This document shows, piece after piece, positions 1 through 54,888 of a stretch of DNA of 54,888 nt; positions within the stretch are counted from its first letter, which is position 1, and each line of letters begins with the position of its first letter. The stretch spans positions 1-54,888 of the IMG/VR virus record IMGVR_UViG_3300008110_000120. The stretch is one strand, 5' to 3'. The notes under the pieces were generated by a model that saw only the letters and a list, made by a program, of their open reading frames with translations, made no database searches and had not been told where the DNA came from. The translations under genes were made by a program, and so were the position numbers. Source of the stretch: a virus.

Positions 1-213
1 CCAGTCCTCATCAGGCGTGTAGAGAGCGTGAGAGACTTCGTGAGCAACCAACATATCATAAACTCCACTACTTGCCTTCTGCCACATAGGAAGCGTCAGA
101 ACCCGCGTATGAACGTTAAAGCAGGCAGTCTCAACCTTCTTGTGTTCCACAATCAGGTCTTCCGTTGCCAGAAGACGGGCGAGCATACCTTTTACTTCAA
201 AATTTACGGTCAT
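1..213 (-). CDS. HEXXH zinc-peptidase-like protein, N-terminal part (cut by window edge)
   Basis: Seventy-one codons run from an ATG at 213 off the left edge with no stop. The visible protein begins MTVNFEVKGMLARLL and carries AHEVSHALYTPDEDW near residues 57-71. H58-E59-V60-S61-H62 fits the HEXXH zinc-binding signature of metallopeptidases. The third zinc ligand would lie beyond the window, so catalysis is not proven. The start is supported by a TATAAT box about 25 bases upstream and a leader resembling those of the small genes near 53-54.5 kb. That suggests early expression. Similar proteins of unknown role occur in cyanomyoviruses (recollection, not searched). Confidence 0.75.
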   Translation of the reverse strand, partial: MTVNFEVKGMLARLLATEDLIVEHKKVETACFNVHTRVLTLPMWQKASSGVYDMLVAHEVSHALYTPDEDW

Positions 214-282
214 TTGAGTTCGTTTGTCTTATGAACGTATTATACAAAAAAAGAGGGTGGTAAAACCCTCTTGTGTGCCAGT
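214..282 (-). promoter_or_regulatory. stem-loop plus TATAAT promoter cassette (PeSL-like)
   Basis: On the minus strand this reads TGGCACA, then a hairpin (246-272), then TATAAT at 238-243, then a 24-base leader ending AAACGAACTCAAATG. No good -35 hexamer is visible; the hairpin occupies that position. The same order (TGGCACA, hairpin, TATAAT-like box, CAA-rich leader without Shine-Dalgarno) recurs at 53436-53523, 54199-54283 and 54521-54602. It should end transcription from the upstream gene and start it for the HEXXH gene. Confidence 0.6.
246..272 (-). terminator. rho-independent terminator
   Basis: The minus strand has an 8-base perfect stem (AAGAGGGT/ACCCTCTT) with a 6-base loop, followed by a T-rich run. 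It lies just after the 296-736 gene and before the HEXXH gene. Confidence 0.8.
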
Positions 283-295
283 TTTGGAAGTGGTC

Positions 296-736
296 TTAAC
301 GTCCCTGCCTTTTCATAAAGGCAGCAAAAGCGGGTGAATTTATTCCTGTATTTGGATCTTCCATTGCTTTTTGCTTTTTACTCTTTGCTTTTCTTTGTCT
401 CTCCTCATAATCTTCAGGATTATTGCGAGCCTCTTGTGCTTCAACAATACTCTGTCTCCACCCTTCGCTCATATTTGCCATAATCGCAAATGCCGCTTCT
501 GGTGTTTCGGCATATCCACCTTCAAGAAGATATGAACGGATGATATCAAAGGGGTCGGTTTCTTCTTTTACTGGATTATGAACTCTGGCAGGTCCAGCAT
601 CTTTCATTAATCTTTTATTTTTAGTCGATTTTGTAATTCTTTCTGGCGCTTCCTCATCAAGTTTCTCTACCTCTTCTTGAGGTTGATGAACCAGGCTATA
701 AGCCTTATAAAGATCTTTAACTTCTTGTTCTCTCAT
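296..736 (-). CDS. hypothetical helical protein with MSxxW motif
   Basis: A 146-residue charged protein rich in Glu and Lys, with no signal peptide or membrane segment. Residues about 63-100 (DIIRSYLLEGGYAETPEAA then MANMSEGWRQSI) resemble almost the whole 52-residue protein at 7610-7768, so the two share a small domain. The C-terminal third is basic and probably disordered. A TATAAATA late box lies 20 bases before the ATG and a terminator follows the stop, so it looks like a late single-gene unit. Function unknown; the motif is known to me only from cyanophage proteins. Confidence 0.85.
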   Translation of the reverse strand: MREQEVKDLYKAYSLVHQPQEEVEKLDEEAPERITKSTKNKRLMKDAGPARVHNPVKEETDPFDIIRSYLLEGGYAETPEAAFAIMANMSEGWRQSIVEAQEARNNPEDYEERQRKAKSKKQKAMEDPNTGINSPAFAAFMKRQGR

Positions 737-750
737 TTTTCCAAGACTTT

Positions 751-903
751 TTAGTTATTTATAAAAAAAGAAGCATCCCCATGAAGGAGACGCTTCTTGA
801 GTGCCTGCCGACGTGCCTTTGCTTGTCGGAGTGCCTGAGGTTTGAGTTTTCGTTTCTGCTCCTTTTTGGAGTGGTGTTGCCAGTTTGGAATTTGCTTTGC
901 CAT
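751..903 (-). CDS. small basic protein, 50 residues
   Basis: Starts MAKQIPNWQHHSKKEQKRK and ends HGDASFFINN. It is strongly basic (Lys/Arg-rich, with RQAKARRQALKKR), which suggests nucleic-acid or RNA-polymerase contact, but no family is recognised. Support for a real gene: a sigma70-like promoter (TTGACT, 18 bases, TATAAT) ends 24 bases before the ATG. No Shine-Dalgarno is visible. Its last codons run through the terminator hairpin at 762-797, and its stop overlaps the late promoter region of the next gene. Confidence 0.6.
   Translation of the reverse strand: MAKQIPNWQHHSKKEQKRKLKPQALRQAKARRQALKKRLLHGDASFFINN
756..763 (-). promoter_or_regulatory. T4-type late promoter TATAAATA
   Basis: Exact TATAAATA on the minus strand, 20 bases before the start of the 296-736 gene. 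It overlaps the T-run of the preceding terminator, so termination and late initiation sit back to back. Confidence 0.6.
762..797 (-). terminator. rho-independent terminator overlapping a coding end
   Basis: A 12-base stem with two G-T pairs (769-780 with 786-797), loop of 5, followed on the minus strand by seven T. It lies inside the last codons of the 751-903 gene. Confidence 0.85.
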
Positions 904-926
904 CGCAGTGGGTTGTGAATGGGTCT

Positions 927-956
927 ATTATAGCGGTCAGGTGACTGACCAGTCAA
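927..956 (-). promoter_or_regulatory. sigma70-like promoter with inverted repeat in the spacer
   Basis: Minus strand TTGACT (951-956), 18-base spacer, TATAAT (927-932). The spacer contains GGTCAG-TCAC-CTGACC (935-950), a 6-base inverted repeat that could be an operator or a stem-loop. It overlaps the 3' end of the dehydrogenase gene and drives the 751-903 gene. Confidence 0.65.
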
Positions 957-1725
957 TAACGGTTCTGATTTCCTGATTGTACTTCCATACTTCCATAAGC
1001 ATATCTGCATTTATTCCATTTGCTTCCATTTGGACAATTAATGAATTTAAATCTTTGGGGAAGCAGGTTCCGCCGAAACCACGATCATTATCAAATCCAG
1101 GAACTTTGGTGTGAGAATTACCAATTCTACTGTCGGCAACTACACCAGAACAAACAGTTTCATAATTCATCCCAAGTGATTCACATAAATCATACATTTT
1201 GTTGAAGTATGCAACTTTACATGCAAGAAAACTATTTGCAAAATATTTAATAGATTCACTTTCATTGGAGGAAGTAATCACACTTGGAATATCTGGAAAA
1301 ATAGTTTTGAAAAAATTCACAAACTGTTGACATAGATTTTTATCTCCACCAACCACATTTCTTTCAGAATTTCTAAAATCTTCTACAGCATTCCTGGCGG
1401 TTAAGAATTCTGGATTATGAATAACTTTATATTTTTTAGAATATTTTTTAGTTGTTCCAATTGGGACGGTAGATTTTATAATAAAAATACCATCAACAAC
1501 TTTAGGTAGATCTTTAAAGAAATTGTCTAAAATGGAAAGATCGCACTCCCCAGTTGATTTCATTGGGGTAGGCAAACAAACAAAAATAAAAGATTGATTT
1601 AAAACTTCATCCAGACTATTAAAAGATTTGTTTTTATCAACATCAAAAACTTTACAGGATACTTTATCCCTTAAATTTTGATATACAGCATTACCAACAA
1701 ACCCATTTCCAATAATTCCGATCAT
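937..1725 (-). CDS. UDP-glucose/GDP-mannose dehydrogenase-like protein (short form)
   Basis: A 262-residue NAD-dependent nucleotide-sugar dehydrogenase. The N-terminal Rossmann motif is GNGFVG (residues 6-11). A substrate-region stretch (KSTVPIGTT) follows, and the catalytic-cysteine motif GGTCFPKD has Cys at 221. Family members oxidise a sugar nucleotide 6-alcohol to the acid using that cysteine. Full-length enzymes are usually around 400 residues or more; here the C-terminal substrate-binding domain is missing, since the protein stops about 40 residues after the cysteine. It overlaps the stop of gene 46 by 4 bases (ATGA), so it is translated with the recombination genes. It may modify host or phage sugars; activity without the C-terminal domain is uncertain. 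Confidence 0.85.
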   Translation of the reverse strand: MIGIIGNGFVGNAVYQNLRDKVSCKVFDVDKNKSFNSLDEVLNQSFIFVCLPTPMKSTGECDLSILDNFFKDLPKVVDGIFIIKSTVPIGTTKKYSKKYKVIHNPEFLTARNAVEDFRNSERNVVGGDKNLCQQFVNFFKTIFPDIPSVITSSNESESIKYFANSFLACKVAYFNKMYDLCESLGMNYETVCSGVVADSRIGNSHTKVPGFDNDRGFGGTCFPKDLNSLIVQMEANGINADMLMEVWKYNQEIRTVIDWSVT

Positions 1726-3434
1726 ACAATCATCCTACTAAATCCTTTAACTTTATCAAATTTTATCACATTATCAAACTTATCAAGCAAATCTGATTTG
1801 TGGGAGATGACAAATATATTGGCATCTTTAATCACGTAACGAATAATTTTAAGAAACTCATCAGTTCCAAACCCATCAAGAGAACTATCAAACACCTCAT
1901 CCATAATCAATAGATTTGTGTTTACTGAATTTTTAATTTTCGCAATTTCTCTCCAAGTAAAAAGAAGTGCCAAATCAACTCGCATTTTCTCACCTTCACT
2001 AAATGAACTATATGAGAAATTCTCATGAATAGGAGACTGAATTGATTCATTAAATTCCTCATCAAGATAGAAATTAATGTAAAAATCCATCATCTGAAGA
2101 TAACGATTGACCTGCTGATTGATGAATGGAAGATACTTCTTAATTATCTTCGTCTTTACACCATCATCTTTTAGCAACGAATATGCAAAATCATAATAAA
2201 CAATTTCTTCTTTTTTCTTTGAAAGATCATCAAATGTTTTTTGGAAATTATCTTTAAATTCCTCTAACTTTTCATGTTCAGTATTTCGGTTTTTAAGTTG
2301 TTCGGCAATAGTCTGAACTTCAGATTCAAGACCCCGGATTTGTCTCTGATTGAGTGATATCCGAGTATTGTTTTGAGAAATCTCATGATTGAGTTTTGTA
2401 ATCTCCTTCGATAGAACTGTGAATTGACGCTCTCGCTCTTGTTCTAATTTAATAGTCTCCTCAAGATCTTGATAACCCCTTTGGAGTTCTTTTGCTTTAT
2501 TTTGAGCATCTGCAATTCTATTTAACCGAAACTCTTCCTCTATAGTTTGAGTACAAGTGGGGCATACCGTATTTTCAGTAAAGAACTTATGCTCTTTGGT
2601 AATACCGGATACTTTTTGAGAGATTTTTCCTCTCAAATTGTTAAGCTTTACTAACTTATCTCCAGCACCAATAACTTCTTCCTGTTCCTTTGTATACCCA
2701 AATATGGACTCCTCAGTCTTGGCGTTCTCAACTATATAAATGCCAACTTCAGCATCTAACTTGGCAATCTTTTCTTTATTGGCATTTATATTGGCATTTC
2801 CACGGTTCTCTAGTTCTTCGATGAAGTTTTTCTGCATCTTCATCTTGTCTTTAAGATTTTCTTTCTTAAGTTCAAGAGATTTAATTTGATCTTTTTGTGT
2901 GCGAATTCTATCCTTGATGAGATTATTCATTGCAGAAAAAATGCGAATGTCCAAAAGATCCTCAATCACCTCACGGCGATTTGCTGTTGTAAGTTGCATA
3001 AAAGGAACAAAAGTACTACTACCCAAAATCACAATCTGGGTAAAAGATTTATAATTCACTTTCAGAATATTTTCTTCAAGAATTCTTTGGTTAGCACGAT
3101 CATCAGCCTCCTTATGAAGAGGAGAACCATTGACTTCAATATCAAAAATATTCGGTTTTATTCCACGACGAACAAGATATTCTCTATTGTTAATAGTAAA
3201 TTCAATTTCTACCAAGCAATCCTTTTCATTTACACTATTGACCAATTGAGGTTTATTAATACGCCTAAATGGCTTATTAAAAAGAACAAACGTAAGAGCA
3301 TCCAAAACAGTAGACTTACCTGCTCCATTTGTACCAATTATAAGGTTGGTATGATGCCTTTCAAAGTCTATTTCCGTAAATTGATTCCCGGAACTTAAAA
3401 AGTTTTTATATCGAATTTTATGAAATACTAGCAT
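1722..3434 (-). CDS. gp46: recombination endonuclease subunit gp46 (Rad50/SbcC-like ATPase)
   Basis: A 570-residue SMC-type ATPase, near the T4 length of 560. Walker A is GTNGAGKST at 34-42. Long coiled coils flank a zinc hook CPTC at 291-294. The ABC signature is SFSEGEKMR and Walker B is LLIMDEVFD near the C terminus. With gp47 it forms the Mre11-Rad50-like complex that resects DNA ends for recombination-dependent replication and, in T4, host DNA breakdown. It overlaps the DUF3110-like gene by 17 bases upstream and the dehydrogenase by 4 bases downstream. Confidence 0.97.
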   Translation of the reverse strand: MLVFHKIRYKNFLSSGNQFTEIDFERHHTNLIIGTNGAGKSTVLDALTFVLFNKPFRRINKPQLVNSVNEKDCLVEIEFTINNREYLVRRGIKPNIFDIEVNGSPLHKEADDRANQRILEENILKVNYKSFTQIVILGSSTFVPFMQLTTANRREVIEDLLDIRIFSAMNNLIKDRIRTQKDQIKSLELKKENLKDKMKMQKNFIEELENRGNANINANKEKIAKLDAEVGIYIVENAKTEESIFGYTKEQEEVIGAGDKLVKLNNLRGKISQKVSGITKEHKFFTENTVCPTCTQTIEEEFRLNRIADAQNKAKELQRGYQDLEETIKLEQERERQFTVLSKEITKLNHEISQNNTRISLNQRQIRGLESEVQTIAEQLKNRNTEHEKLEEFKDNFQKTFDDLSKKKEEIVYYDFAYSLLKDDGVKTKIIKKYLPFINQQVNRYLQMMDFYINFYLDEEFNESIQSPIHENFSYSSFSEGEKMRVDLALLFTWREIAKIKNSVNTNLLIMDEVFDSSLDGFGTDEFLKIIRYVIKDANIFVISHKSDLLDKFDNVIKFDKVKGFSRMIV

Positions 3435-3693
3435 TTTTGGGGGGAATTACAATATCGTCAGGAGTAACCACAGCATACTTGTAATTATACATCTTACAAG
3501 TCTTTATGGCAAGTTCATCATCGACTTCAACAACTTCCATTTCCTTCTCATATTCTTCATCTTCTTCAAGCATCATAGCATACCTAGTTGCATCATCTTC
3601 ATCTTCAAATAAAAGCAAAACTTTTTCACCATGCCTATCGCTTAAGGCATATGCACCATCATCCTTATGGTCTTTGAGTGTAAGAAGAAACAT
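3418..3693 (-). CDS. DUF3110-like small protein between genes 47 and 46
   Basis: The preferred start is ATG 3693, because TAATG couples it to the gp47 stop; the in-frame extension to 3708 lies inside gp47. The 91-residue acidic protein reads MFLLTLKDHKDDGAYAL, then GEKVLLLFEDEDDATRY and AMMLEEDE. The FEDEDDATRYAxxLE stretch matches what I remember of DUF3110, a small family of cyanobacteria. Role unknown. Its place inside the 47/46 pair suggests co-expression with the nuclease; a host origin is inferred. Confidence 0.85.
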   Translation of the reverse strand: MFLLTLKDHKDDGAYALSDRHGEKVLLLFEDEDDATRYAMMLEEDEEYEKEMEVVEVDDELAIKTCKMYNYKYAVVTPDDIVIPPKNASIS

Positions 3694-4730
3694 TATTCTA
3701 CTTCGCAAGCTTGTTGATAAAGATCTTGAAATATTCCTTTAATGATATTTTTATCGAACTCAAACTCCGAGTCATCAATATAACGATTTAGAATTGAAAG
3801 AGTATTCTCTTCCTCATCAATCTCAAAATCTTCACTTTCCTGGATTTCAAAATTTTCAATAATTTTAAGTTCTTGAACTCCGGAGGTATAAAGTTTATCA
3901 ATAAACTTTTCAAAATCTTTTTGTTTAGATTTTTTACGGACAATTACCTTAACAATTTTATTTTCATACTCACTGGCATCAAACAATTGATGTGGAGTAT
4001 CTTCATAATAAATGTTATGAAATAATTTATAAGGATTGTTAATTGGAGTATGTTCTAGAGTCTCAGTATCAAAAATATGAAACCCCCTAGTATCATTCAC
4101 ATCCGTCCAGTACATTTCATAAGGATTACCAAGGTAGAAAATACGTCCATTATCAGAACGAGTGTGGTAATGACCAGAAAATACCTTTTTGAACTTACTA
4201 AAAATATTCGAATCCAATCCATGTTCTTCCATAATAAGATTACGATTTACACGAAATCCTTGAAGCTCTAAGTGTCCCATAGCAACTTTTGCCTTGGACT
4301 TCTTAATTTGATTCAAGGTTTCATCATAGTTGTCACTACAAATCCATGGAACCATCATAATATCCAGTTCACCAACTTTAATAGTTTGTGGAGAACTATA
4401 AGTTTTAATATTTGAATAAGTTTGGAGGAGAAGACTTGGAGAGTTTACGCTATTGGTATTCTTATAATAGCAGTCATGATTACCAATAATCATGTGAACA
4501 TCATATTTCTTCAGATGTTCAAATACAACTCTCTTTGCCCACTCAAGGCTTTGATAATCGATAGATTTACGACTATCAAAAGCATCACCCATATGAATGA
4601 CTGCCTCTACACCGTGTTCTTTCAAAGAAGGAAAAAACACATTTTTGTAGAAGAGTTCAAAGTGATCATGAAGATACTTGGAACCCTTTCTAGCTCCATA
4701 ATGTGTATCTGTAATAACGGCGACTTTCAT
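3693..4730 (-). CDS. gp47: recombination endonuclease subunit gp47 (Mre11/SbcD-like)
   Basis: A 345-residue calcineurin-type metallophosphoesterase (T4 339). The metal-binding motifs are in order: D8-T-H10, GDAFDSR with D49, GNHD at 83-86, MGHLELQG, and GHYH further on. It is the nuclease partner of gp46. It starts 4 bases inside the end of gene 55 and ends coupled to the DUF3110-like gene. The acidic C-terminal tail (about residues 290-330) is probably the gp46-binding region. Confidence 0.97.
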   Translation of the reverse strand: MKVAVITDTHYGARKGSKYLHDHFELFYKNVFFPSLKEHGVEAVIHMGDAFDSRKSIDYQSLEWAKRVVFEHLKKYDVHMIIGNHDCYYKNTNSVNSPSLLLQTYSNIKTYSSPQTIKVGELDIMMVPWICSDNYDETLNQIKKSKAKVAMGHLELQGFRVNRNLIMEEHGLDSNIFSKFKKVFSGHYHTRSDNGRIFYLGNPYEMYWTDVNDTRGFHIFDTETLEHTPINNPYKLFHNIYYEDTPHQLFDASEYENKIVKVIVRKKSKQKDFEKFIDKLYTSGVQELKIIENFEIQESEDFEIDEEENTLSILNRYIDDSEFEFDKNIIKGIFQDLYQQACEVE

Positions 4731-5245
4731 CGATTACTGCGGTATTGAATATTGTCCTTCATCGTATTGTAGTCTGAACTGCTGCCAGAAAGCAAGCTAT
4801 CGTCAACCATCATAACCTCATCAAAACCGGTTCTTTCGATAATTTTAGTTTTAATGTCTAACTGCTTCTTTTCCTTCTGAATTCTTCTCAAGAAAGCATA
4901 GTGAATAATTTGAGTAAAATAAGCAAAAGGATTGCTAGTTTTATTTGGGTCGAAATTGTGAATATACTGTACGCAGTTTTCTATACCATCTGATATCATA
5001 TCTTCCCTAAACATATAATTAACAAAGTTAGGTTTATATGAAAGATGGGTTGCAATTTTTAAAAAACACTCTCCAAGATAATTAGGAATTCTTGGTTTAC
5101 CTTCCCAAAATCCAGATTTGGGAGGATACTTATCATGCTTTTCAAAATATATTTTTTGAGCTTTTAATAATTTTGATCGGTAAACAATGAGGGCTTCCAA
5201 TAATTCTTTATTGTTTACATAATGTTCTGATTTTTTCTTGGACAT
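4727..5245 (-). CDS. gp55: late-transcription sigma factor gp55
   Basis: A 172-residue protein (T4 185). Its central part (NYMFREDMISDGIENC, then FDPNKTSNPFAYFTQIIHYA) is the degenerate sigma-2 region that reads the -10 element. The family binds host RNA polymerase core and directs it to TATAAATA late promoters, seven exact copies of which are found in this window. It lies behind its own sigma70-like promoter (5287-5315) and overlaps gp47 by 4 bases, so the late switch and the recombination nuclease share an early/middle operon. Confidence 0.95.
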   Translation of the reverse strand: MSKKKSEHYVNNKELLEALIVYRSKLLKAQKIYFEKHDKYPPKSGFWEGKPRIPNYLGECFLKIATHLSYKPNFVNYMFREDMISDGIENCVQYIHNFDPNKTSNPFAYFTQIIHYAFLRRIQKEKKQLDIKTKIIERTGFDEVMMVDDSLLSGSSSDYNTMKDNIQYRSNR

Positions 5246-5286
5246 AATGTCATCTTTAGTTTAAAAATAAAGTATAATGTATACTT

Positions 5287-5315
5287 ATTATACCATCATC
5301 TTAAAGACTTGACAA
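5287..5315 (-). promoter_or_regulatory. sigma70-like promoter of gene 55
   Basis: Minus strand TTGTCA (5310-5315), 17-base spacer, TATAAT (5287-5292), about 42 bases before the gene 55 start. Near-consensus hexamers and ideal spacing. Confidence 0.8.
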
Positions 5316-5316
5316 G

Positions 5317-5333
5317 TACTCAAATATTGAGTA
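5317..5333. repeat. perfect inverted repeat upstream of the gene 55 -35 box
   Basis: TACTCAA-ATA-TTGAGTA: 7-base perfect arms, ending one base from the -35 hexamer. The size and position suit a dimeric regulator's site. The stretch 5316-5373 holds nothing else I recognise. Confidence 0.55.
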
Positions 5334-5373
5334 AAATACCTTTGTTGGGTTTGAAGATAAGGATTAGCTTTCT

Positions 5374-5778
5374 TTAAAGATCTTTGAATAGATTCTCTAA
5401 ATTTCTTCTAGATTCTTCGACCGAAGATATATATCCCATCTCTTTTGAGACACCGACTTTACCGCCATCCGGATTATATATTTCAGCACTGTCATCTTCA
5501 CTATCATTTATGTAATTATTGTAAATATCAATAAGCTTCTGTTCTTTACTTTCAGTCATTGTTATTACACTTGAAAGTTTAATGATAAAAAAATCATCGT
5601 CAGATAGTTCAACCCAAGGTTTAACCTTTATGAATATTCCTCTTCCATTATTAAATGATTTCATGACAACAGGATTTTGAAGAATTAATATTTCTTCTTC
5701 TTCATTATCAGCACAAACTAATGAAAATATTTCTTCACCAGAGATTAATTTTAAAATGCAGTAAAAATCTTCTCCCAT
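5374..5778 (-). CDS. hypothetical protein, possible LSm-like fold
   Basis: A 134-residue acidic protein beginning MGEDFYCILKLISGEEIFS. The N-terminal pattern (short helix, then strands CILKLISGEEIF, EEILILQNPVVM, FIKVKPWVEL, FFIIKL) resembles an Sm/LSm-like five-strand barrel, but this is fold reading by eye, not a family hit. The C-terminal 50 residues look helical and disordered. It lies one base after the uvsW stop and ahead of the gene 55 promoter. Conserved at this place in cyanomyoviruses as far as I recall; function unknown. Confidence 0.85.
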   Translation of the reverse strand: MGEDFYCILKLISGEEIFSLVCADNEEEEILILQNPVVMKSFNNGRGIFIKVKPWVELSDDDFFIIKLSSVITMTESKEQKLIDIYNNYINDSEDDSAEIYNPDGGKVGVSKEMGYISSVEESRRNLENLFKDL

Positions 5779-5779
5779 A

Positions 5780-7243
5780 TTAATCTTTAAATGGTATGTT
5801 TACAATATCGTAATTAAAGTTTTCTTCATTATAAATTTTAATTCTTTCAATTAAGTGATTAAGAGTATAATTTTTTGTTGACTTATAACTAATATCATCA
5901 GCAATATCATATAGAGTTGCCTTTACTTTGTTTTCTCCTTTTCGTAAGACTCTTCCGATGGATTGGAGATTTCGTATCCTTGATTTGCTAGGTGAAGCAA
6001 ATATAACATTATGAAGATTTCTGATATTGACACCAGTAGAAAAAGTGCCGTAGGAAGCAACGATGATTGCATTATTTTCTCTTTCGGTAATTTCTCTAAC
6101 TAATTCACGTTCTTCAGTATCAACGCCACCATGAACAAAAAATACGTGCCTATTATCAGTTTTGCTATTATTTATGATCTCGTAAAGTGGTTGCCCGTGC
6201 CCCTCTACTCTAGCAAAAAGAACAAGAGTATTACCCTTTAAATCAAGGGCAAGATTCTTTATAAAGTTATTTCTTTTTTGATGATTGATAATATACTGAA
6301 CCTCATCCTCAAAAGTTTCAAATCTATGAGGTGGATGCTTCAGTAGTAGAACTTTAATATCTAATTTGGCAAGATGACCCTTCTGCATCAGTTCATCTGT
6401 CTTAATAATCTTATATGAAGGTCCAAATAAACCTTCCAAAACCCACTTATGAGTTTGAGACCCATCTAGTGTTCCGGTGAATCCAAAACGGTATTTTGCA
6501 TCACAAAGTTTAGTCATTATAGATATTAATGACTTGGATTTAAATTGGTGTGCCTCATCTCCTACGACTACATTAAATCTGGAAAAATACTGCTTGGGCA
6601 ACTTGTAAATACTTTGCCAGGTAGTAATAATAACTTGGGAATCAGTTTCTCGTTCCTTACCAGCGTATATCTTGTGGCAGTATGAACCAACATCCCATCC
6701 ATAATCTGCAAAATCTTTATACATTTGTTCTACAAGGGAAGTCGTCGGAACAACTATCAGAATATTTTGTTGCTTCTCAACGTAATATCTCACAACAGAA
6801 TATATCATCAATGACTTTCCCGAAGCAGTTGGAGATATCAATAACTTTCGATTATGTCTTAAGGCGTCGTATACTCCCTCAACTTGGTAGTCGCGTGGGG
6901 CGTGTCTACTGATGGCAGTCATATAATCCTTAACACCTTCCTTTGAGATGTTCTCATTTATCTCAAAGGGTGGACCATAAAACTTATTATTCGTGAACTC
7001 ATAAGTGTAATTGTGATCCTTACAGAACTGAATTACACGATCTAAAAGACCGACATAGATTTCGCCCGTTTGCGTAGAGAAAAGGCGAATCTTTCCGTCC
7101 CAATACTTATTCCTATATGCCGGTGCAAACTTGGCATTAGGAACATCAAAAGTAAATTGATCTGCTAATTCATAATAAACATGAGGTTCTGCCTGAATAT
7201 GGAGATAGACCTCATTTTTCTTTGATATAACCAAATGAGACAT
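5780..7243 (-). CDS. uvsW: RNA-DNA and DNA helicase UvsW
   Basis: A 487-residue superfamily 2 helicase. An N-terminal domain with FAPAYRNKYWDGKIRLF precedes Walker A SPTASGKS at 137-144, the DEAH motif in VVGDEAHQF, GFTGTLDG (motif III-like) and QSIGRVLRKGE (motif VI). T4 UvsW is a monomeric helicase that unwinds R-loops and branched DNA and helps switch from origin to recombination-dependent replication. A terminator lies upstream (7281-7301). AATAAATA at 7265-7272, one mismatch from the late box, may serve it. Confidence 0.96.
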   Translation of the reverse strand: MSHLVISKKNEVYLHIQAEPHVYYELADQFTFDVPNAKFAPAYRNKYWDGKIRLFSTQTGEIYVGLLDRVIQFCKDHNYTYEFTNNKFYGPPFEINENISKEGVKDYMTAISRHAPRDYQVEGVYDALRHNRKLLISPTASGKSLMIYSVVRYYVEKQQNILIVVPTTSLVEQMYKDFADYGWDVGSYCHKIYAGKERETDSQVIITTWQSIYKLPKQYFSRFNVVVGDEAHQFKSKSLISIMTKLCDAKYRFGFTGTLDGSQTHKWVLEGLFGPSYKIIKTDELMQKGHLAKLDIKVLLLKHPPHRFETFEDEVQYIINHQKRNNFIKNLALDLKGNTLVLFARVEGHGQPLYEIINNSKTDNRHVFFVHGGVDTEERELVREITERENNAIIVASYGTFSTGVNIRNLHNVIFASPSKSRIRNLQSIGRVLRKGENKVKATLYDIADDISYKSTKNYTLNHLIERIKIYNEENFNYDIVNIPFKD

Positions 7244-7280
7244 TCATAAAGTATCAGTTATGAGTATTTATTTGGTCAAT

Positions 7281-7301
7281 AAAAAGAGGCATTTCTGCCT
7301 C
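7281..7301 (-). terminator. rho-independent terminator
   Basis: Minus strand GAGGCA-GAAA-TGCCTC followed by five T. It lies directly after the 7310-7600 gene and before uvsW. Confidence 0.85.
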
Positions 7302-7309
7302 AAAATTAA

Positions 7310-7600
7310 TTATTTTGTGTTTGGATTAATTGAAACACCAGGATCTCCAACCTTAAATCCTTTTCCAGCACCAGATCTAATAGTAGTTCCAGAAAGAGGT
7401 TTTACTACATCCATTGCTCCACTAATATTATCGGAAGCAGTATCTTTTGGATCATTTGCAGTTGCATTCATGCCAATTTGTCTCATCCTTGATGCAGAAC
7501 CCATTGATCTTGCGTGTGCCGCTTGAACTGCCGGTGCTTTATAATCTATGTAATTAGATGGAAGGGTAGATTGTTCCAAAAACTGTCGAAACGTCTTCAT
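7310..7600 (-). CDS. small protein with capsid-targeting-like N terminus
   Basis: A 96-residue protein starting MKTFRQFLEQSTLPSNYIDY. The first ten residues resemble the T4 capsid-targeting sequence MKTYQEFIAE that leads internal proteins into the prohead, where gp21 cuts it off. F-L-E at 7-9 loosely fits the gp21 rule hydrophobic-x-Glu. The rest is polar and low in complexity (DYKAP, Met-rich, then Gly-rich). The same start occurs at 8635-8811 and 20349-20669. A packaged internal protein is inferred. A terminator follows directly. Confidence 0.8.
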   Translation of the reverse strand: MKTFRQFLEQSTLPSNYIDYKAPAVQAAHARSMGSASRMRQIGMNATANDPKDTASDNISGAMDVVKPLSGTTIRSGAGKGFKVGDPGVSINPNTK

Positions 7601-7609
7601 TTGTTATAC

Positions 7610-7768
7610 TCAATCAAATAAGATTGTATTAAACCAGGTTTGACTCATACCTTTGATTATATCATCAGCAGACTGCTGATCTTCTGCATATCCCTCTGCA
7701 ATTAAATGCTCAACGACTTTTTCGTAGGTTTGATAGGATTCTTGAATCTCTCTAGGCGTCGGTTTCAT
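7610..7768 (-). CDS. 52-residue protein with MSxxW motif
   Basis: ATG at 7768 to stop at 7610. The sequence MKPTPREIQESYQTYEKVV continues with HLIAEGYAEDQQSADDIIKG and MSQTWFNTILFD. Its C-terminal half is a shorter relative of residues 63-100 of the 296-736 protein (LLEGGYAETPEAA, MSEGW). A likely small helical domain of unknown function. ACTAAATA at 7791-7798, a late-box variant, lies 23 bases upstream of the ATG. It sits between uvsY and the capsid-targeting-like gene. Confidence 0.7.
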   Translation of the reverse strand: MKPTPREIQESYQTYEKVVEHLIAEGYAEDQQSADDIIKGMSQTWFNTILFD

Positions 7769-7793
7769 TTCAGTGATGGAAGTTTATTTTTAT

Positions 7794-8225
7794 TTAGTTA
7801 AATCCTGCCGTGAACTTATGCCACTCAATACTGTTCTTGATTTGATAAGTCCTATTGGAAATCATCTTAAGGACTTCTTCTAGAAACTTAAGCATAATAT
7901 CATAATATCTAATTTTTAAATCAACTTTACAGAGTCTCTCATCGGCATCCATATACCTCTGTATAGCGTCTTTTTCTCTTACTTTATACGGAAATGGTTC
8001 TTCAGCATATACCTCTGCTGTTGCCTTTCCTGTGTAGTAGTTGTAGCGTTCCAAACGCACTCTATTGTAAGTTTCTCTTGCCTTTTCACGGAGAAGAGTG
8101 ATGGTATTGTACAGAGTATAATATTTTGCATGAAGTTGTGGAATTTTTAAAGATTCATCGTGTAAATTATCAGGGTCTATGACAGAATCTCTCTGCCACA
8201 TTTCCTGAATTTCATCAAGATTCAT
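7794..8225 (-). CDS. uvsY: recombination mediator UvsY
   Basis: A 143-residue protein (T4 137) starting MNLDEIQEMWQRDSVIDPDN, the typical UvsY opening. An alpha-helical body with ARETYNRVRLERYNYYTGKA follows. In T4 UvsY loads the UvsX recombinase onto gp32-coated single-stranded DNA. It overlaps the preceding gene by 4 bases (ATGA). Confidence 0.95.
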   Translation of the reverse strand: MNLDEIQEMWQRDSVIDPDNLHDESLKIPQLHAKYYTLYNTITLLREKARETYNRVRLERYNYYTGKATAEVYAEEPFPYKVREKDAIQRYMDADERLCKVDLKIRYYDIMLKFLEEVLKMISNRTYQIKNSIEWHKFTAGFN

Positions 8226-8605
8226 AGAGGATCGCCATTTACATCTAATATGTTATAGACAGTATACTTGAAAAGTACCTCTGCTGTAAAGTAGTTATAG
8301 TCGGTTTCTGTTGATTCAAATTCCATTGCACTCAATGTGAATGGAAATAAATCTTTAAATTTTACTATGGCAACATCATTATAATTGCTATTTAAAATTC
8401 TTAAACTACCGTCACTATATTGACTTTTTAAATCCCTTATTCCATCATCATTAGTTGTCAACTCTTTGAATTGTTGTGGAGTTTCTGGAAATCCTAAACC
8501 AGTAATCCAGTTATGAATTGCCATGTAGTTTTCCATATCTTCATCAACAAAAAATCTCAAAGAAAAATCTCCATATTGGATTATTTCTCCTGGAGTATCC
8601 AACAT
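8222..8605 (-). CDS. tail-tube-like protein at the gp3 position, apparently lacking its N terminus
   Basis: From ATG 8605 the product has 127 residues (MLDTPGEIIQYGDFSLRFF onward). The layout (PGEIIQYGDFSLRFFVDE, NYMAIHNWI, FPFTLSAMEF, FKYTVYNI) parallels the gp19 tube protein here (FRGRILKIAG, TLRHAFEDWV, VSQIELSYD). In cyanomyoviruses the gene between 23 and uvsY is usually annotated gp3, a tail completion protein (about 176 residues in T4). Nineteen more plausible codons (IARIPEITLGTAIQPSYLK) lie in frame upstream to 8662 but have no ATG/GTG/TTG and follow a TAA. gp19 has about 50 residues before the matching point, so a 5' truncation is likely. No good Shine-Dalgarno precedes 8605. Confidence 0.8.
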   Translation of the reverse strand: MLDTPGEIIQYGDFSLRFFVDEDMENYMAIHNWITGLGFPETPQQFKELTTNDDGIRDLKSQYSDGSLRILNSNYNDVAIVKFKDLFPFTLSAMEFESTETDYNYFTAEVLFKYTVYNILDVNGDPL

Positions 8606-8634
8606 CTTTAAATATGATGGTTGTATAGCAGTTC

Positions 8635-8811
8635 CTAAAGTAATTTCTGGAATTCTTGCAATTTAACAGGTGGTTTAGATTTAGTTCCTGGACCCATGGG
8701 TCTTGAAGAATTTAAATTTTTTTGAGTTGCGGGATCCATTGCAAATGTTTGTTTTGCATTTACAGGTGCCCTATATTCAGCTTCCGAAATAAATTCTTGA
8801 AACGTCTTCAT
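8635..8811 (-). CDS. 58-residue peptide with capsid-targeting-like N terminus
   Basis: Reads MKTFQEFISEAEYRAPVNAK, then a polar tail ending KLQEFQKLL. The start nearly matches the T4 capsid-targeting sequence MKTYQEFIAE-A, and I-S-E before Ala10 fits the gp21 cleavage rule. This is the best of three such N termini in the window. Its last nine codons read, in another frame, the remnant upstream coding of the gp3-position gene, as if this cassette replaced that gene's 5' end. It follows the gene 23 terminator; TCTAAATA at 8823-8830 is a possible weak late box. Confidence 0.75.
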   Translation of the reverse strand: MKTFQEFISEAEYRAPVNAKQTFAMDPATQKNLNSSRPMGPGTKSKPPVKLQEFQKLL

Positions 8812-8831
8812 TTTTTTATTTCTATTTAGAT

Positions 8832-8856
8832 AAAAAAAGAGGGTCCGAAGACCCTC
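8832..8856 (-). terminator. strong terminator after gene 23
   Basis: Minus strand GAGGGTC-TTCG-GACCCTC followed by seven T. The UUCG tetraloop closed by C-G is extra stable. It lies 21 bases after the capsid gene stop. Confidence 0.93.
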
Positions 8857-8877
8857 AAGAAATTTATGTGAAATGGA

Positions 8878-10326
8878 TCACATGAGGTTGAGAACCTTAA
8901 CTCTTCTGTAGTAACGGTTAGCGTTAACTCTGAGGCGTCCAAGACCCTGGTCGGTTCCTTCTGCGAATGGGTTAGCAACAAGACCATAACGGGTCTTAAA
9001 GCCAATCTTGGGCTGGAAGGTGTTCTCACCAACGGCACGAACCATTTGGAGGGGAACATAAGGGCAATAGAAGAGACCAGCGTCATATGCGCTAGAACCC
9101 TTATAACCAACAACGTAGTACTGACCACCAGCAGAACCAACGTTTGAACCGCCCGAATATGGGTCGATATAAACGCGATACTTACCTTGGAGAACACCAG
9201 CGAAGGTGTTACCAGTGTCATCAACGTTAAGGTTAGCGTTGAGTGCAGGGGTGTAATCAAGAACACCTGCCATGGTGAGTGCCGAAGCAACGTCAGCAGA
9301 GCAGAGGATCATGTTGCCCTTCCCTCTACGAGTTCTTTGTGCGATTGCGTTAGCATCGCGCTCGATTTGGAAGATAAGACCCTTGAACTTCTCAACTGAC
9401 CAACGTCCGTTGGAGTCAACATCTAGGTCGAACTGACCAGCGGTAGCAGTGTTGTGTTGAGCACCTGATTCTGCAACCTTATAGATGGTTCTGATGACTT
9501 CGCGGTTGATTTCAGCAAGAATCTCGCTAGAAAGAATGTTAGCAAGTTCTGCTTCTGCATTTAAACCGTGAATTGCCTTCAGGTCTTGAGCAAGTTCGAG
9601 GCTGTATTCTGCTTTCAGAGCACGGCTCTTGGCAGTAACAGTGACCTTCTCGATTGAGAACGCCATTTGGTTGAACTCGTTTCCACCAGTTCCAAGACCT
9701 TCTGCATCTTCAGTGTCCATACCACGTCCAGTGGTATAAGCAGATTGAGTTACATTGCTGTCTGGGCTGAGGAGACCGGGATTGGTTCCACCTTGAGCAG
9801 CAGTTGTACCGAAACCAACAGCGCCGCCAGTTTCACTACCCTCATTTTGGGTATATCCAGAACCAAGACCGCCGGCTGCGCGGGCAGATCCTTGTGCTGA
9901 ATATGCAGTATCTGGCTCGTTGAAGAATGCTTCATCCGAACTGTTGCTTTGTGCTCCATAACGTGAGCGCATTGCAAAGATGAGTCCGGTAGGACCATTC
10001 ATTGGTTGAACGCCAGCGAGGTCATATGCGACCAGGTTAGGCATTGAACGGCGGATGAGGCTGATTAGAACAGGGTCGAAACCTGAAACAGGACCAGCAT
10101 CAGCTGCGTTTGCACTGAAACCTGCGGTTGCACCGCTGGATCCAGTTGACATGTTAGGAACAGCTTCGTTGAGGAAAGCACGCTCCTCACGAAGTTCTCT
10201 CTCTTGGTTTTCTAGCAGGATAGCGGTGACAGCTCTACGATGTGAATCTCTGATTGGATCCATTCCATCGTAATCGAGGATCGGTGCCCACTTCTCCTGC
10301 AATTGTTCTGCATTGAACATTTGCAT
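8878..10326 (-). CDS. gp23: major capsid protein gp23
   Basis: A 482-residue HK97-fold capsid protein (T4 521). The N-terminal delta domain is followed by a likely gp21 cleavage site L52-N53-E54/A55, giving a mature chain starting AVPNMSTGSSG. Later hallmarks are FDPVLISLIRRSMPNL, SVEKFKGLIFQIERDAN and RVYIDPYSGG. Its GC content is clearly higher than the neighbouring genes, as expected for the most abundant protein. The leader has GAGG eight bases before ATG 10326; a second in-frame ATG follows two codons later. A strong terminator follows. Confidence 0.98.
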   Translation of the reverse strand: MQMFNAEQLQEKWAPILDYDGMDPIRDSHRRAVTAILLENQERELREERAFLNEAVPNMSTGSSGATAGFSANAADAGPVSGFDPVLISLIRRSMPNLVAYDLAGVQPMNGPTGLIFAMRSRYGAQSNSSDEAFFNEPDTAYSAQGSARAAGGLGSGYTQNEGSETGGAVGFGTTAAQGGTNPGLLSPDSNVTQSAYTTGRGMDTEDAEGLGTGGNEFNQMAFSIEKVTVTAKSRALKAEYSLELAQDLKAIHGLNAEAELANILSSEILAEINREVIRTIYKVAESGAQHNTATAGQFDLDVDSNGRWSVEKFKGLIFQIERDANAIAQRTRRGKGNMILCSADVASALTMAGVLDYTPALNANLNVDDTGNTFAGVLQGKYRVYIDPYSGGSNVGSAGGQYYVVGYKGSSAYDAGLFYCPYVPLQMVRAVGENTFQPKIGFKTRYGLVANPFAEGTDQGLGRLRVNANRYYRRVKVLNLM

Positions 10327-10329
10327 TTG

Positions 10330-10345
10330 TTTTACCTCTTTTAAA
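10330..10345 (-). promoter_or_regulatory. gene 23 ribosome-binding leader, identical to the gene 19 leader
   Basis: The 16 bases TTTAAAAGAGGTAAAA occur unchanged before gene 19 (14855-14870). They contain the Shine-Dalgarno AGAGGT. The two genes that use it make the capsid and the tail tube. Confidence 0.7.
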
Positions 10346-10375
10346 AAGTTAGTTTGATTTGATATGATTTAAAAA

Positions 10376-11554
10376 TCACTTTTTAGCGACTCTACTGAGA
10401 ACTGTAAGATAACTTTCCATTCTTCCACCAACTTGTGGTTGTTCGGAATAATTAGCTTCTTCAGCAATGTTTTCAGTAACAGGTCTTTGAGTACTAGTCG
10501 ATTTTGATGAGAAATAAGAATCTCTCAATGTAACTAGCTTCTCACGATAGTTTTCTTCACTATCAAACTCAACATTTTCAGCAAGAGAAGCGAGTTTATC
10601 TTTCTGTGAAAGTGCTAAACCTTCAGTAACTTCAGTAAAAATTACATCAGCAACTGACTCTGCTAATCTTCTATTAAGAGCAACATTCTTTTCGATTTGC
10701 TCGTTGAGTTTTCCTTCCATTTCATCAAGTTTATCTACCATACTCTCGATAACATCATATTTTTCTTCAGGGATTGTTACATAATGATCTTCAAAAAGAT
10801 TCTTCATTCCTGAGAGGAATGATTCAGTCATTTCGGTTCTGAGACCGTGCTCAATTGCAAGAGTGTTTTCATGCATCCACTCGTCAGCAACATATTCTAA
10901 ATATGCATCTACTCTATCGGTGAGTTCTTCTTTGATTGTAGAAATTTCTTCTACAAGAGCTTGCTCATATTCAGATTGGAATCTCTCTTCCAACTGTTCT
11001 TTGATTGAATAAATTTTTGTTCTAACTGCAGTCTCAAAGATTATTCTTGCCTTTTCTTGGAACTCTTCTGAAAGTTCTTCACCAGCAAGAAGAGCATTAA
11101 CATCTTCTTCGATGTCAAAATCTTCATCTTCCTCAACTTCTTCCTTCACCTCTTCATCTTCGTCTTCGTCTTCTTTAGACTTCTTCTTCTTAGGTGACGA
11201 AGAATTGGAATTCTCATCCTCTTCATCCTCTTCATCTGCTTCCACAATGAGATCTTCATCATCTAGATCTTCTTCCTCCTTTACGGCATCTTTATTAAGA
11301 TGTGGCATTGGATCTGCTGACTTAGCACCTTTGTTGACAACATTTTTTACTTGTGACAACGTTGCACTAGGCTCTTTTAATTTTGCCGAGTCATTATCTG
11401 AACGATAATTTTCTGGAGTAGGACCACCGAGATCTTCCCAATTGCCAGTTTGACCATCAGGAATACCTGTGGTTAATTTTGGCATTGGTTCTGCCGGCTT
11501 AGCTCCTTTGGTTACTACGTTTTCCATTTCTTGTAAATTTCTACCAACGGACAT
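10376..11554 (-). CDS. gp22: prohead scaffolding core protein gp22
   Basis: A 392-residue, strongly acidic protein (T4 269), helical in its C-terminal two thirds (NEQIEKNVALNRRLAESVAD). The N-terminal extension holds a duplicated unit, NVVTKGAKPAEPMPKL and NVVNKGAKSADPMPHL, then a long Asp/Glu run with a Ser/Lys patch. gp22 forms the prohead core around which gp23 assembles and is degraded by gp21. A TATAAATA box lies 30 bases upstream of the ATG. Identity rests on position between 21 and 23 plus composition. Confidence 0.92.
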   Translation of the reverse strand: MSVGRNLQEMENVVTKGAKPAEPMPKLTTGIPDGQTGNWEDLGGPTPENYRSDNDSAKLKEPSATLSQVKNVVNKGAKSADPMPHLNKDAVKEEEDLDDEDLIVEADEEDEEDENSNSSSPKKKKSKEDEDEDEEVKEEVEEDEDFDIEEDVNALLAGEELSEEFQEKARIIFETAVRTKIYSIKEQLEERFQSEYEQALVEEISTIKEELTDRVDAYLEYVADEWMHENTLAIEHGLRTEMTESFLSGMKNLFEDHYVTIPEEKYDVIESMVDKLDEMEGKLNEQIEKNVALNRRLAESVADVIFTEVTEGLALSQKDKLASLAENVEFDSEENYREKLVTLRDSYFSSKSTSTQRPVTENIAEEANYSEQPQVGGRMESYLTVLSRVAKK

Positions 11555-11583
11555 TTGTTTAGATCTGTTTTATAATCTATATT

Positions 11584-11591
11584 TATTTATA
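11584..11591 (-). promoter_or_regulatory. T4-type late promoter TATAAATA (gene 22)
   Basis: Exact box just past the gene 21 stop, 30 bases before the gene 22 ATG. Confidence 0.75.
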
Positions 11592-11593
11592 AA

Positions 11594-12244
11594 TTAAAGA
11601 TTTGCTAAGAAATCTTGGAACAGTTGAATTTTATGCTCTTGTAAAGTACTTTCATCTACAAGAGTATTAATTCTGCGTCTTGTTTGCTCAGCAAGTCTTT
11701 CACGAAGAATCCCTCCTTCCCAAACCCACTCCTTACCTTCCATAATTCCCTGAACAAATGCATCGGGGGCAGAAGGATCGGCAACAATATCAGCAGCGGT
11801 TGCAAGCATAAAATCTTCACCGACAACTTTATGACCTTCATTGGTCATCTTCAATGAACCAACACCACGAGAAGAAACTCCAAGGCAAACACCCTCTTTA
11901 ATCAAAGACATTGCAATCTTTCCCATTGGGGTCTCAAGAAGTTGTGCCTTACCGATAAAATTATTACCTTCTCTAGCAAGTTCACAAATTTTATGTGAAA
12001 CGCGATCAAGATTTACAGTTGGACCATCTGGATGTCCAAGTTCACCGAGAGCGCGACCTTTTTGAACAAAATTTTCATTATAACGATTTACTTCTCTTTC
12101 CATAATAGAAAGAGGATACATTCTACCGTTACGATTAACCTGCTCTGCTTGTAAGAAAATGCCTTTAATATAGCATTTTTGCGAAGAACCTTTTCCTTCG
12201 GTAATAAATTCTACTTTTGATACTTCTTCTGTGATGAGTTTCAT
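11594..12244 (-). CDS. gp21: prohead core protease gp21
   Basis: A 216-residue serine protease of the herpesvirus-assemblin type (T4 212). Catalytic-site stretches are GELGHPDG with His71 and GVSSRGVG with the nucleophile at Ser124 or Ser125. It matures the prohead by cutting gp23, core and internal proteins after hydrophobic-x-Glu. The clear candidate sites here are L52-N-E in gp23 and I-S-E in the capsid-targeting-like proteins. The stop is followed at once by the gene 22 promoter. Confidence 0.96.
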   Translation of the reverse strand: MKLITEEVSKVEFITEGKGSSQKCYIKGIFLQAEQVNRNGRMYPLSIMEREVNRYNENFVQKGRALGELGHPDGPTVNLDRVSHKICELAREGNNFIGKAQLLETPMGKIAMSLIKEGVCLGVSSRGVGSLKMTNEGHKVVGEDFMLATAADIVADPSAPDAFVQGIMEGKEWVWEGGILRERLAEQTRRRINTLVDESTLQEHKIQLFQDFLANL

Positions 12245-12245
12245 T

Positions 12246-12509
12246 TTAGTTTGTGAATGCTACTTTATTTGCTTTGATTGATGCAGATGACCAAATAACA
12301 TCAGATGGAGTTTTAGCTAAAAATTCAACACTTCCATTTGGAATAGAGAAATATGTACTAGTTGCTGCTCCAACAGAAGTGCTTATTGCAACTGTAACAA
12401 TACCAGCAGTATTGTTATATAATCTCACACAAGTTGCATCACTAATACTAGTAGCAGCTCCAGCACTAGTACCGGTACTTTGTTCTGTTGTTACTATCTT
12501 AGTAATCAT
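12246..12509 (-). CDS. small virion-type protein, 87 residues
   Basis: Starts MITKIVTTEQSTGTSAGAAT. A Thr/Ser/Ala-rich beta protein (VRLYNNTAGIVTVAISTSVG, FSIPNGSVEFLAKTPSDVIW), like many small capsid-decoration or tail-accessory domains. No charged-helix pattern and no cysteine pair. Its start overlaps the prohead-core-like gene by 4 bases, and it ends one base before gene 21. It sits where T4 has 67/68 but does not resemble them. Structural role inferred. Confidence 0.85.
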   Translation of the reverse strand: MITKIVTTEQSTGTSAGAATSISDATCVRLYNNTAGIVTVAISTSVGAATSTYFSIPNGSVEFLAKTPSDVIWSSASIKANKVAFTN

Positions 12510-12685
12510 TCTTCATCCCCAGTAGTTTCTGACTGATCTCCAAGTTCTCCAAATAATTTGAATGCAACTGAAGGTCTTATTGCATCTATTTTTTCTGAAG
12601 CTTTATTAAAAATCAATTCTTTAATTTTGCCACTTACGTCCGATGCGGGCGAATTAGTTGCGATCAAATCCAAAAGTTCTTCCAT
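12506..12685 (-). CDS. prohead core-like small protein (gp67/68 position)
   Basis: A 59-residue protein starting MEELLDLIATNSPASDVSGK, followed by KELIFNKASEKIDAI and an acidic tail. It overlaps the end of gene 20 by 32 bases and the next gene by 4 (ATGA), a tightly coupled layout. Position between portal and protease is that of T4 prohead core genes 67 and 68. The KASEKIDAxRP stretch recalls cyanophage proteins annotated that way (recollection). Identity is positional. Confidence 0.78.
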   Translation of the reverse strand: MEELLDLIATNSPASDVSGKIKELIFNKASEKIDAIRPSVAFKLFGELGDQSETTGDEE

Positions 12686-14240
12686 AAGATTTCAATGTGT
12701 TTAGATCAATTGAATTTGGGTCGGGAATAATTCCTTCTTTAATTTCCTTTTCTATTTGCTCATCAATCTCGATAATTTCACTATCAGTTTGACGAAGTAC
12801 TTTTCTTCGAACATATTCTGCAGAATAATATTTACCAATATAGGGTTCTATAGTAGCAAGAATTCCTAAGCGATCAGTCATCAATTCGCTTTCTTTTAGT
12901 TCTGCAAATTGATTATCATATAAAAAGTCATATTGAACATGATCAACAATTTTGTCCCAATCTTCTGGGGTTACAATATTTTTTAAAATCAATTGTGTGC
13001 GAAGAAAGTCATTGAATAAATTTGCAAAACGCTTTCTTAAACGTCCGACAAATTTAGAAAACTTTAATTCATCTCTTAATATTTCTGAAGAGCGACCAAG
13101 ATTGAATCCACCATCACTCGCAATTCTAGATTCCGGAACTCCAAGTGCTCTGTAGAGTTTCTTTTGGAAATATTCAATATCAGAAAGTTCTCCAAGATTT
13201 TGACCGCCTGGAAGAGTTGTAATTTCAGTTCCTCTACCACCTTCTCTCCTTGGAAGCCAAAAATCTTCCATCATACTCATGAATTTACGATCATCACGAA
13301 CTTCCCCAGTCTCTGCATTGTATACCAGTTTATTTCTGTAACGATACATTACATCCTTAAGGTATTGCTCTGCCTTGACCTTCGGAAGATTGCCGACGTC
13401 AATATAAAAAATTCTTCTTTCTGGAGCACGAGACAATCTATAAATTACAAGGGAATCTTCAATCATTCTTAATTGATTGAGTGCTTTAATTGCTTTGTGT
13501 AGGTAAGATAAAACTGTTCCTTTGTTTCTATCTACTAATCCAGAACTACAGTACGTAATAGAATCTTTAGCAATTTTTATTGATTTTTGTCCGTATAAAC
13601 TTGCAACAGATCCAGTTGGACTTTTTGGTAGTGGAGTGTAAATATAATATTCATCTATTTCCGGAGTAAATGTTTTTTCAACATCTCTCATTCCAGTTCT
13701 AACTGCAATATTATCCTTTGATTCGCTCTTTTTTTCTTGACGAACGTATTTCATCTTCATAGGATCAATATACCTCAGATCCTTTATACCCTCTTCGGGA
13801 TTTTTAATGTCAATGACTTTTAGATAAAATAGTCTACCATCTACATACCAATTTCTAAAAATTTCATGGCACTTCTTATCGAAGTCCATAATTTCTTTAA
13901 TATATTTGAATTCTTCTCTTATAATTTTTTTTAATTTGTCACTAACATCTAGATTTGAAAGTTCAATTTCAACTGGGGAATCATATAAATCACTTACAAT
14001 AGCTTCATTAACAACATCTTCAATAGCATTATCACACTCTGGGTGTAATGCCATTTCCCTATATCTTTTAATTAGGTCGTACTCTGTTCTGTAAACACCC
14101 TCAATGTCTACGTAAGACCCATAAAAACCACTGGCAATATAATTATCAACCCCGTCCTCATTATTTTGGGGAACGGGGGAGACAATTGATTTTGCTTGAT
14201 TATTACTATCATCAATTGAAAAACCAAAAAGCTTTGCCAT
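12654..14240 (-). CDS. gp20: portal vertex protein gp20
   Basis: A 528-residue protein (T4 524). Typical gp20 stretches are YREMALHPECDNAIEDVVNE near residue 70, RAPERRIFYIDVGNLPK, MMEDFWLPRREGGRGTEI and LGVPESRIA. The dodecameric portal is the unique capsid vertex, binds terminase gp17 and initiates prohead assembly. AATAAATA about 25 bases upstream is one mismatch from the late box. Confidence 0.98.
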   Translation of the reverse strand: MAKLFGFSIDDSNNQAKSIVSPVPQNNEDGVDNYIASGFYGSYVDIEGVYRTEYDLIKRYREMALHPECDNAIEDVVNEAIVSDLYDSPVEIELSNLDVSDKLKKIIREEFKYIKEIMDFDKKCHEIFRNWYVDGRLFYLKVIDIKNPEEGIKDLRYIDPMKMKYVRQEKKSESKDNIAVRTGMRDVEKTFTPEIDEYYIYTPLPKSPTGSVASLYGQKSIKIAKDSITYCSSGLVDRNKGTVLSYLHKAIKALNQLRMIEDSLVIYRLSRAPERRIFYIDVGNLPKVKAEQYLKDVMYRYRNKLVYNAETGEVRDDRKFMSMMEDFWLPRREGGRGTEITTLPGGQNLGELSDIEYFQKKLYRALGVPESRIASDGGFNLGRSSEILRDELKFSKFVGRLRKRFANLFNDFLRTQLILKNIVTPEDWDKIVDHVQYDFLYDNQFAELKESELMTDRLGILATIEPYIGKYYSAEYVRRKVLRQTDSEIIEIDEQIEKEIKEGIIPDPNSIDLNTLKSYGRTFGFDRN

Positions 14241-14271
14241 AGTATAAATCTAATACCTGTATCTATTTATT

Positions 14272-14850
14272 TCAACTAGAAAGAGGGTTTCCAGTAATAT
14301 CATCACCACCAGCTGCAGGTCCATCACCCTTTTCTGCTTCCCACCATTGAACTTGCATTTCAACTGTAAATTCTTCTATACTATCAGTAGTATCATATGA
14401 AAGTTCTATCTGAGAAACATTAGTTGGGAAAATATCATGGAATTTATATGTTCTTAAAATAGATCCGTCACGATCAAGTTGTTTAACATAGGCGTCCTTC
14501 ATGTAAGATGCTGGAGTGATTAATCCAGTTGCATCTCCGACATTATTAATTTGATTGACCCAATCTTCAAAAGCATGTCTGAGTGTGAAATTAGTATCAT
14601 TTAAAACTGTTATGGTCCAAGTATCAAATGTTCTGTCACCAGCAATTTTTAAAATTCTACCTCTAAATGGAACGTCAATTGGTCCTAGGTTTGATGCTGG
14701 TAAAGCAGCCGCTTTTACCATGAATCTTTCTAAGTCAGAATTATTACCAACAAGAGTAGTTGGAAAAGTAATACTAACTTCAAAGAGGTTAGGTCTTGCG
14801 CCACCACCGGTTAGTTTATTTTTAAATTCTGTAATTGTTCTTAAAGACAT
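14272..14850 (-). CDS. gp19: tail tube protein gp19
   Basis: A 192-residue protein (T4 163) opening MSLRTITEFKNKLTGGGARP. The beta-barrel tube pattern runs NLFEVSITFP, LPASNLGPIDVPFRGRILKI, TITVLNDTNFTLRHAFEDWV and VSQIELSYDTTD. Hexamers stack into the tail tube inside the gp18 sheath. The Gly/Asp-rich tail after residue 172 is an extension. It shares its 16-base leader with gene 23. Confidence 0.96.
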   Translation of the reverse strand: MSLRTITEFKNKLTGGGARPNLFEVSITFPTTLVGNNSDLERFMVKAAALPASNLGPIDVPFRGRILKIAGDRTFDTWTITVLNDTNFTLRHAFEDWVNQINNVGDATGLITPASYMKDAYVKQLDRDGSILRTYKFHDIFPTNVSQIELSYDTTDSIEEFTVEMQVQWWEAEKGDGPAAGGDDITGNPLSS

Positions 14851-14854
14851 TGTT

Positions 14855-14870
14855 TTTTACCTCTTTTAAA
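14855..14870 (-). promoter_or_regulatory. gene 19 ribosome-binding leader (copy of the gene 23 leader)
   Basis: TTTAAAAGAGGTAAAA, identical to 10330-10345, lies directly after the gene 18 stop with the gene 19 ATG six bases downstream. Confidence 0.7.
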
Positions 14871-17033
14871 TTAAACGGTTCCGATAATTTCTTCAAACGA
14901 AACACCAGTTCTGGTGGCAACAAACGTTAGACCGATAAAGTTAATCGATCTGTTTGGTTGTACGTAAATATCCGCAAGAAATTCATTATTATCAATTACT
15001 GCGGCAGTATTATTAGATTCATCACAAACAACTTTGAAGGATTGAACTCCTCTCTTTGCCTGAATATCACGTAAGAAAGGTTCAATAATATTTACAAAGT
15101 TATTTCTTGTAATTTCATCATTAAATTCAAATAGTTGATCTTTTGCTGCCGTAGAAATTGCCTCTTGGATATAGATAAACAATCTCCTTACATTAATTCT
15201 ATCAAATGCCGATGGTTTTGCCAATCCTGTTTTGTCACCAAAAAGAATGATACCAGATCCAGGGGAGAATACAATTGGATTAATTCTGTTAGTGTATAAT
15301 CTATCTCTTTGAAGTTGAGTTGGGTTGTATGCTAGTTTAATAGCATTTAATATGACTCCTCTAGAAGTTCCTGCTGGTGAGAACCATGGGAAATCATTAA
15401 TATCAGTTCTTGCACACAATCCGGATGTATCACCATTTAATGGAATATATCTAAATGTATCATTAAATCTATCATACGTGTACTTATAACCACTATCAAA
15501 AACTGCATAAGAAGATGATGTAATAGGAGAATAGAAACTAATCAAATTATCAGTAATTGCATCCGATGCGTTAATTGATCCTGTATTATCAATAAGAGCG
15601 TCTCTATATGGACTAATGAACGCCATGCAGTCTTTTCTTGCTTCTGCTATGGAAATAATTTTATTCGCAAGGGATTGTGCCTCTGATTTAATATAATTTG
15701 CACTACCCATTAAAATAAAGTCAAGTCTATAATCTTCCGCATTCGATAGAATTGCGTATGACTCGGATAGTTTGCTGACAGTGGCTGACATACAACCGGC
15801 GGTCGTAATACCTGCACTGCCATCATAGTTTTTACCACCACCAAGAGTTATAGGATTATTTCCAGTAGCGGCAAAGTCTTGATTTGATGCCTTTTGGTCC
15901 CACCCATTATCTGTATCTAATGTAAAATTACTTGAATAAGTAATCGTGGTTATTCCTGCAGGAGTTTTACCACCAAAAATAAATCTAGAATTTATTTCTA
16001 AGTATCTTCTCCAGTAAGAAGGAGACCCTGCTGCAAATTCAGCATCGGTTGCTTTTGAAAGACCTAGATGCTTTTCTAGAATATTTCCAGCATTACCACT
16101 AATGGATCCATCATTATCAATTACTAAAACGTGTAATTCATCGAACCTTGCATTTCTATCAGCACCAAAACTAGTTGTGGTTGGTCTATCTGCTATATTA
16201 TTCCAATATAATTGTGATCCACTATTAAGAGTAATATACTGCTCATCATACCAATCAGAACTAGTGTTGTAAGAAGTTGTCCCTACGGCAGTTGCATTAC
16301 CAACGGTATGAATGGCAACAGACCCAGTACTGGAGAATTTATAAACTCCACCCACCTGATACTCTACATTAGTTGCGGTATTTCCGGCAGAAATATGGGA
16401 AAGTAATTTAACTGAAACTTTATTTTGTCCAATTTCAGTAATCATTCCCTTGAAATATCCATCAAGGAGTGATGTAGTTCCTGCTCCTGCTAAAACTGTG
16501 TCGGAAGGTACTGCTTGAGTAACTCCCATACCAACAGCAAGGGTTCCACCAACTCCACCGGTAGTAGCAATACCAGATAAAACTTGGTCTGCCTTTCCAT
16601 CAATTAAACAAACTTGTAAAGAATTTCCCCATGATCCGGGATTTCTCGCAACAATACTAGCAGATGTGATGACATTTTCATTATACCCAAGTTGAGTATA
16701 ATGTTCTGCACTTTTGATTTTAATATTTGCTGTGTCGGGAGATGATGCGTTTTTTAAATCAGTGTCATCAGTCCTAAGTACTCTTAAGGATCCCCCATAA
16801 GAAAGAAAGGATGATGCAACATACCAACTTTCATATTGTCTGTCTACTGAAAGTGGACCTCCAAAAATTGAATATAAATCTTGTTCACTTTGTATTAAAA
16901 CTGGTACATTAACTGGTCCTTTTTGAAATGGTGCTGCAATGGCACCAATTTTTTGCGATAATGGATCAACTCTCCCACTTGTTAAGTCAACTTCTCTTAC
17001 TATAATTCCAGGAGATGCTAAGTTTAGCGGCAT
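14871..17033 (-). CDS. gp18: contractile tail sheath protein gp18
   Basis: A 720-residue protein (T4 659). The N terminus PLNLASPGIIVREVDLTSGR is typical of sheath proteins, and the C-terminal domain contains NVRRLFIYIQEAISTAAKDQ and the FIGLTFVATRTGVSFEEI ending. The central part holds variable Gly/Thr-rich surface loops. Contraction drives the tube through the cell envelope. A good Shine-Dalgarno (GAGGAGA) and a TATAAATA box 38 bases upstream fit high late expression. Confidence 0.97.
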   Translation of the reverse strand: MPLNLASPGIIVREVDLTSGRVDPLSQKIGAIAAPFQKGPVNVPVLIQSEQDLYSIFGGPLSVDRQYESWYVASSFLSYGGSLRVLRTDDTDLKNASSPDTANIKIKSAEHYTQLGYNENVITSASIVARNPGSWGNSLQVCLIDGKADQVLSGIATTGGVGGTLAVGMGVTQAVPSDTVLAGAGTTSLLDGYFKGMITEIGQNKVSVKLLSHISAGNTATNVEYQVGGVYKFSSTGSVAIHTVGNATAVGTTSYNTSSDWYDEQYITLNSGSQLYWNNIADRPTTTSFGADRNARFDELHVLVIDNDGSISGNAGNILEKHLGLSKATDAEFAAGSPSYWRRYLEINSRFIFGGKTPAGITTITYSSNFTLDTDNGWDQKASNQDFAATGNNPITLGGGKNYDGSAGITTAGCMSATVSKLSESYAILSNAEDYRLDFILMGSANYIKSEAQSLANKIISIAEARKDCMAFISPYRDALIDNTGSINASDAITDNLISFYSPITSSSYAVFDSGYKYTYDRFNDTFRYIPLNGDTSGLCARTDINDFPWFSPAGTSRGVILNAIKLAYNPTQLQRDRLYTNRINPIVFSPGSGIILFGDKTGLAKPSAFDRINVRRLFIYIQEAISTAAKDQLFEFNDEITRNNFVNIIEPFLRDIQAKRGVQSFKVVCDESNNTAAVIDNNEFLADIYVQPNRSINFIGLTFVATRTGVSFEEIIGTV

Positions 17034-17070
17034 CTTTGTTCTCCTCTACAATTCCAGAATATTCTAGAAG

Positions 17071-17078
17071 TATTTATA
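17071..17078 (-). promoter_or_regulatory. T4-type late promoter TATAAATA (gene 18)
   Basis: Exact box in the 56-base gap between genes 17 and 18, 38 bases before the gene 18 ATG. Confidence 0.78.
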
Positions 17079-17089
17079 AATCACCTTAT

Positions 17090-18739
17090 TTACATATAAT
17101 CCCACATGTAAGATTTATCACCATATTCATCGGTATACCATCTATCACCATCTTCATCAACAAAACTTGACATTTCATCAATTCCATCTGCAATAAAACC
17201 AAAAGGTGCCATATCTTGTTCTATTTGATTTTTTTGCTCTTCATATATCCTCTTGCGGACATCATTGTCTGTCATTTCTTTAAAATAATCTTGTGCAACT
17301 AACCAAGAAAAAATAACAAGACACATTGCCAGATCATCATTACATCCTTCTTCTGCCTCAAATGAGTTATGTTTTTGTATAAAGGTTGTCAGTTCACTAA
17401 TAATTTCATAGTCATTGACTATTAATTTATCATCTTCTATAAGCGTCCTTAAGTTTGAACATCCTAACTTTTTAACAGATGCGGTCATTCGAACACCTAG
17501 TTGAGATTTTTTACCACTAAATCCAGATCCAACTATTTGTCCTGCGCGTCCTCTCATAGAACACATTAGTATATTGTCGTATTCTAAATCAAAGTGTAAA
17601 ATATTTGCTACTTGATCTCCAATATCATTTATTTCTGCCAAAACATATGAATTATTATATCCACGAGCAACATCATTTATAATACTTGGAAATAGCATTG
17701 GTTTAATTTCATTATTCCTATACTTTGCTACTGTTCTGTATGGAAACTCTGTAATATCAAAAACAATAAAAGTTGAATAATCACCACCAATACCTCTGGC
17801 AACGTCAACTGTCATTAAGTAATTGTGTTCTTCCTTTGGATTTTCATATACATCCAATCCTTTGTTTCTTTTAATTGGATCATCATATACTAGAGTTTTT
17901 AACTTTGCTGGACTAATAAGTGTATCAACGGACCCTAAAAATTCACATTCAAATTCAACTTTGAACTGTTGTTCGGAAGTGTTAGCAATGGTCTGCGCTT
18001 TCCACTTTTCATCTCTTCCCGGAACTTCTGCCCAATGAACATCCGTTGGAACATACTCATTCTTTTTTCTTTCGGCATCATGCCACATGCGATAAAAATG
18101 ATTCATACCACGGGGGGTAGAAACAATAATTACCTTGGTACTTTGTCCTGATGAAATGGTAGGATATACAGAAGCAAAAAAGTCATCAGCGATATGATTT
18201 GGAATGAACGCAAACTCATCCAAGAATATGATGTTATATGATCCTCCACGCACCGCAGACGCCGATGTAGATGCTGCCATGATCTTTGACCCATTCTCTA
18301 GCTCCAAGCTCCCCCTGTTCCACTGTAGAACCCCTTGCTGCATCCACCTAGGGAGATTTTCATATGCAAGTTGTAGTCTCTGAAGAAGATCTCTTGCCGT
18401 AGATGCTTTGTTTGCAAGAATCGCAATATTTACATTATCATTAAAAAGTGCATAGTGTAAAAGGTAAGATACGCAGGTAGTAGATTTGCCTGTCTGACGA
18501 GGCATCTTGCAAATGTTGAATCTATTTTGATGGAAATTTTTAATTAATTTTTCTTGAAACTTATATAAAGAAAATGGAACCAATCCATGATCCAGAGAAA
18601 CGATTTTAATGTAGTTTTTTGCAAAATATACCGGATCCTCTTTACATTTTAAAAATTCAATGATTTGATCTTCAGTAAATTGGATTTGTGTATTTGCTTT
18701 TTTTAAATTGGGATTACCAAGATATACGCTATCAGACAT
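17090..18739 (-). CDS. gp17: large terminase subunit gp17
   Basis: A 549-residue packaging motor (T4 610). Walker A is PRQTGKST at 80-87 and Walker B is NIIFLDEFAF. The C-terminal RNase-H-like nuclease has acidic residues in TVDVARGIGGDYSTFIVFD, LAEINDIGD and CNDDLAMCLVIFSW. It pumps DNA into the prohead through gp20 and makes the headful cut. GTTAAATA at 18760-18767 is a possible weak late box. Confidence 0.98.
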   Translation of the reverse strand: MSDSVYLGNPNLKKANTQIQFTEDQIIEFLKCKEDPVYFAKNYIKIVSLDHGLVPFSLYKFQEKLIKNFHQNRFNICKMPRQTGKSTTCVSYLLHYALFNDNVNIAILANKASTARDLLQRLQLAYENLPRWMQQGVLQWNRGSLELENGSKIMAASTSASAVRGGSYNIIFLDEFAFIPNHIADDFFASVYPTISSGQSTKVIIVSTPRGMNHFYRMWHDAERKKNEYVPTDVHWAEVPGRDEKWKAQTIANTSEQQFKVEFECEFLGSVDTLISPAKLKTLVYDDPIKRNKGLDVYENPKEEHNYLMTVDVARGIGGDYSTFIVFDITEFPYRTVAKYRNNEIKPMLFPSIINDVARGYNNSYVLAEINDIGDQVANILHFDLEYDNILMCSMRGRAGQIVGSGFSGKKSQLGVRMTASVKKLGCSNLRTLIEDDKLIVNDYEIISELTTFIQKHNSFEAEEGCNDDLAMCLVIFSWLVAQDYFKEMTDNDVRKRIYEEQKNQIEQDMAPFGFIADGIDEMSSFVDEDGDRWYTDEYGDKSYMWDYM

Positions 18740-18768
18740 AAAATTATCTCCTATCTCAATATTTAACT

Positions 18769-20346
18769 TTAATCAACTTCCCAAATAAGAGAAGTATTAG
18801 TTGCAGTAACGTTAGATGCTTTTATTGCTAGAGAAATATTACTTCCAGGAGAAACTACAATTCTGTAACTACTCAAATCAATATTTAATGAACCACTACT
18901 AGGTATTGCATAAGATAAAATAGGAGTATTAGTAGTTTCACTTATAGTTCCATTTTCTTCTGAAACCAGTGCAATTGAATTTCCTCCTGGTTGAGTTCTA
19001 AAAATATGAGAACCTGTTGCTAAAGGAGCATCTAGAAATACAAAGACTTCAGCAGGTGCTTGCCCACTATTAAATGTCCCACTCAACCCTTTCATAATTA
19101 TTTCTCTTGAATTAAGTACTCCATTATTTGTAGTTGGGTTTTGAACAGTAATTAAATGATTTACTACGTTTGCACTTAATCCTGCAGTACTTCTAAATGT
19201 GGAACTTGGATATACATTTTGAACAATTTTACCCTCAACACCCATCATTAGGGATGCTCCACAAACAGCAGCAGTTGAAGCAATACCAACACCACTTAAA
19301 TTTGCGGCAGCATATCCAATTTTAAATGATGGATTATCTACCCAAGGAGTGGTATGTTTATTGCTATAATGGGCATGATGAAAGAAAATCATATCTCCAT
19401 TTATTGGATTTTCTATAGCATATCTTTGCTCACCTGCACCCAACCAGCGATAATTGATTTGGAATACATTTAATTTTGTTGTATCTAAAGTAACTCCAGA
19501 TGGATTTGATGTCCCACCAACACCAGTCAAATTATCAAGGTTCCAATCTTCCTGATATGTCCATTCTTCTGTAGCAACTTTACCAGATTGAATGGTTGTA
19601 AATGTTCCTACTGCTCCTGTTGTTCCTGGTATAAATTGAAAATTACCTGTCTGCGGACCAACTGAATTTGCTAAAAATATAATTGTATTATCTCTTTGGT
19701 CTGGAATGTGAGTTGCATATGAAGTACTGAATCCCAATTTTGCTGCTGTTGCCGATGTATCTGCAGAATCATTTACAAGAGATACACTATAAGAAGTTCC
19801 ATTTAAAATAACTGTTGAAATTCCGGAAGAACTTGCTGCAGTTGTAATAGTAAGTTTTCTAATTTCTGCTTTTGTTCCATACTGACGAAGAATACCAAAT
19901 TTTCCATTAGTATTAAATCCAACTTGTAGTGCAGATTCTTGACTAAAAAAACCTGCTCGTAAAGTTACTCCTACAGTAGGATTGATAAAGTGTGCAGTAA
20001 ATCTAGCAACTCCACCTTGTCCCGGTCTGTACCTTAAAAATCTCTTTGAACGAACCACACTATATCCATATGCACTTGTTCCAGTTTCTGCAACAAATAA
20101 ACTATTTCTTGTTGTTGCTATTCCACTGGTAAATGAATATGTTTGAAAACTGTTTGTTGGAAGACCATAGATTGGGTCCAACTGAACTACGGGAGTGAGT
20201 TCAGAAACTGCATATTCACCAAAAGCACCTCTACCAGTAGCACCTTCGCTTATAATATTTCCATACTGGTCAGCCTGGATATAAACCTCATGCAGGGTTC
20301 TTTCCTGATTCAAATAATCTTGTTGATTCTTATTCCATTGTGCCAT
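18769..20346 (-). CDS. virion structural protein, 525 residues
   Basis: Begins MAQWNKNQQDYLNQERTLHE. It is a beta-rich, Ser/Thr/Gly-rich protein with FEYAVSELTPVVQLDPIYGL-like opening segments, SKRFLRYRPGQGGVARFTAH and YHFHH-like aromatic patches (MIFFHHAHYSNKHTTPWVDN). The pattern suits a fibre or head-surface protein. It lies between genes 16 and 17, where T4 has nothing comparable. Conserved in cyanomyoviruses as an unnamed structural protein as far as I recall. No enzyme motif is visible. Confidence 0.88.
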   Translation of the reverse strand: MAQWNKNQQDYLNQERTLHEVYIQADQYGNIISEGATGRGAFGEYAVSELTPVVQLDPIYGLPTNSFQTYSFTSGIATTRNSLFVAETGTSAYGYSVVRSKRFLRYRPGQGGVARFTAHFINPTVGVTLRAGFFSQESALQVGFNTNGKFGILRQYGTKAEIRKLTITTAASSSGISTVILNGTSYSVSLVNDSADTSATAAKLGFSTSYATHIPDQRDNTIIFLANSVGPQTGNFQFIPGTTGAVGTFTTIQSGKVATEEWTYQEDWNLDNLTGVGGTSNPSGVTLDTTKLNVFQINYRWLGAGEQRYAIENPINGDMIFFHHAHYSNKHTTPWVDNPSFKIGYAAANLSGVGIASTAAVCGASLMMGVEGKIVQNVYPSSTFRSTAGLSANVVNHLITVQNPTTNNGVLNSREIIMKGLSGTFNSGQAPAEVFVFLDAPLATGSHIFRTQPGGNSIALVSEENGTISETTNTPILSYAIPSSGSLNIDLSSYRIVVSPGSNISLAIKASNVTATNTSLIWEVD

Positions 20347-20348
20347 AA

Positions 20349-20669
20349 TTAATCAGTCCAAGTTAATCTTTCTGGTTGATATCTTTGTGAGTTTTTGATT
20401 TTTAAAGTGTTTGTGTTGTAAGAAGTTGGATAGAGTTGATGAACTATTGCTCCAGGATATTCGTCCTGAAGTTGTTCAGCGAGAGCATTCTTATCCATCA
20501 TTTTACCCTCAACTTCTAATCTATACATCTTACCTTCCCATACCACATCGGCAATGAAAGATTCTCCAACTGGTTCTGATTGATTATCTGAACCATTAAT
20601 ATAAAGATTGCCGTTAAAATCGCCTGCAATATTAACGCTTTCTGAAATAAACTGATTAAAGGATTTCAT
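20349..20669 (-). CDS. small protein with capsid-targeting-like N terminus
   Basis: A 106-residue protein beginning MKSFNQFISESVNIAGDFNG. The first eleven residues follow the T4 internal-protein leader pattern (MK-[ST]-[FY]-x-x-F-I-x-E), with I-S-E before Ser11 as a possible gp21 cut. The body is beta-rich (NLYINGSDNQ, FIADVVWEGKMYRLEVEGK). The C-terminal part is basic and polar. It sits two bases from the genes on both sides. A packaged head protein is inferred. Confidence 0.8.
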   Translation of the reverse strand: MKSFNQFISESVNIAGDFNGNLYINGSDNQSEPVGESFIADVVWEGKMYRLEVEGKMMDKNALAEQLQDEYPGAIVHQLYPTSYNTNTLKIKNSQRYQPERLTWTD

Positions 20670-20670
20670 T

Positions 20671-21954
20671 TTAGTTACAGTTCCAGCGACGGAGAGCTTT
20701 GTTGATTCTTGAATCTGGATCTCTTGCAGTTTCTGCAGATGTAAGTTTGTCTTTCATCCCAGACATACGACTACAAAAGTTTTTACGACGATTTGCTCTC
20801 TTACCACTTGGATTCTTTTCAGTTACTGCAGTTTGTAATTTAGAACCAGGATTTTCGCGGCGATATGCTTTAACTGCAGCAGGACTTAGACCATCAGTTT
20901 TATCTTTGCGATTTACTGACTGCCAATCTTCGGCAAATTCTTCCCTCCAGTTTGAATATAATTTTTTCTCACCAAGAAGTTTACTGCCAATTCCTTTACT
21001 TGGTTTTAAAGATTCTGGTTTAATAATATCAACAAATTCTGCATAATGATTACCATGTGCATCCTCAATCGAAATTGATTCTGGGACACAGTTTGGAACT
21101 TCTTTATCACCTTTCATTTTTGTTGGGGGATTTCCTAGTTTTTTCCCACTCCAACACTTACTTGCGCCAACATTTTTACGTGCCTTCTCAATTCCCTCTT
21201 CTATATCAGTTTCCTCAATATTTAAAGTTTTTGGGTATCCTTTTTCGCCTGGTTTTGCCGGTCTTTCTCCACGCTTTCTTTTGGCATGAATGTTATGCCA
21301 GAGACCTTTTTCTTCTTCATCAATGGCATTTGATTCTGAAACTTTATTATCACTTGACAAATATTCAGCAGCTGTTGTGATAAAGTCAGCAGCTCTTGTT
21401 ATTTTTGATTGCACCCAAGCTGGAAGTTGCTGATCTGGTTTTTTAATAATTTCTCTTAATATTTCAATAGATTTTTCGATGGCATCTAATTCAATTTGAG
21501 CCATGTATCCTTCTTCATCTTTTATTTTTCCTGAAGCGATTTCTTTGTGATCTTCAGGAAGTAATTCCTCGTTTGCCGGATGAACTGTTGCAATATTGTA
21601 CTTCATTTGATTTAATGATAAAGGCTCTCTAGCGTACCTTTCCCACATTGTAGGTCCATATGAACAATCTTCTTGGGTTTCAAATTTTCTGCATAACCTA
21701 CAAAATTTGGTTTCACCAATTTGTTCAGTTTTTGGTGTTTTTTCTACTTTTTTTAATTTTGTATAATAATCTGGAAATTCATCAATATGTTGAAGTGCTG
21801 TAATTTTTGCAGAATTTGGATCTGTAGTATGCTCCCCTTCTACCTTTGTTCCCATTCGGACTTGCTTTTCAATAACTTTCAGGGAAACTTTATGTTTTTT
21901 GGCAAGTTCTTCTGGAGATTTATAAGATTTTACAGGGCCTTTGGGATCTCTCAT
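20671..21954 (-). CDS. multidomain hypothetical protein (DUF5661-like N terminus)
   Basis: A 427-residue protein that looks like several small phage domains joined. Residues 1-70 (YKSPEELAKKHKVSLKVIEK, HIDEFPDYYTKL) resemble DUF5661. A possible zinc cluster FCRLCRKFETQEDC follows near residue 85. A basic region (GLWHNIHAKRKRGERPAKPG) comes next, then ARKNVGASKCWSGKKLG. The C-terminal domain has LSPAAVKAYRRENPGSKLQT, NFCSRMSGMKDKL and DPDSRINKALRRWNC, as in small proteins of many phages. It lies beside small terminase gene 16. Function unknown; a head or DNA-associated role is only a guess. Confidence 0.88.
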   Translation of the reverse strand: MRDPKGPVKSYKSPEELAKKHKVSLKVIEKQVRMGTKVEGEHTTDPNSAKITALQHIDEFPDYYTKLKKVEKTPKTEQIGETKFCRLCRKFETQEDCSYGPTMWERYAREPLSLNQMKYNIATVHPANEELLPEDHKEIASGKIKDEEGYMAQIELDAIEKSIEILREIIKKPDQQLPAWVQSKITRAADFITTAAEYLSSDNKVSESNAIDEEEKGLWHNIHAKRKRGERPAKPGEKGYPKTLNIEETDIEEGIEKARKNVGASKCWSGKKLGNPPTKMKGDKEVPNCVPESISIEDAHGNHYAEFVDIIKPESLKPSKGIGSKLLGEKKLYSNWREEFAEDWQSVNRKDKTDGLSPAAVKAYRRENPGSKLQTAVTEKNPSGKRANRRKNFCSRMSGMKDKLTSAETARDPDSRINKALRRWNCN

Positions 21955-21968
21955 CTACCTATTTTAAT

Positions 21969-22388
21969 TTATTCTTTATTATTTAGAAAACCTTGTTTAA
22001 GTAATTTTGATAACTCGGAAGTTGATCCCACAAAAACCGCATTATTTGTAACGTTATTGGTTGTTTTTACAGACTGGTCTTCAACGTCTTTAACTTTTTT
22101 TTGCAGGTCTATAAGTTTATCAGTGACGTCTCCAACACTTTTTATAAGTTGACCGGCAACTTCATATGCTCTTGGAGATTCGCTTTCACCGGCAAGTTCC
22201 ATAATTCCATTAATTGCCTCTTGCCCCTTTTCTATCAGTGAGTATAAATTTGCTCTAGTATACTCATAATCTTTTTTTATATCTTGTTTTGGTTCTTGTA
22301 TTATGATACTTTCCTCACTTTTTTCTACTTTCACTATTTTACTTTCGATATTTAAAGCACTGTTAATTGATTCATAATTGTCTTTCAT
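21969..22388 (-). CDS. gp16: small terminase subunit gp16
   Basis: A 139-residue helical protein (T4 164). Coiled-coil-like central segments (NLYSLIEKGQEAINGIMELA, KSVGDVTDKLIDLQKKVKDV) are followed by a C-terminal LSKLLKQGF motif. gp16 forms a ring that recognises phage DNA and regulates gp17. The identification combines sequence style with position between gene 15 and the terminase region. Confidence 0.9.
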   Translation of the reverse strand: MKDNYESINSALNIESKIVKVEKSEESIIIQEPKQDIKKDYEYTRANLYSLIEKGQEAINGIMELAGESESPRAYEVAGQLIKSVGDVTDKLIDLQKKVKDVEDQSVKTTNNVTNNAVFVGSTSELSKLLKQGFLNNKE

Positions 22389-22399
22389 ATTAATATCTT

Positions 22400-23200
22400 T
22401 TAAACATCAATTTGTCTAGGTGGACTATAACTTCTAGAATCTGTAAAGTCAGTTATTGTCTCATTAAATCCAAAATCATCATCAGGTCCTGCTGTAATTG
22501 GATCTGGAGTTAAAGTATATCTAACCTCACGTTTTGCATTAGCAGTATCTGTAGATGAATATACATCAACTTGAACTTTTTTAATCAACTCATCAGTAGT
22601 TGCAGAAATTGGACCGAATATATGCGTTTTAGCCATAAAATTTAATGTATATATTAAAATTCTTCTGGTCGAAAAATCACCCTCATAATCATCCTGAAAA
22701 GAAATATTTTCTAGGACAATTGGAATATCCTTTTTTTCCCCAATAGAATCTATTAAGTTAATCGTTATATTAAAAGCCGGTTGAAAAAATGGCAGTATTT
22801 GCTCAACAATTTGAAGAGCATCCTCATTCAATTTTGTCATTATATTTAATTGAAATCCAATATTATATGGAACTGGTAAAAATACTTTTTTAGATTGATT
22901 TCCATCATCTAAAACTTTAAAAGTTTGTGTTACTCCAGTTTTTCTAGACGCATCATATTGTAAAGAAGTCATCTCAAATGACATTCTTGGTAAGGTTATT
23001 TGAATTGATTTATTCAAATCCGGTTGCTGTTCAATTCTAGCAAGAAATTTTTGAGTTGGACCATATCCAAGAGGAACTTTTATGGAACTGATACTATCAC
23101 CATCACCATCTTTATGGCGAATATAAATCTCATTAAATAAATTACCGAACCCTACAACTGTTTTTTTAATTATCTCGTGATAAAAATAAGTTCCTAGCAT
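22400..23200 (-). CDS. gp15: tail terminator / sheath stabiliser gp15
   Basis: A 266-residue protein (T4 272) beginning MLGTYFYHEIIKKTVVGFGN, the typical gp15 opening, with NEIYIRHKDGDG and RIEQQPDLNKSIQITLPRMS following. In T4 the gp15 hexamer caps the tail tube and sheath and joins the tail to the neck. It overlaps gene 14 by one base. Confidence 0.95.
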   Translation of the reverse strand: MLGTYFYHEIIKKTVVGFGNLFNEIYIRHKDGDGDSISSIKVPLGYGPTQKFLARIEQQPDLNKSIQITLPRMSFEMTSLQYDASRKTGVTQTFKVLDDGNQSKKVFLPVPYNIGFQLNIMTKLNEDALQIVEQILPFFQPAFNITINLIDSIGEKKDIPIVLENISFQDDYEGDFSTRRILIYTLNFMAKTHIFGPISATTDELIKKVQVDVYSSTDTANAKREVRYTLTPDPITAGPDDDFGFNETITDFTDSRSYSPPRQIDV

Positions 23201-24594
23201 TAATACGACCCAAATGGATTTCTTTCAGAAAAATCTAAAATAGATAAGGCTTCTGTTTCTATTTCATCATTTTCTGAATATTTATCATAGACATCGAAGT
23301 CATTATATTTTTTAAGACTATAAACTGCAGATGAAGAAGATCCGACGATATTTTCTCCCAAAATAAAAGATTTATTTGTATCAATTCCAACAAAAGAAAC
23401 TTTTAGTATCTTATTTGCAGACATCCATGATTTAACCCTTGCCTTTGTGCCAGATTTTGATCCGATTACTATTTCATTAAACTTATAAGTTCCAAATCCA
23501 ACTATTGTTTCTGGTGGTGCAATTGTTATTATTGGTGTAAATGTATATCCAATGCCAGGATTACTAATTCTTATAGTTGCTATGCCAGAAGAAGTATTTA
23601 AAACACTCGTAAGTTTTGCTGTTATTGCAGCACCAACATTTGGCGATTGGACAGTAACGGTTGGATTTGTTGAATATCCAACCCCATTTATATTCATAAG
23701 TATAGATACAATTCCATATAGATTAGTTTCTATACTACAAGTTATTGCAGCTCCAATTCCTCCCCCACCGGATATAGTAACTTCTGGTGCTACAGTATAT
23801 CCATATCCGGGACTTATGAAAAGTATTTCTTTTATGGAATCAGAACCAGATACTGATGTTGTTATTGCAACTGCTTGCGCCGTTCCTCCCGGCACTGGCG
23901 ATTCTGTAAACGAAATTGATGGCGCACTTGAATAATCATATCCATCATTATTAATATAAATTGATCTAACATATCCAGTATTAATTACCGCAGTTGCACT
24001 AGCAGTGCTTCCAATTCCAGACAGTGACAGTGTGCTAATATATCCATGATCTTGAATAAGAGTATCTAATTCTTCTACAGATGTATCAATAACCTCATCT
24101 TCATATTCAAATAATTCACATTTTACCTCATAAACGTAAGTTTTTCCTAACTGATAAAATGGTTGTTCGTGCTCAACAAATTTAACTTCAAATAATCTTT
24201 TTCCTAAAGGAAAATAAATTAAATCTCCCTCTTTTGGTCTAGTAATTATTTCATAATCACCTTCATCACTATCTGTCAAAAATGGAGATATAAAATCTTC
24301 AAATCTTTCCCTTGAAATTATTAATGTAACCTCATCTCTTAAGCTCATTCCAAATTTTGTTAAAATATCTCCAGCCCCAGTATATCCATCATAATTTGAA
24401 ATATAAGCTTCTAATAAAAAATTATCATCAAATTTTGATGAAGTAACCTCTTTAATAATTGTCTCTTTACGAACGAATCTTCTTGGAATGTAAGTAACTT
24501 CTATTCCATATATTTTAAGTTGTTCGTTAATTAAGTCCTGTACAAGTCTCTGTTCACTAGGAGATCCTTGTTGAAAAAAGGGATTTAGTGCCAT
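23200..24594 (-). CDS. gp14: neck protein gp14 with inserted GxGY repeats
   Basis: A 464-residue protein, against 256 in T4. The conserved part (MALNPFFQQGSPSEQRLVQD, DDNFLLEAYISNYDGYTGAG) covers about residues 1-180 and the last 90. Between them are four copies of a beta repeat: NDGYDYSSAPSISF (216), SPGYGYTVAPEVTI (261), INGVGYSTNPTVTV (302) and NPGIGYTFTPIITI (345), about 43 residues apart. The same repeat occurs in the gp8 and two giant proteins here. gp14 sits in the neck and completes the head; the insert probably forms a surface projection. Confidence 0.93.
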   Translation of the reverse strand: MALNPFFQQGSPSEQRLVQDLINEQLKIYGIEVTYIPRRFVRKETIIKEVTSSKFDDNFLLEAYISNYDGYTGAGDILTKFGMSLRDEVTLIISRERFEDFISPFLTDSDEGDYEIITRPKEGDLIYFPLGKRLFEVKFVEHEQPFYQLGKTYVYEVKCELFEYEDEVIDTSVEELDTLIQDHGYISTLSLSGIGSTASATAVINTGYVRSIYINNDGYDYSSAPSISFTESPVPGGTAQAVAITTSVSGSDSIKEILFISPGYGYTVAPEVTISGGGGIGAAITCSIETNLYGIVSILMNINGVGYSTNPTVTVQSPNVGAAITAKLTSVLNTSSGIATIRISNPGIGYTFTPIITIAPPETIVGFGTYKFNEIVIGSKSGTKARVKSWMSANKILKVSFVGIDTNKSFILGENIVGSSSSAVYSLKKYNDFDVYDKYSENDEIETEALSILDFSERNPFGSY

Positions 24595-24597
24595 TAT

Positions 24598-25437
24598 TTA
24601 CCCGATAAAATCGTAGGGAGGTAATTCATATTCTAATGTCATTCTCTGCTTAATATCTTCAAGTTCTCTTTCAGCATCTTCATACATTTGTCTACCGTTT
24701 AATTCAATTCCACCAGGTAATTTAACACCTTGAAATTTAATTAAATTTTGACCCCATTGTTTTTTAATTAATGCAGTTAAATATTTTTTCAAAAAACTAT
24801 CATTATATACCTTTGTGAAGGCATTTGGATCTAGAGCTCTATAACAATCTATAACTATAAATTTTCCTGCTCTTTCGGAAGCCCAATCAATATCAATGTA
24901 TAATCTATTTTGCCTCTTGTTAAATCTAATTTGTTTATCTGTTGTAAGTAAAAAGTCTATATCTTCCAAATAAGATTTGACCATGGCATATTGTAAAAGT
25001 TCAACCGAATTAAAATAATACAAATCATTCAAAAATAATTGATATTTAATACTAAACATTCCACCTGAAATGGAACTAGTATCAAATTTATATATTTTTT
25101 CTATACCAACTACCGAATCTGGTACTTGAATGTAATTTGAAGATTCATAAAAATTAAAGTTTTTTGTAACGCCATTAATCACACTTGATGAAGAAGTTGT
25201 TGTTATTCCAACTCCACCTGGAGAAATTCCTTTACCTCTATCAATATCTTCTTGGGTAATTTGATACTTGAGATACATTCTTTCAACGCCATCATAATGT
25301 CTTTCATAAAAATATTGAAGTGCATCATCAACTAGATCATCTACTTGATCTTCATCTACGTTTATTTCTAATACCGGAGCACCTAAACGCCTTAAACAAT
25401 AGTCTATTAGTTCTTGTCGTGAGGCTGGTTTTGACAT
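24598..25437 (-). CDS. gp13: neck protein gp13
   Basis: A 279-residue protein (T4 309) opening MSKPASRQELIDYCLRRLGA, the typical gp13 start, with VDEDQVDDLVDDALQYFYER and a C-terminal MYEDAERELEDIKQRMTLEY. It binds the portal after DNA packaging and joins head to tail. A TATAAATA box lies 38 bases upstream of the ATG. Confidence 0.96.
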   Translation of the reverse strand: MSKPASRQELIDYCLRRLGAPVLEINVDEDQVDDLVDDALQYFYERHYDGVERMYLKYQITQEDIDRGKGISPGGVGITTTSSSSVINGVTKNFNFYESSNYIQVPDSVVGIEKIYKFDTSSISGGMFSIKYQLFLNDLYYFNSVELLQYAMVKSYLEDIDFLLTTDKQIRFNKRQNRLYIDIDWASERAGKFIVIDCYRALDPNAFTKVYNDSFLKKYLTALIKKQWGQNLIKFQGVKLPGGIELNGRQMYEDAERELEDIKQRMTLEYELPPYDFIG

Positions 25438-25474
25438 TTTTAATTTTGCGAAAATTCACTTTAAATCTTAAAAA

Positions 25475-25482
25475 TATTTATA
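25475..25482 (-). promoter_or_regulatory. T4-type late promoter TATAAATA (gene 13)
   Basis: Exact box in the short gap before gene 13, 38 bases before its ATG and likely to drive 13-14-15-16. Confidence 0.78.
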
Positions 25483-25488
25483 ATTTAA

Positions 25489-25812
25489 TTAATAAGATCC
25501 GCCGTCTAAATCTATATTGCAATTTCTATTCAGATCAGTATCTAAAGCATTGATAAAATCACAAGGTAATCCGGGAGAAATTGGCTCAGTCGCGGCAGCA
25601 ATTAAAACATCATCAGGGTTTACGAATTCATATAACCCCGCTGAAGCATTGAACATTAGGATATATTTATCATTTAAATTTTCAACATCTATATCCCTTA
25701 AATCATTTAATGAATTTGCAATCGAAGATGCTGATACTACCTTTACAACATTTTCGGTGCCTACTCTAGCGCGAATATTTTCGGTATTTACTCTAGCGCG
25801 AATATCGGACAT
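25489..25812 (-). CDS. hypothetical virion-type protein with N-terminal peptide repeats
   Basis: A 107-residue protein starting MSDIRARVNTENIRARVGTE, two tandem copies of the unit IRARVxTEN. A segment LRDIDVENLNDKYILMFNAS follows, typical of phage tail-fibre-associated proteins. The repeat is visible in the DNA as two copies of CTCTAGCGCGAATAT about 27 bases apart, so unit number may vary between phages. It overlaps the 25812-26153 gene by one base. Role unknown; co-transcribed with structural genes. Confidence 0.85.
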   Translation of the reverse strand: MSDIRARVNTENIRARVGTENVVKVVSASSIANSLNDLRDIDVENLNDKYILMFNASAGLYEFVNPDDVLIAAATEPISPGLPCDFINALDTDLNRNCNIDLDGGSY

Positions 25813-26153
25813 TATTTTGTTACTCCCTCTCTTACTAAAACCATCCCTTCTACTGCTCTAGATTTTTTTCCAAAAGAATCTGAAATGACAACATCATAAA
25901 CATATCTTCCTGGTTTTAATGTAGAAGTAATAGCAGTGGTTAAACCAATTCTAATTTGTCCCAGTGCTCCATTTATCACAGTTGAAGCGAAAGAAACATA
26001 ATTTGAACTAGAAGCATGTTTTCTCATTTGAGATGAGACAGTATAGCTAGTTAAGTTTAAAACATCATTAGTTGAAGTATTTTCAAGTGTAAAAACTTGA
26101 TCAAAATCTGTTCCTGCATTAATTACTAAATTACTAACGTATGCAGCGGACAT
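25812..26153 (-). CDS. small virion structural-type protein, 113 residues
   Basis: Starts MSAAYVSNLVINAGTDFDQV. It is an all-beta, immunoglobulin-like pattern: FTLENTSTNDVLNLTSYTVS, QMRKHASSS, GQIRIGLTTAITSTLKPGRY, VYDVVISDSFGKKSRAVEG. Domains like this occur in baseplate upper-protein N termini of many phages. A TATAAATA box lies 26 bases upstream. Likely a tail or neck accessory; no enzyme motif is visible. Confidence 0.87.
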   Translation of the reverse strand: MSAAYVSNLVINAGTDFDQVFTLENTSTNDVLNLTSYTVSSQMRKHASSSNYVSFASTVINGALGQIRIGLTTAITSTLKPGRYVYDVVISDSFGKKSRAVEGMVLVREGVTK

Positions 26154-26178
26154 TATTAGTTACTATTAACACTAAAAA

Positions 26179-26186
26179 TATTTATA
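26179..26186 (-). promoter_or_regulatory. T4-type late promoter TATAAATA
   Basis: Exact box between the 58-residue gene (26188-26364) and the 113-residue structural gene, 26 bases before the latter's ATG. Confidence 0.75.
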
Positions 26187-26187
26187 T

Positions 26188-26364
26188 TTAAAGAGGATTG
26201 ATATTAATCATACACAAAACCTCTTGTTGTCTTAAATATAGTTTTAAATATAATTTGGACATTTTTTTCAATTCATCAATATTTAAACAGTCAATTAATC
26301 TTGATTGACGTTCATATTCAAAAGATTTATCTATTGTTTCTAATATAATTTCATTTAATTCCAT
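26188..26364 (-). CDS. 58-residue helical protein
   Basis: ATG 26364 to TAA 26188. The protein reads MELNEIILETIDKSFEYERQ, then SRLIDCLNIDELKKMSKLYL, and ends MININPL. It is predicted almost wholly helical and has LIDCLNIDELKKMSKLY, a pattern I associate with conserved cyanophage small proteins. It overlaps the preceding 71-residue gene by 14 bases, so they are probably translated together. Function unknown. Confidence 0.75.
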   Translation of the reverse strand: MELNEIILETIDKSFEYERQSRLIDCLNIDELKKMSKLYLKLYLRQQEVLCMININPL

Positions 26365-26566
26365 TTAAAACATCCCTCAATAAAGATTTAATTTCTTCAA
26401 TATCATTTTTAATTTGTTCAATTTCATCATTTTTTCTTTTTTTATCATTTCTCATTTTAACATACTGAGAATATTCAAATGTATCACAATTAACTATTGC
26501 TCCTGAATTTTTATCTCTATAAAGATTTTTATGTCCATCAACTGGAATTAGCTCTTTTTTGTCCAT
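26351..26566 (-). CDS. 71-residue protein with C-terminal coiled coil
   Basis: The start is set at ATG 26566, one base after the giant gene's stop; the in-frame extension to 26581 lies inside that gene. It begins MDKKELIPVDGHKNLYRDKN, a small N-terminal beta motif (GAIVNCDTFEYSQYV). The C terminus DEIEQIKNDIEEIKSLLRDV has heptad spacing of a coiled coil. Possibly a chaperone or attachment partner of the large fibre-like protein just upstream; this is inferred from position only. Confidence 0.85.
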   Translation of the reverse strand: MDKKELIPVDGHKNLYRDKNSGAIVNCDTFEYSQYVKMRNDKKRKNDEIEQIKNDIEEIKSLLRDVLNGIK

Positions 26567-26567
26567 T

Positions 26568-29500
26568 TTATGCAAGTGCAATGGCTCTCAACTCTTTAAA
26601 TTTGGGTATTTTGCATTCATTTGTACTTATCATTACAATTTTAATAGCAAAAGCATTAAATTGATCTAAATTGTCTACTTTATACTGATACTCTCTAAAT
26701 TCACCATTTCTACTTTCAACTACTTTAGAATCTGGAAGACCACTATTTTTGGTGTCATCAATAATCAAATCTCCAAGACCATCACCATCAGTATCTCTCA
26801 AATTATCATATCCTGGGAATAATTCAAAAGATGGATCCACATCATCAGTTCCGGATTTATAAATTTGATATAAAACTCTGAAATCACATTCTGATGGTCT
26901 TTCAGAAACAAAAGAAACTTGTAAAGAAGTTGCTGGTTGTGCCAAACTTACTTTTTTGGAAATATAAATTGAGGTATGGGGATCTCCACTCACTAGATTA
27001 ACTCTACCGTCAGATGGATAATTTGAAATAGGATTATTAATTCTATTTCTATTGTAAATTACAAATCCATTTTGAGTATCAACTACAGGAGAAAGATTTT
27101 CATCAGTAGATTTCAAAGTTAATTTCATAGTAAAAGATTTACTTTGTGGTAAAGATGATAATTTATCAGATTCATTGGACCTAGATGCCACCATTCTTGG
27201 AGTTGAGAAATAATTAATCTTATTCAATTCAACATCTTCATATCCCATATCCAAGAAGGACTCTTCATTTCCACCAGCACTGGTAGATGTTACAGTTCTT
27301 ACTTGTGCAGTAAGAGATGTATTTTGACCAGGTGTTATTGAAGAAAATTGAGGAACTATAGCACTATATTGTATGTTTTGGGTGACAGAAACCTTACTTC
27401 CACCTAAAGAAGTTTCATTAGAAAAACTTAATTGTGCATTTCCCGCAGATCTTGGAGATCTATCAATTTCTACATGGTAAGTATCAAAATCTCTTAAAGA
27501 TTTCAAATAACTATTATTAGACATAGTTATATCAATGTCGTTAATTCTGTTAAGAGAAATACCATTAATCTCATACTTATAGACAGGAGTACCTATTGGA
27601 TGTATCTGAATTTGGGAATCTTGTATTCCTCTTTCCTTAATACTCAAAGAACCTGTAGAAATTGCATCATATTCTATAACCTCATTTCCAATTAATACAT
27701 AACCTCTAGAAGTTGATATTCCTTCAAAAATTCCAAATGTACTACTACTGATCACTGATATTGATGTATCTGTAAGTGAAAGATCTGCAGACAAGTAAGT
27801 TGGAACAGTATCTGGGAATATTCCAGATATTCTTAAAACATTAGTATCAGAATGCATACCATGATTAAACTGATTGATTTCAATAACATTTCCGGAATAT
27901 AAATCACTTATCAACGTTGATGAAGTTGTATAGGTATTTGCCATACCCACCCACGACGATCCATTATAATAATTAAGTGATGTAGTTGTATTGGGATAAA
28001 AATCTTCTCCCTGAACATTAGTTAGATAGAGAGTATCAATGCCATTGATCGCACTAACAGTTAAAGTTCCCTTCGATCCTCTGAATACATTTGAAGTTGT
28101 TATTCCTAACTGATCACCAACTACATACCCATTTCCATTTTCAGTAGATATTGTGGCGGAAGTGACTACACTAGAACTAACTACTATGTTTGCTGTAGCT
28201 CCAGTTCCTTCTCCAGTAATTGAATATAGGGGAACATTACTGTATGATCCATCAGAATATCCAATGCCAGGATTGGTTATAGTAAGAGATGAAATTTCAG
28301 ATCCAATATTTTCAATATATCCATATGGAATAGATCCGCCAGCGCCAACTTGCTTTCCAATTGTCAGTATACCGCCAAGACCAGTTGAAGTTGTAACTCC
28401 AACTCTTAATTTTCTTGGATATGTGATAATTGCATTATCAACTAATTTTGGAATGTTACTATCCGATGTAGTTAAGTCTGGATTGTAATATACAAGTTCT
28501 CCGGAAGATGATGTGAATTTCGCCTTATATAAAGTAAATTTCAGATCTTCATATTGACTTGCAGTCCATATTGTACCGTTTTGAGATTTAAATAAACTTC
28601 CCCCAATATATTGCGAAGTAACTAAAACAGCTTCAGCATCTGGAAGATTTTGCGTTTCAATTGTAGTCTCACCAGTTCTGGAAATCCAAACCTCATTATT
28701 ATCTGAAGTTGGAGATAATAAAACTACGGCGTATTCAGTATCTGGTTGTAAATAAACTGGCGACGAGAATTTAACATTTGTAGCAAGAGAAGCATCTTTT
28801 GATGTATTAATTTGATTTGGGAATATAACGGTTGATGCATAGTCTTGAACAACTTGACTAGTTGGAGTACCCAATTCAACCGTTCTAATTTCCACATATA
28901 CTGGTTCAATAGGATCCTTATTTGAAAAATAGAGGTCAACTGAAGTTAAGAATGCTCCAGTTTCATCAACAGTAAATGATTGTGCTAAGGGATCCTTCCC
29001 TCCTCTCTTACCGCCGTTATTGGGCACAGGCTCGGGCGCAGGCGGCGGCGGTGGGGGTGGTGGGGGTGGAGGTGGATTTCTAACTTGAACTATGGTTGTA
29101 ACCGTTGTAGCAATGACTCCTGATGTTGAATAAATTCCAGAAGCTTCACTAGATAAAAGAGTGCTGCCTGGTATTTGCTCTTGATTAGAAGAATTTGCAT
29201 TTAATTTAAAAGTACTTTCTCCGGTGGGAACTTTTAGAATTGGATTTCCGATATTAGGATCTCTAATCCAAAAACATCCTATAAGTTGTCCAACAGAGTC
29301 TGTAATTAACCTAATATTTGTGATTCTAGCTACAGCACCACTATTTCTGCCATATAATTTCTGATCAGTAGTTATATACCCATAATATCTACCCAATGAC
29401 TCATCGGATAATGCCCTAGTATCCAGATTTAAAACTGTAGATGTTCCAGAATAGGCTGTTGGTAGAGTCTGTGCTATATTATATGGATTTAGATCGTAAG

Positions 29501-32500
29501 TATACTCTGGATTATTATATGCTCCATACTTGTGGTTGGGTTGAGCAACTCTACACTTAAAGTCTCCAGATTCATTAATAACATCTTCTCCAACTTCGAA
29601 GAATCCCGAAATCATTTCTATTTCAACTAATTTGGGAATAATATCAATCGCAGAAGAATCATTTAAAAATGGATAATGTTGGGTTACTGCTCTTAAAGCA
29701 CCAACCATAAATTCAACGTTTCTTGCCCTTGTATAAGGATCATTGGTATTGGTAGTAACTACAGTCCCAACATAATCATAACTTGCACCATCATTTCCGG
29801 TAGTAGTAGTCTCATATTGTGTTATTGGAATATTTCTTATCCATGAGTCCGATTGTGGATTTAATCCAATTGAACCAACATAAGAAATAACATTGAATGG
29901 ATTTATATTTTCAACTCTAGATGCAAATGGTTGCTTAATCCATTCAACTTCCTCATAGTTTAACGTGATTAGATCTCCAGTCTTTCTAATATTTGAATCT
30001 AACAAAGTTAAATTTGAAGAATAATCTGCAGATTCTGGATTAATATCTGGGCTAAGTGCAAGTATTGGTTTTAAAGACCAATTGTATTGAATTGGTTGTA
30101 ATACTTGCTCATCTGGATCAACAGAGCATTGCGTATCAGCATTCTCTAAATCAAGTAAAGATACTCCTTGGAAATCATCTACAAAAAATCCTGACTTAAA
30201 TCTACTTAAACCATCACTGTCTTGAATTTGCAATGCTTTTGTATCTACTTCAAGTAAAGTTAAAGATGTTAAAGACTCTAAATTAGAAACTCTATCCTCT
30301 ATCTTCCCAATATCTCTCATGGTATATCTTCTATTATCAATTATTGATATTGGAGTATTTTCAATTTCACTATCATACAAGTATGCTGGGAAATTGATAA
30401 TTGCAATATCCATCACCTCTTCATTGTTCAAAGGTTCCTTAGGATTTAATGAAGAAACACCTTTGATTAATGATAATTGACCCTGCTTATTTAATACCAA
30501 TTTATCAGTTCTTGGTAAGTAATAACTATAACTAATTCTAGAAGATTCTCCTGGAGATACTACTAAATTTGGGGTTGATAAAAATTGTCTACCATCATAG
30601 TAGAATGGTGATAAACTAGTATTGGTAAATTTTATAAGTCTTGGTCTAAAATCAAGTACGTCAGTAGCTCTAACTTTATTTCCTGTTGTATCGTAAGTAT
30701 AATCTAAAAGTGGAACATCATTATTATACCTTTCAAGTGGATATGAATTTACCGTATAAAGATCTCCAGTATCATTTGCTGGAAGATCATACCAATCGAA
30801 AATAATCAATAATTTTCGTGAAGGTGCGGTTGTATTATCAGTTCTTACAATTCTCGAATAATCATAAAATTGTGTTCTTTGCCCCTTATCTAAGAAGTAA
30901 GAAGAAGTTATATTTAAATAATTTCCATTTGTAATGGAAATAATATTTGTTGTTATTTTAGATTCGGAAAAAACAACTGTTTCTCCAGTAACAAACGTAT
31001 TGGAATTTAAATATACAAACTCAATTTCATTGGAAGTTCTGTTAACAACTTGTGCAACAGCACCAGATGTTTGACCAATTATCTGTTCTCCAACATAACT
31101 ATTCGTATTTAATGATAATCCGGAAACAAAAGTTAATTTGTCCAGAACTGGCGTGGAAGAATCTAGAGATTCATACACAGCAATTATTTTCACAGCATCG
31201 GGCACGTTGAGAGATATTTCTTTGTCTTCGATTCTCCAACCATAGTATTTGTTATATACCAACCCACTTGTCGATGTTGAAACTCCAGAATTAGTTTTAT
31301 CAACAATTAATTTTTCACTTCTAGTATAAATTTTCGTCTTGCTTCTGACGAAGCTTTTATTTACAGATACATTAACAGTAACATTACTTTGACTTGGGGT
31401 TAAACCACTAAATGTAACTAGTGTACCATCTTGATTTACGTTAACTTGATCTGATGTAAGACTTTCAACAGTACCACTTGAATAGATGACTGAATATTTT
31501 TCTTGATCAAATGGAGCAAAATAAGCACTTGTAATTCCACTCAAACTCGAATTTGAAATGGAAAGTGCTCCAGATCCATCAGTTGATTTTTGCCTAATTT
31601 GTAATGAGCATGACAGTGAAGAGTTTGAAAGATCTACATTTGATATATTTGGATATGCTAAAGGAGAATATAAAGATGCCTTTTCTTGATTTTTTAATTG
31701 TGGTTTTAATATTTTGAATTGAGTTGTTATAGTCGATCCTGGGAGAGTTGAGGCACAAATTCCAGAAACAGTCGGAACGTCATTTGTAACCACCATGGAT
31801 AAACCATCGGAAGCAACTGAGACAACTCTATTAAAAATTAAATCCGAAGATCCCGTATTTTGATATGAAATAATAGCATCACTTCTAATTCCAACAAAAG
31901 ATCTTCCCGAACATGTTACGGTTCCACCACTAGTAATTGAAATTTGATCAGATGAGCTAAATCCTTTCACAATTTCTTCATATAATACAGTATCAGCAAC
32001 AAAGTCGATTGGTATTTGACCGCCGCTTATTGATGTAACATCTTGCCAAACTGATTTAACATCTTCAGATGTGTATTTTTTAATACTCTGTATTGATCTA
32101 CTAATTTCAGTAGTTCCATTAATTCTTATTTGCTCACCGTCAATAAATGATCCGGAAATTTGAGACAGTATGATTGATGTACTATTAGCAGCATCTTGAG
32201 TAGTGTAACCAGATGCTCCGCTACTTACACCTTCAATAAATGAAGATTCTGGGCATTCTGCAGTACTTAATGCCTGATTAACTGTAAGAGTCGTAAATAA
32301 TTGAACATCGAATAAGTATAAGTCCCACTCACTAGTAGCGTTAGTATAAGCTGCATCCGTTAATCCATAAGAATAAACTCTTGCAACTCCTATTTGAGTT
32401 CCTGTGCCAGCACTAGTTGAGTTTCTTCTTCTATTGTACAGATTTATAATATTTGTACTTAAACTAACATCAACTACAGGTGTTCCATAAACACGATTTA

Positions 32501-33695
32501 CTCTCAATAAATTTCCCATTTCAAATGGAACAAATGCTGTTGGTTCCGTAAATGTATCTCTGGGTTTTTCAACATCTAATATTGTATTACCTGGCAATGT
32601 AACATCATATCCATAAACATATGCTATACCAGGACTAACATTAATACATGCTAAATTATCTGAAGGGGTACTTCCTTGACTGGTTTTTTGTGATGATAAA
32701 TAAATTCCATTATTTGAAATTCTATCACTTAATGAATTTTGAACATTAATCTTAAATTTACTTAAGGTATAATTTCCAGATTCTTCGTAGGTTCTTTTTG
32801 CAAAATAATCTTTAATAATTGAATACTGAGTTTCATTCTGAAGTTTCTTTACCTCACCTGCTTCAACTCTCAATAATTCAATAAAGTTTTTATCATCAAA
32901 ATCATCGATTGGCTTTTTGGATAATAATGCTGAAATTTTTAATCTGTCTGCTCCCGGAGCAGAATAATTTGAAAATCCAGTTGCATTATCCGATAAACTT
33001 TGATCTTCGTTAGAATTAACTACATCTTCAAAAATAGTCAGTCCAACTCTATATGAAGTTTGGTTTGAATATGGACTTAGAATAATTTTAGAGGTTGGAA
33101 CTCTTACAAAAACACCTCTAATGTAGAAAATTCCTTCAGTCATACTGACAATGGATCCTACACCAGATCCATCAAAATCAACAACTGTTGCAACAGTGTT
33201 ATTTTCGTTTATTGTAGTGTTTCCATACACTATAGACTCAGAAATTTTTAAACTTTCCCCATTTTGAAATATTTCACTTTCAAAAGATTCTCCTGAGGAA
33301 GTGTATTTGACGTATAAAGTTATATCATTAACATCTTCATCTGGTGGAATACTATAATTTTGAATAGTTGCAACAACTCCTGATATTTCACCAGTTATTT
33401 TCTTTCCAACTAATTCGGAAATATACACCAAAACATCTATTCCCAAATGCTCTGGATTTATCTTTATAGAATAATAAAGAGGATCATATACAATTGATCC
33501 TGGAATAACTACAGATCCATCTTTAAAAAAATGATTACCTATCGATTCTACTTGATTTTGTAGAATTGACTGTAAAGTTGTTAGTTCTCTCGCCTGAACT
33601 GGAAATCCAGGTTTAAATAAAACTCTGTAAAAATTTTTGTTTGCGTCAAAATCATCAAAATATGGACTTACATTTAAATTAGTTTTCTGAGGCAT
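26568..33695 (-). CDS. giant DUF4815-type virion protein, 2375 residues
   Basis: The N terminus (NVSPYFDDFDANKNFYRVLF, PGFPVQARELTTLQSILQNQ) matches my knowledge of DUF4815, a tail or baseplate protein family. A long beta-rich body follows. Residues 1541-1552 are twelve consecutive prolines leading into a basic Gly/Lys patch and a second domain (DPLAQSFTVDETGAFLTSVD, FYSNK-like jelly roll). Two GxGY repeats lie near 28.1-28.3 kb. DTDGDGLGD at 2301-2309 looks like a calcium-binding loop. It sits between genes 8 and 13, where T4 has 9-12 and wac. Probably a baseplate-to-fibre protein that replaces some of these. Confidence 0.95.
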   Translation of the reverse strand: MPQKTNLNVSPYFDDFDANKNFYRVLFKPGFPVQARELTTLQSILQNQVESIGNHFFKDGSVVIPGSIVYDPLYYSIKINPEHLGIDVLVYISELVGKKITGEISGVVATIQNYSIPPDEDVNDITLYVKYTSSGESFESEIFQNGESLKISESIVYGNTTINENNTVATVVDFDGSGVGSIVSMTEGIFYIRGVFVRVPTSKIILSPYSNQTSYRVGLTIFEDVVNSNEDQSLSDNATGFSNYSAPGADRLKISALLSKKPIDDFDDKNFIELLRVEAGEVKKLQNETQYSIIKDYFAKRTYEESGNYTLSKFKINVQNSLSDRISNNGIYLSSQKTSQGSTPSDNLACINVSPGIAYVYGYDVTLPGNTILDVEKPRDTFTEPTAFVPFEMGNLLRVNRVYGTPVVDVSLSTNIINLYNRRRNSTSAGTGTQIGVARVYSYGLTDAAYTNATSEWDLYLFDVQLFTTLTVNQALSTAECPESSFIEGVSSGASGYTTQDAANSTSIILSQISGSFIDGEQIRINGTTEISRSIQSIKKYTSEDVKSVWQDVTSISGGQIPIDFVADTVLYEEIVKGFSSSDQISITSGGTVTCSGRSFVGIRSDAIISYQNTGSSDLIFNRVVSVASDGLSMVVTNDVPTVSGICASTLPGSTITTQFKILKPQLKNQEKASLYSPLAYPNISNVDLSNSSLSCSLQIRQKSTDGSGALSISNSSLSGITSAYFAPFDQEKYSVIYSSGTVESLTSDQVNVNQDGTLVTFSGLTPSQSNVTVNVSVNKSFVRSKTKIYTRSEKLIVDKTNSGVSTSTSGLVYNKYYGWRIEDKEISLNVPDAVKIIAVYESLDSSTPVLDKLTFVSGLSLNTNSYVGEQIIGQTSGAVAQVVNRTSNEIEFVYLNSNTFVTGETVVFSESKITTNIISITNGNYLNITSSYFLDKGQRTQFYDYSRIVRTDNTTAPSRKLLIIFDWYDLPANDTGDLYTVNSYPLERYNNDVPLLDYTYDTTGNKVRATDVLDFRPRLIKFTNTSLSPFYYDGRQFLSTPNLVVSPGESSRISYSYYLPRTDKLVLNKQGQLSLIKGVSSLNPKEPLNNEEVMDIAIINFPAYLYDSEIENTPISIIDNRRYTMRDIGKIEDRVSNLESLTSLTLLEVDTKALQIQDSDGLSRFKSGFFVDDFQGVSLLDLENADTQCSVDPDEQVLQPIQYNWSLKPILALSPDINPESADYSSNLTLLDSNIRKTGDLITLNYEEVEWIKQPFASRVENINPFNVISYVGSIGLNPQSDSWIRNIPITQYETTTTGNDGASYDYVGTVVTTNTNDPYTRARNVEFMVGALRAVTQHYPFLNDSSAIDIIPKLVEIEMISGFFEVGEDVINESGDFKCRVAQPNHKYGAYNNPEYTYDLNPYNIAQTLPTAYSGTSTVLNLDTRALSDESLGRYYGYITTDQKLYGRNSGAVARITNIRLITDSVGQLIGCFWIRDPNIGNPILKVPTGESTFKLNANSSNQEQIPGSTLLSSEASGIYSTSGVIATTVTTIVQVRNPPPPPPPPPPPPAPEPVPNNGGKRGGKDPLAQSFTVDETGAFLTSVDLYFSNKDPIEPVYVEIRTVELGTPTSQVVQDYASTVIFPNQINTSKDASLATNVKFSSPVYLQPDTEYAVVLLSPTSDNNEVWISRTGETTIETQNLPDAEAVLVTSQYIGGSLFKSQNGTIWTASQYEDLKFTLYKAKFTSSSGELVYYNPDLTTSDSNIPKLVDNAIITYPRKLRVGVTTSTGLGGILTIGKQVGAGGSIPYGYIENIGSEISSLTITNPGIGYSDGSYSNVPLYSITGEGTGATANIVVSSSVVTSATISTENGNGYVVGDQLGITTSNVFRGSKGTLTVSAINGIDTLYLTNVQGEDFYPNTTTSLNYYNGSSWVGMANTYTTSSTLISDLYSGNVIEINQFNHGMHSDTNVLRISGIFPDTVPTYLSADLSLTDTSISVISSSTFGIFEGISTSRGYVLIGNEVIEYDAISTGSLSIKERGIQDSQIQIHPIGTPVYKYEINGISLNRINDIDITMSNNSYLKSLRDFDTYHVEIDRSPRSAGNAQLSFSNETSLGGSKVSVTQNIQYSAIVPQFSSITPGQNTSLTAQVRTVTSTSAGGNEESFLDMGYEDVELNKINYFSTPRMVASRSNESDKLSSLPQSKSFTMKLTLKSTDENLSPVVDTQNGFVIYNRNRINNPISNYPSDGRVNLVSGDPHTSIYISKKVSLAQPATSLQVSFVSERPSECDFRVLYQIYKSGTDDVDPSFELFPGYDNLRDTDGDGLGDLIIDDTKNSGLPDSKVVESRNGEFREYQYKVDNLDQFNAFAIKIVMISTNECKIPKFKELRAIALA

Positions 33696-33698
33696 TTT

Positions 33699-35252
33699 TT
33701 AAAATTCCAAGATAATTTTAACGTCTTCTTTTTGTCTTAAATTTCGGGAAATTAATGCTCTATTATCCAAATAAATTATTTGTCCCGTCTTTTTATTTAT
33801 CTCCGGAGAAGCCAAACCGTTTGTAAAATTAACACCTAAATTTATTATTGAATTTCCAGTTGTATTTGTGCTAATACCACTAAATGATGTATCAATTGAT
33901 CCAGAAAATCCACCGGATGAACTTACACTATTGTTGGAAGATACAAAAGGTAAAACTTTGGATCTAGTTGAGATCCCAACATAATCAGTTTCGTCTAAAG
34001 TATTTGTATTAAAATACAATGAACGATCTTGATAATACTTTAATACTCCAGTTTCGCTGTCAAATGAACTAACATATCCATATGCAATTCCATCTGGTAC
34101 TTGCTGTTGAATAACAGACCCGACAGTTATTGATCCTGGACTTGGTGACAACTTTAGTTTTAGTGATGAAAGTGCTGAAAATTGATTTTCATTAAAAACA
34201 GTAGAAGAATTATAATATTGAGGATTTTTAATAACTCCAACTTGAGAAAATTTAGTGTCTGTTGGAAAATCTTTGGTCGAATCATCAAATCTGCCGTAGA
34301 GTAAAACTCTATCAGCCCCTAGTTCTGTATAGATATCATATCCATGCCCCTTTGAAGGTGGTATGATAGGAATTAATTTTGCATAAGTACTTGGATTTTG
34401 TGTGGTTGTTGATTTCAAATCTACAACACCATAAGTATATCCTGTTCCGCCAGTTGTTACAGTTGCATCAATAATAGTTCCATTAGAATCTAAACTAATT
34501 AATACCTTTCCTCCAGTACCATCTCCAATAATATCAACTTCTCCAAGATTACTATACCCAAACCCACCATTTTCAATATAAATCTTTTTAATTTGATTTT
34601 TATTAACTTCACTATTTCCATTACTTCTTATTGATTCAATTTGAGCATCTGTAGTTGTTTCCCAATCATTAGGAATAACAACATAATCGGTGGCATCGAA
34701 TTTAATAATATCGGATGGTGAGACTGTAAACAAATACTTCCAAAGATATCCATCTCCACTTTCTCCCGCTTTAGATGGATCTAAATCTGTAAAAGTAGGC
34801 TCATCTTGCGAGGCATTTCCTTTTATATTTGTCCCAGAAGATCCGTTGTCTATGCAGATATAAACTTTATAATCTGCATTTACAACATAGTAATTGCAGT
34901 CATAAAGTCTTGATGATGATGTAATTGGTGACAAATTGGTAAGGCTATAATCTTGGCGATACATCTCATATCTTGTGCCTTTAACCCAATCTATTTTTCT
35001 AACTAATCTGCGAACATTATTTGTTGTGATTTTTTTACCAAAAATCATCGTATCACTGGAATGGTTAAAATAACTAAAATTATCTGTTGGCGTTGGTGGA
35101 CTATCGTTCCAATTAGAAGTTCTTCCGTAACCAACTTGTGTTGGGTTAGACAATCCCAAAAATATATAATACGAATTATTAGTGTTTTGTATTGAATCTA
35201 CAAAATTACTCGCATTTAATATCCTAAAATTATCTGATACAATTGCAGACAT
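33699..35252 (-). CDS. gp8: baseplate wedge protein gp8 (enlarged)
   Basis: A 517-residue protein (T4 334). The gp8-type N terminus MSAIVSDNFRILNASNFVDS leads to YYIFLGLSNPTQVGYGRTSN and YMYRQDY-like and GYLWKYLFTVSPSDIIKFDA segments. The extra length contains two GxGY beta repeats (GGFGYSNLGEVDII, GGTGYTYGVVDL) shared with gp14 and the giants. gp8 dimers join baseplate wedges around gp7 and gp10 in T4. It ends 3 bases before the giant DUF4815 gene and has a TATAAATA box 20 bases upstream. Confidence 0.92.
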   Translation of the reverse strand: MSAIVSDNFRILNASNFVDSIQNTNNSYYIFLGLSNPTQVGYGRTSNWNDSPPTPTDNFSYFNHSSDTMIFGKKITTNNVRRLVRKIDWVKGTRYEMYRQDYSLTNLSPITSSSRLYDCNYYVVNADYKVYICIDNGSSGTNIKGNASQDEPTFTDLDPSKAGESGDGYLWKYLFTVSPSDIIKFDATDYVVIPNDWETTTDAQIESIRSNGNSEVNKNQIKKIYIENGGFGYSNLGEVDIIGDGTGGKVLISLDSNGTIIDATVTTGGTGYTYGVVDLKSTTTQNPSTYAKLIPIIPPSKGHGYDIYTELGADRVLLYGRFDDSTKDFPTDTKFSQVGVIKNPQYYNSSTVFNENQFSALSSLKLKLSPSPGSITVGSVIQQQVPDGIAYGYVSSFDSETGVLKYYQDRSLYFNTNTLDETDYVGISTRSKVLPFVSSNNSVSSSGGFSGSIDTSFSGISTNTTGNSIINLGVNFTNGLASPEINKKTGQIIYLDNRALISRNLRQKEDVKIILEF

Positions 35253-35271
35253 ATACTAATATGTTTTTTTA

Positions 35272-35279
35272 TATTTATA
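35272..35279 (-). promoter_or_regulatory. T4-type late promoter TATAAATA (gene 8)
   Basis: Exact box in the 32-base gap between the 3992-residue gene and gene 8, 20 bases before the ATG. Confidence 0.75.
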
Positions 35280-35284
35280 TTAAA

Positions 35285-38200
35285 TCATCCAGTAAGATTA
35301 TCATCTACAGATCCACTGTTATTAAATCCATACCCTCTTCTCTGAATTGTTGGGAAGGTAGATAATCCAACATCAACAGTATACCCACTTATTCCAATAG
35401 ATATAGGATTTTTTCTGACCATAGATGATAGTCTACCCCAAGAAAATTTTCCTAAATTAGATCCAATACTATTAATACCGGCAAGATTTGAAGTTGACTT
35501 AACATTTACTACTATTTCCGCATTAATTCCACTTGCAGAAATTGATGCAACCGTATAAATGTTATTTAAAAATGACGTTCCAATTCCAACAACATCAGAA
35601 TCATTTACATATATTGAAGTTAATCCTGCACCTACTGCTGTATCAAAAATAAGCACAGGATATCCAACATTTAATGTAGCAAAATTAGATACATTTATTA
35701 ACGAATATCCAGATATTTTTAAATTAAATTTAATCCCTAATGGATTTGATCCAGTTCCAGTTGTTGCCGCTATTCCGGTGATTATTCCAGAAAATCCTTG
35801 AACTGAAGCGATGTCAAAAACATTTTCAAAAGAAAATTCTGGGAATGGTGCTATTATTTTTGGTCTATTTGATATGCTATATCCTAATCCAGGATTGGAT
35901 ATAACAATAGGTGTTGAAAGTGATCCATTAACAACCGTTGCAAACGCTTGTGCAGTAGATCCAATACCAGTGTATGTATTTTGTGGAGAAGCTATCTTTA
36001 ACTCCGCCGTCAATCCAGTGTACCCACTTCCACCATTCAAAATCGCAATAGATTGAATTGTTCCGGCAGACGAAACAACGCAAGTTGCGGAAGCTGCAAC
36101 TAAAGACACCTGAGGTATGATCATTGCATTGAAGTCAATTATTTGCACACTAGATCCTGGATCATCTTCTTCATAATTAAAGAATCTGGCATCATCAACA
36201 AAAATTTGATTATCTGCCGCAGATACACTCTTGATTATTTTTGCAGTTGGGTATATTAAAGACTCTAAAGAATTTCTAGATTTATAGAAATATTCTCCAT
36301 TAAAAATTTTATCAGACTTTTGTTTTGTCCAACTTAATGGTTTGTACTTATTAACATCGGTTTCTATTCCCTTCCCAAAATATAAATTTGTTTCAATTTC
36401 GTCAGAAGTTTGAATGCCAACAACAGTTCTTGAATCTTGAGTTAATGATCCCAGTACATAGTTATTTTTAAACATTCGTACAGTGTCACCAGGTTTTATT
36501 GTTTCGACAACGTCCACAATAACTGTATCAATATCTCTAGTTCCTCTGTAAAAGAAGATAGAAATATTATTTTCTGCCTTTGGAGCTTCTGTAAATGCAA
36601 AAGATGATCCACCAGTAAATTGATAAGAGGTTCCTGGATCTTGAATAACGCCGTCTATAAAGATAATTAAAACTGAATTTAAATTAAGAATGGGATCATC
36701 GGTTTCAAAAGTAAGTAGTTCACCTTTATACTTTAAAGGAAATCTTTTTCTAGATCCATTTTGCAATGATTTAATTGAATCCATATAATCTAACTCACCA
36801 AACTGCCAGGAAGAAAATGAATCAGTAAAGATATCAGTTGCAGTTAAAGTAAAATCAAATACTGGAGAAGCAAGTCCTTTTGCAGTAACTAGACCCACAG
36901 GTTTAAATACATCTCCCAGTTTAAATCCATAACCAGGTCTAGTAATTTTAAATGAAGATACTTGGAAAAGTGTTGATCCTATCCCAACATTTTCTGAAGG
37001 GGATACCTCAAGATTCATTAATAAACCAACTCCAGTTTCTGTTGTAAGACCAACTCCTATTCTAGAAACTCCAACCACAGAAAGATTCTCATATGTTGGT
37101 TCGGGAATGATTATAGATGGATTTGCAGAATATCCAGTTCCTCCAGATACAACAGTAAATCCTGTAATTGTTCCACCCGATCCAATATTAGCCCGTATAA
37201 CTGCAATATTTCCAGTATGACCAGATTGAGTTACTCCTATCGAAACCTGACCATAATAACCCGAACCGAGATAATCAGAACTGCCTATGGATACTCCAGT
37301 AATTGATCCACTACTAATTGAAACTCTATTAGACCACGAGGTTAGGGAGGCACCGACAAGAGGTGCAAATCCCAACCCTGGAGTTGATCCCAATGAAACA
37401 ATAAGACCATTACGAGGAAGTTGATTTTGATTAACATCATAGTCTGAAATTATGATCTCACTATTTGTTGAGGTTATTCCAGTAAAAACAACTTTAGTTT
37501 CTGATCCAACTTCGGTAAAGAAATAATTATTTCCTGCATTATTTTCAGTTGTTGGAGTTTGGAATATATCATTGATGAATAATAAACTATTTCCAGTTTC
37601 AATGCCGGTTGTATTAATCCCCTGGACAGTCAATGTCATTGTTTGACCAATTCCAGTAAACTGGGATGAAATATCATCATATAGTGTGTTTGTTACATAA
37701 TCCTGTCTCAAAAAGACCCGACCATTAAATTTTGATTTAATTATTGGTAAATTTGATGGAGTTTCATCTAAACTATTTTGACCCTTAGGTGGAGATATGA
37801 AATGTAGTCTACTTTTAACAATATCATATGCTCCAGTATAGACTCTAACCTCTGAAGAATCATTATGAACTGTTGCTGCACTACCCAAAACTGCTCTAGA
37901 AACATAAACAAGATTATATGTTCCAATTCCAGTTATTTCTGAGGATGTGGATGTTCCAATACCAACTCCAATAACTTCAACATATTCATCATCTATTTTT
38001 AAAATAGATTTTGGAAATATCGTGCTAATACCAGTTAAAGAGAAAGTTGTTGCAGATCCAGTTATTTGTCCACCATTGTAAATAAGATTATGTGAAACTG
38101 GAGACCATTTAATAGGACTCTGGACCACTCCATCTAAAGATATAACTGTTTTTGATAACTTTTTAGTCATATCTAATTGATGAGCATTTCCAGATGCAGT

Positions 38201-41200
38201 ATCTGTGAAAGTAACTCCTATACCAAGATCTGCAAAATCAGATCTAGTTGAAATTCTAAACTGATCATTGGTTATCTTTATAGCATATACATCTGATGGT
38301 AAAATGGTTGTAACAAGTCCAACCGAATTTAAAGTTGCACCTATGCCTAATGGTACAGGTAAAGAACTTGTGAAGGTAGATGCGGGTGTATAAACTAACT
38401 GTTCTCCGGTATTGAAAAAGTGATTTTTGATCGTAAATATTCCAGTAGAAGGATCCAAGACTGTGGGATTATTTGGATTAAATGTTTTTGTAAATATTGG
38501 AGTTCCATTAAATCTCACATCAAATGAACTTTTATCGTATCTATTTCCGTTAATAGAATCGAAGAATCTTAAATAGAAAGATTCTCTAACATTGCCATAT
38601 TCTAAAGATTCTGGATCACTTAATTCATCATAAAGATAATAGAACATTTGATTATAGCTTTGAATTTTCATTTCTCCGGTATGAGAAGGATCTGGATAGA
38701 AATACATATCCATTGTAGATCCTCCATCTACAGATCCAAATGTTCCTATTCCCAAAGTACTACCAATTGATAAAATTGGATATTGTTTAACAATAATATC
38801 CCCATTTCCAGATCTTATCATCATAACCTGATGCATTGCAATTGTATTTCCAATGGAAACTTTAACCAAAGATTTAATACTTGAAATTTCTTCTGTGTTT
38901 ACTGACAATACTGAAGTTGATCCAGAAGAATTGACATAATTTGATTGTAATCTGCAGGTTAATTCATCACCATCTGGTTGACCAGTTGATTTGAATCTAT
39001 AAGTAGAGATTCCCAAAGAAGTTGATCCAAATCCAACGAGCTTACCTCTAATTAATAAATTGTCTGAAGTAATATTGTCACATTTCAATGTTAAAACGCC
39101 AGAAGATATTGTTGAAGTAAATGTGCCAATAAAGTTGCTGGATAATTGTTCTTCTGTTGTGTCAAAATAGTATTCGGACATGTAACTATTTGTACCATCA
39201 TGTGTTACATATAAATCAACATAATTAGCCTCACTACTATCAATATTTAAAATTTGCAAACTTACATATAATGCACTGGTGTCTGCGGTGTTTACGGATA
39301 AAATAGATGCCGTTGACCCAACACCCACACTGCTAGTACTTCCATTTAAATTAATAAATCCTATACTTTGAGTTCCAATTCCAACATCAACGGATGAAAA
39401 ATTTGTTTTTAGAACTTTTATATCAAGATCAGTATTATAAGGGTCTGTAGGATCTAAAGATATGGATTGCTCCCCACTACTATCAACATATCCATAAAGA
39501 TTACCAAGAACATTGCCTCCAGAATAAATGGAAGATTTTTCTAAAGTAAATATATTTTTATCACCATCGGTTAAAGTAACCAATTCCGAAAACTGAATAT
39601 TTCCACTATTTGGGTCCTTAATTTCAATTATAAAATTAGCAAAATTTTCATTATAATCAACTAAATCTACTGTAGTTGAAGTATTTGATTGCCTATTATC
39701 TAAATTTGAAAATAACGGACTAATATCATCTATTTTTAACGCTAGATTGGAGATGCAATTAATATAATTAGTTAATCTCTTAGTTTTAAATCTAATAAAT
39801 CTAGATATATTTGTATTTTCAGCAACATTGGTATCTAAAGTTAAATCAAAATTATTAATAGTATCAACTCTATTTTCTTCAGAAATATCTAAAACAATCG
39901 TTGAAACTGTTTCCCCTGGTTCTTGATCAAAAGAAGTTGAAGAACCTGAAACTTGAACATCTGCAAAGTTCTTTAATCCAATTGGATGAAGAAGTTGATT
40001 TACTGGTCCGGATAATTCATCATATGTTTTAGAACTTCTAACGGAATAAGAAAGATTTTGGAAATAATCATTATTTGGTAAAACTTGATATTCTTCATTT
40101 AATTTACCAGTATCTTTTTCCCAATCTTTATTTTGCTTTAAAGAATAATTAATTTCTAAAAGACCTGCATTTGAATTAATATTACTAATGGTTGCCAGAA
40201 CTCCAGTTAATTTTCCTTTAATTACGTCACCAACTTTTAATTGATCATATGTTCCATCAACTTTAAGAACATCTGCATCAAGACTTATAACTCTTAAATC
40301 AATACCGACAAAAGAAGAACCTTTTTTTAATAGTAATTCTTCATTATTGACAAAGTTTGCAACTTCCTGATAAACTTTAAATTCTGGATAATTTTTTTTA
40401 TTGACGATATTAGCGTTTGGTGAAAAAGTTATTGCTATTCCGGGGTTTACAGTTAAATCTGCTAGATCAAATTCCAATAATGCTGGGCTAGATGGGATAT
40501 AATTAGTAACTGTAAAGAATTTGTAATTATAATCTTTTGAATTAAACCCTGTGCCGGTTGTACCATTTTTTAGAATCCCCTCCACAAAAATTTCATCACC
40601 TATTGAAAATGGTGCAATATTAAATCCTAATACTGGAGTAACCAATGTGCATGTAACCACTGTCGATGCATTACTAATTTCTGAAATGGATATACCGTTA
40701 GTATTATTTTCCGTGTAAAGTTTATGGTTGACAGAACTCAATCCATACGGAATTTCAATAATTTCTACAGAACTAATAGAAGATGAAGATAATTTTGGAA
40801 CCAAATTGCCAGAATTAACAACTATATTGTCATATGGATCAAATATAGTAATAGAAGGTGAAGAAAGATAATTTTTTCCTCCATCCAGCACTTCAATAGA
40901 AGTAACCCTATTTACATTTTTTAAATTTAAAATAGGTGGGATATATGCGTCAGGTCTAATAGATTTATCAACTGAATATTCATATCCTTGATCTATGACC
41001 GTTACTTTTTCTAATTTTCCTATCGAAGATGATTTTAATTCTATAGAAGCATCAAATCCATTTTCAGATTCAATCTTTTCAAAACTAGGAATTTTTTTGT
41101 ATCCATATCCACCATAAACGATTGATATATCAGAAATTCCACCAGTGCTATTTTTTGATAGAGTAGAATATCTTAAAGAATCGCAATCGCTTTGAACATA

Positions 41201-44200
41201 GGATAATTTTTCAGGAATACCGTTTAAAGTGATGTAAAATTGTGTGCTTGCAATACCAACAGAAGTAATTCCATAATTTCCATTATATAAACTATTTTCA
41301 AAACTTATTCTTGATGAGTATTTAATGTCCGGATCGGAACGTAAAGTGCGGTTGGTCTTTTCTAAAGAATAATATAAAAATTGTGGTAGATTGGCAGAAT
41401 AATTGATCGTTACTGAAGCGTCCGAAGAAATACCAACTGAACCAACCCCAACAACATTAAATTCATTTTCGGTTGGGGAAGATATGTATTCTTTACTGAA
41501 CTTCTCATCATAATAGATTTTAAATTGATATCCATTTAAAGATGAATCACTTAAGTCAAAGAATAAATTATTATTTTTATAACTCTTTAGTGGTGGGTGA
41601 ACTAAAGATAAACTATGGAGCGTCCCACCAGTTGATGAAAAATTAACAAAATTTGGCGGATTAGATGTAACATCGACAAGAGTTTCACTCAACTTCAATG
41701 TATCATCATCTACTCTATAGACAAAGTAATTTGTTGTTGTTAATCCAGAAATATTACTTCCAATATCCGAATTATAGTAAACTTTATCACCAGTTACAAA
41801 CCCATGATTTAATATTTGTATTTCATCACTTGATACATTTACATTAGAATTAGTAAAAAATTGAGGATTCGCAACAATCTGATCTAAATCATTTTTATAA
41901 AATATTTTAACAGATGAAGAAGATCCATAACCAACAGTTAGATTAGGATTAACTTCCAATCTAATTATATCATTTGATTCTAAATTATGTGATGTCGATA
42001 ACGAAACTAATGATTTTATCTTTGATACTGTACCTGTTACTTGATTAGAATTGGTTTCAAATGAATATTCGTAATCATACCCATTAGCATTTCCAGTATT
42101 TAAGAAATATATTCCTGCGGTACTATTAACTAATGATTTGGAAGTTACAATTCCTATAGTATCTTTAGTTTTATTGATAACATAAACATCCTCACTAAGA
42201 CCGGAACTCGGCAAATTGAACGGAGAATCTGCAGGATTTTTTGAAACTAGAAATCCAGATAAAGATCCTGCCGGTAAATTTAATGTTACTAAATCTCCAG
42301 TTTGGAATTTGTGATTTGGTAGATATATTGATTGTGTATAAACACTATTAGTTAATGTCTCTTCTCCAATTTGATCTGGTATTGAATTTGAAACCCCACT
42401 TGTGGTTCCTATACCAACACATTTTGAGGGATTGAAATATTCTTTATTGTCAACTTTAGAAGTAAAAAATTTAGTTTTTAATGGGAAAGTAAATCTATTT
42501 GGAACAATTTTAATCTCAGTTTTTGCTGGATGATATGCACTAGTATTTCCTCTTATAACTCGTAATACATTTTTATCTGCAAAAATGTTTAAAACTGTCA
42601 ATTCTTCGTTTTCTATTTTTAGGATAGTATCTGGTTTAATATAATCAATTGCTTTTGAAACGTATATGTCAGTCACTCTTGATGAAGGGTTAAGATCAGC
42701 AAATAAGTAAATTAAATTATTCTCAACACTAATTTTATGATTATTTTGCAATCCATTAATGTAAGTTGATATTCCAGAGATTGTTATAATATCATTATCT
42801 AATAAACTATGATAGGTGGATATAAATCCAGATACTTCTGAAGTACTATTCCAAACAAAAGTAAATGAATTATATTTTTCAACTGTTGTTTGAATTGAAT
42901 TTATATCTCTGCCAAAAACTTCCGAAACTACGGCATTAAATCCCACTCCATCATCATTTTCTTGATTTTTGACAATTATTTTATCTCCTACTTTATAATC
43001 AGATCCAGATTCGGTAATTACAAATGAATCTACTGATCCACTTGAAACTAAATCAACATTTAATCTTTGACTAGCAACTTCATTGGATTCAATTATAAAA
43101 TCATTATCTGCATATTTTTCATTAATTTTATATGGAAATGTATTTCTAATTAAACCTAAAGAATTAATATCAATAGTTTGATCTAATAGTAAATTATCCT
43201 CTACGAATAGAGATCTATAATTATTTCCAATAAAATATGGATATAGAGAAGTGTTTGTTAGTGGATTTCTTGTTGCAAAGTAAGCATACGTTCCATTTGG
43301 GAATTGTGGAGTTTTACACCATCTACCATTATAAACATCAAGATCTTCAGAATCAAAAAATACATAATCTTCGATAAAGAATCCAGTAGAAACCCCAACT
43401 GGTCTATCTGAAATAGCACCATTAGTAATTTTATATCCCGGAACTAATGCTTTTATATCTGATTGTGGATCTTCTGGATCAGAATATCCATACGATCCGT
43501 ATATTGGATTTCCATCATATGCCCATCCAATAATTGGTGAATGTTTAGATCCATCATCATTAAATTCTTCGTTAGCAATGACCGAATCATATCCCAAATA
43601 CCCATACTTGAGATTATTATTTGTATCTACTAAAATTTCATTTCCATATCTTCTAAAACTATCAATACGTAAATCTCTTATTTTTGGATCTAAAAATGCA
43701 CCACTTCCATCAGAGATGACTTGTATTTTGGTATTTGATTCAGTATACTCTCTACCAGAGTCTATAACTACAATTGAAGATATCTTGTTATTTGTAACAA
43801 TTGCCCTTAACTTTGCGCCAAAACCATCACCAACAACTTCTAATCTAGGAACACTATAATATTCCTTTCCGGAGGATTCTATTTCAACCCTCATAATTTT
43901 ACCATCAATTATTACAGGTCTAACCTCACCACCTTTTCCAGATTTAATTTTTATTAGAGGTTTCTTCTCCAAATTAATTATCGTAGATCCATATCCAGTT
44001 CCAGACTCATATACATAAGCATCGACAATTTTTCCGCGAACTATTGGAGTTGCAGTAACTATTCCAGTAAAAGTACCTGCATAAGATACAACGACATCTA
44101 TTTTAATATCTGGATATTTAAAAATGTGATATTCAGAACCAGTACTAGCAAAGGAAACATATTTTCTTCTATCAAAATTTGAAGTATCTTCGGATCCTAT

Positions 44201-47200
44201 CAAACCGGCATCAGATAATTTAAAAGAATCCTCATCTAATTTTGTGATAAAATATTCTCTGGTAGTTGATAGACCAGAAATTCCTACTCCGGTTGAATTA
44301 TATTGAATTAAATCTCCAGTGTTAAAATTATGATTCGTAAATGTAACTTCACTCCTTTGCGTCGATATGCCAGAGGATTTTACAATTAATTTTCTATTCT
44401 GGTAGTTTTCACCTTGATTTACAACTTTAATATATGATAATGTTTTTTTATCTACTGTTCTAAATCTATGATTTCCAAATAAGTTTGTTGTTGTAAATCC
44501 TACCGTATTGACACCGACATTGAAATTTTCTAAAGATTCGTAAAGTTGAATTGTTTTATTATTGATTAATTTGGCGTAGTATGACCCACCATCGACTAAA
44601 GTTCTATTTTGACTTAAATTAGATCCCCCAAAAATTCCAATACCAACATCATTTCCAACAGAACTATAAATTATTTCTTGACCATTTGAAAATTTGTGAT
44701 CTGATGTAAATGTAATAGTTTCGTTTATAATATCAATTCCGCCACCATTTTCAAGTAGTCTCCCATCAAATATTACTTCTCGATATCTAGAAGCCAAAAA
44801 TGGTTGCAAAACACAATTTTTTCCATTGCCACCTACAAGATTAACGGAAATAACTCTTTGGATGTCAAAGTCTTGAGGATCAACTAAAACTTCAGAAATG
44901 GAACCACTAATAACTGGTTGGACAAAACAAGTATTCCCAATAGAAGGTGAAACTTCAACATAGGGTGGATTAATGACATCATAATTACTTCCACCGTTTA
45001 AAACATCTAATGATTTTATTGGTCCATAATAAATTTTATCTCCAGACCTTGCATTGATAATTTCAACCCCATTACACATTAATCCAAGGGTCTTAAGATC
45101 TTTTGTAGAATATTTGTCTCCTAATTGAAAATTTCTAGTTAATGGAAATTTCCTAACAATACTCTGTTGACCAATTTGATTTGATTTTTGTAACGATAAT
45201 GTAAACGTATGAGATCCATCACTTTCAGATAAAGTTGATAATTTAACATAATTAGAAGATCCTATAAAAGATTTAGACTCATATAATTTAATATTATCTT
45301 TAGAAACAACTTCGGCATAATATTCTTTACCTGAAGTTAATTCTGGAATATCCGTTATTTCTGACTGGTATACAATTGCATCTCCAGTTCTAAATGGGTT
45401 GTCCTGATCATCAGTTTCTTTTATTTTTACTGTGGTATATTTTTTGGTTACAGGATCTTGATCATTTAAAAATGTTGATGTTGCATTTTCAATGGTTTTT
45501 TGAATTATATTTTTTTCTATGGTATATGAAGGTAGACCATTGGTGGCAACATAAAAATATTGATCATATTCATTATACACATTTAAAATATTTGAAATTA
45601 ATGCGTTATTTCCAAATTCAATGGGAACATTTGAACTATTTGCTTTTCTTAATTTTCTTCTTAAATCAAAATATCTTCCATAATATGGCTTTCCTGGATC
45701 TAATGAATCAAATGGATCTCCGTTCAAATCAGTTAAACCATTTAAGGAAATTTCCCTATCAACAAAAGTAATAGATGCAACAGTTGCAATATTACTTTCA
45801 GAAGTTACTAGATCTTGTGTCCCCCTAATTAAAATTTCAACTTCATCTCCTAATTTTAAACTAGATTTATCAATATCACTTTCCAATACTAATGTAGAAC
45901 CGGCAATTGATTTTATTTGATATCTTGAACTTGTATTATAAATCCAACTATTTGCAAATATCTGCTTATCATTTTCATCCCTGTTAGGTATAACTTCCCC
46001 AATACTCTTAACTCTTATGTATTCATTTTCATTCAATCCATAGATAGAATTATTTTCTTCAATACCATTAATTACACCAGTAATTCTTAATCTAACTTCT
46101 TTTAAAGTATCTCCATTTTCATATGAAATAACGTATTGATCAATACGAATATCATCACTTGGATTTATAACTTCAGTTATATTTTCACATCCATAAAATT
46201 GATTGAGACTTTTTCCGGAATATTGAATAGTGTTGTTTCCACATATTAATGATCCCGAAAGTGGAAATCCTACTGTACTGTCAACTGAAATTATTTCAGA
46301 TCCGGGTTGAGTTTTTTCAACTACTTTGGTTTTTGCATGAATATCAAATGATCCACTAATTGAAGTCTCCTGGGTATACCCAACAAATAATGAAAGTTTA
46401 TAAAAATATTTTTGCCCCCTCCTAATAATCTCTACATTTGAAACTGCAGCCCGAGATTGGGAATCTATTGAACTATAGATTTCTTGTCCAACTATTTTTG
46501 TTGGGTCTCCAGATAACCTTTCGGCAATTATTATCTCTTTTCTTAAAAATTCTGCGCTGGATGGTTTTAAAAGATATTTTTCCAGATCAATAACTTTAAC
46601 AGATTCGGCATATAAAACTTTAAATAATATTTTAAATGATTCTTCTGTACCTTTACTTTGATAGAAAGATCTTGCTTCCTTTATAAAGTTTGCAGCATTA
46701 ATTTCCCCAGAAAAATCAATATTCTCTAATCCGGGTGTTAATGAATATTTAATCTTATTAAAAAATTCTTTTAAAAATAAAGAACTAAGATTGGTTATTG
46801 TGGAATTGGATGAATGAGAAGAACTTTTTGATGTTGAGAATACTAAATTTTCTGGATCACTTGGATCATGATAATCTGTTACTCCACTAAAACCACGAAT
46901 ACATCCTGTAAATGTATTTGTAGTTATTCCCGTATATGTAATAATTTCATCATCAATCTTAAGCAAACCATATCTTTTTGGAAATCCTTTTGTACTATTG
47001 ACAACAATAGTATCATCGGATAAATCAATACTTTCTTCCAAAGAAGTATTATTAGAAATAACCTCCGGAATTAAGTAATCTAATTTTAAATAAGAACTTA
47101 AATTGTCAAGAATATCAACCGTACCACCGGCATATTCTTGAGAAATATAATATTGTTTTAAAAATTCTGCAGCATTGGGGTTTTCGCTTAAAATAAATTC

Positions 47201-47263
47201 AGGGAGTTGATTGACAACAATATCCTGAATTTTTACTTTTACATCAAAGTTATTTTCTATCAT
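35285..47263 (-). CDS. giant baseplate-region structural protein, 3992 residues (gene 7 position)
   Basis: An uninterrupted 12-kb gene, 22 percent of the window, between genes 6 and 8 where T4 has gene 7 (1032 residues). The first 250 residues (LPEFILSENPNAAEFLKQYY, FYQSKGTEESFKILFKVLYA) look like the conserved baseplate domain. The rest is a mosaic of three repeats: GxGY strands (about a dozen, such as VVSGGTGYSANPSIII), LLKIDDEIITYTG...GCIRG units (at least four), and HxFxTGDxxxY units (at least six, such as NHNFNTGDLIQY). No catalytic motif is seen. Probably a wedge protein with long beta-solenoid arms; gp7 identity is positional. Confidence 0.93.
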   Translation of the reverse strand: MIENNFDVKVKIQDIVVNQLPEFILSENPNAAEFLKQYYISQEYAGGTVDILDNLSSYLKLDYLIPEVISNNTSLEESIDLSDDTIVVNSTKGFPKRYGLLKIDDEIITYTGITTNTFTGCIRGFSGVTDYHDPSDPENLVFSTSKSSSHSSNSTITNLSSLFLKEFFNKIKYSLTPGLENIDFSGEINAANFIKEARSFYQSKGTEESFKILFKVLYAESVKVIDLEKYLLKPSSAEFLRKEIIIAERLSGDPTKIVGQEIYSSIDSQSRAAVSNVEIIRRGQKYFYKLSLFVGYTQETSISGSFDIHAKTKVVEKTQPGSEIISVDSTVGFPLSGSLICGNNTIQYSGKSLNQFYGCENITEVINPSDDIRIDQYVISYENGDTLKEVRLRITGVINGIEENNSIYGLNENEYIRVKSIGEVIPNRDENDKQIFANSWIYNTSSRYQIKSIAGSTLVLESDIDKSSLKLGDEVEILIRGTQDLVTSESNIATVASITFVDREISLNGLTDLNGDPFDSLDPGKPYYGRYFDLRRKLRKANSSNVPIEFGNNALISNILNVYNEYDQYFYVATNGLPSYTIEKNIIQKTIENATSTFLNDQDPVTKKYTTVKIKETDDQDNPFRTGDAIVYQSEITDIPELTSGKEYYAEVVSKDNIKLYESKSFIGSSNYVKLSTLSESDGSHTFTLSLQKSNQIGQQSIVRKFPLTRNFQLGDKYSTKDLKTLGLMCNGVEIINARSGDKIYYGPIKSLDVLNGGSNYDVINPPYVEVSPSIGNTCFVQPVISGSISEVLVDPQDFDIQRVISVNLVGGNGKNCVLQPFLASRYREVIFDGRLLENGGGIDIINETITFTSDHKFSNGQEIIYSSVGNDVGIGIFGGSNLSQNRTLVDGGSYYAKLINNKTIQLYESLENFNVGVNTVGFTTTNLFGNHRFRTVDKKTLSYIKVVNQGENYQNRKLIVKSSGISTQRSEVTFTNHNFNTGDLIQYNSTGVGISGLSTTREYFITKLDEDSFKLSDAGLIGSEDTSNFDRRKYVSFASTGSEYHIFKYPDIKIDVVVSYAGTFTGIVTATPIVRGKIVDAYVYESGTGYGSTIINLEKKPLIKIKSGKGGEVRPVIIDGKIMRVEIESSGKEYYSVPRLEVVGDGFGAKLRAIVTNNKISSIVVIDSGREYTESNTKIQVISDGSGAFLDPKIRDLRIDSFRRYGNEILVDTNNNLKYGYLGYDSVIANEEFNDDGSKHSPIIGWAYDGNPIYGSYGYSDPEDPQSDIKALVPGYKITNGAISDRPVGVSTGFFIEDYVFFDSEDLDVYNGRWCKTPQFPNGTYAYFATRNPLTNTSLYPYFIGNNYRSLFVEDNLLLDQTIDINSLGLIRNTFPYKINEKYADNDFIIESNEVASQRLNVDLVSSGSVDSFVITESGSDYKVGDKIIVKNQENDDGVGFNAVVSEVFGRDINSIQTTVEKYNSFTFVWNSTSEVSGFISTYHSLLDNDIITISGISTYINGLQNNHKISVENNLIYLFADLNPSSRVTDIYVSKAIDYIKPDTILKIENEELTVLNIFADKNVLRVIRGNTSAYHPAKTEIKIVPNRFTFPLKTKFFTSKVDNKEYFNPSKCVGIGTTSGVSNSIPDQIGEETLTNSVYTQSIYLPNHKFQTGDLVTLNLPAGSLSGFLVSKNPADSPFNLPSSGLSEDVYVINKTKDTIGIVTSKSLVNSTAGIYFLNTGNANGYDYEYSFETNSNQVTGTVSKIKSLVSLSTSHNLESNDIIRLEVNPNLTVGYGSSSSVKIFYKNDLDQIVANPQFFTNSNVNVSSDEIQILNHGFVTGDKVYYNSDIGSNISGLTTTNYFVYRVDDDTLKLSETLVDVTSNPPNFVNFSSTGGTLHSLSLVHPPLKSYKNNNLFFDLSDSSLNGYQFKIYYDEKFSKEYISSPTENEFNVVGVGSVGISSDASVTINYSANLPQFLYYSLEKTNRTLRSDPDIKYSSRISFENSLYNGNYGITSVGIASTQFYITLNGIPEKLSYVQSDCDSLRYSTLSKNSTGGISDISIVYGGYGYKKIPSFEKIESENGFDASIELKSSSIGKLEKVTVIDQGYEYSVDKSIRPDAYIPPILNLKNVNRVTSIEVLDGGKNYLSSPSITIFDPYDNIVVNSGNLVPKLSSSSISSVEIIEIPYGLSSVNHKLYTENNTNGISISEISNASTVVTCTLVTPVLGFNIAPFSIGDEIFVEGILKNGTTGTGFNSKDYNYKFFTVTNYIPSSPALLEFDLADLTVNPGIAITFSPNANIVNKKNYPEFKVYQEVANFVNNEELLLKKGSSFVGIDLRVISLDADVLKVDGTYDQLKVGDVIKGKLTGVLATISNINSNAGLLEINYSLKQNKDWEKDTGKLNEEYQVLPNNDYFQNLSYSVRSSKTYDELSGPVNQLLHPIGLKNFADVQVSGSSTSFDQEPGETVSTIVLDISEENRVDTINNFDLTLDTNVAENTNISRFIRFKTKRLTNYINCISNLALKIDDISPLFSNLDNRQSNTSTTVDLVDYNENFANFIIEIKDPNSGNIQFSELVTLTDGDKNIFTLEKSSIYSGGNVLGNLYGYVDSSGEQSISLDPTDPYNTDLDIKVLKTNFSSVDVGIGTQSIGFINLNGSTSSVGVGSTASILSVNTADTSALYVSLQILNIDSSEANYVDLYVTHDGTNSYMSEYYFDTTEEQLSSNFIGTFTSTISSGVLTLKCDNITSDNLLIRGKLVGFGSTSLGISTYRFKSTGQPDGDELTCRLQSNYVNSSGSTSVLSVNTEEISSIKSLVKVSIGNTIAMHQVMMIRSGNGDIIVKQYPILSIGSTLGIGTFGSVDGGSTMDMYFYPDPSHTGEMKIQSYNQMFYYLYDELSDPESLEYGNVRESFYLRFFDSINGNRYDKSSFDVRFNGTPIFTKTFNPNNPTVLDPSTGIFTIKNHFFNTGEQLVYTPASTFTSSLPVPLGIGATLNSVGLVTTILPSDVYAIKITNDQFRISTRSDFADLGIGVTFTDTASGNAHQLDMTKKLSKTVISLDGVVQSPIKWSPVSHNLIYNGGQITGSATTFSLTGISTIFPKSILKIDDEYVEVIGVGIGTSTSSEITGIGTYNLVYVSRAVLGSAATVHNDSSEVRVYTGAYDIVKSRLHFISPPKGQNSLDETPSNLPIIKSKFNGRVFLRQDYVTNTLYDDISSQFTGIGQTMTLTVQGINTTGIETGNSLLFINDIFQTPTTENNAGNNYFFTEVGSETKVVFTGITSTNSEIIISDYDVNQNQLPRNGLIVSLGSTPGLGFAPLVGASLTSWSNRVSISSGSITGVSIGSSDYLGSGYYGQVSIGVTQSGHTGNIAVIRANIGSGGTITGFTVVSGGTGYSANPSIIIPEPTYENLSVVGVSRIGVGLTTETGVGLLMNLEVSPSENVGIGSTLFQVSSFKITRPGYGFKLGDVFKPVGLVTAKGLASPVFDFTLTATDIFTDSFSSWQFGELDYMDSIKSLQNGSRKRFPLKYKGELLTFETDDPILNLNSVLIIFIDGVIQDPGTSYQFTGGSSFAFTEAPKAENNISIFFYRGTRDIDTVIVDVVETIKPGDTVRMFKNNYVLGSLTQDSRTVVGIQTSDEIETNLYFGKGIETDVNKYKPLSWTKQKSDKIFNGEYFYKSRNSLESLIYPTAKIIKSVSAADNQIFVDDARFFNYEEDDPGSSVQIIDFNAMIIPQVSLVAASATCVVSSAGTIQSIAILNGGSGYTGLTAELKIASPQNTYTGIGSTAQAFATVVNGSLSTPIVISNPGLGYSISNRPKIIAPFPEFSFENVFDIASVQGFSGIITGIAATTGTGSNPLGIKFNLKISGYSLINVSNFATLNVGYPVLIFDTAVGAGLTSIYVNDSDVVGIGTSFLNNIYTVASISASGINAEIVVNVKSTSNLAGINSIGSNLGKFSWGRLSSMVRKNPISIGISGYTVDVGLSTFPTIQRRGYGFNNSGSVDDNLTG

Positions 47264-47266
47264 TGC

Positions 47267-49195
47267 TTATTTCCTTTTTAATTCCCCATTTGAATAGCTT
47301 GAAGTATAATAATCTCTAATAAATGTTGATCCGGAAATATCATCTCCAGATGAAATAACATCTCTTATCATATTTATAGTGCTCTTATTAAGAGCGAAAC
47401 TTAAATATAAATCTTTGAGACCAACCACATCATTAGATTCTGGATACGCTTGAATTTCAATAATATCATTAGGTACTATAGTTGAAGTAATATTAAGAGT
47501 ATTTAATATTATTTCTCCAGAATTGTAATCAATTGTTCCTGCCGATTTAATCACAACTGGATATGTGCCCAATTGTTTACTTTCTTTAACAATAGATAAT
47601 ACTCCCATTCCACTACCATCCAGATTTCCAGATGCATCTTTATTAGGAATGTCTGTAAAATAAACAGTATCCGGAAGACCCGATAATGTAAATCCAGTAC
47701 TTTTAATATTAAAACCGTCAGGGTTAATATGGAATTTATTTCCAAAGCACAATTCATATTGGGCAAATCTATTTAATGCAGCATTCAGATCTCTTCTAAT
47801 AATAACCTTTGTAATATTAGAAGTTATAGAATTATCAACATTATCGATAATTTGAAGCAATTTACTGTACTTAAATCTACCACCAAACTTATTTACATTT
47901 ACCGAATTGGCATAAAGATCTAGTGAGTTAATAACATTTGTCCTTAAACTATCAACATTACTAACTTGACTTGAATTGTAGTAAATTGAACTATCAATTT
48001 CAACATAAAGAACTTTAAGATCTACAATTTCTTGGGAAATGCCACTTAAAGAATAATTTTTTAGTTTTGATAAAATATTTTTTTTATCAAAATCTGACAC
48101 TAAAGATCCATTTTTTGGTTTAATACTAATGAAAACTTTTCCGTATTGTGGTGGGATTAAGTCTTCTCCACCAACAACAGAAACAGATTCTGTATTTGGG
48201 TATATTTGTTGAATGATTGATTCATAGTCTCTTCCAGTAACTGCTCTATATTGCGAAGAATAAACTCTAGGAGCAAAATATTTAATAGATTCTATGGGCT
48301 CTATATCACCACCATTAGATGCCGAACTTATGGTACTAACAATAACAGAGTCAGTTGGAATGACTGTTGCACCAGATGCTGATGATAGAACGCCAGAAAA
48401 AATAAAATTAGATGGTCCATTCCCATCCTTTCCATTGGTAATGATATAAGTGACTGTGATTACGGAATTATTTTCTAATTTTTTACCAAAAAATCCATCA
48501 CCAAAAAGAATTTCATACTTTTCGTCTTTTATTTCTTGAATTAAGTATGATTTTGAATCGCCAGTTATATTTAAAATATTATCTATTCTTGCATATTCTA
48601 CACCTTCCCCAGTATCATTAACTCCCTTAACTTTTACAACAATAGTTGAAGTGTCTATAAAGGAGTTATCTAAAATAAATCTCTGATTTACTGAAGTATC
48701 AACCGTGAACTGTTTTTTAATTAATGTCCCCTGATATACATGGATTGGATCATTAGCAGTTCCAAATGTTGCAACTCCATTATTGACTACTGTTGTTATA
48801 TTATTTGGTATTGAAAAAATATATGAAGTTTCGTTATATGATCCAGAGCAAACTATACCTCTATTTAAAGTTAAAGTCGGTGAAGATGTTTCGGTGGCAA
48901 CATCAAAGGCAATTAGTGCTTTTGCTGAAGATCTAGAGCGAGGAACATATCCTATCGTCCTTGCAAGAGAGACAACATTTTCTCTAATAGTTGCAGAATC
49001 CAAGAAGGATTCATTAACAACCATATTTGCATTGAATGATGTTATATAAGTGTTATATGCTAACGTATCAATTAAAACTGAAAAGTTAGATCCATCAAAG
49101 TCAAAATCAGTGAACTTTGAATTTGATCGAAGATAATCTTTAATTGATGTTTTTATCTGATCAAAATCTAGATCAGTAAATTTGGTAAAAGGCAT
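47267..49195 (-). CDS. gp6: baseplate wedge protein gp6
   Basis: A 642-residue protein (T4 660) with the typical start MPFTKFTDLDFDQIKTSIKD, then FSVLIDTLAYNTYITSFNAN and NESFLDSATIRENVVSLART. The middle part contains YRAVTGRDYESIIQQIYPNT, found in gp6/J-type baseplate proteins. In T4, gp6 dimers form the inner iris ring of the baseplate. The stop lies 3 bases before the giant gene and the start one base after gene 25. Confidence 0.97.
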   Translation of the reverse strand: MPFTKFTDLDFDQIKTSIKDYLRSNSKFTDFDFDGSNFSVLIDTLAYNTYITSFNANMVVNESFLDSATIRENVVSLARTIGYVPRSRSSAKALIAFDVATETSSPTLTLNRGIVCSGSYNETSYIFSIPNNITTVVNNGVATFGTANDPIHVYQGTLIKKQFTVDTSVNQRFILDNSFIDTSTIVVKVKGVNDTGEGVEYARIDNILNITGDSKSYLIQEIKDEKYEILFGDGFFGKKLENNSVITVTYIITNGKDGNGPSNFIFSGVLSSASGATVIPTDSVIVSTISSASNGGDIEPIESIKYFAPRVYSSQYRAVTGRDYESIIQQIYPNTESVSVVGGEDLIPPQYGKVFISIKPKNGSLVSDFDKKNILSKLKNYSLSGISQEIVDLKVLYVEIDSSIYYNSSQVSNVDSLRTNVINSLDLYANSVNVNKFGGRFKYSKLLQIIDNVDNSITSNITKVIIRRDLNAALNRFAQYELCFGNKFHINPDGFNIKSTGFTLSGLPDTVYFTDIPNKDASGNLDGSGMGVLSIVKESKQLGTYPVVIKSAGTIDYNSGEIILNTLNITSTIVPNDIIEIQAYPESNDVVGLKDLYLSFALNKSTINMIRDVISSGDDISGSTFIRDYYTSSYSNGELKRK

Positions 49196-49196
49196 T

Positions 49197-49598
49197 TTAT
49201 CTTGTTGCCTCTAATATGAAGGTATATTCTTGTGTGGGGAATTCTTGTCCTATAATATCAAAATATATAGTAACTTCAAACTCATTTATGTTTGGTCTTG
49301 GATCAACCAATATCCTAAGATTATTTACCCTAGGTTCAAAATTTTTAATTGTATTGGTAATTTGTTTTTCAATTATAGATGCAGTTGCATAGTCTACAAA
49401 ATTAAACAATGAACTTCTTACATCACATCCAATAACTGAATTAAAAAATCTTTCAGTTGGAATAGTTTCGACGAGATTTCTTACAGATCTTCGAATTGCG
49501 GATTCGTTTTTAAGAATTTGTAGATCTTTCGTAATAGGATGGGGCACAAAAGATAAACTAATATCTTTAAATGCCCTCGATATCCTTTTGACTGCCAT
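49197..49598 (-). CDS. gp25: baseplate wedge protein gp25 (lysozyme-like fold)
   Basis: The start is placed at ATG 49598 (MAVKRISRAFKDISLSFVPH); the frame could extend three codons to a TTG at 49607, which is less likely. The 133-residue product matches T4 (132). Conserved features are the N-terminal FKDISLSFVPHPITKDL and PTERFFNSVIGCDVRSSLFN. gp25 is a central sheath-initiating piece of the baseplate in all contractile tails. TATAAATA lies 24 bases upstream of this ATG, supporting it. Confidence 0.95.
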   Translation of the reverse strand: MAVKRISRAFKDISLSFVPHPITKDLQILKNESAIRRSVRNLVETIPTERFFNSVIGCDVRSSLFNFVDYATASIIEKQITNTIKNFEPRVNNLRILVDPRPNINEFEVTIYFDIIGQEFPTQEYTFILEATR

Positions 49599-49621
49599 GT
49601 AGAACAAAAATATTCTTGATT

Positions 49622-49629
49622 TATTTATA
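49622..49629 (-). promoter_or_regulatory. T4-type late promoter TATAAATA (gene 25)
   Basis: Exact box just before gene 25, head of the baseplate transcription unit (25-6-giant). Confidence 0.78.
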
Positions 49630-49630
49630 A

Positions 49631-49873
49631 TTACTTCCAGGATGATCCGTAAGTTGGTTCAGTTCCATAACCCCAATCATCATAGTCTTCATCATTACGA
49701 ATTTTTTCATGAAGTTCAACCTGTTTTTTGAAATCATGACGAGGTGCAGTATCGTGCATAATCTCTTGAATTACTCTTTTTGGTGATGATGCATCATAAT
49801 CAGTAATTAATTTTTGTGTACCCCACATTTCTCTCATATAATTTGAATTTCTATCTACTGGTAAATTAGACAT
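49631..49873 (-). CDS. hypothetical protein, 80 residues
   Basis: Begins MSNLPVDRNSNYMREMWGTQ. It is an acidic protein with DDWGYGTEPTYGSSWK at its C terminus, no membrane segment and no cysteines. HDTAPRHDFKKQVELHEKIR suggests a helix in the middle. It stands between speD and gene 25, preceded by a stem-loop (49882-49902) close to its ribosome-binding site (GGAG). I recognise it only as a conserved cyanophage protein at this place. Function unknown. Confidence 0.85.
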   Translation of the reverse strand: MSNLPVDRNSNYMREMWGTQKLITDYDASSPKRVIQEIMHDTAPRHDFKKQVELHEKIRNDEDYDDWGYGTEPTYGSSWK

Positions 49874-49881
49874 TTTAGCTC

Positions 49882-49902
49882 CTGTTTTAATGAATAAAAC
49901 AG
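49882..49902. other. perfect stem-loop next to the ribosome-binding site
   Basis: CTGTTTTA-5 bases-TAAAACAG: 8-base perfect arms. On the minus strand it ends directly at the GGAG before ATG 49873. It may protect the mRNA 5' end or modulate initiation; it lacks a T-run. Confidence 0.5.
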
Positions 49903-49912
49903 AACTTTTATA

Positions 49913-49932
49913 AAGGAGGTTGCTATCTCCTT
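49913..49932 (-). terminator. weak stem-loop terminator after speD
   Basis: Minus strand AAGGAG-8 bases-CTCCTT followed by TATAAAAG, eight bases after the speD stop. A 6-base stem and poor T-run make it weak. Confidence 0.4.
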
Positions 49933-49940
49933 GTTTCTAT

Positions 49941-50267
49941 TTAACGATTAACCTCACGAAGAGAATAAAAATCCGAATTTAAATATTTTAATATTTCCAA
50001 TGCAATTAAACGTGGATTTCCTTCCCCACAAGTATAAACATCTACTGCCAGACATCCATTTTCTGGCCAAGTATGACACGAAACATGACTTTCTGCAAGT
50101 GAAATAACAATGGTACATCCCTGAGGAATGAAACAATGTGCAAAAATGTTTAAAATTGTCATTTTTGCGCGGGCAATTCCCCTGATCATGACTTCTTGAA
50201 GCGCCTCTGCGTCATTAATTAGGGTAAAATCAACATCATACACCTCTAAAAGAAGATGTTTACCCAT
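49941..50267 (-). CDS. speD: S-adenosylmethionine decarboxylase proenzyme SpeD
   Basis: The start ATG 50267 gives MGKHLLLEVYDVDFTLINDA, like bacterial SpeD; a GTG at 50294 would add nine residues (MKTDLEQFS). The proenzyme cleaves itself between Glu and Ser in ISLAESHVSCHTWPE (E59/S60 from this start), and that serine becomes the catalytic pyruvoyl group. The second catalytic stretch is DVYTCGEGNP. The enzyme makes decarboxylated S-adenosylmethionine for spermidine synthesis. speD is a known cyanophage auxiliary gene; polyamines may help condense DNA. It lies in the accessory operon just before the baseplate genes. Confidence 0.95.
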   Translation of the reverse strand: MGKHLLLEVYDVDFTLINDAEALQEVMIRGIARAKMTILNIFAHCFIPQGCTIVISLAESHVSCHTWPENGCLAVDVYTCGEGNPRLIALEILKYLNSDFYSLREVNR

Positions 50268-50305
50268 TGAAAATTGTTCCAAGTCGGTTTTCACTAAAAA
50301 ATTAT

Positions 50306-50896
50306 TTATTTTATAAAAAATCCTTTTCTTTTGTAATCACAATCTTTAATAAAATTTGCATTTTCGGTATAATTATCGTCCCAGACTGGTATTGCAACTG
50401 AATTATTGTATCTAAAGTCAGGATTTCTGCGAAAATGGACTTCAATTAGGTGTCCATTGATGAATTCACAGTTAATCCACTCATAATTACCCTTTAATTT
50501 TTTTAAAATTTCGGGAAAATCAACCTTTTTTTCTATTTTTTCCCATTTTTTCCATTTATAGTAAGGATCATTAGAATTTTTGGTTCCTAAAACAACCAAA
50601 TCAACCTCTTGATGATGAAAATCGACACTTAAGTGATCACCCTCAAAGATTTCACACCAAAATTCGGCAGGGTGCATGTCATCTGTACTGCTTTCAATCC
50701 ATTCTTTACGAGCCAGACGCCCCATTCCTAGTAAATTAAAAGATGGACGTACAATATAAAAGTCGGGATTAGGAACCGTGGTCCCGGAAGGACCACATGT
50801 ATAACCTAAAACCCGACTTAAAAATAATTTATTGTATATCCAAAGATCATCGGAGTGTATATGATTCCATTCATCATTACAGTCCAGATGATACAT
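50306..50896 (-). CDS. hypothetical protein, 196 residues
   Basis: Starts MYHLDCNDEWNHIHSDDLWI, its ATG sharing one base with the preceding stop (TAATG). Rich in Trp, Asp and His: VPNPDFYIVRPSFNLLGMGR, EFWCEIFEGDHLSVDFHHQE, YKWKKWEKIEKK and AIPVWDDNYTE. The middle part, with IVRPSFNLLGMGR followed by EIFEGDHLSVDF, loosely recalls an ATP-grasp arrangement, but I see no safe match. It is translated with the basic 50-residue protein and ends just before speD. Function unknown. Confidence 0.87.
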   Translation of the reverse strand: MYHLDCNDEWNHIHSDDLWIYNKLFLSRVLGYTCGPSGTTVPNPDFYIVRPSFNLLGMGRLARKEWIESSTDDMHPAEFWCEIFEGDHLSVDFHHQEVDLVVLGTKNSNDPYYKWKKWEKIEKKVDFPEILKKLKGNYEWINCEFINGHLIEVHFRRNPDFRYNNSVAIPVWDDNYTENANFIKDCDYKRKGFFIK

Positions 50897-51048
50897 TACC
50901 TTTTTCCTTGTCCTCTGTATTTCTTTCTAGCCCCATTGCGAGACGAGGCGGAATACTTTGTTCCACTGCCCGCACCTTGCCTAGACTTCTTGGGAGCTCC
51001 TGGAGTATAAGAAGTCTTACTACTCAGACTAGTTTTTACTTTCGCCAT
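50896..51048 (-). CDS. basic 50-residue protein
   Basis: ATG 51048 to TAA 50896. It reads MAKVKTSLSSKTSYTPGAPK, KSRQGAGSGTKYSASSRNGA and RKKYRGQGKR, a Lys/Arg/Ser/Gly-rich disordered chain with net charge above +10. It overlaps the preceding gene by 20 bases and shares one base with the next ATG. The KKYRGQG ending is familiar from cyanophage small proteins. Nucleic-acid binding is plausible; no family is known to me. Confidence 0.75.
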   Translation of the reverse strand: MAKVKTSLSSKTSYTPGAPKKSRQGAGSGTKYSASSRNGARKKYRGQGKR

Positions 51049-51241
51049 TTTTTAATTCTCCAATAATTTCAGTTTCTATATTCTCCGGAAGAGGTAATCC
51101 GGTCTGATAATACTCGACTGCAAGGTCTTCCATAACATCAAAGTACTCTTGTTCTGAAAGGGCAGTGTAAATTCTCCGCCCATTGCAGATGATGTTGTAT
51201 TTGGAAATCTGTATTTGATTGCTAGTCAATTGTTGTGACAT
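51029..51241 (-). CDS. small protein with LSExEY motif, 70 residues
   Basis: ATG 51241 shares a base with the glycosyltransferase stop (TGATG), so I prefer it over an extension to 51292 lying inside that gene. The protein begins MSQQLTSNQIQISKYNIICN, then GRRIYTALSEQEYFDVMEDL. This half resembles the 63-residue protein at 52049-52240 (YHVYHKNNCIYHSLSEEEFH). The two are probably paralogues flanking the glycosyltransferase. Function unknown. Confidence 0.82.
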   Translation of the reverse strand: MSQQLTSNQIQISKYNIICNGRRIYTALSEQEYFDVMEDLAVEYYQTGLPLPENIETEIIGELKNGESKN

Positions 51242-51999
51242 CAGATGACTCTTGTTTTTTCGTGACCGACTCGTACCCGAGGGTCGCACCAAATTTCAAA
51301 TCCTGCTTCAATTGCATCTAGACAGAATGATACATCTTCCCCACACATATCCTGCACTTCTCCGGATTCGAAGACCTGCATTTTAGGTGCGAACCAGGGG
51401 TACTTCATATTTTCGTTTTCGAAGACTCCATTCTTAATCAGAAGCCAACCGAATCCGGTATAATCAACTGTGAAGGGCTTCTTTCTCTTTGCCATGGTTT
51501 CCAGAGTTTCATGATTCATGACTCCACCATTATTTCTAAAGTCATTCTCTTCCAACCAGTGTGCAACTGATGTTGTCATACCATCTTCTGTACAGTACCA
51601 ACCAGCTGCAATATCTTTTTCCATCAGAACTAGTTGAAGAAATTTTTCGGTATTGAAGACAATATCCGAATCAATCCAAAGTTGCCAATCATAATTTAAT
51701 TTACCGTCCCAGGGCAATTGGTCCGGACCTCTTAAAACATTTGCACCCAGACACTTGCATCTGGCAAAATTAACCATGGAAGAATAGTCTTGAGAAATTT
51801 GAATGCTTGCACCTGCCTGTACAATATCAAAACATAACTGAACAAAACTCTTTAGGTAGGTATAGGAGACTCCTCTTCCAGGAAGACAAAAGACGATGCT
51901 CTTGCCTCTGATCATTTCCTTTGCTCTATTGTAATCCCACTCCTCAACATCTTTTGTTGTGGTGGGGTTCTTTGCTTTTACAGTAAATCCTTTAGACAT
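51241..51999 (-). CDS. glycosyltransferase-like protein (GT-A fold)
   Basis: A 252-residue protein with the pattern of GT-A glycosyltransferases. An N-terminal nucleotide-binding strand IVFCLPGRGVSYTYLKSFVQ is followed by LRGPDQLPW and the metal-binding DxD motif D110-S-D112 (WQLWIDSDIVFN). Further on are the acceptor-side GEDVSFCLDAIEAGFEIWCD and a terminal metal-type His in VGHEKT. Such enzymes transfer a sugar from a nucleotide donor; target unknown (host surface, phage protein or DNA). A near-consensus promoter (52024-52052) lies just upstream, so it heads its own unit. Confidence 0.85.
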   Translation of the reverse strand: MSKGFTVKAKNPTTTKDVEEWDYNRAKEMIRGKSIVFCLPGRGVSYTYLKSFVQLCFDIVQAGASIQISQDYSSMVNFARCKCLGANVLRGPDQLPWDGKLNYDWQLWIDSDIVFNTEKFLQLVLMEKDIAAGWYCTEDGMTTSVAHWLEENDFRNNGGVMNHETLETMAKRKKPFTVDYTGFGWLLIKNGVFENENMKYPWFAPKMQVFESGEVQDMCGEDVSFCLDAIEAGFEIWCDPRVRVGHEKTRVI

Positions 52000-52023
52000 A
52001 AAATTAATGGTTTTTATTTCATA

Positions 52024-52052
52024 ATCATACAGTATTATATAGAATTTGTCAA
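52024..52052 (-). promoter_or_regulatory. sigma70-like promoter of the glycosyltransferase operon
   Basis: Minus strand TTGACA (52047-52052), 17-base spacer, TATGAT (52024-52029). The -35 box overlaps the stop of the preceding gene and the ATG lies 24 bases after the -10 box. Confidence 0.75.
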
Positions 52053-52240
52053 TGAGATGAATTGAAACTCAAATCTTTGCTGAAGAGTACTTTTTCATAA
52101 CTTATGTCATGTTTTTCGACTCCACCAATTACACTGATTAAATTGTTCAGTGTGCTCCAGGTTTGGTGAAATTCCTCTTCTGATAGAGAGTGATAGATGC
52201 AATTATTTTTGTGATAGACATGATATCTTATTTCACTCAT
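52049..52240 (-). CDS. small protein with LSExEF motif, 63 residues
   Basis: Begins MSEIRYHVYHKNNCIYHSLS and continues EEEFHQTWSTLNNLISVIGG. The N-terminal half (hairpin, then LSExEF plus helix) resembles the protein at 51029-51241. The C-terminal part (KHDISYEKVLFS) is different. Its ATG overlaps the stop of the AbrB-like gene by 8 bases. No function known; together the two may be partners of the glycosyltransferase, judged by place only. Confidence 0.8.
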   Translation of the reverse strand: MSEIRYHVYHKNNCIYHSLSEEEFHQTWSTLNNLISVIGGVEKHDISYEKVLFSKDLSFNSSH

Positions 52241-52409
52241 ATTTGTGCTCTCTCAATATAAGTTCGTTTCCTTCAACGGTAAAATTAATCGGAGTTTCTT
52301 CGTACCAACTGATTTCATTGACGATCCACTCTGGAATAATAACATGATATTCTCCCGTAATTGGATCGACTTCTATGAACTTAATTTCTTCGCCGGATTT
52401 TTTTTTCAT
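52233..52409 (-). CDS. AbrB/MazE-like small protein, 58 residues
   Basis: ATG 52409 to TGA 52233. It begins MKKKSGEEIKFIEVDPITGE. The segment GEYHVIIPEWIVNEISWYEE followed by FTVEGNELILRE matches the swapped-hairpin AbrB pattern (strand, IP-x-x-[IV], helix, small loop, strand, ILR). AbrB and MazE proteins bind DNA as dimers and often control transitions or antitoxin operons. It opens the accessory operon next to an inverted repeat (52411-52451), so autoregulation is conceivable. The family call is by pattern; no toxin gene is visible. Confidence 0.7.
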   Translation of the reverse strand: MKKKSGEEIKFIEVDPITGEYHVIIPEWIVNEISWYEETPINFTVEGNELILREHKYE

Positions 52410-52410
52410 A

Positions 52411-52451
52411 TTCGTTATATAAAATCTTTTTTTTCTTTTTTATATAGCGAA
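52411..52451. repeat. inverted repeat ahead of the AbrB-like gene
   Basis: Arms TTCGTTATATAAAA (52411-52424) and TTTTATATAGCGAA (52438-52451), one mismatch, loop of 13 T-rich bases. It starts two bases from the ATG 52409. It could be an operator, and its TATATAA elements could be -10 boxes on either strand. Confidence 0.55.
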
Positions 52452-52603
52452 ATTTTTTTTTATGTGAGTGTTATATTTAACTCGCTTCCGTAACACTTTG
52501 TAGGTTAGGGTAGTTATGCGTTTTTATAACCGCGCCCCGCCGGGGACATAACAAACGCCCCCCAATTAACTGCTGATTCACGAACGAAGGCACTGGGGCA
52601 GGG
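52452..52603. other. intergenic boundary between AT-rich operon and GC-rich block
   Basis: About 150 bases without a gene I can support. A short GC hairpin CCCCG-C-CGGGG lies at 52535-52545. Base composition changes abruptly near 52530 from T-rich to GC-rich. I see no tRNA here. Confidence 0.4.
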
Positions 52604-52777
52604 TCACCCCCGCACTTCGTCAGAATGAACCTCAGCGAACTGTGCCGCCCATACGGTGGCAGGGATGCCCACGGGGTAAACCATAGCGGGATTCTCATTC
52701 CAGGCGCTGCCGTCGTTACGGTAGGAGACCCACACGGTCTGGCGGTCCTTGAGGCGGGTGGCAGGGGAGAGGCGCAT
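52604..52777 (-). CDS. GC-rich small early-type protein, 57 residues
   Basis: Starts MRLSPATRLKDRQTVWVSYR. ATG 52777 is preferred because the in-frame upstream codons are part of the promoter repeat (52782-52815). Further sequence is NDGSAWNENPAMVYPVGIPA and TVWAAQFAEVHSDEVRG, a small soluble protein with Trp residues and an acidic C terminus. The extended -10 box lies about 30 bases before the ATG and no Shine-Dalgarno is seen. Unrecognised; small early proteins of this kind often bind host factors, which is inference. Confidence 0.65.
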   Translation of the reverse strand: MRLSPATRLKDRQTVWVSYRNDGSAWNENPAMVYPVGIPATVWAAQFAEVHSDEVRG

Positions 52778-52781
52778 CGGA

Positions 52782-52815
52782 GGCGGTTGGTTGAACTGGG
52801 TTAATTGTAGCACGT
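52782..52815 (-). promoter_or_regulatory. extended -10 promoter within a 34-base exact repeat (copy 1)
   Basis: Contains minus strand TGCTACAAT (52804-52812), an extended -10 element, about 27 bases before the ATG of the 57-residue gene. The whole 34 bases recur unchanged at 53019-53052. A GGGGG/CCCCC stem-loop lies just upstream (about 52822-52840). Confidence 0.6.
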
Positions 52816-52831
52816 AACGGGGCAGGGGGGG

Positions 52832-53014
52832 TCAATCCCCCATCGCTTCCTTCAATGCCTCAAACGCTGCCATCCAATGGGCGGCGTCGGCGTGTTTGCC
52901 AGCAAGGCGCTCATCCACGGCAAAGCACAGCACGGCGGTTCGGATGGTGCCCCAAGTCCCGTCGGGCAGGGTGAGGGTGGTAAGGTTCTCAGCGTTCCAG
53001 GGGGAGGCGGTCAT
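52832..53014 (-). CDS. GC-rich small early-type protein, 60 residues
   Basis: Starts MTASPWNAENLTTLTLPDGT at ATG 53014, chosen because the codons before it are promoter sequence. Beta-rich first half (TWGTIRTAVLCFAVDERLAG) and helical second half (HADAAHWMAAFEALKEAMGD). GC content is far above that of the structural genes. A GGGGGATTGACCCCC stem-loop spans its stop. It has its own extended -10 promoter. Not recognised. Confidence 0.65.
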   Translation of the reverse strand: MTASPWNAENLTTLTLPDGTWGTIRTAVLCFAVDERLAGKHADAAHWMAAFEALKEAMGD

Positions 53015-53018
53015 GAGA

Positions 53019-53052
53019 GGCGGTTGGTTGAACTGGGTTAATTGTAGCACGT
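53019..53052 (-). promoter_or_regulatory. extended -10 promoter within a 34-base exact repeat (copy 2)
   Basis: Identical to 52782-52815, with TGCTACAAT at 53041-53049. It precedes the 60-residue gene. Confidence 0.6.
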
Positions 53053-53064
53053 CGGGGGGCGGGG

Positions 53065-53229
53065 TCAGACCATATGGTCCGCCAGACCCCAGTTAATCAC
53101 AATCAGGTCGGGGTTCAGGCGAGCGCAGGTGTCCCATGCCTGCTGGGCGGTTTCTGCCATGTAGGACAGGGTGACCTGCCGACGCTGGCGAGTGTGGAAA
53201 CCGGTGAACAGGAAACTGGATTCGGTCAT
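53065..53229 (-). CDS. GC-rich small early-type protein, 54 residues
   Basis: ATG 53229 gives MTESSFLFTGFHTRQRRQVT, then LSYMAETAQQAWDTCARLNP and a hydrophobic end DLIVINWGLADHMV. The stretch AQQAWDTCARL recalls DADRAWDLCLDL in the upstream neighbour (53274-53435), so they may be diverged copies. ACCATATGGT, a 10-base palindrome, lies in the last codons. It has its own TGCTACAAT box (53253-53261). Unrecognised function. Confidence 0.62.
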   Translation of the reverse strand: MTESSFLFTGFHTRQRRQVTLSYMAETAQQAWDTCARLNPDLIVINWGLADHMV

Positions 53230-53252
53230 GGGGGGGGGTGTCGGTTGAGAGT

Positions 53253-53261
53253 ATTGTAGCA
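53253..53261 (-). promoter_or_regulatory. extended -10 promoter TGCTACAAT
   Basis: The same nine bases as in the two 34-base repeats, 24 bases before ATG 53229; the surrounding sequence has diverged. Confidence 0.55.
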
Positions 53262-53273
53262 CGTAACGGGGGG

Positions 53274-53435
53274 TCAGCGCCCGTCAGTGTAGTCTCCGAT
53301 GATGACCCCGTTGCAGCGGACCTGAGCGTACCCGTACTCTTCAGACAGATCCAGGCAGAGGTCCCATGCACGGTCGGCATCGGTGGTAGTGTTCTCCCAG
53401 GGAGCGGCGGGGCAGATCACGTCAAGGCGGGTCAT
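53274..53435 (-). CDS. GC-rich small early-type protein, 53 residues
   Basis: ATG 53435 to TGA 53274. Reads MTRLDVICPAAPWENTTTDA, DRAWDLCLDLSEEYGYAQVR and CNGVIIGDYTDGR. An acidic protein with three cysteines. The AWDxC helix resembles that of the downstream neighbour. It follows a stem-loop/TATACT cassette (53436-53523) and no Shine-Dalgarno is visible. Function unknown. Confidence 0.62.
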   Translation of the reverse strand: MTRLDVICPAAPWENTTTDADRAWDLCLDLSEEYGYAQVRCNGVIIGDYTDGR

Positions 53436-53523
53436 TTGGTTCGTTTGCTTTGGTTCCCTTAGTATAGGGGGTCAGAACCCCCCCAAGCGGAAACCCTGTG
53501 CCAGTGGTTTGACTGGCACAGGG
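53436..53523 (-). promoter_or_regulatory. stem-loop plus TATACT promoter cassette (PeSL-like)
   Basis: It has a 12-base perfect stem (53494-53505 with 53512-53523, loop 6), a second GGGGGT/ACCCCC stem (about 53467-53482), then TATACT at 53461-53466 and a leader ending CAAACGAACCAAATG. The leader end resembles that at the left edge of the window (CAAACGAACTCAAATG). Confidence 0.65.
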
Positions 53524-53540
53524 CAGAGGGCAGTTATCTA

Positions 53541-53753
53541 TTAGAATTGAATTTCACTCAGAGTAGGAGCAGCAGCGGAATCAGAACCGCCACTGTCAGA
53601 AACCCCATCAGCAATTGAATCAAGAATTTGGAGAATTTGCTCACCATTGGAACCTTGGCGAAGGAGTGAGAGAATGACATCGCGGGACATTTGAGTATAC
53701 ATTAGAGAGTGTAATTTGGTGGGTTTAAAGTCATCACCAGGACTCCAATTCAT
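53541..53753 (-). CDS. hypothetical small protein, 70 residues
   Basis: Starts MNWSPGDDFKPTKLHSLMYT. The middle part SRDVILSLLRQGSNGEQILQ, followed by ILDSIADG, is a helical pair, and the tail is Ser/Gly/Asp/Ala-rich and disordered. Composition is less GC-extreme than the block at 52.5-53.5 kb. The start overlaps the preceding gene by 4 bases (ATGA). A 12-base terminator-like stem follows its stop. Conserved in cyanophages to my recollection; function unknown. Confidence 0.8.
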   Translation of the reverse strand: MNWSPGDDFKPTKLHSLMYTQMSRDVILSLLRQGSNGEQILQILDSIADGVSDSGGSDSAAAPTLSEIQF

Positions 53754-53911
53754 CGACCCATTGGCATATGCAGCAGGCGGAAGTCATCCTCTATCCATGA
53801 GAAATAAACCCAGATTTTGTCAACGAATTTTGTAGTCTTCTTCAGGTAATATTTGTCGGAGGGTGAGAGTTTGCGGTAAACTTTGCCGTTGCTGATGTGA
53901 ATCGTTTTCAT
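53750..53911 (-). CDS. small basic protein, 53 residues
   Basis: ATG 53911 to TGA 53750. Reads MKTIHISNGKVYRKLSPSDK, YYLKKTTKFVDKIWVYFSWI and EDDFRLLHMPMGR. Basic N-terminal half and aromatic centre. It is coupled to the next gene by ATGA. The gap of 26 bases upstream holds no clear promoter, so it is probably read from the 54198 unit. Not recognised. Confidence 0.68.
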   Translation of the reverse strand: MKTIHISNGKVYRKLSPSDKYYLKKTTKFVDKIWVYFSWIEDDFRLLHMPMGR

Positions 53912-53937
53912 TGGAGTTTGTGATGAGTGAGTTAGAT

Positions 53938-54198
53938 TCAGAAGTCGAAAACGTCGCCGTTGATTTCTGCGCGATTGACTTTAGGGTCGTTCCACTTCAC
54001 ACCGTCAGGGGTTTCTTTGGTGCCGAATTCATAGAACATTTCCAGCAGTTCTTCATAGCAGCAGATGTCATTTTGATCAATCAATTCTTGAATGCCTTCA
54101 TCATTCTGAATCCACAGAACCACGTTCCAGGTTTCATAATTCGTCCAACCGTTGTAGGTTGTATCGGTGAGGCAAGTCTGGTAGGTTGCGGTTGCCAT
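53938..54198 (-). CDS. NGWTNYETWNV-family small protein, 86 residues
   Basis: ATG 54198 is preferred; codons upstream of it are the promoter cassette. The protein starts MATATYQTCLTDTTYNGWTN. The motif NGWTNYETWNVVLWIQNDEG is the signature of a small family widespread in phages and some bacteria (a DUF; I recall DUF7249). The rest is acidic and helical (YEELLEMFYEFG). Function unknown. It has its own TATAAT cassette and no Shine-Dalgarno. Confidence 0.82.
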   Translation of the reverse strand: MATATYQTCLTDTTYNGWTNYETWNVVLWIQNDEGIQELIDQNDICCYEELLEMFYEFGTKETPDGVKWNDPKVNRAEINGDVFDF

Positions 54199-54283
54199 TT
54201 GGTTGGGTTGCTTGGTATGAATCAATTATAAGGGGTGGAAGTGCCGTTCTGGGGGAACCTTGTGCCAGTTCCCCAAGTGGCAA
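54199..54283 (-). promoter_or_regulatory. stem-loop plus TATAAT promoter cassette (PeSL-like)
   Basis: Minus strand TGGCACAAGG lies in the loop of a GGGGAAC/GTTCCCC stem (54252-54258 with 54268-54274). TATAAT follows at 54225-54230, then a leader ATTCATACCAAGCAACCCAA. The leader matches that at 54521-54552 at nearly every base. Confidence 0.65.
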
Positions 54284-54520
54284 TTAGCAACCCATCCGCT
54301 GGCAAAGTGCCTCCAAATTCTTCTCAACTTGATCGCTGAAAAGGGATTCTTGAATGACCTCCCGAATCTTCAGCAGAGCATAATCATATCCTTCATCATT
54401 CGTCAATTGATTCTGATACTTTTCAGCAGTGGAGTAGCAGTCAAACAGACGCATAGAATCAAAGTTTTCGCCTTCATAATCCCAACCACCAATCACGGCA
54501 TAAACTTTGGAGATTTGCAT
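54284..54520 (-). CDS. hypothetical small protein, 78 residues
   Basis: ATG 54520 gives MQISKVYAVIGGWDYEGENF, then DSMRLFDCYSTAEKYQNQLT. The upstream in-frame codons are leader sequence. The pattern KVYAVIGGWDYEGE-(R)LFDCYSTAEKY resembles small phage and plasmid proteins with a beta-hairpin and helix that are annotated only as hypothetical. The C-terminal half is helical. It is transcribed from its own cassette. Confidence 0.8.
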   Translation of the reverse strand: MQISKVYAVIGGWDYEGENFDSMRLFDCYSTAEKYQNQLTNDEGYDYALLKIREVIQESLFSDQVEKNLEALCQRMGC

Positions 54521-54602
54521 TTGCTTGGGTTGCGTGGTATGAATCAATTATAGGGGGTGGGAGGGGGCATCCGGTGCCCCCCTTGTGCCACTTGTCAGAC
54601 TG
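54521..54602 (-). promoter_or_regulatory. stem-loop plus TATAAT promoter cassette (PeSL-like)
   Basis: TGGCACAAGG, then a GGGGGCA/TGCCCCC stem-loop (about 54563-54581), then TATAAT at 54547-54552, then a leader ATTCATACCACGCAACCCAA before the ATG. Confidence 0.65.
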
Positions 54603-54776
54603 TCACACCTCCAACAGTTCGGGATAGTATTCTTGACATTCAGAGATCAATTCTTCATCAGAAAACTTAGCATAGCCCTCATCCAGGTAATCATAACAAA
54701 GTTGAGTCATTGTCTTTAGGTCCATGTCATCCAACATCTGCTGAATGAGTTGGTCTTGAAGTTCAGTGCGGTTCAT
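54603..54776 (-). CDS. small acidic protein, 57 residues
   Basis: ATG 54776 follows the upstream stop without a gap (TGAATG). Reads MNRTELQDQLIQQMLDDMDL, KTMTQLCYDYLDEGYAKFSD and EELISECQEYYPELLEV. Strongly acidic and helical. Probably translated with the upstream gene. Small acidic early proteins can act as DNA mimics or bind host enzymes, but nothing here proves it. Confidence 0.72.
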   Translation of the reverse strand: MNRTELQDQLIQQMLDDMDLKTMTQLCYDYLDEGYAKFSDEELISECQEYYPELLEV

Positions 54777-54888
54777 TCATCGTCTCCAAAGTTGTTCATA
54801 AGAAAGTCCTCAAGTTCAATCAGTTTGCTCTCACTGAGAGAGACAATGTACTCATCAACGATAGTAGCGAGCAGGTCAGGATGTTGGC
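54777..54888 (-). CDS. small acidic protein, C-terminal part (cut by window edge)
   Basis: An open frame enters from the right edge and ends at 54777. The visible end reads QHPDLLATIVDEYIVSLSES, KLIELEDFLMNNFGDDE. It is acidic and helical, similar in style to its downstream neighbour, and both follow a pattern common in cyanophage early genes. The start lies outside the window. Confidence 0.65.

Follow-up and report, generated by a model that had tools for sequence, protein, structure and literature searches.

A putative T4-type capsid targeting sequence on a small cyanophage protein encoded between the terminase genes

Introduction

Between the two terminase genes of a 54,888-nucleotide viral sequence (IMG/VR record IMGVR_UViG_3300008110_000120, the whole of which we refer to as the window) lies a gene for a 106-aa protein that begins MKSFNQFISE. 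The question raised by this locus is whether these ten residues are a signal that sorts the protein into the phage head, and if so what becomes of the protein afterwards. The obvious precedent is the capsid targeting sequence of the T4 internal proteins IPI, IPII and IPIII (Mullaney and Black 1996, summarised in PMC9026906 and PMC3012670). As reviewed in PMC9026906, ten N-terminal residues of IPIII are sufficient for head incorporation, mutations show that residues 4 and 7 set targeting and residues 8 and 10 set processing, and aspartate at position 10 stops cutting but not targeting. The DarB/P1 capsid targeting sequence (PMC9024508) is likewise an N-terminal signal that loads a protein into the phage head, the P1 cargo being a defence protein, although it differs in its length (>9 and <30 residues) and in having no consensus common to the Dar proteins. 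In the literature that we searched, capsid targeting is tied to cyanophages nowhere beyond one T4 review.

The gene and its setting

The original prediction placed the gene inside the terminase region, and it is indeed located between the genes for the two terminase subunits:

17090-18739 (-), terminase large subunit gp17, from sequence and synteny
18769-20346 (-), downstream gene, virion structural protein (phrog_1645; S-SZBM1 has a virion protein, gene _190, at the corresponding position)
20349-20669 (-), 106-aa tag-bearing gene, PHROG 1742; ATG start, ORF ends exact, begins MKSFNQFISESVNIAGDFNG...
20640-20669 (-), ten-residue capsid-targeting-like tag MKSFNQFISE, followed by S11; predicted gp21-type cleavage after E10
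20671-21954 (-), upstream gene, DUF5661 + DUF6321 protein, without the tag in the window
21969-22388 (-), terminase small subunit gp16, from synteny

That 20349-20669 is a real protein-coding gene is beyond doubt, because a profile search matches its product to PHROG 1742, a family of unknown function (E 4.6e-39, residues 1-104 on 1-105 of 108), and because changes in the first ten codons of 92 relatives are mostly synonymous. The product opens with MKSFNQFISESVNIAG, an N terminus common to 85 relatives, and has zero Pfam matches. Relatives turn up in several hundred viral contigs and in 139 phage records, every one of which is named as a cyanophage. The gene starts two bases past the stop of the DUF5661/DUF6321 gene and itself stops just ahead of the virion structural protein gene. 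Its gp16-gp17 setting is retained in S-CAM9, Syn33, S-SCSM1 and S-SZBM1; S-SM1 lacks the gene at this place, and the PHROG 1742 gene is therefore accessory. The gp16-gp17 interval has been described as a hot-spot of Synechococcus-phage-enriched genes (PMC3037559).

Conservation of the tag and its match to T4

The I-S-E that had been pointed out ahead of residue 11 is present as I8-S9-E10, and forms part of a strongly constrained N terminus. M1, K2, S3, F7 and E10 are invariant in 92/92 distinct PHROG 1742 genes, in all of which position 4 is F or Y and position 8 is I, L or M, while positions 5 and 6 are variable. The same positions hold in more distant isolates, at 48-66% identity. Comparison with T4 IPIII gives agreement position by position: the targeting determinants (aromatic residues at 4 and 7) and the processing determinants (hydrophobic 8 and E10, the gp21 rule) are both found in every one of the 92 genes. 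Homologues packaged without this N terminus, which had been named as the case that would speak against a targeting role, did not appear. Among 60 PHROG 1742 records, evenly sampled from the 139 and checked for orthologues lacking the tag, there is no tagless orthologue; every whole-protein match starts at residue 1, and the two matches that start elsewhere are weak ones to the body domain only. From its sequence the PHROG 1742 protein appears best described as bearing a T4-type capsid targeting sequence, and this description is well supported.

A tag of the T4 type is expected to occur alongside genes for a gp21-family protease and a core or scaffold protein, and the window encodes both, together with a major capsid protein that carries the corresponding maturation site:

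8878-10326 (-), major capsid protein gp23 with FLNE/A, equivalent of the T4 FLTE65/A66 maturation site
10376-11554 (-), gp22-type prohead scaffold/core protein, presumed docking partner (phrog_237, E 7e-109)
11594-12244 (-), gp21-type prohead protease (Peptidase_S77), presumed processing enzyme (E 3.7e-39; phrog_207)

For T4 gp23 itself, the 456-residue mature chain as against the 521-residue precursor is consistent with the FLTE65/A66 site.

The body of the protein

The AlphaFold2 model of the 106-aa protein has a mean pLDDT of 53, rising to ~72 over residues 37-81, which form a strand-strand-helix-strand arrangement; outside these residues it is poor, and a helix at residues 4-10 is predicted with low confidence. 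The model is poor and its alignment shallow because a wider search gave mostly the same close relatives. The core may be set out as one further feature:

20424-20567 (-), body core, residues 35-82, predicted beta-beta-alpha-beta domain (AlphaFold2), which recurs in neighbouring virion proteins of relatives

By sequence, the core recurs in S-CAM9_088, in S-SCSM1_29 (labelled virion protein) and in the DUF5661-type proteins of contigs L103 and L017. A weak sequence match is also seen in S-CREM2 gp137, a member of that phage's virion list. For the S-CAM9 and S-SCSM1 proteins, a Foldseek comparison with predicted viral protein structures points the same way. The body had been thought beta-rich and otherwise unrelated to other proteins. 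Beta-rich is half right, as the core includes a helix and is flanked by low-confidence ends, and the recurrence of the core in neighbouring virion-associated proteins does not fit the second half of that description.

A PDB profile search with the 106-aa protein returned chance matches only (best E 0.014, a beta-propeller). Among solved structures the top match of the core is T7 Gp2 (E 0.22; Z 5.8, 2.3 angstrom over 49 residues), a match made on a model with mean pLDDT 53 and with a Z below 8, so that it may reflect only the common strand-strand-helix-strand arrangement; matches come readily to small folds of this type. T7 Gp2 is an inhibitor of host RNA polymerase and lacks the tag, unlike the PHROG 1742 protein. 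Sequence homology between the two was considered and rejected (hhalign probability 0.2%, over nine columns outside the core). The modelled likeness of the core to the Gp2 fold is a weak lead.

The tag on unrelated proteins

When the tag is removed, tagged proteins split into >10 unrelated groups, forming separate BLAST clusters with no similarity between groups. The groups include PHROG 1742, NMN adenylyltransferase (NMNAT), SAM-lyase-like, HiPIP-like, kinase, DUF5661 and DUF6321 proteins, and several small peptides, some of them near gp23, are also tagged. The SAM-lyase-like family, whose Pfam match is marginal (27.5 bits vs a cut-off of 28), comprises L121:1501-2058, L180, L177, L188 and S-CREM2 gp6, with tags such as MKTFQEFMVE and MKDFDSFLEE; these are candidate injected anti-restriction proteins, judging by sequence. 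The HiPIP-like protein (L108:1501-1701, 67 aa, MKSYQEFIAE) matches the high-potential iron-sulfur protein family of Pfam at 24.2 bits (cut-off 22). A further tagged protein, L119:1813-2460 (216 aa), looks like an ADP-ribosyltransferase by eye; no profile supports this and we do not claim it.

The DUF5661 proteins are instructive as to how the tag is carried. In the IMG/VR homologue L103, MKPFSQFISEAT directly precedes DPKGPIKKYMSPEE, and the window homologue (20671-21954) starts MRDPKGPVKSYKSPEE. The tag thus seems to behave as a detachable module, since in L103 it stands directly before a domain that the untagged window homologue also has.

Tagged proteins in virions

NMNAT is tagged in 46/46 viral-contig relatives with an intact start, and NMNAT/cytidylyltransferase proteins with the tag or a shorter variant include L100, L125-L172, S-SM1_190, S-SCSM1_91, S-SZBM1_140 and S-CREM2 gp154. 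The N termini read MKKFSAFLNE in S-SM1, MKNFSSFLTE in S-CREM2 and, as a one-residue-shorter variant, MRFRQFIIEA in S-SZBM1. The protein has been reported in virions of S-SM1 (T4-GC190), S-SCSM1, S-SZBM1 and S-CREM2, a presence that the tag could explain.

Other tagged proteins of S-CREM2 are also in its virion list, namely SAM hydrolase gp6 (MKDFDSFLEE), gp13 (MKDLHSFLTE) and kinase gp14 (VKRFDAFLTE), as is gp136, with the near variant MQTFSMFFSE. All of the strict-tag genes of this phage (4/4) encode virion proteins, and when only its non-structural genes are considered the enrichment of tagged genes in virions has P = 4e-4. Over the three genomes S-CREM2, S-SCSM1 and S-SZBM1, 5/8 annotated genes with the strict tag are virion-detected (P = 0.008), or 7/10 (P = 5e-4) once two near variants are added, in a test that covers only 8 genes, in which the virion list of S-CREM2 was known before its N termini were inspected and S-SCSM1 detection was inferred from GenBank labels. 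The three strict-tag genes that go undetected are two PHROG 1742 homologues and the S-SZBM1 DUF6321 protein.

In the available text of PMC9602691, PMC9146016 and PMC10665884, cyanophage NMNAT, SAM hydrolase and APH-like kinase are virion-associated enzymes detected by mass spectrometry, and no packaging signal is named for them; they are larger than the PHROG 1742 protein, have the same tag and belong to the same family, Kyanoviridae. PMC9602691 and PMC10665884 allow two origins for the NMNAT, SAM hydrolase and kinases reported in virions, which may be cargo for injection or contaminants left by purification.

Cargo or assembly factor?

The PHROG 1742 homologue of S-SZBM1, _191, is absent from that phage's proteome table, although its mature form should yield several tryptic peptides, and the S-SCSM1 homologue is annotated hypothetical while both its neighbours are labelled virion protein. 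The protein may be scarce in the particle, may be poorly expressed in the laboratory, or may exit at maturation like T4 gp68. The last of these leads to a different account of the tag, in which it docks the protein on the prohead core, but the protein serves assembly or packaging, is broken down or has left by the time the head matures, and is not injected cargo. The two virion proteomes in which PHROG 1742 goes unreported speak for such a factor, as do a gene that lies between the terminase genes and adjoins virion structural protein genes, and the core domain in neighbouring virion-associated S-SCSM1_29 and, weakly, S-CREM2 gp137. There is also a precedent in T4 gp68, which belongs to the core yet is listed at zero copies for the mature head in Table 1 of PMC9026906. 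However, an accessory gene, missing at this place from S-SM1, argues against an essential assembly role, and two shotgun proteomes could miss a few copies per head. We regard an assembly factor as unlikely, though it deserves the most serious attention of the alternatives to injected cargo.

Codons, chance and further occurrences of the tag

The shared N terminus might instead serve a purpose outside the head, such as the initiation of translation or an unrelated contact with a membrane or partner; it is after all N-terminal, and K2 is always encoded by AAA within PHROG 1742. Against this, AAG is used in other tagged genes, and the serine, phenylalanine and leucine/isoleucine codons vary freely, so that selection acts on the protein. 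The conserved positions are moreover exactly those important in T4, and tagged proteins are enriched in virions. A non-head purpose is very improbable. A crude look for a conserved leader ahead of the ATG at the DNA level revealed none.

The frequency of the tag was assessed with a back-translated pattern (M K x F/Y x x F/Y hydrophobic x E). It occurs at 2 places in the window (20640-20669 and 8782-8811) as against 0.04 expected from shuffles, and at least 2 matches arise in 1/100 window shuffles. With residue composition taken into account, the probability that at least two of ~56 genes carry the tag is ~1e-7, a figure that is post hoc because the tag was defined from T4 and the present finding. 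The test on 16 cyanophage sequences, with 43 matches (confined to one strand in each sequence) to one for the reversed control, is stronger than this within-window probability. If position 10 is opened to any codon with A in second place, coding matches are still nearly all G-A. Scans of T7 and T7-like P-SSP7 gave zero matches. That the tag is functionless, the product of chance or of simple descent through copied gene starts, is the least probable account: copied 5' ends may spread tags, and descent of the tag itself is likely, but 2 vs 0.04 matches in the window and 43 vs 1 in the control, bodies without BLAST similarity between groups, and an E10 kept despite divergence all speak against it.

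T4 has three matches, ipII, ipIII and the unnamed 61.1. The gp61.1 product (54 aa; NC_000866 18966-19130) begins MKTFKEFIKEDM, which fits the tag, and is possibly an unrecognised head-targeted protein.

The original prediction counted the PHROG 1742 protein as the third of three tagged small proteins in the window. The other two are:

8635-8811 (-), second tagged protein, 58 aa, adjoins gp23, starts MKTFQEFISEAEYR...
7310-7600 (-), near variant MKTFRQFLEQS, 96 aa; F4, F7 and L8 kept, E at 9 and Q at 10

Only the proteins with matches at 20640-20669 and 8782-8811 obey the rule; the one at 7310-7600 keeps the targeting residues but breaks it. In phage searches the 58-aa protein beside gp23 found no real homologue and the 7310-7600 protein found zero homologues. 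Variant tags with E at 9 (FLEQ, FMEK, FMEQ) occur on small proteins at 7310-7600 in the window and in L283 and L284, and the L283 protein is homologous by eye to the normally tagged L187 protein.

Discussion

Because of what is known of T4 IPIII, whose critical positions coincide with those conserved here, together with the non-homologous bodies and the over-representation of tagged proteins in virions, we agree with the original prediction that the shared N terminus points to a sorting signal and not to common descent of whole proteins. It is likely that MKSFNQFISE is a T4-type sequence acting in both capsid targeting and cleavage. Taken separately, and on sequence grounds, it is very probably a working capsid targeting sequence, and cleavage after E10 may be proposed with only slightly less assurance. 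Whether the protein is then retained in the head and injected is about evenly balanced.

A plausible course of events, in which docking, cleavage, retention and injection are all inferred, is as follows. The protein would be made late, together with its neighbours, and F4 and F7 of an N-terminal helix would dock it onto the gp22-containing prohead core. A cut made after E10 by the gp21-type protease would then release a mature form of 96 residues into the head; most likely a few copies would lie among the DNA and pass with it into the cell. PHROG 1742 would be an accessory host-interaction protein with a role comparable to that of the T4 internal proteins.

The likeness to the T4 internal proteins lies in the tag, ten N-terminal residues that include K2, aromatic side chains at positions 4 and 7, a hydrophobic one at 8 and E10, with a small residue next. 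It extends to a small protein, to an accessory gene, and to a genome that also encodes a gp21-type protease and a gp22-type core. The bodies are non-homologous, however, and the T4 proteins are described as basic whereas the mature PHROG 1742 protein is acidic by sequence count. The T4 internal proteins are also present at ~360 copies per head, whereas the PHROG 1742 protein is known here from genes and is not yet virion-detected.

More generally, we think it fairly probable that cyanophages, both marine and freshwater T4-like, load a changing injected set (NMNAT, SAM lyase, kinase, HiPIP-like, PHROG 1742 and others) by means of one general T4-type tag. It is this broader pattern, of one tag on many virion enzymes of cyanophages, that merits follow-up. 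The ten residues would offer a mechanism for, and a simple genome-wide predictor of, cyanophage head-borne proteins, and would list candidates, PHROG 1742 included, for proteins that take over the cyanobacterial host early or counter its defences. A combined proposal, in which this cargo set is general and PHROG 1742 in addition has the Gp2 fold, is injected and binds the RNA polymerase of the cyanobacterium within minutes of the start of infection, is quite improbable; RNA polymerase as its target is only a structural lead from the predicted model.

Further observations

S-CREM2 gp12 (L276:7704-10313 (-)), which is virion-detected and annotated Cas9, has a tag-like LRFASFMAEA 16 residues past its annotated start, and the leucine codon that opens this sequence is CTG. 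At 52604-54547 (-) in the window are consecutive short ORFs with near-identical starts (MLQLTQFNQPPP..., MLQYSQPTPPP..., MIHTTQPKQM...), a resemblance that suggests a repeated leader or promoter element.

Follow-up and report, generated by a model that had tools for sequence, protein, structure and literature searches.

The window is the whole stretch of DNA analysed here, a complete IMG/VR record of 54,888 bases that belongs, judged by its relatives, to a T4-type cyanophage and may be a fragment of its genome. T4-type cyanophages are abundant ocean viruses. Around gene 14 the genes lie in the order 13-14-15-16, as in a T4-type neck (Table 1). The product of gene 14 (gp14) matches the Pfam family T4_neck-protein with 108 bits, the curated cut-off being 25, and a sequence search of the PDB returned T4 gp14 as its sole solved relative. 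Its nearest named relative is the gp14 of S-SRM01 (Kyanoviridae, Singapore), the nearest complete genome, with 60.8% identity over the full length. The first-pass annotation had drawn attention to the size of this protein; the open reading frame and the T4 record confirm 464 residues against 256 in T4. A plus-strand open frame of 127 residues (23552-23935) lies opposite the repeats described below and is probably their by-product. The 107-residue ORF at 25489-25812 carries at its start a 27-base tandem duplication (25750-25805) that gives near-identical 9-residue peptides; the S-SRM01 gene at its place encodes 213 residues and matches baseplate families. Two labels in the S-SRM01 record are swapped: the "tail sheath protein" of 573 residues (19134-20855) is a terminase according to PHROGs, and the "terminase large subunit" of 725 residues (20918-23095) is the tail sheath.

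Table 1. Neck genes of the window and domain layout of gp14 (residue numbers are those of gp14).
Feature	Position	Strand	Basis
Gene 15, tail sheath stabiliser/terminator	22400..23200	minus	PF16724 3.4e-87
Gene 14, head-closure/stopper neck protein, 464 aa	23200..24594	minus	ORF; PF11649 7e-31; phrog_460 2e-127; top fold matches are T4 gp14 structures
Gene 13, adaptor, 279 aa, without the T4 fibritin-binding domain III	24598..25437	minus	phrog_211; 7 of 50 domain III columns filled
Stopper barrel of T4 type, including helix and stopper loop, residues 1-165	24100..24594	minus	alignment; Foldseek 9lu5_M E 1.4e-8; VIA Z 14, model range 1-166
Acidic linker, predicted flexible, residues 166-183	24046..24099	minus	pLDDT <50 at 165-182, short helix drawn there; net charge -7
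Split small β-barrel, first part (putative), residues 184-205	23980..24045	minus	VIA matches spanning 184-432, only ~70 residues aligned
Repeat 1, residues 206-251	23842..23979	minus	repeat HMM and motif anchors
Repeat 2, residues 252-292	23719..23841	minus	repeat HMM and motif anchors
Repeat 3, residues 293-335	23590..23718	minus	repeat HMM and motif anchors
Repeat 4 core, residues 336-371; HMM match to 376, overlapping the next part	23482..23589	minus	repeat HMM
Split β-barrel, second part (putative), residues 372-432	23299..23481	minus	segment HMM measurable in 469 of 490 IMG/VR gp14s
Acidic C-terminal tail ending NPFGSY, residues 433-464	23203..23298	minus	aligned with T4 215-256

We aligned the window gp14 with those of T4 and 18 other phages. 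The stopper loop, at residues 64-87 and opposite T4 89-112 in the alignment, carries no insert and is unchanged in length. The match to T4_neck-protein is confined to residues 3-178, and residues 184-432 constitute a cyanophage-specific β region after the T4-like barrel. The extra residues had been placed between conserved halves of the protein. This description does not hold, since the segment 372-432 has no T4 counterpart and similarity to the T4 C-terminus is limited to the final ~30 residues. This ~60-residue segment is common to cyanophages with and without repeats; with a segment HMM it was absent, among 490 IMG/VR gp14s, from the 15 T4-like ones and from six of the seven S-CREM2-like ones.

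Four repeats of 41-46 residues each occupy residues 206-378 of gp14 (window 23461-23979), the last one ending at 378 when boundaries are cut at motif anchors. Four repeats of about 43 residues had been noted at 216-358; both self-comparison and a repeat-unit HMM, trained on the repeats in an alignment of 60 gp14s, that of the window included, bear them out over a slightly wider span. Ungapped self-comparison gave offset peaks at 84, 43, 45, 86, 41 and 129, and the repeat score exceeded those of all 500 shuffles of residues 185-372. The HMM also gives a weak half-match at residues 187-206. The unit has a core of roughly G-x-G-Y-x-x-x-P, comprises about three strands (DSSP on the predicted model) and is sparse in charged residues (2-12%). 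Divergence is quicker in the repeats, with mean pairwise identities of 0.41-0.60, than in the T4-like barrel (0.78), repeats 3 and 4 being the least conserved segments of gp14 (0.41 and 0.47). We looked for an alternating likeness (first to third, second to fourth repeat) as the mark of a pair duplication and did not see it. In a PHROG scan the insert region also matches families of baseplate and other structural proteins, and weak copies of the repeat occur in the gp8 and gp7-like proteins of the window. The latter kind includes a baseplate wedge-type protein of 3992 residues (35285-47263), about four times the size of T4 gp7, with weak copies near residues 2120 and 3737. An S-adenosylmethionine decarboxylase-type gene (49941-50294) adjoins the baseplate genes.

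The structure of gp14 was predicted as a single chain, from an alignment that included T4-like rows (pTM 0.56). Residues 191-430 have a pLDDT of 82-98 per ten-residue block, with one block at 76, and residues 184-432 are all-β, with no helix. Foldseek against the PDB returned below E 0.001 only five T4 gp14 chains (9lu5_M with a TMt of 0.71). Against predicted viral structures there were 59 matches below 0.001; the 50 listed comprise neck and other phage proteins, many of them nameless. An earlier model from a shallow alignment, in which the barrel was poor and the fold search gave nothing below E 0.06, was discarded. Because VIA alignments of ~70 residues span 184-432, we infer that residues 184-205 combine with 372-432 into a single small barrel, one loop of which houses the repeat array.

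To describe the variation of the array we used 502 IMG/VR loci, at most the best 80 for each of eight queries (the window, six cyanophages and T4). They yielded 490 gp14 frames, of which 469 could be measured; the other 21 are the 15 T4-like proteins and six S-CREM2-like ones. The distance from the barrel to segment 372-432 is 33 residues in 80 proteins, 113-116 in 80, 197-237 in 303 and 294-311 in 5; these class counts are not independent, as the loci found with a query are those closely related to it. The classes correspond to 0, 2, 4 and 6 repeats by the repeat HMM and accommodate 468 of the 469 measured gp14s, a single S-CREM2-like protein (distance 59) lying outside them. None of the 469 has a length that would fit an array of one, three or five repeats. 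In 23 proteins of the 197-237 class the HMM detects just 1-3 repeats; such counts in some S-SM2-like and ACG-2014f-like gp14s are detection failures in arrays of four-repeat length. Among the best 80 relatives of the window gp14, 78 have four repeats and two have six in the larger HMM run; in a smaller run three of them scored five. Named cyanophages carry none, two or four repeats. The array is thus a lineage-wide feature, shared widely among related viruses rather than confined to this window. That its length steps by two repeats is a new observation; a literature search, one query of which was swamped by generic terms, brought up no account of an insert in cyanophage gp14. Because only even classes occur, the real folded unit is probably a two-repeat barrel of ~85 residues.

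On an 84-row tree of the barrel the classes require a minimum of 6 changes, all of them even; six-repeat arrays take part in no fewer than 3, on starred branches. This quick tree places the rows with 0 repeats and those with 2 each on one side of a branch, with a support of 49 for the latter, and does not by itself show which way the loss went. A careful tree of 135 rows does: the 0-repeat rows of P-SSM4 and S-TIM4 are nested within 2-repeat rows (supports 98/97 and 100/95), so this clade probably lost the repeats. S-CREM2, which has none, forms a long branch outside the other cyanophages.

The insert most likely lies outside the head-tail joint, because its bulk would exceed what a channel of T4 size can take and the linker that carries it is predicted to be flexible. 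Assuming a hexamer as in T4, six copies of residues 184-432 would have a volume of ~185,000 Å3 and fill solid 94-148 Å of a channel 50-40 Å wide; the T4 gp13 channel is reported to be 44-56 Å wide (PMC12270204). On this steric estimate, and by analogy with T4, we hold the external repeat arm proposed in the first-pass annotation to be very probable.

We favour the explanation that the array decorates the outside of a familiar neck protein, in variable length, and probably does not carry out a conserved essential job like that of fibritin. In such a scheme gp14 would be an ordinary T4-type head-closure protein whose N-terminal barrel, by homology, closes the channel. Its C-terminal arm, whose T4 equivalent (residues 178-256) docks on gp15 (PMC12270204), would in cyanophages bear a rigid all-β module on the flexible linker, namely the small split barrel with its inserted array of two-repeat barrels. 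Six copies would make a ring of short knobs around the joint, a collar that could loosely touch fibres, the host surface or particles, or lend mechanical support. The array would grow and shrink by whole two-repeat units and be dispensable, since one clade has none. Within the best 80 relatives, however, it is kept at four or six repeats, which argues against neutrality in this lineage, where the array may do something definite. The proposed layout of the neck is concrete enough to test, and the classes of 0, 2, 4 and 6 repeats amount to a set of natural deletions in an appendage of the head-tail joint.

The arm might instead reinforce the joint by wrapping gp15 or the first sheath ring, as proposed for the Milano collar by other means. 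It is embedded in the very region that contacts gp15 in T4, and the C-terminal tail is retained. We nevertheless consider this rather unlikely, given the paucity of charge in the repeats and the low conservation of repeats 3 and 4. Nor, on informal comparison, does array size obviously track the length of gp15: the repeat-less P-SSM4 has a gp15 gene of 1032 bases, and gp15 frames span 198-353 residues in 71 of the best 80 loci. Some of these gp15 frames carry a long insert near the C-terminus, on the side described as contacted by the C-terminal arm of T4 gp14 (PMC12270204).

It had also been suggested that the arm serves the role of whiskers, no wac gene being visible between genes 8 and 13. 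The absence of wac is borne out and extends to the rest of the window: neither PHROG scans of its 27 ORFs nor six-frame scans with PF07921 and phrog_1056 detected fibritin. The same holds for S-SRM01 and 12 other cyanophage records, including S-SKS1, while the T4 positive control was detected; phrog_1056 also matched one control genome, that of Haloferax volcanii, so that a match alone does not prove fibritin. That cyanomyoviruses lack wac had been stated before (PMC2984593); the same account refers to a whiskered cyanomyovirus from St Kilda, as yet unpublished, which would speak for a substitute. S-SKS1, recorded from the North Atlantic, has four gp14 repeats and no fibritin match. The proposed role itself, docking or retracting tail fibres at the neck as T4 fibritin does, found no support. 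T4 fibritin is described as binding domain III of gp13 (residues 190-239), not gp14 (PMC12270204), and this domain is missing here. Among 20 gp13s, a region of domain III size (50-54 residues) is present in T4, Melin, PVA23, JS10 and Astolliot, whereas the other 15 (the window, 12 cyanophages and two Ackermannviridae) have just 7-9 residues there. Fibritin is matched by phrog_1056 in four of the 20 records, those of T4, Melin, PVA23 and JS10. Among the cyanophages compared, the fibritin socket of gp13 is thus missing together with fibritin. P-SSM4, S-TIM4 and the two Ackermannviridae have neither a fibritin match nor gp14 repeats; a whisker-less T4-type phage therefore does not need the insert, which rules out whisker replacement as a necessity. 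Nor does gp14 itself match PF07921 or phrog_1056, and the absence of helix in residues 184-432 of the predicted structure speaks against a fibritin-like segmented coiled coil there. The gp13 of Pseudomonas phage Astolliot (2993-3922) has a domain III-sized region of 51 residues, yet no fibritin match was obtained; an ORF lying upstream (827-1372) shows a weak match to a family of tail collar fibres, and an unfamiliar neck fibre may bind this region.

A further point in favour of a whisker substitute came from the fold search. The best solved match confined to the array aligns residues 210-288 with domain I of T4 gp18 (Z 6.1, r.m.s.d. 3.1 over 74 residues, 19% identity), although VIA Z scores below 8 are common by chance. 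This domain is described as a protruding six-stranded barrel that binds the retracted long fibres (PMC3004832). In profile comparison with domain I, repeats 3-4 and 2-3 scored 23.5 and 20.0 and exceeded all of 60 column shuffles (best 20.2 and 19.6). Repeats 1-2, the structurally aligned pair, scored only 18.5, a value reached by two of the 60 shuffles (best 22.8). The hhalign probabilities of the repeat pairs against domain I were 5-25%, and compared with single T4 proteins repeats 1-2 are nearer the gp14 tail (20.5) than gp18 (14.2). The match to domain I is thus weak and kinship no more than a lead: the profiles of repeats 3-4 and 2-3 hint at it, that of repeats 1-2 does not. Taken with the missing gp13 domain, this makes a functional whisker substitute quite improbable. 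A bolder version would have the two-repeat units be fibre-binding barrels of the domain I type, transferred from sheath to neck in phages that lack fibritin and its gp13 socket, one to three per arm, in a six-arm ring that holds folded-back fibres, their loss in the P-SSM4 clade marking a switch in fibre handling; we regard it as a long shot. That the array is a mobile or tandem module whose copy number drifts without a selected role is very doubtful: array size does vary on the tree and related units occur in other structural proteins, but the steps of two whole repeats and the constancy over deep clades point to selection on the folded unit.

Among known systems, the closest is gp14/Hc2 of other cyanophages (phrog_460; S-SRM01, P-SSM2, S-SM2), which shares the gene, its order, the barrel, the four repeats, the 372-432 segment and the NPFG tail; other cyanophage clades differ by having 0 or 2 repeats. 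T4 gp14 (PF11649; PDB 9mkb, 9lu4-9lu7) has in common with it the barrel, helix, stopper loop, acidic C-terminal tail and 13-14-15 synteny, but has 24 extra N-terminal residues and no counterpart of residues 184-432. Domain I of gp18 (residues 98-188) is about the size of a repeat pair and is the best solved match confined to repeats 1-2; it has an added helix, and the sequence evidence for kinship is weak and mixed. T4 fibritin (gpwac) is likewise a neck appendage, but a separate trimeric coiled-coil protein seated on gp13 domain III, whereas the appendage considered here is a β structure within gp14 itself. The neck fibres of Anabaena phage A-1(L) and the collar of Agrobacterium phage Milano are also neck appendages other than fibritin; as described, they are separate proteins on, or forming, 15-fold rings, and in this they differ from an arm that is part of the stopper.
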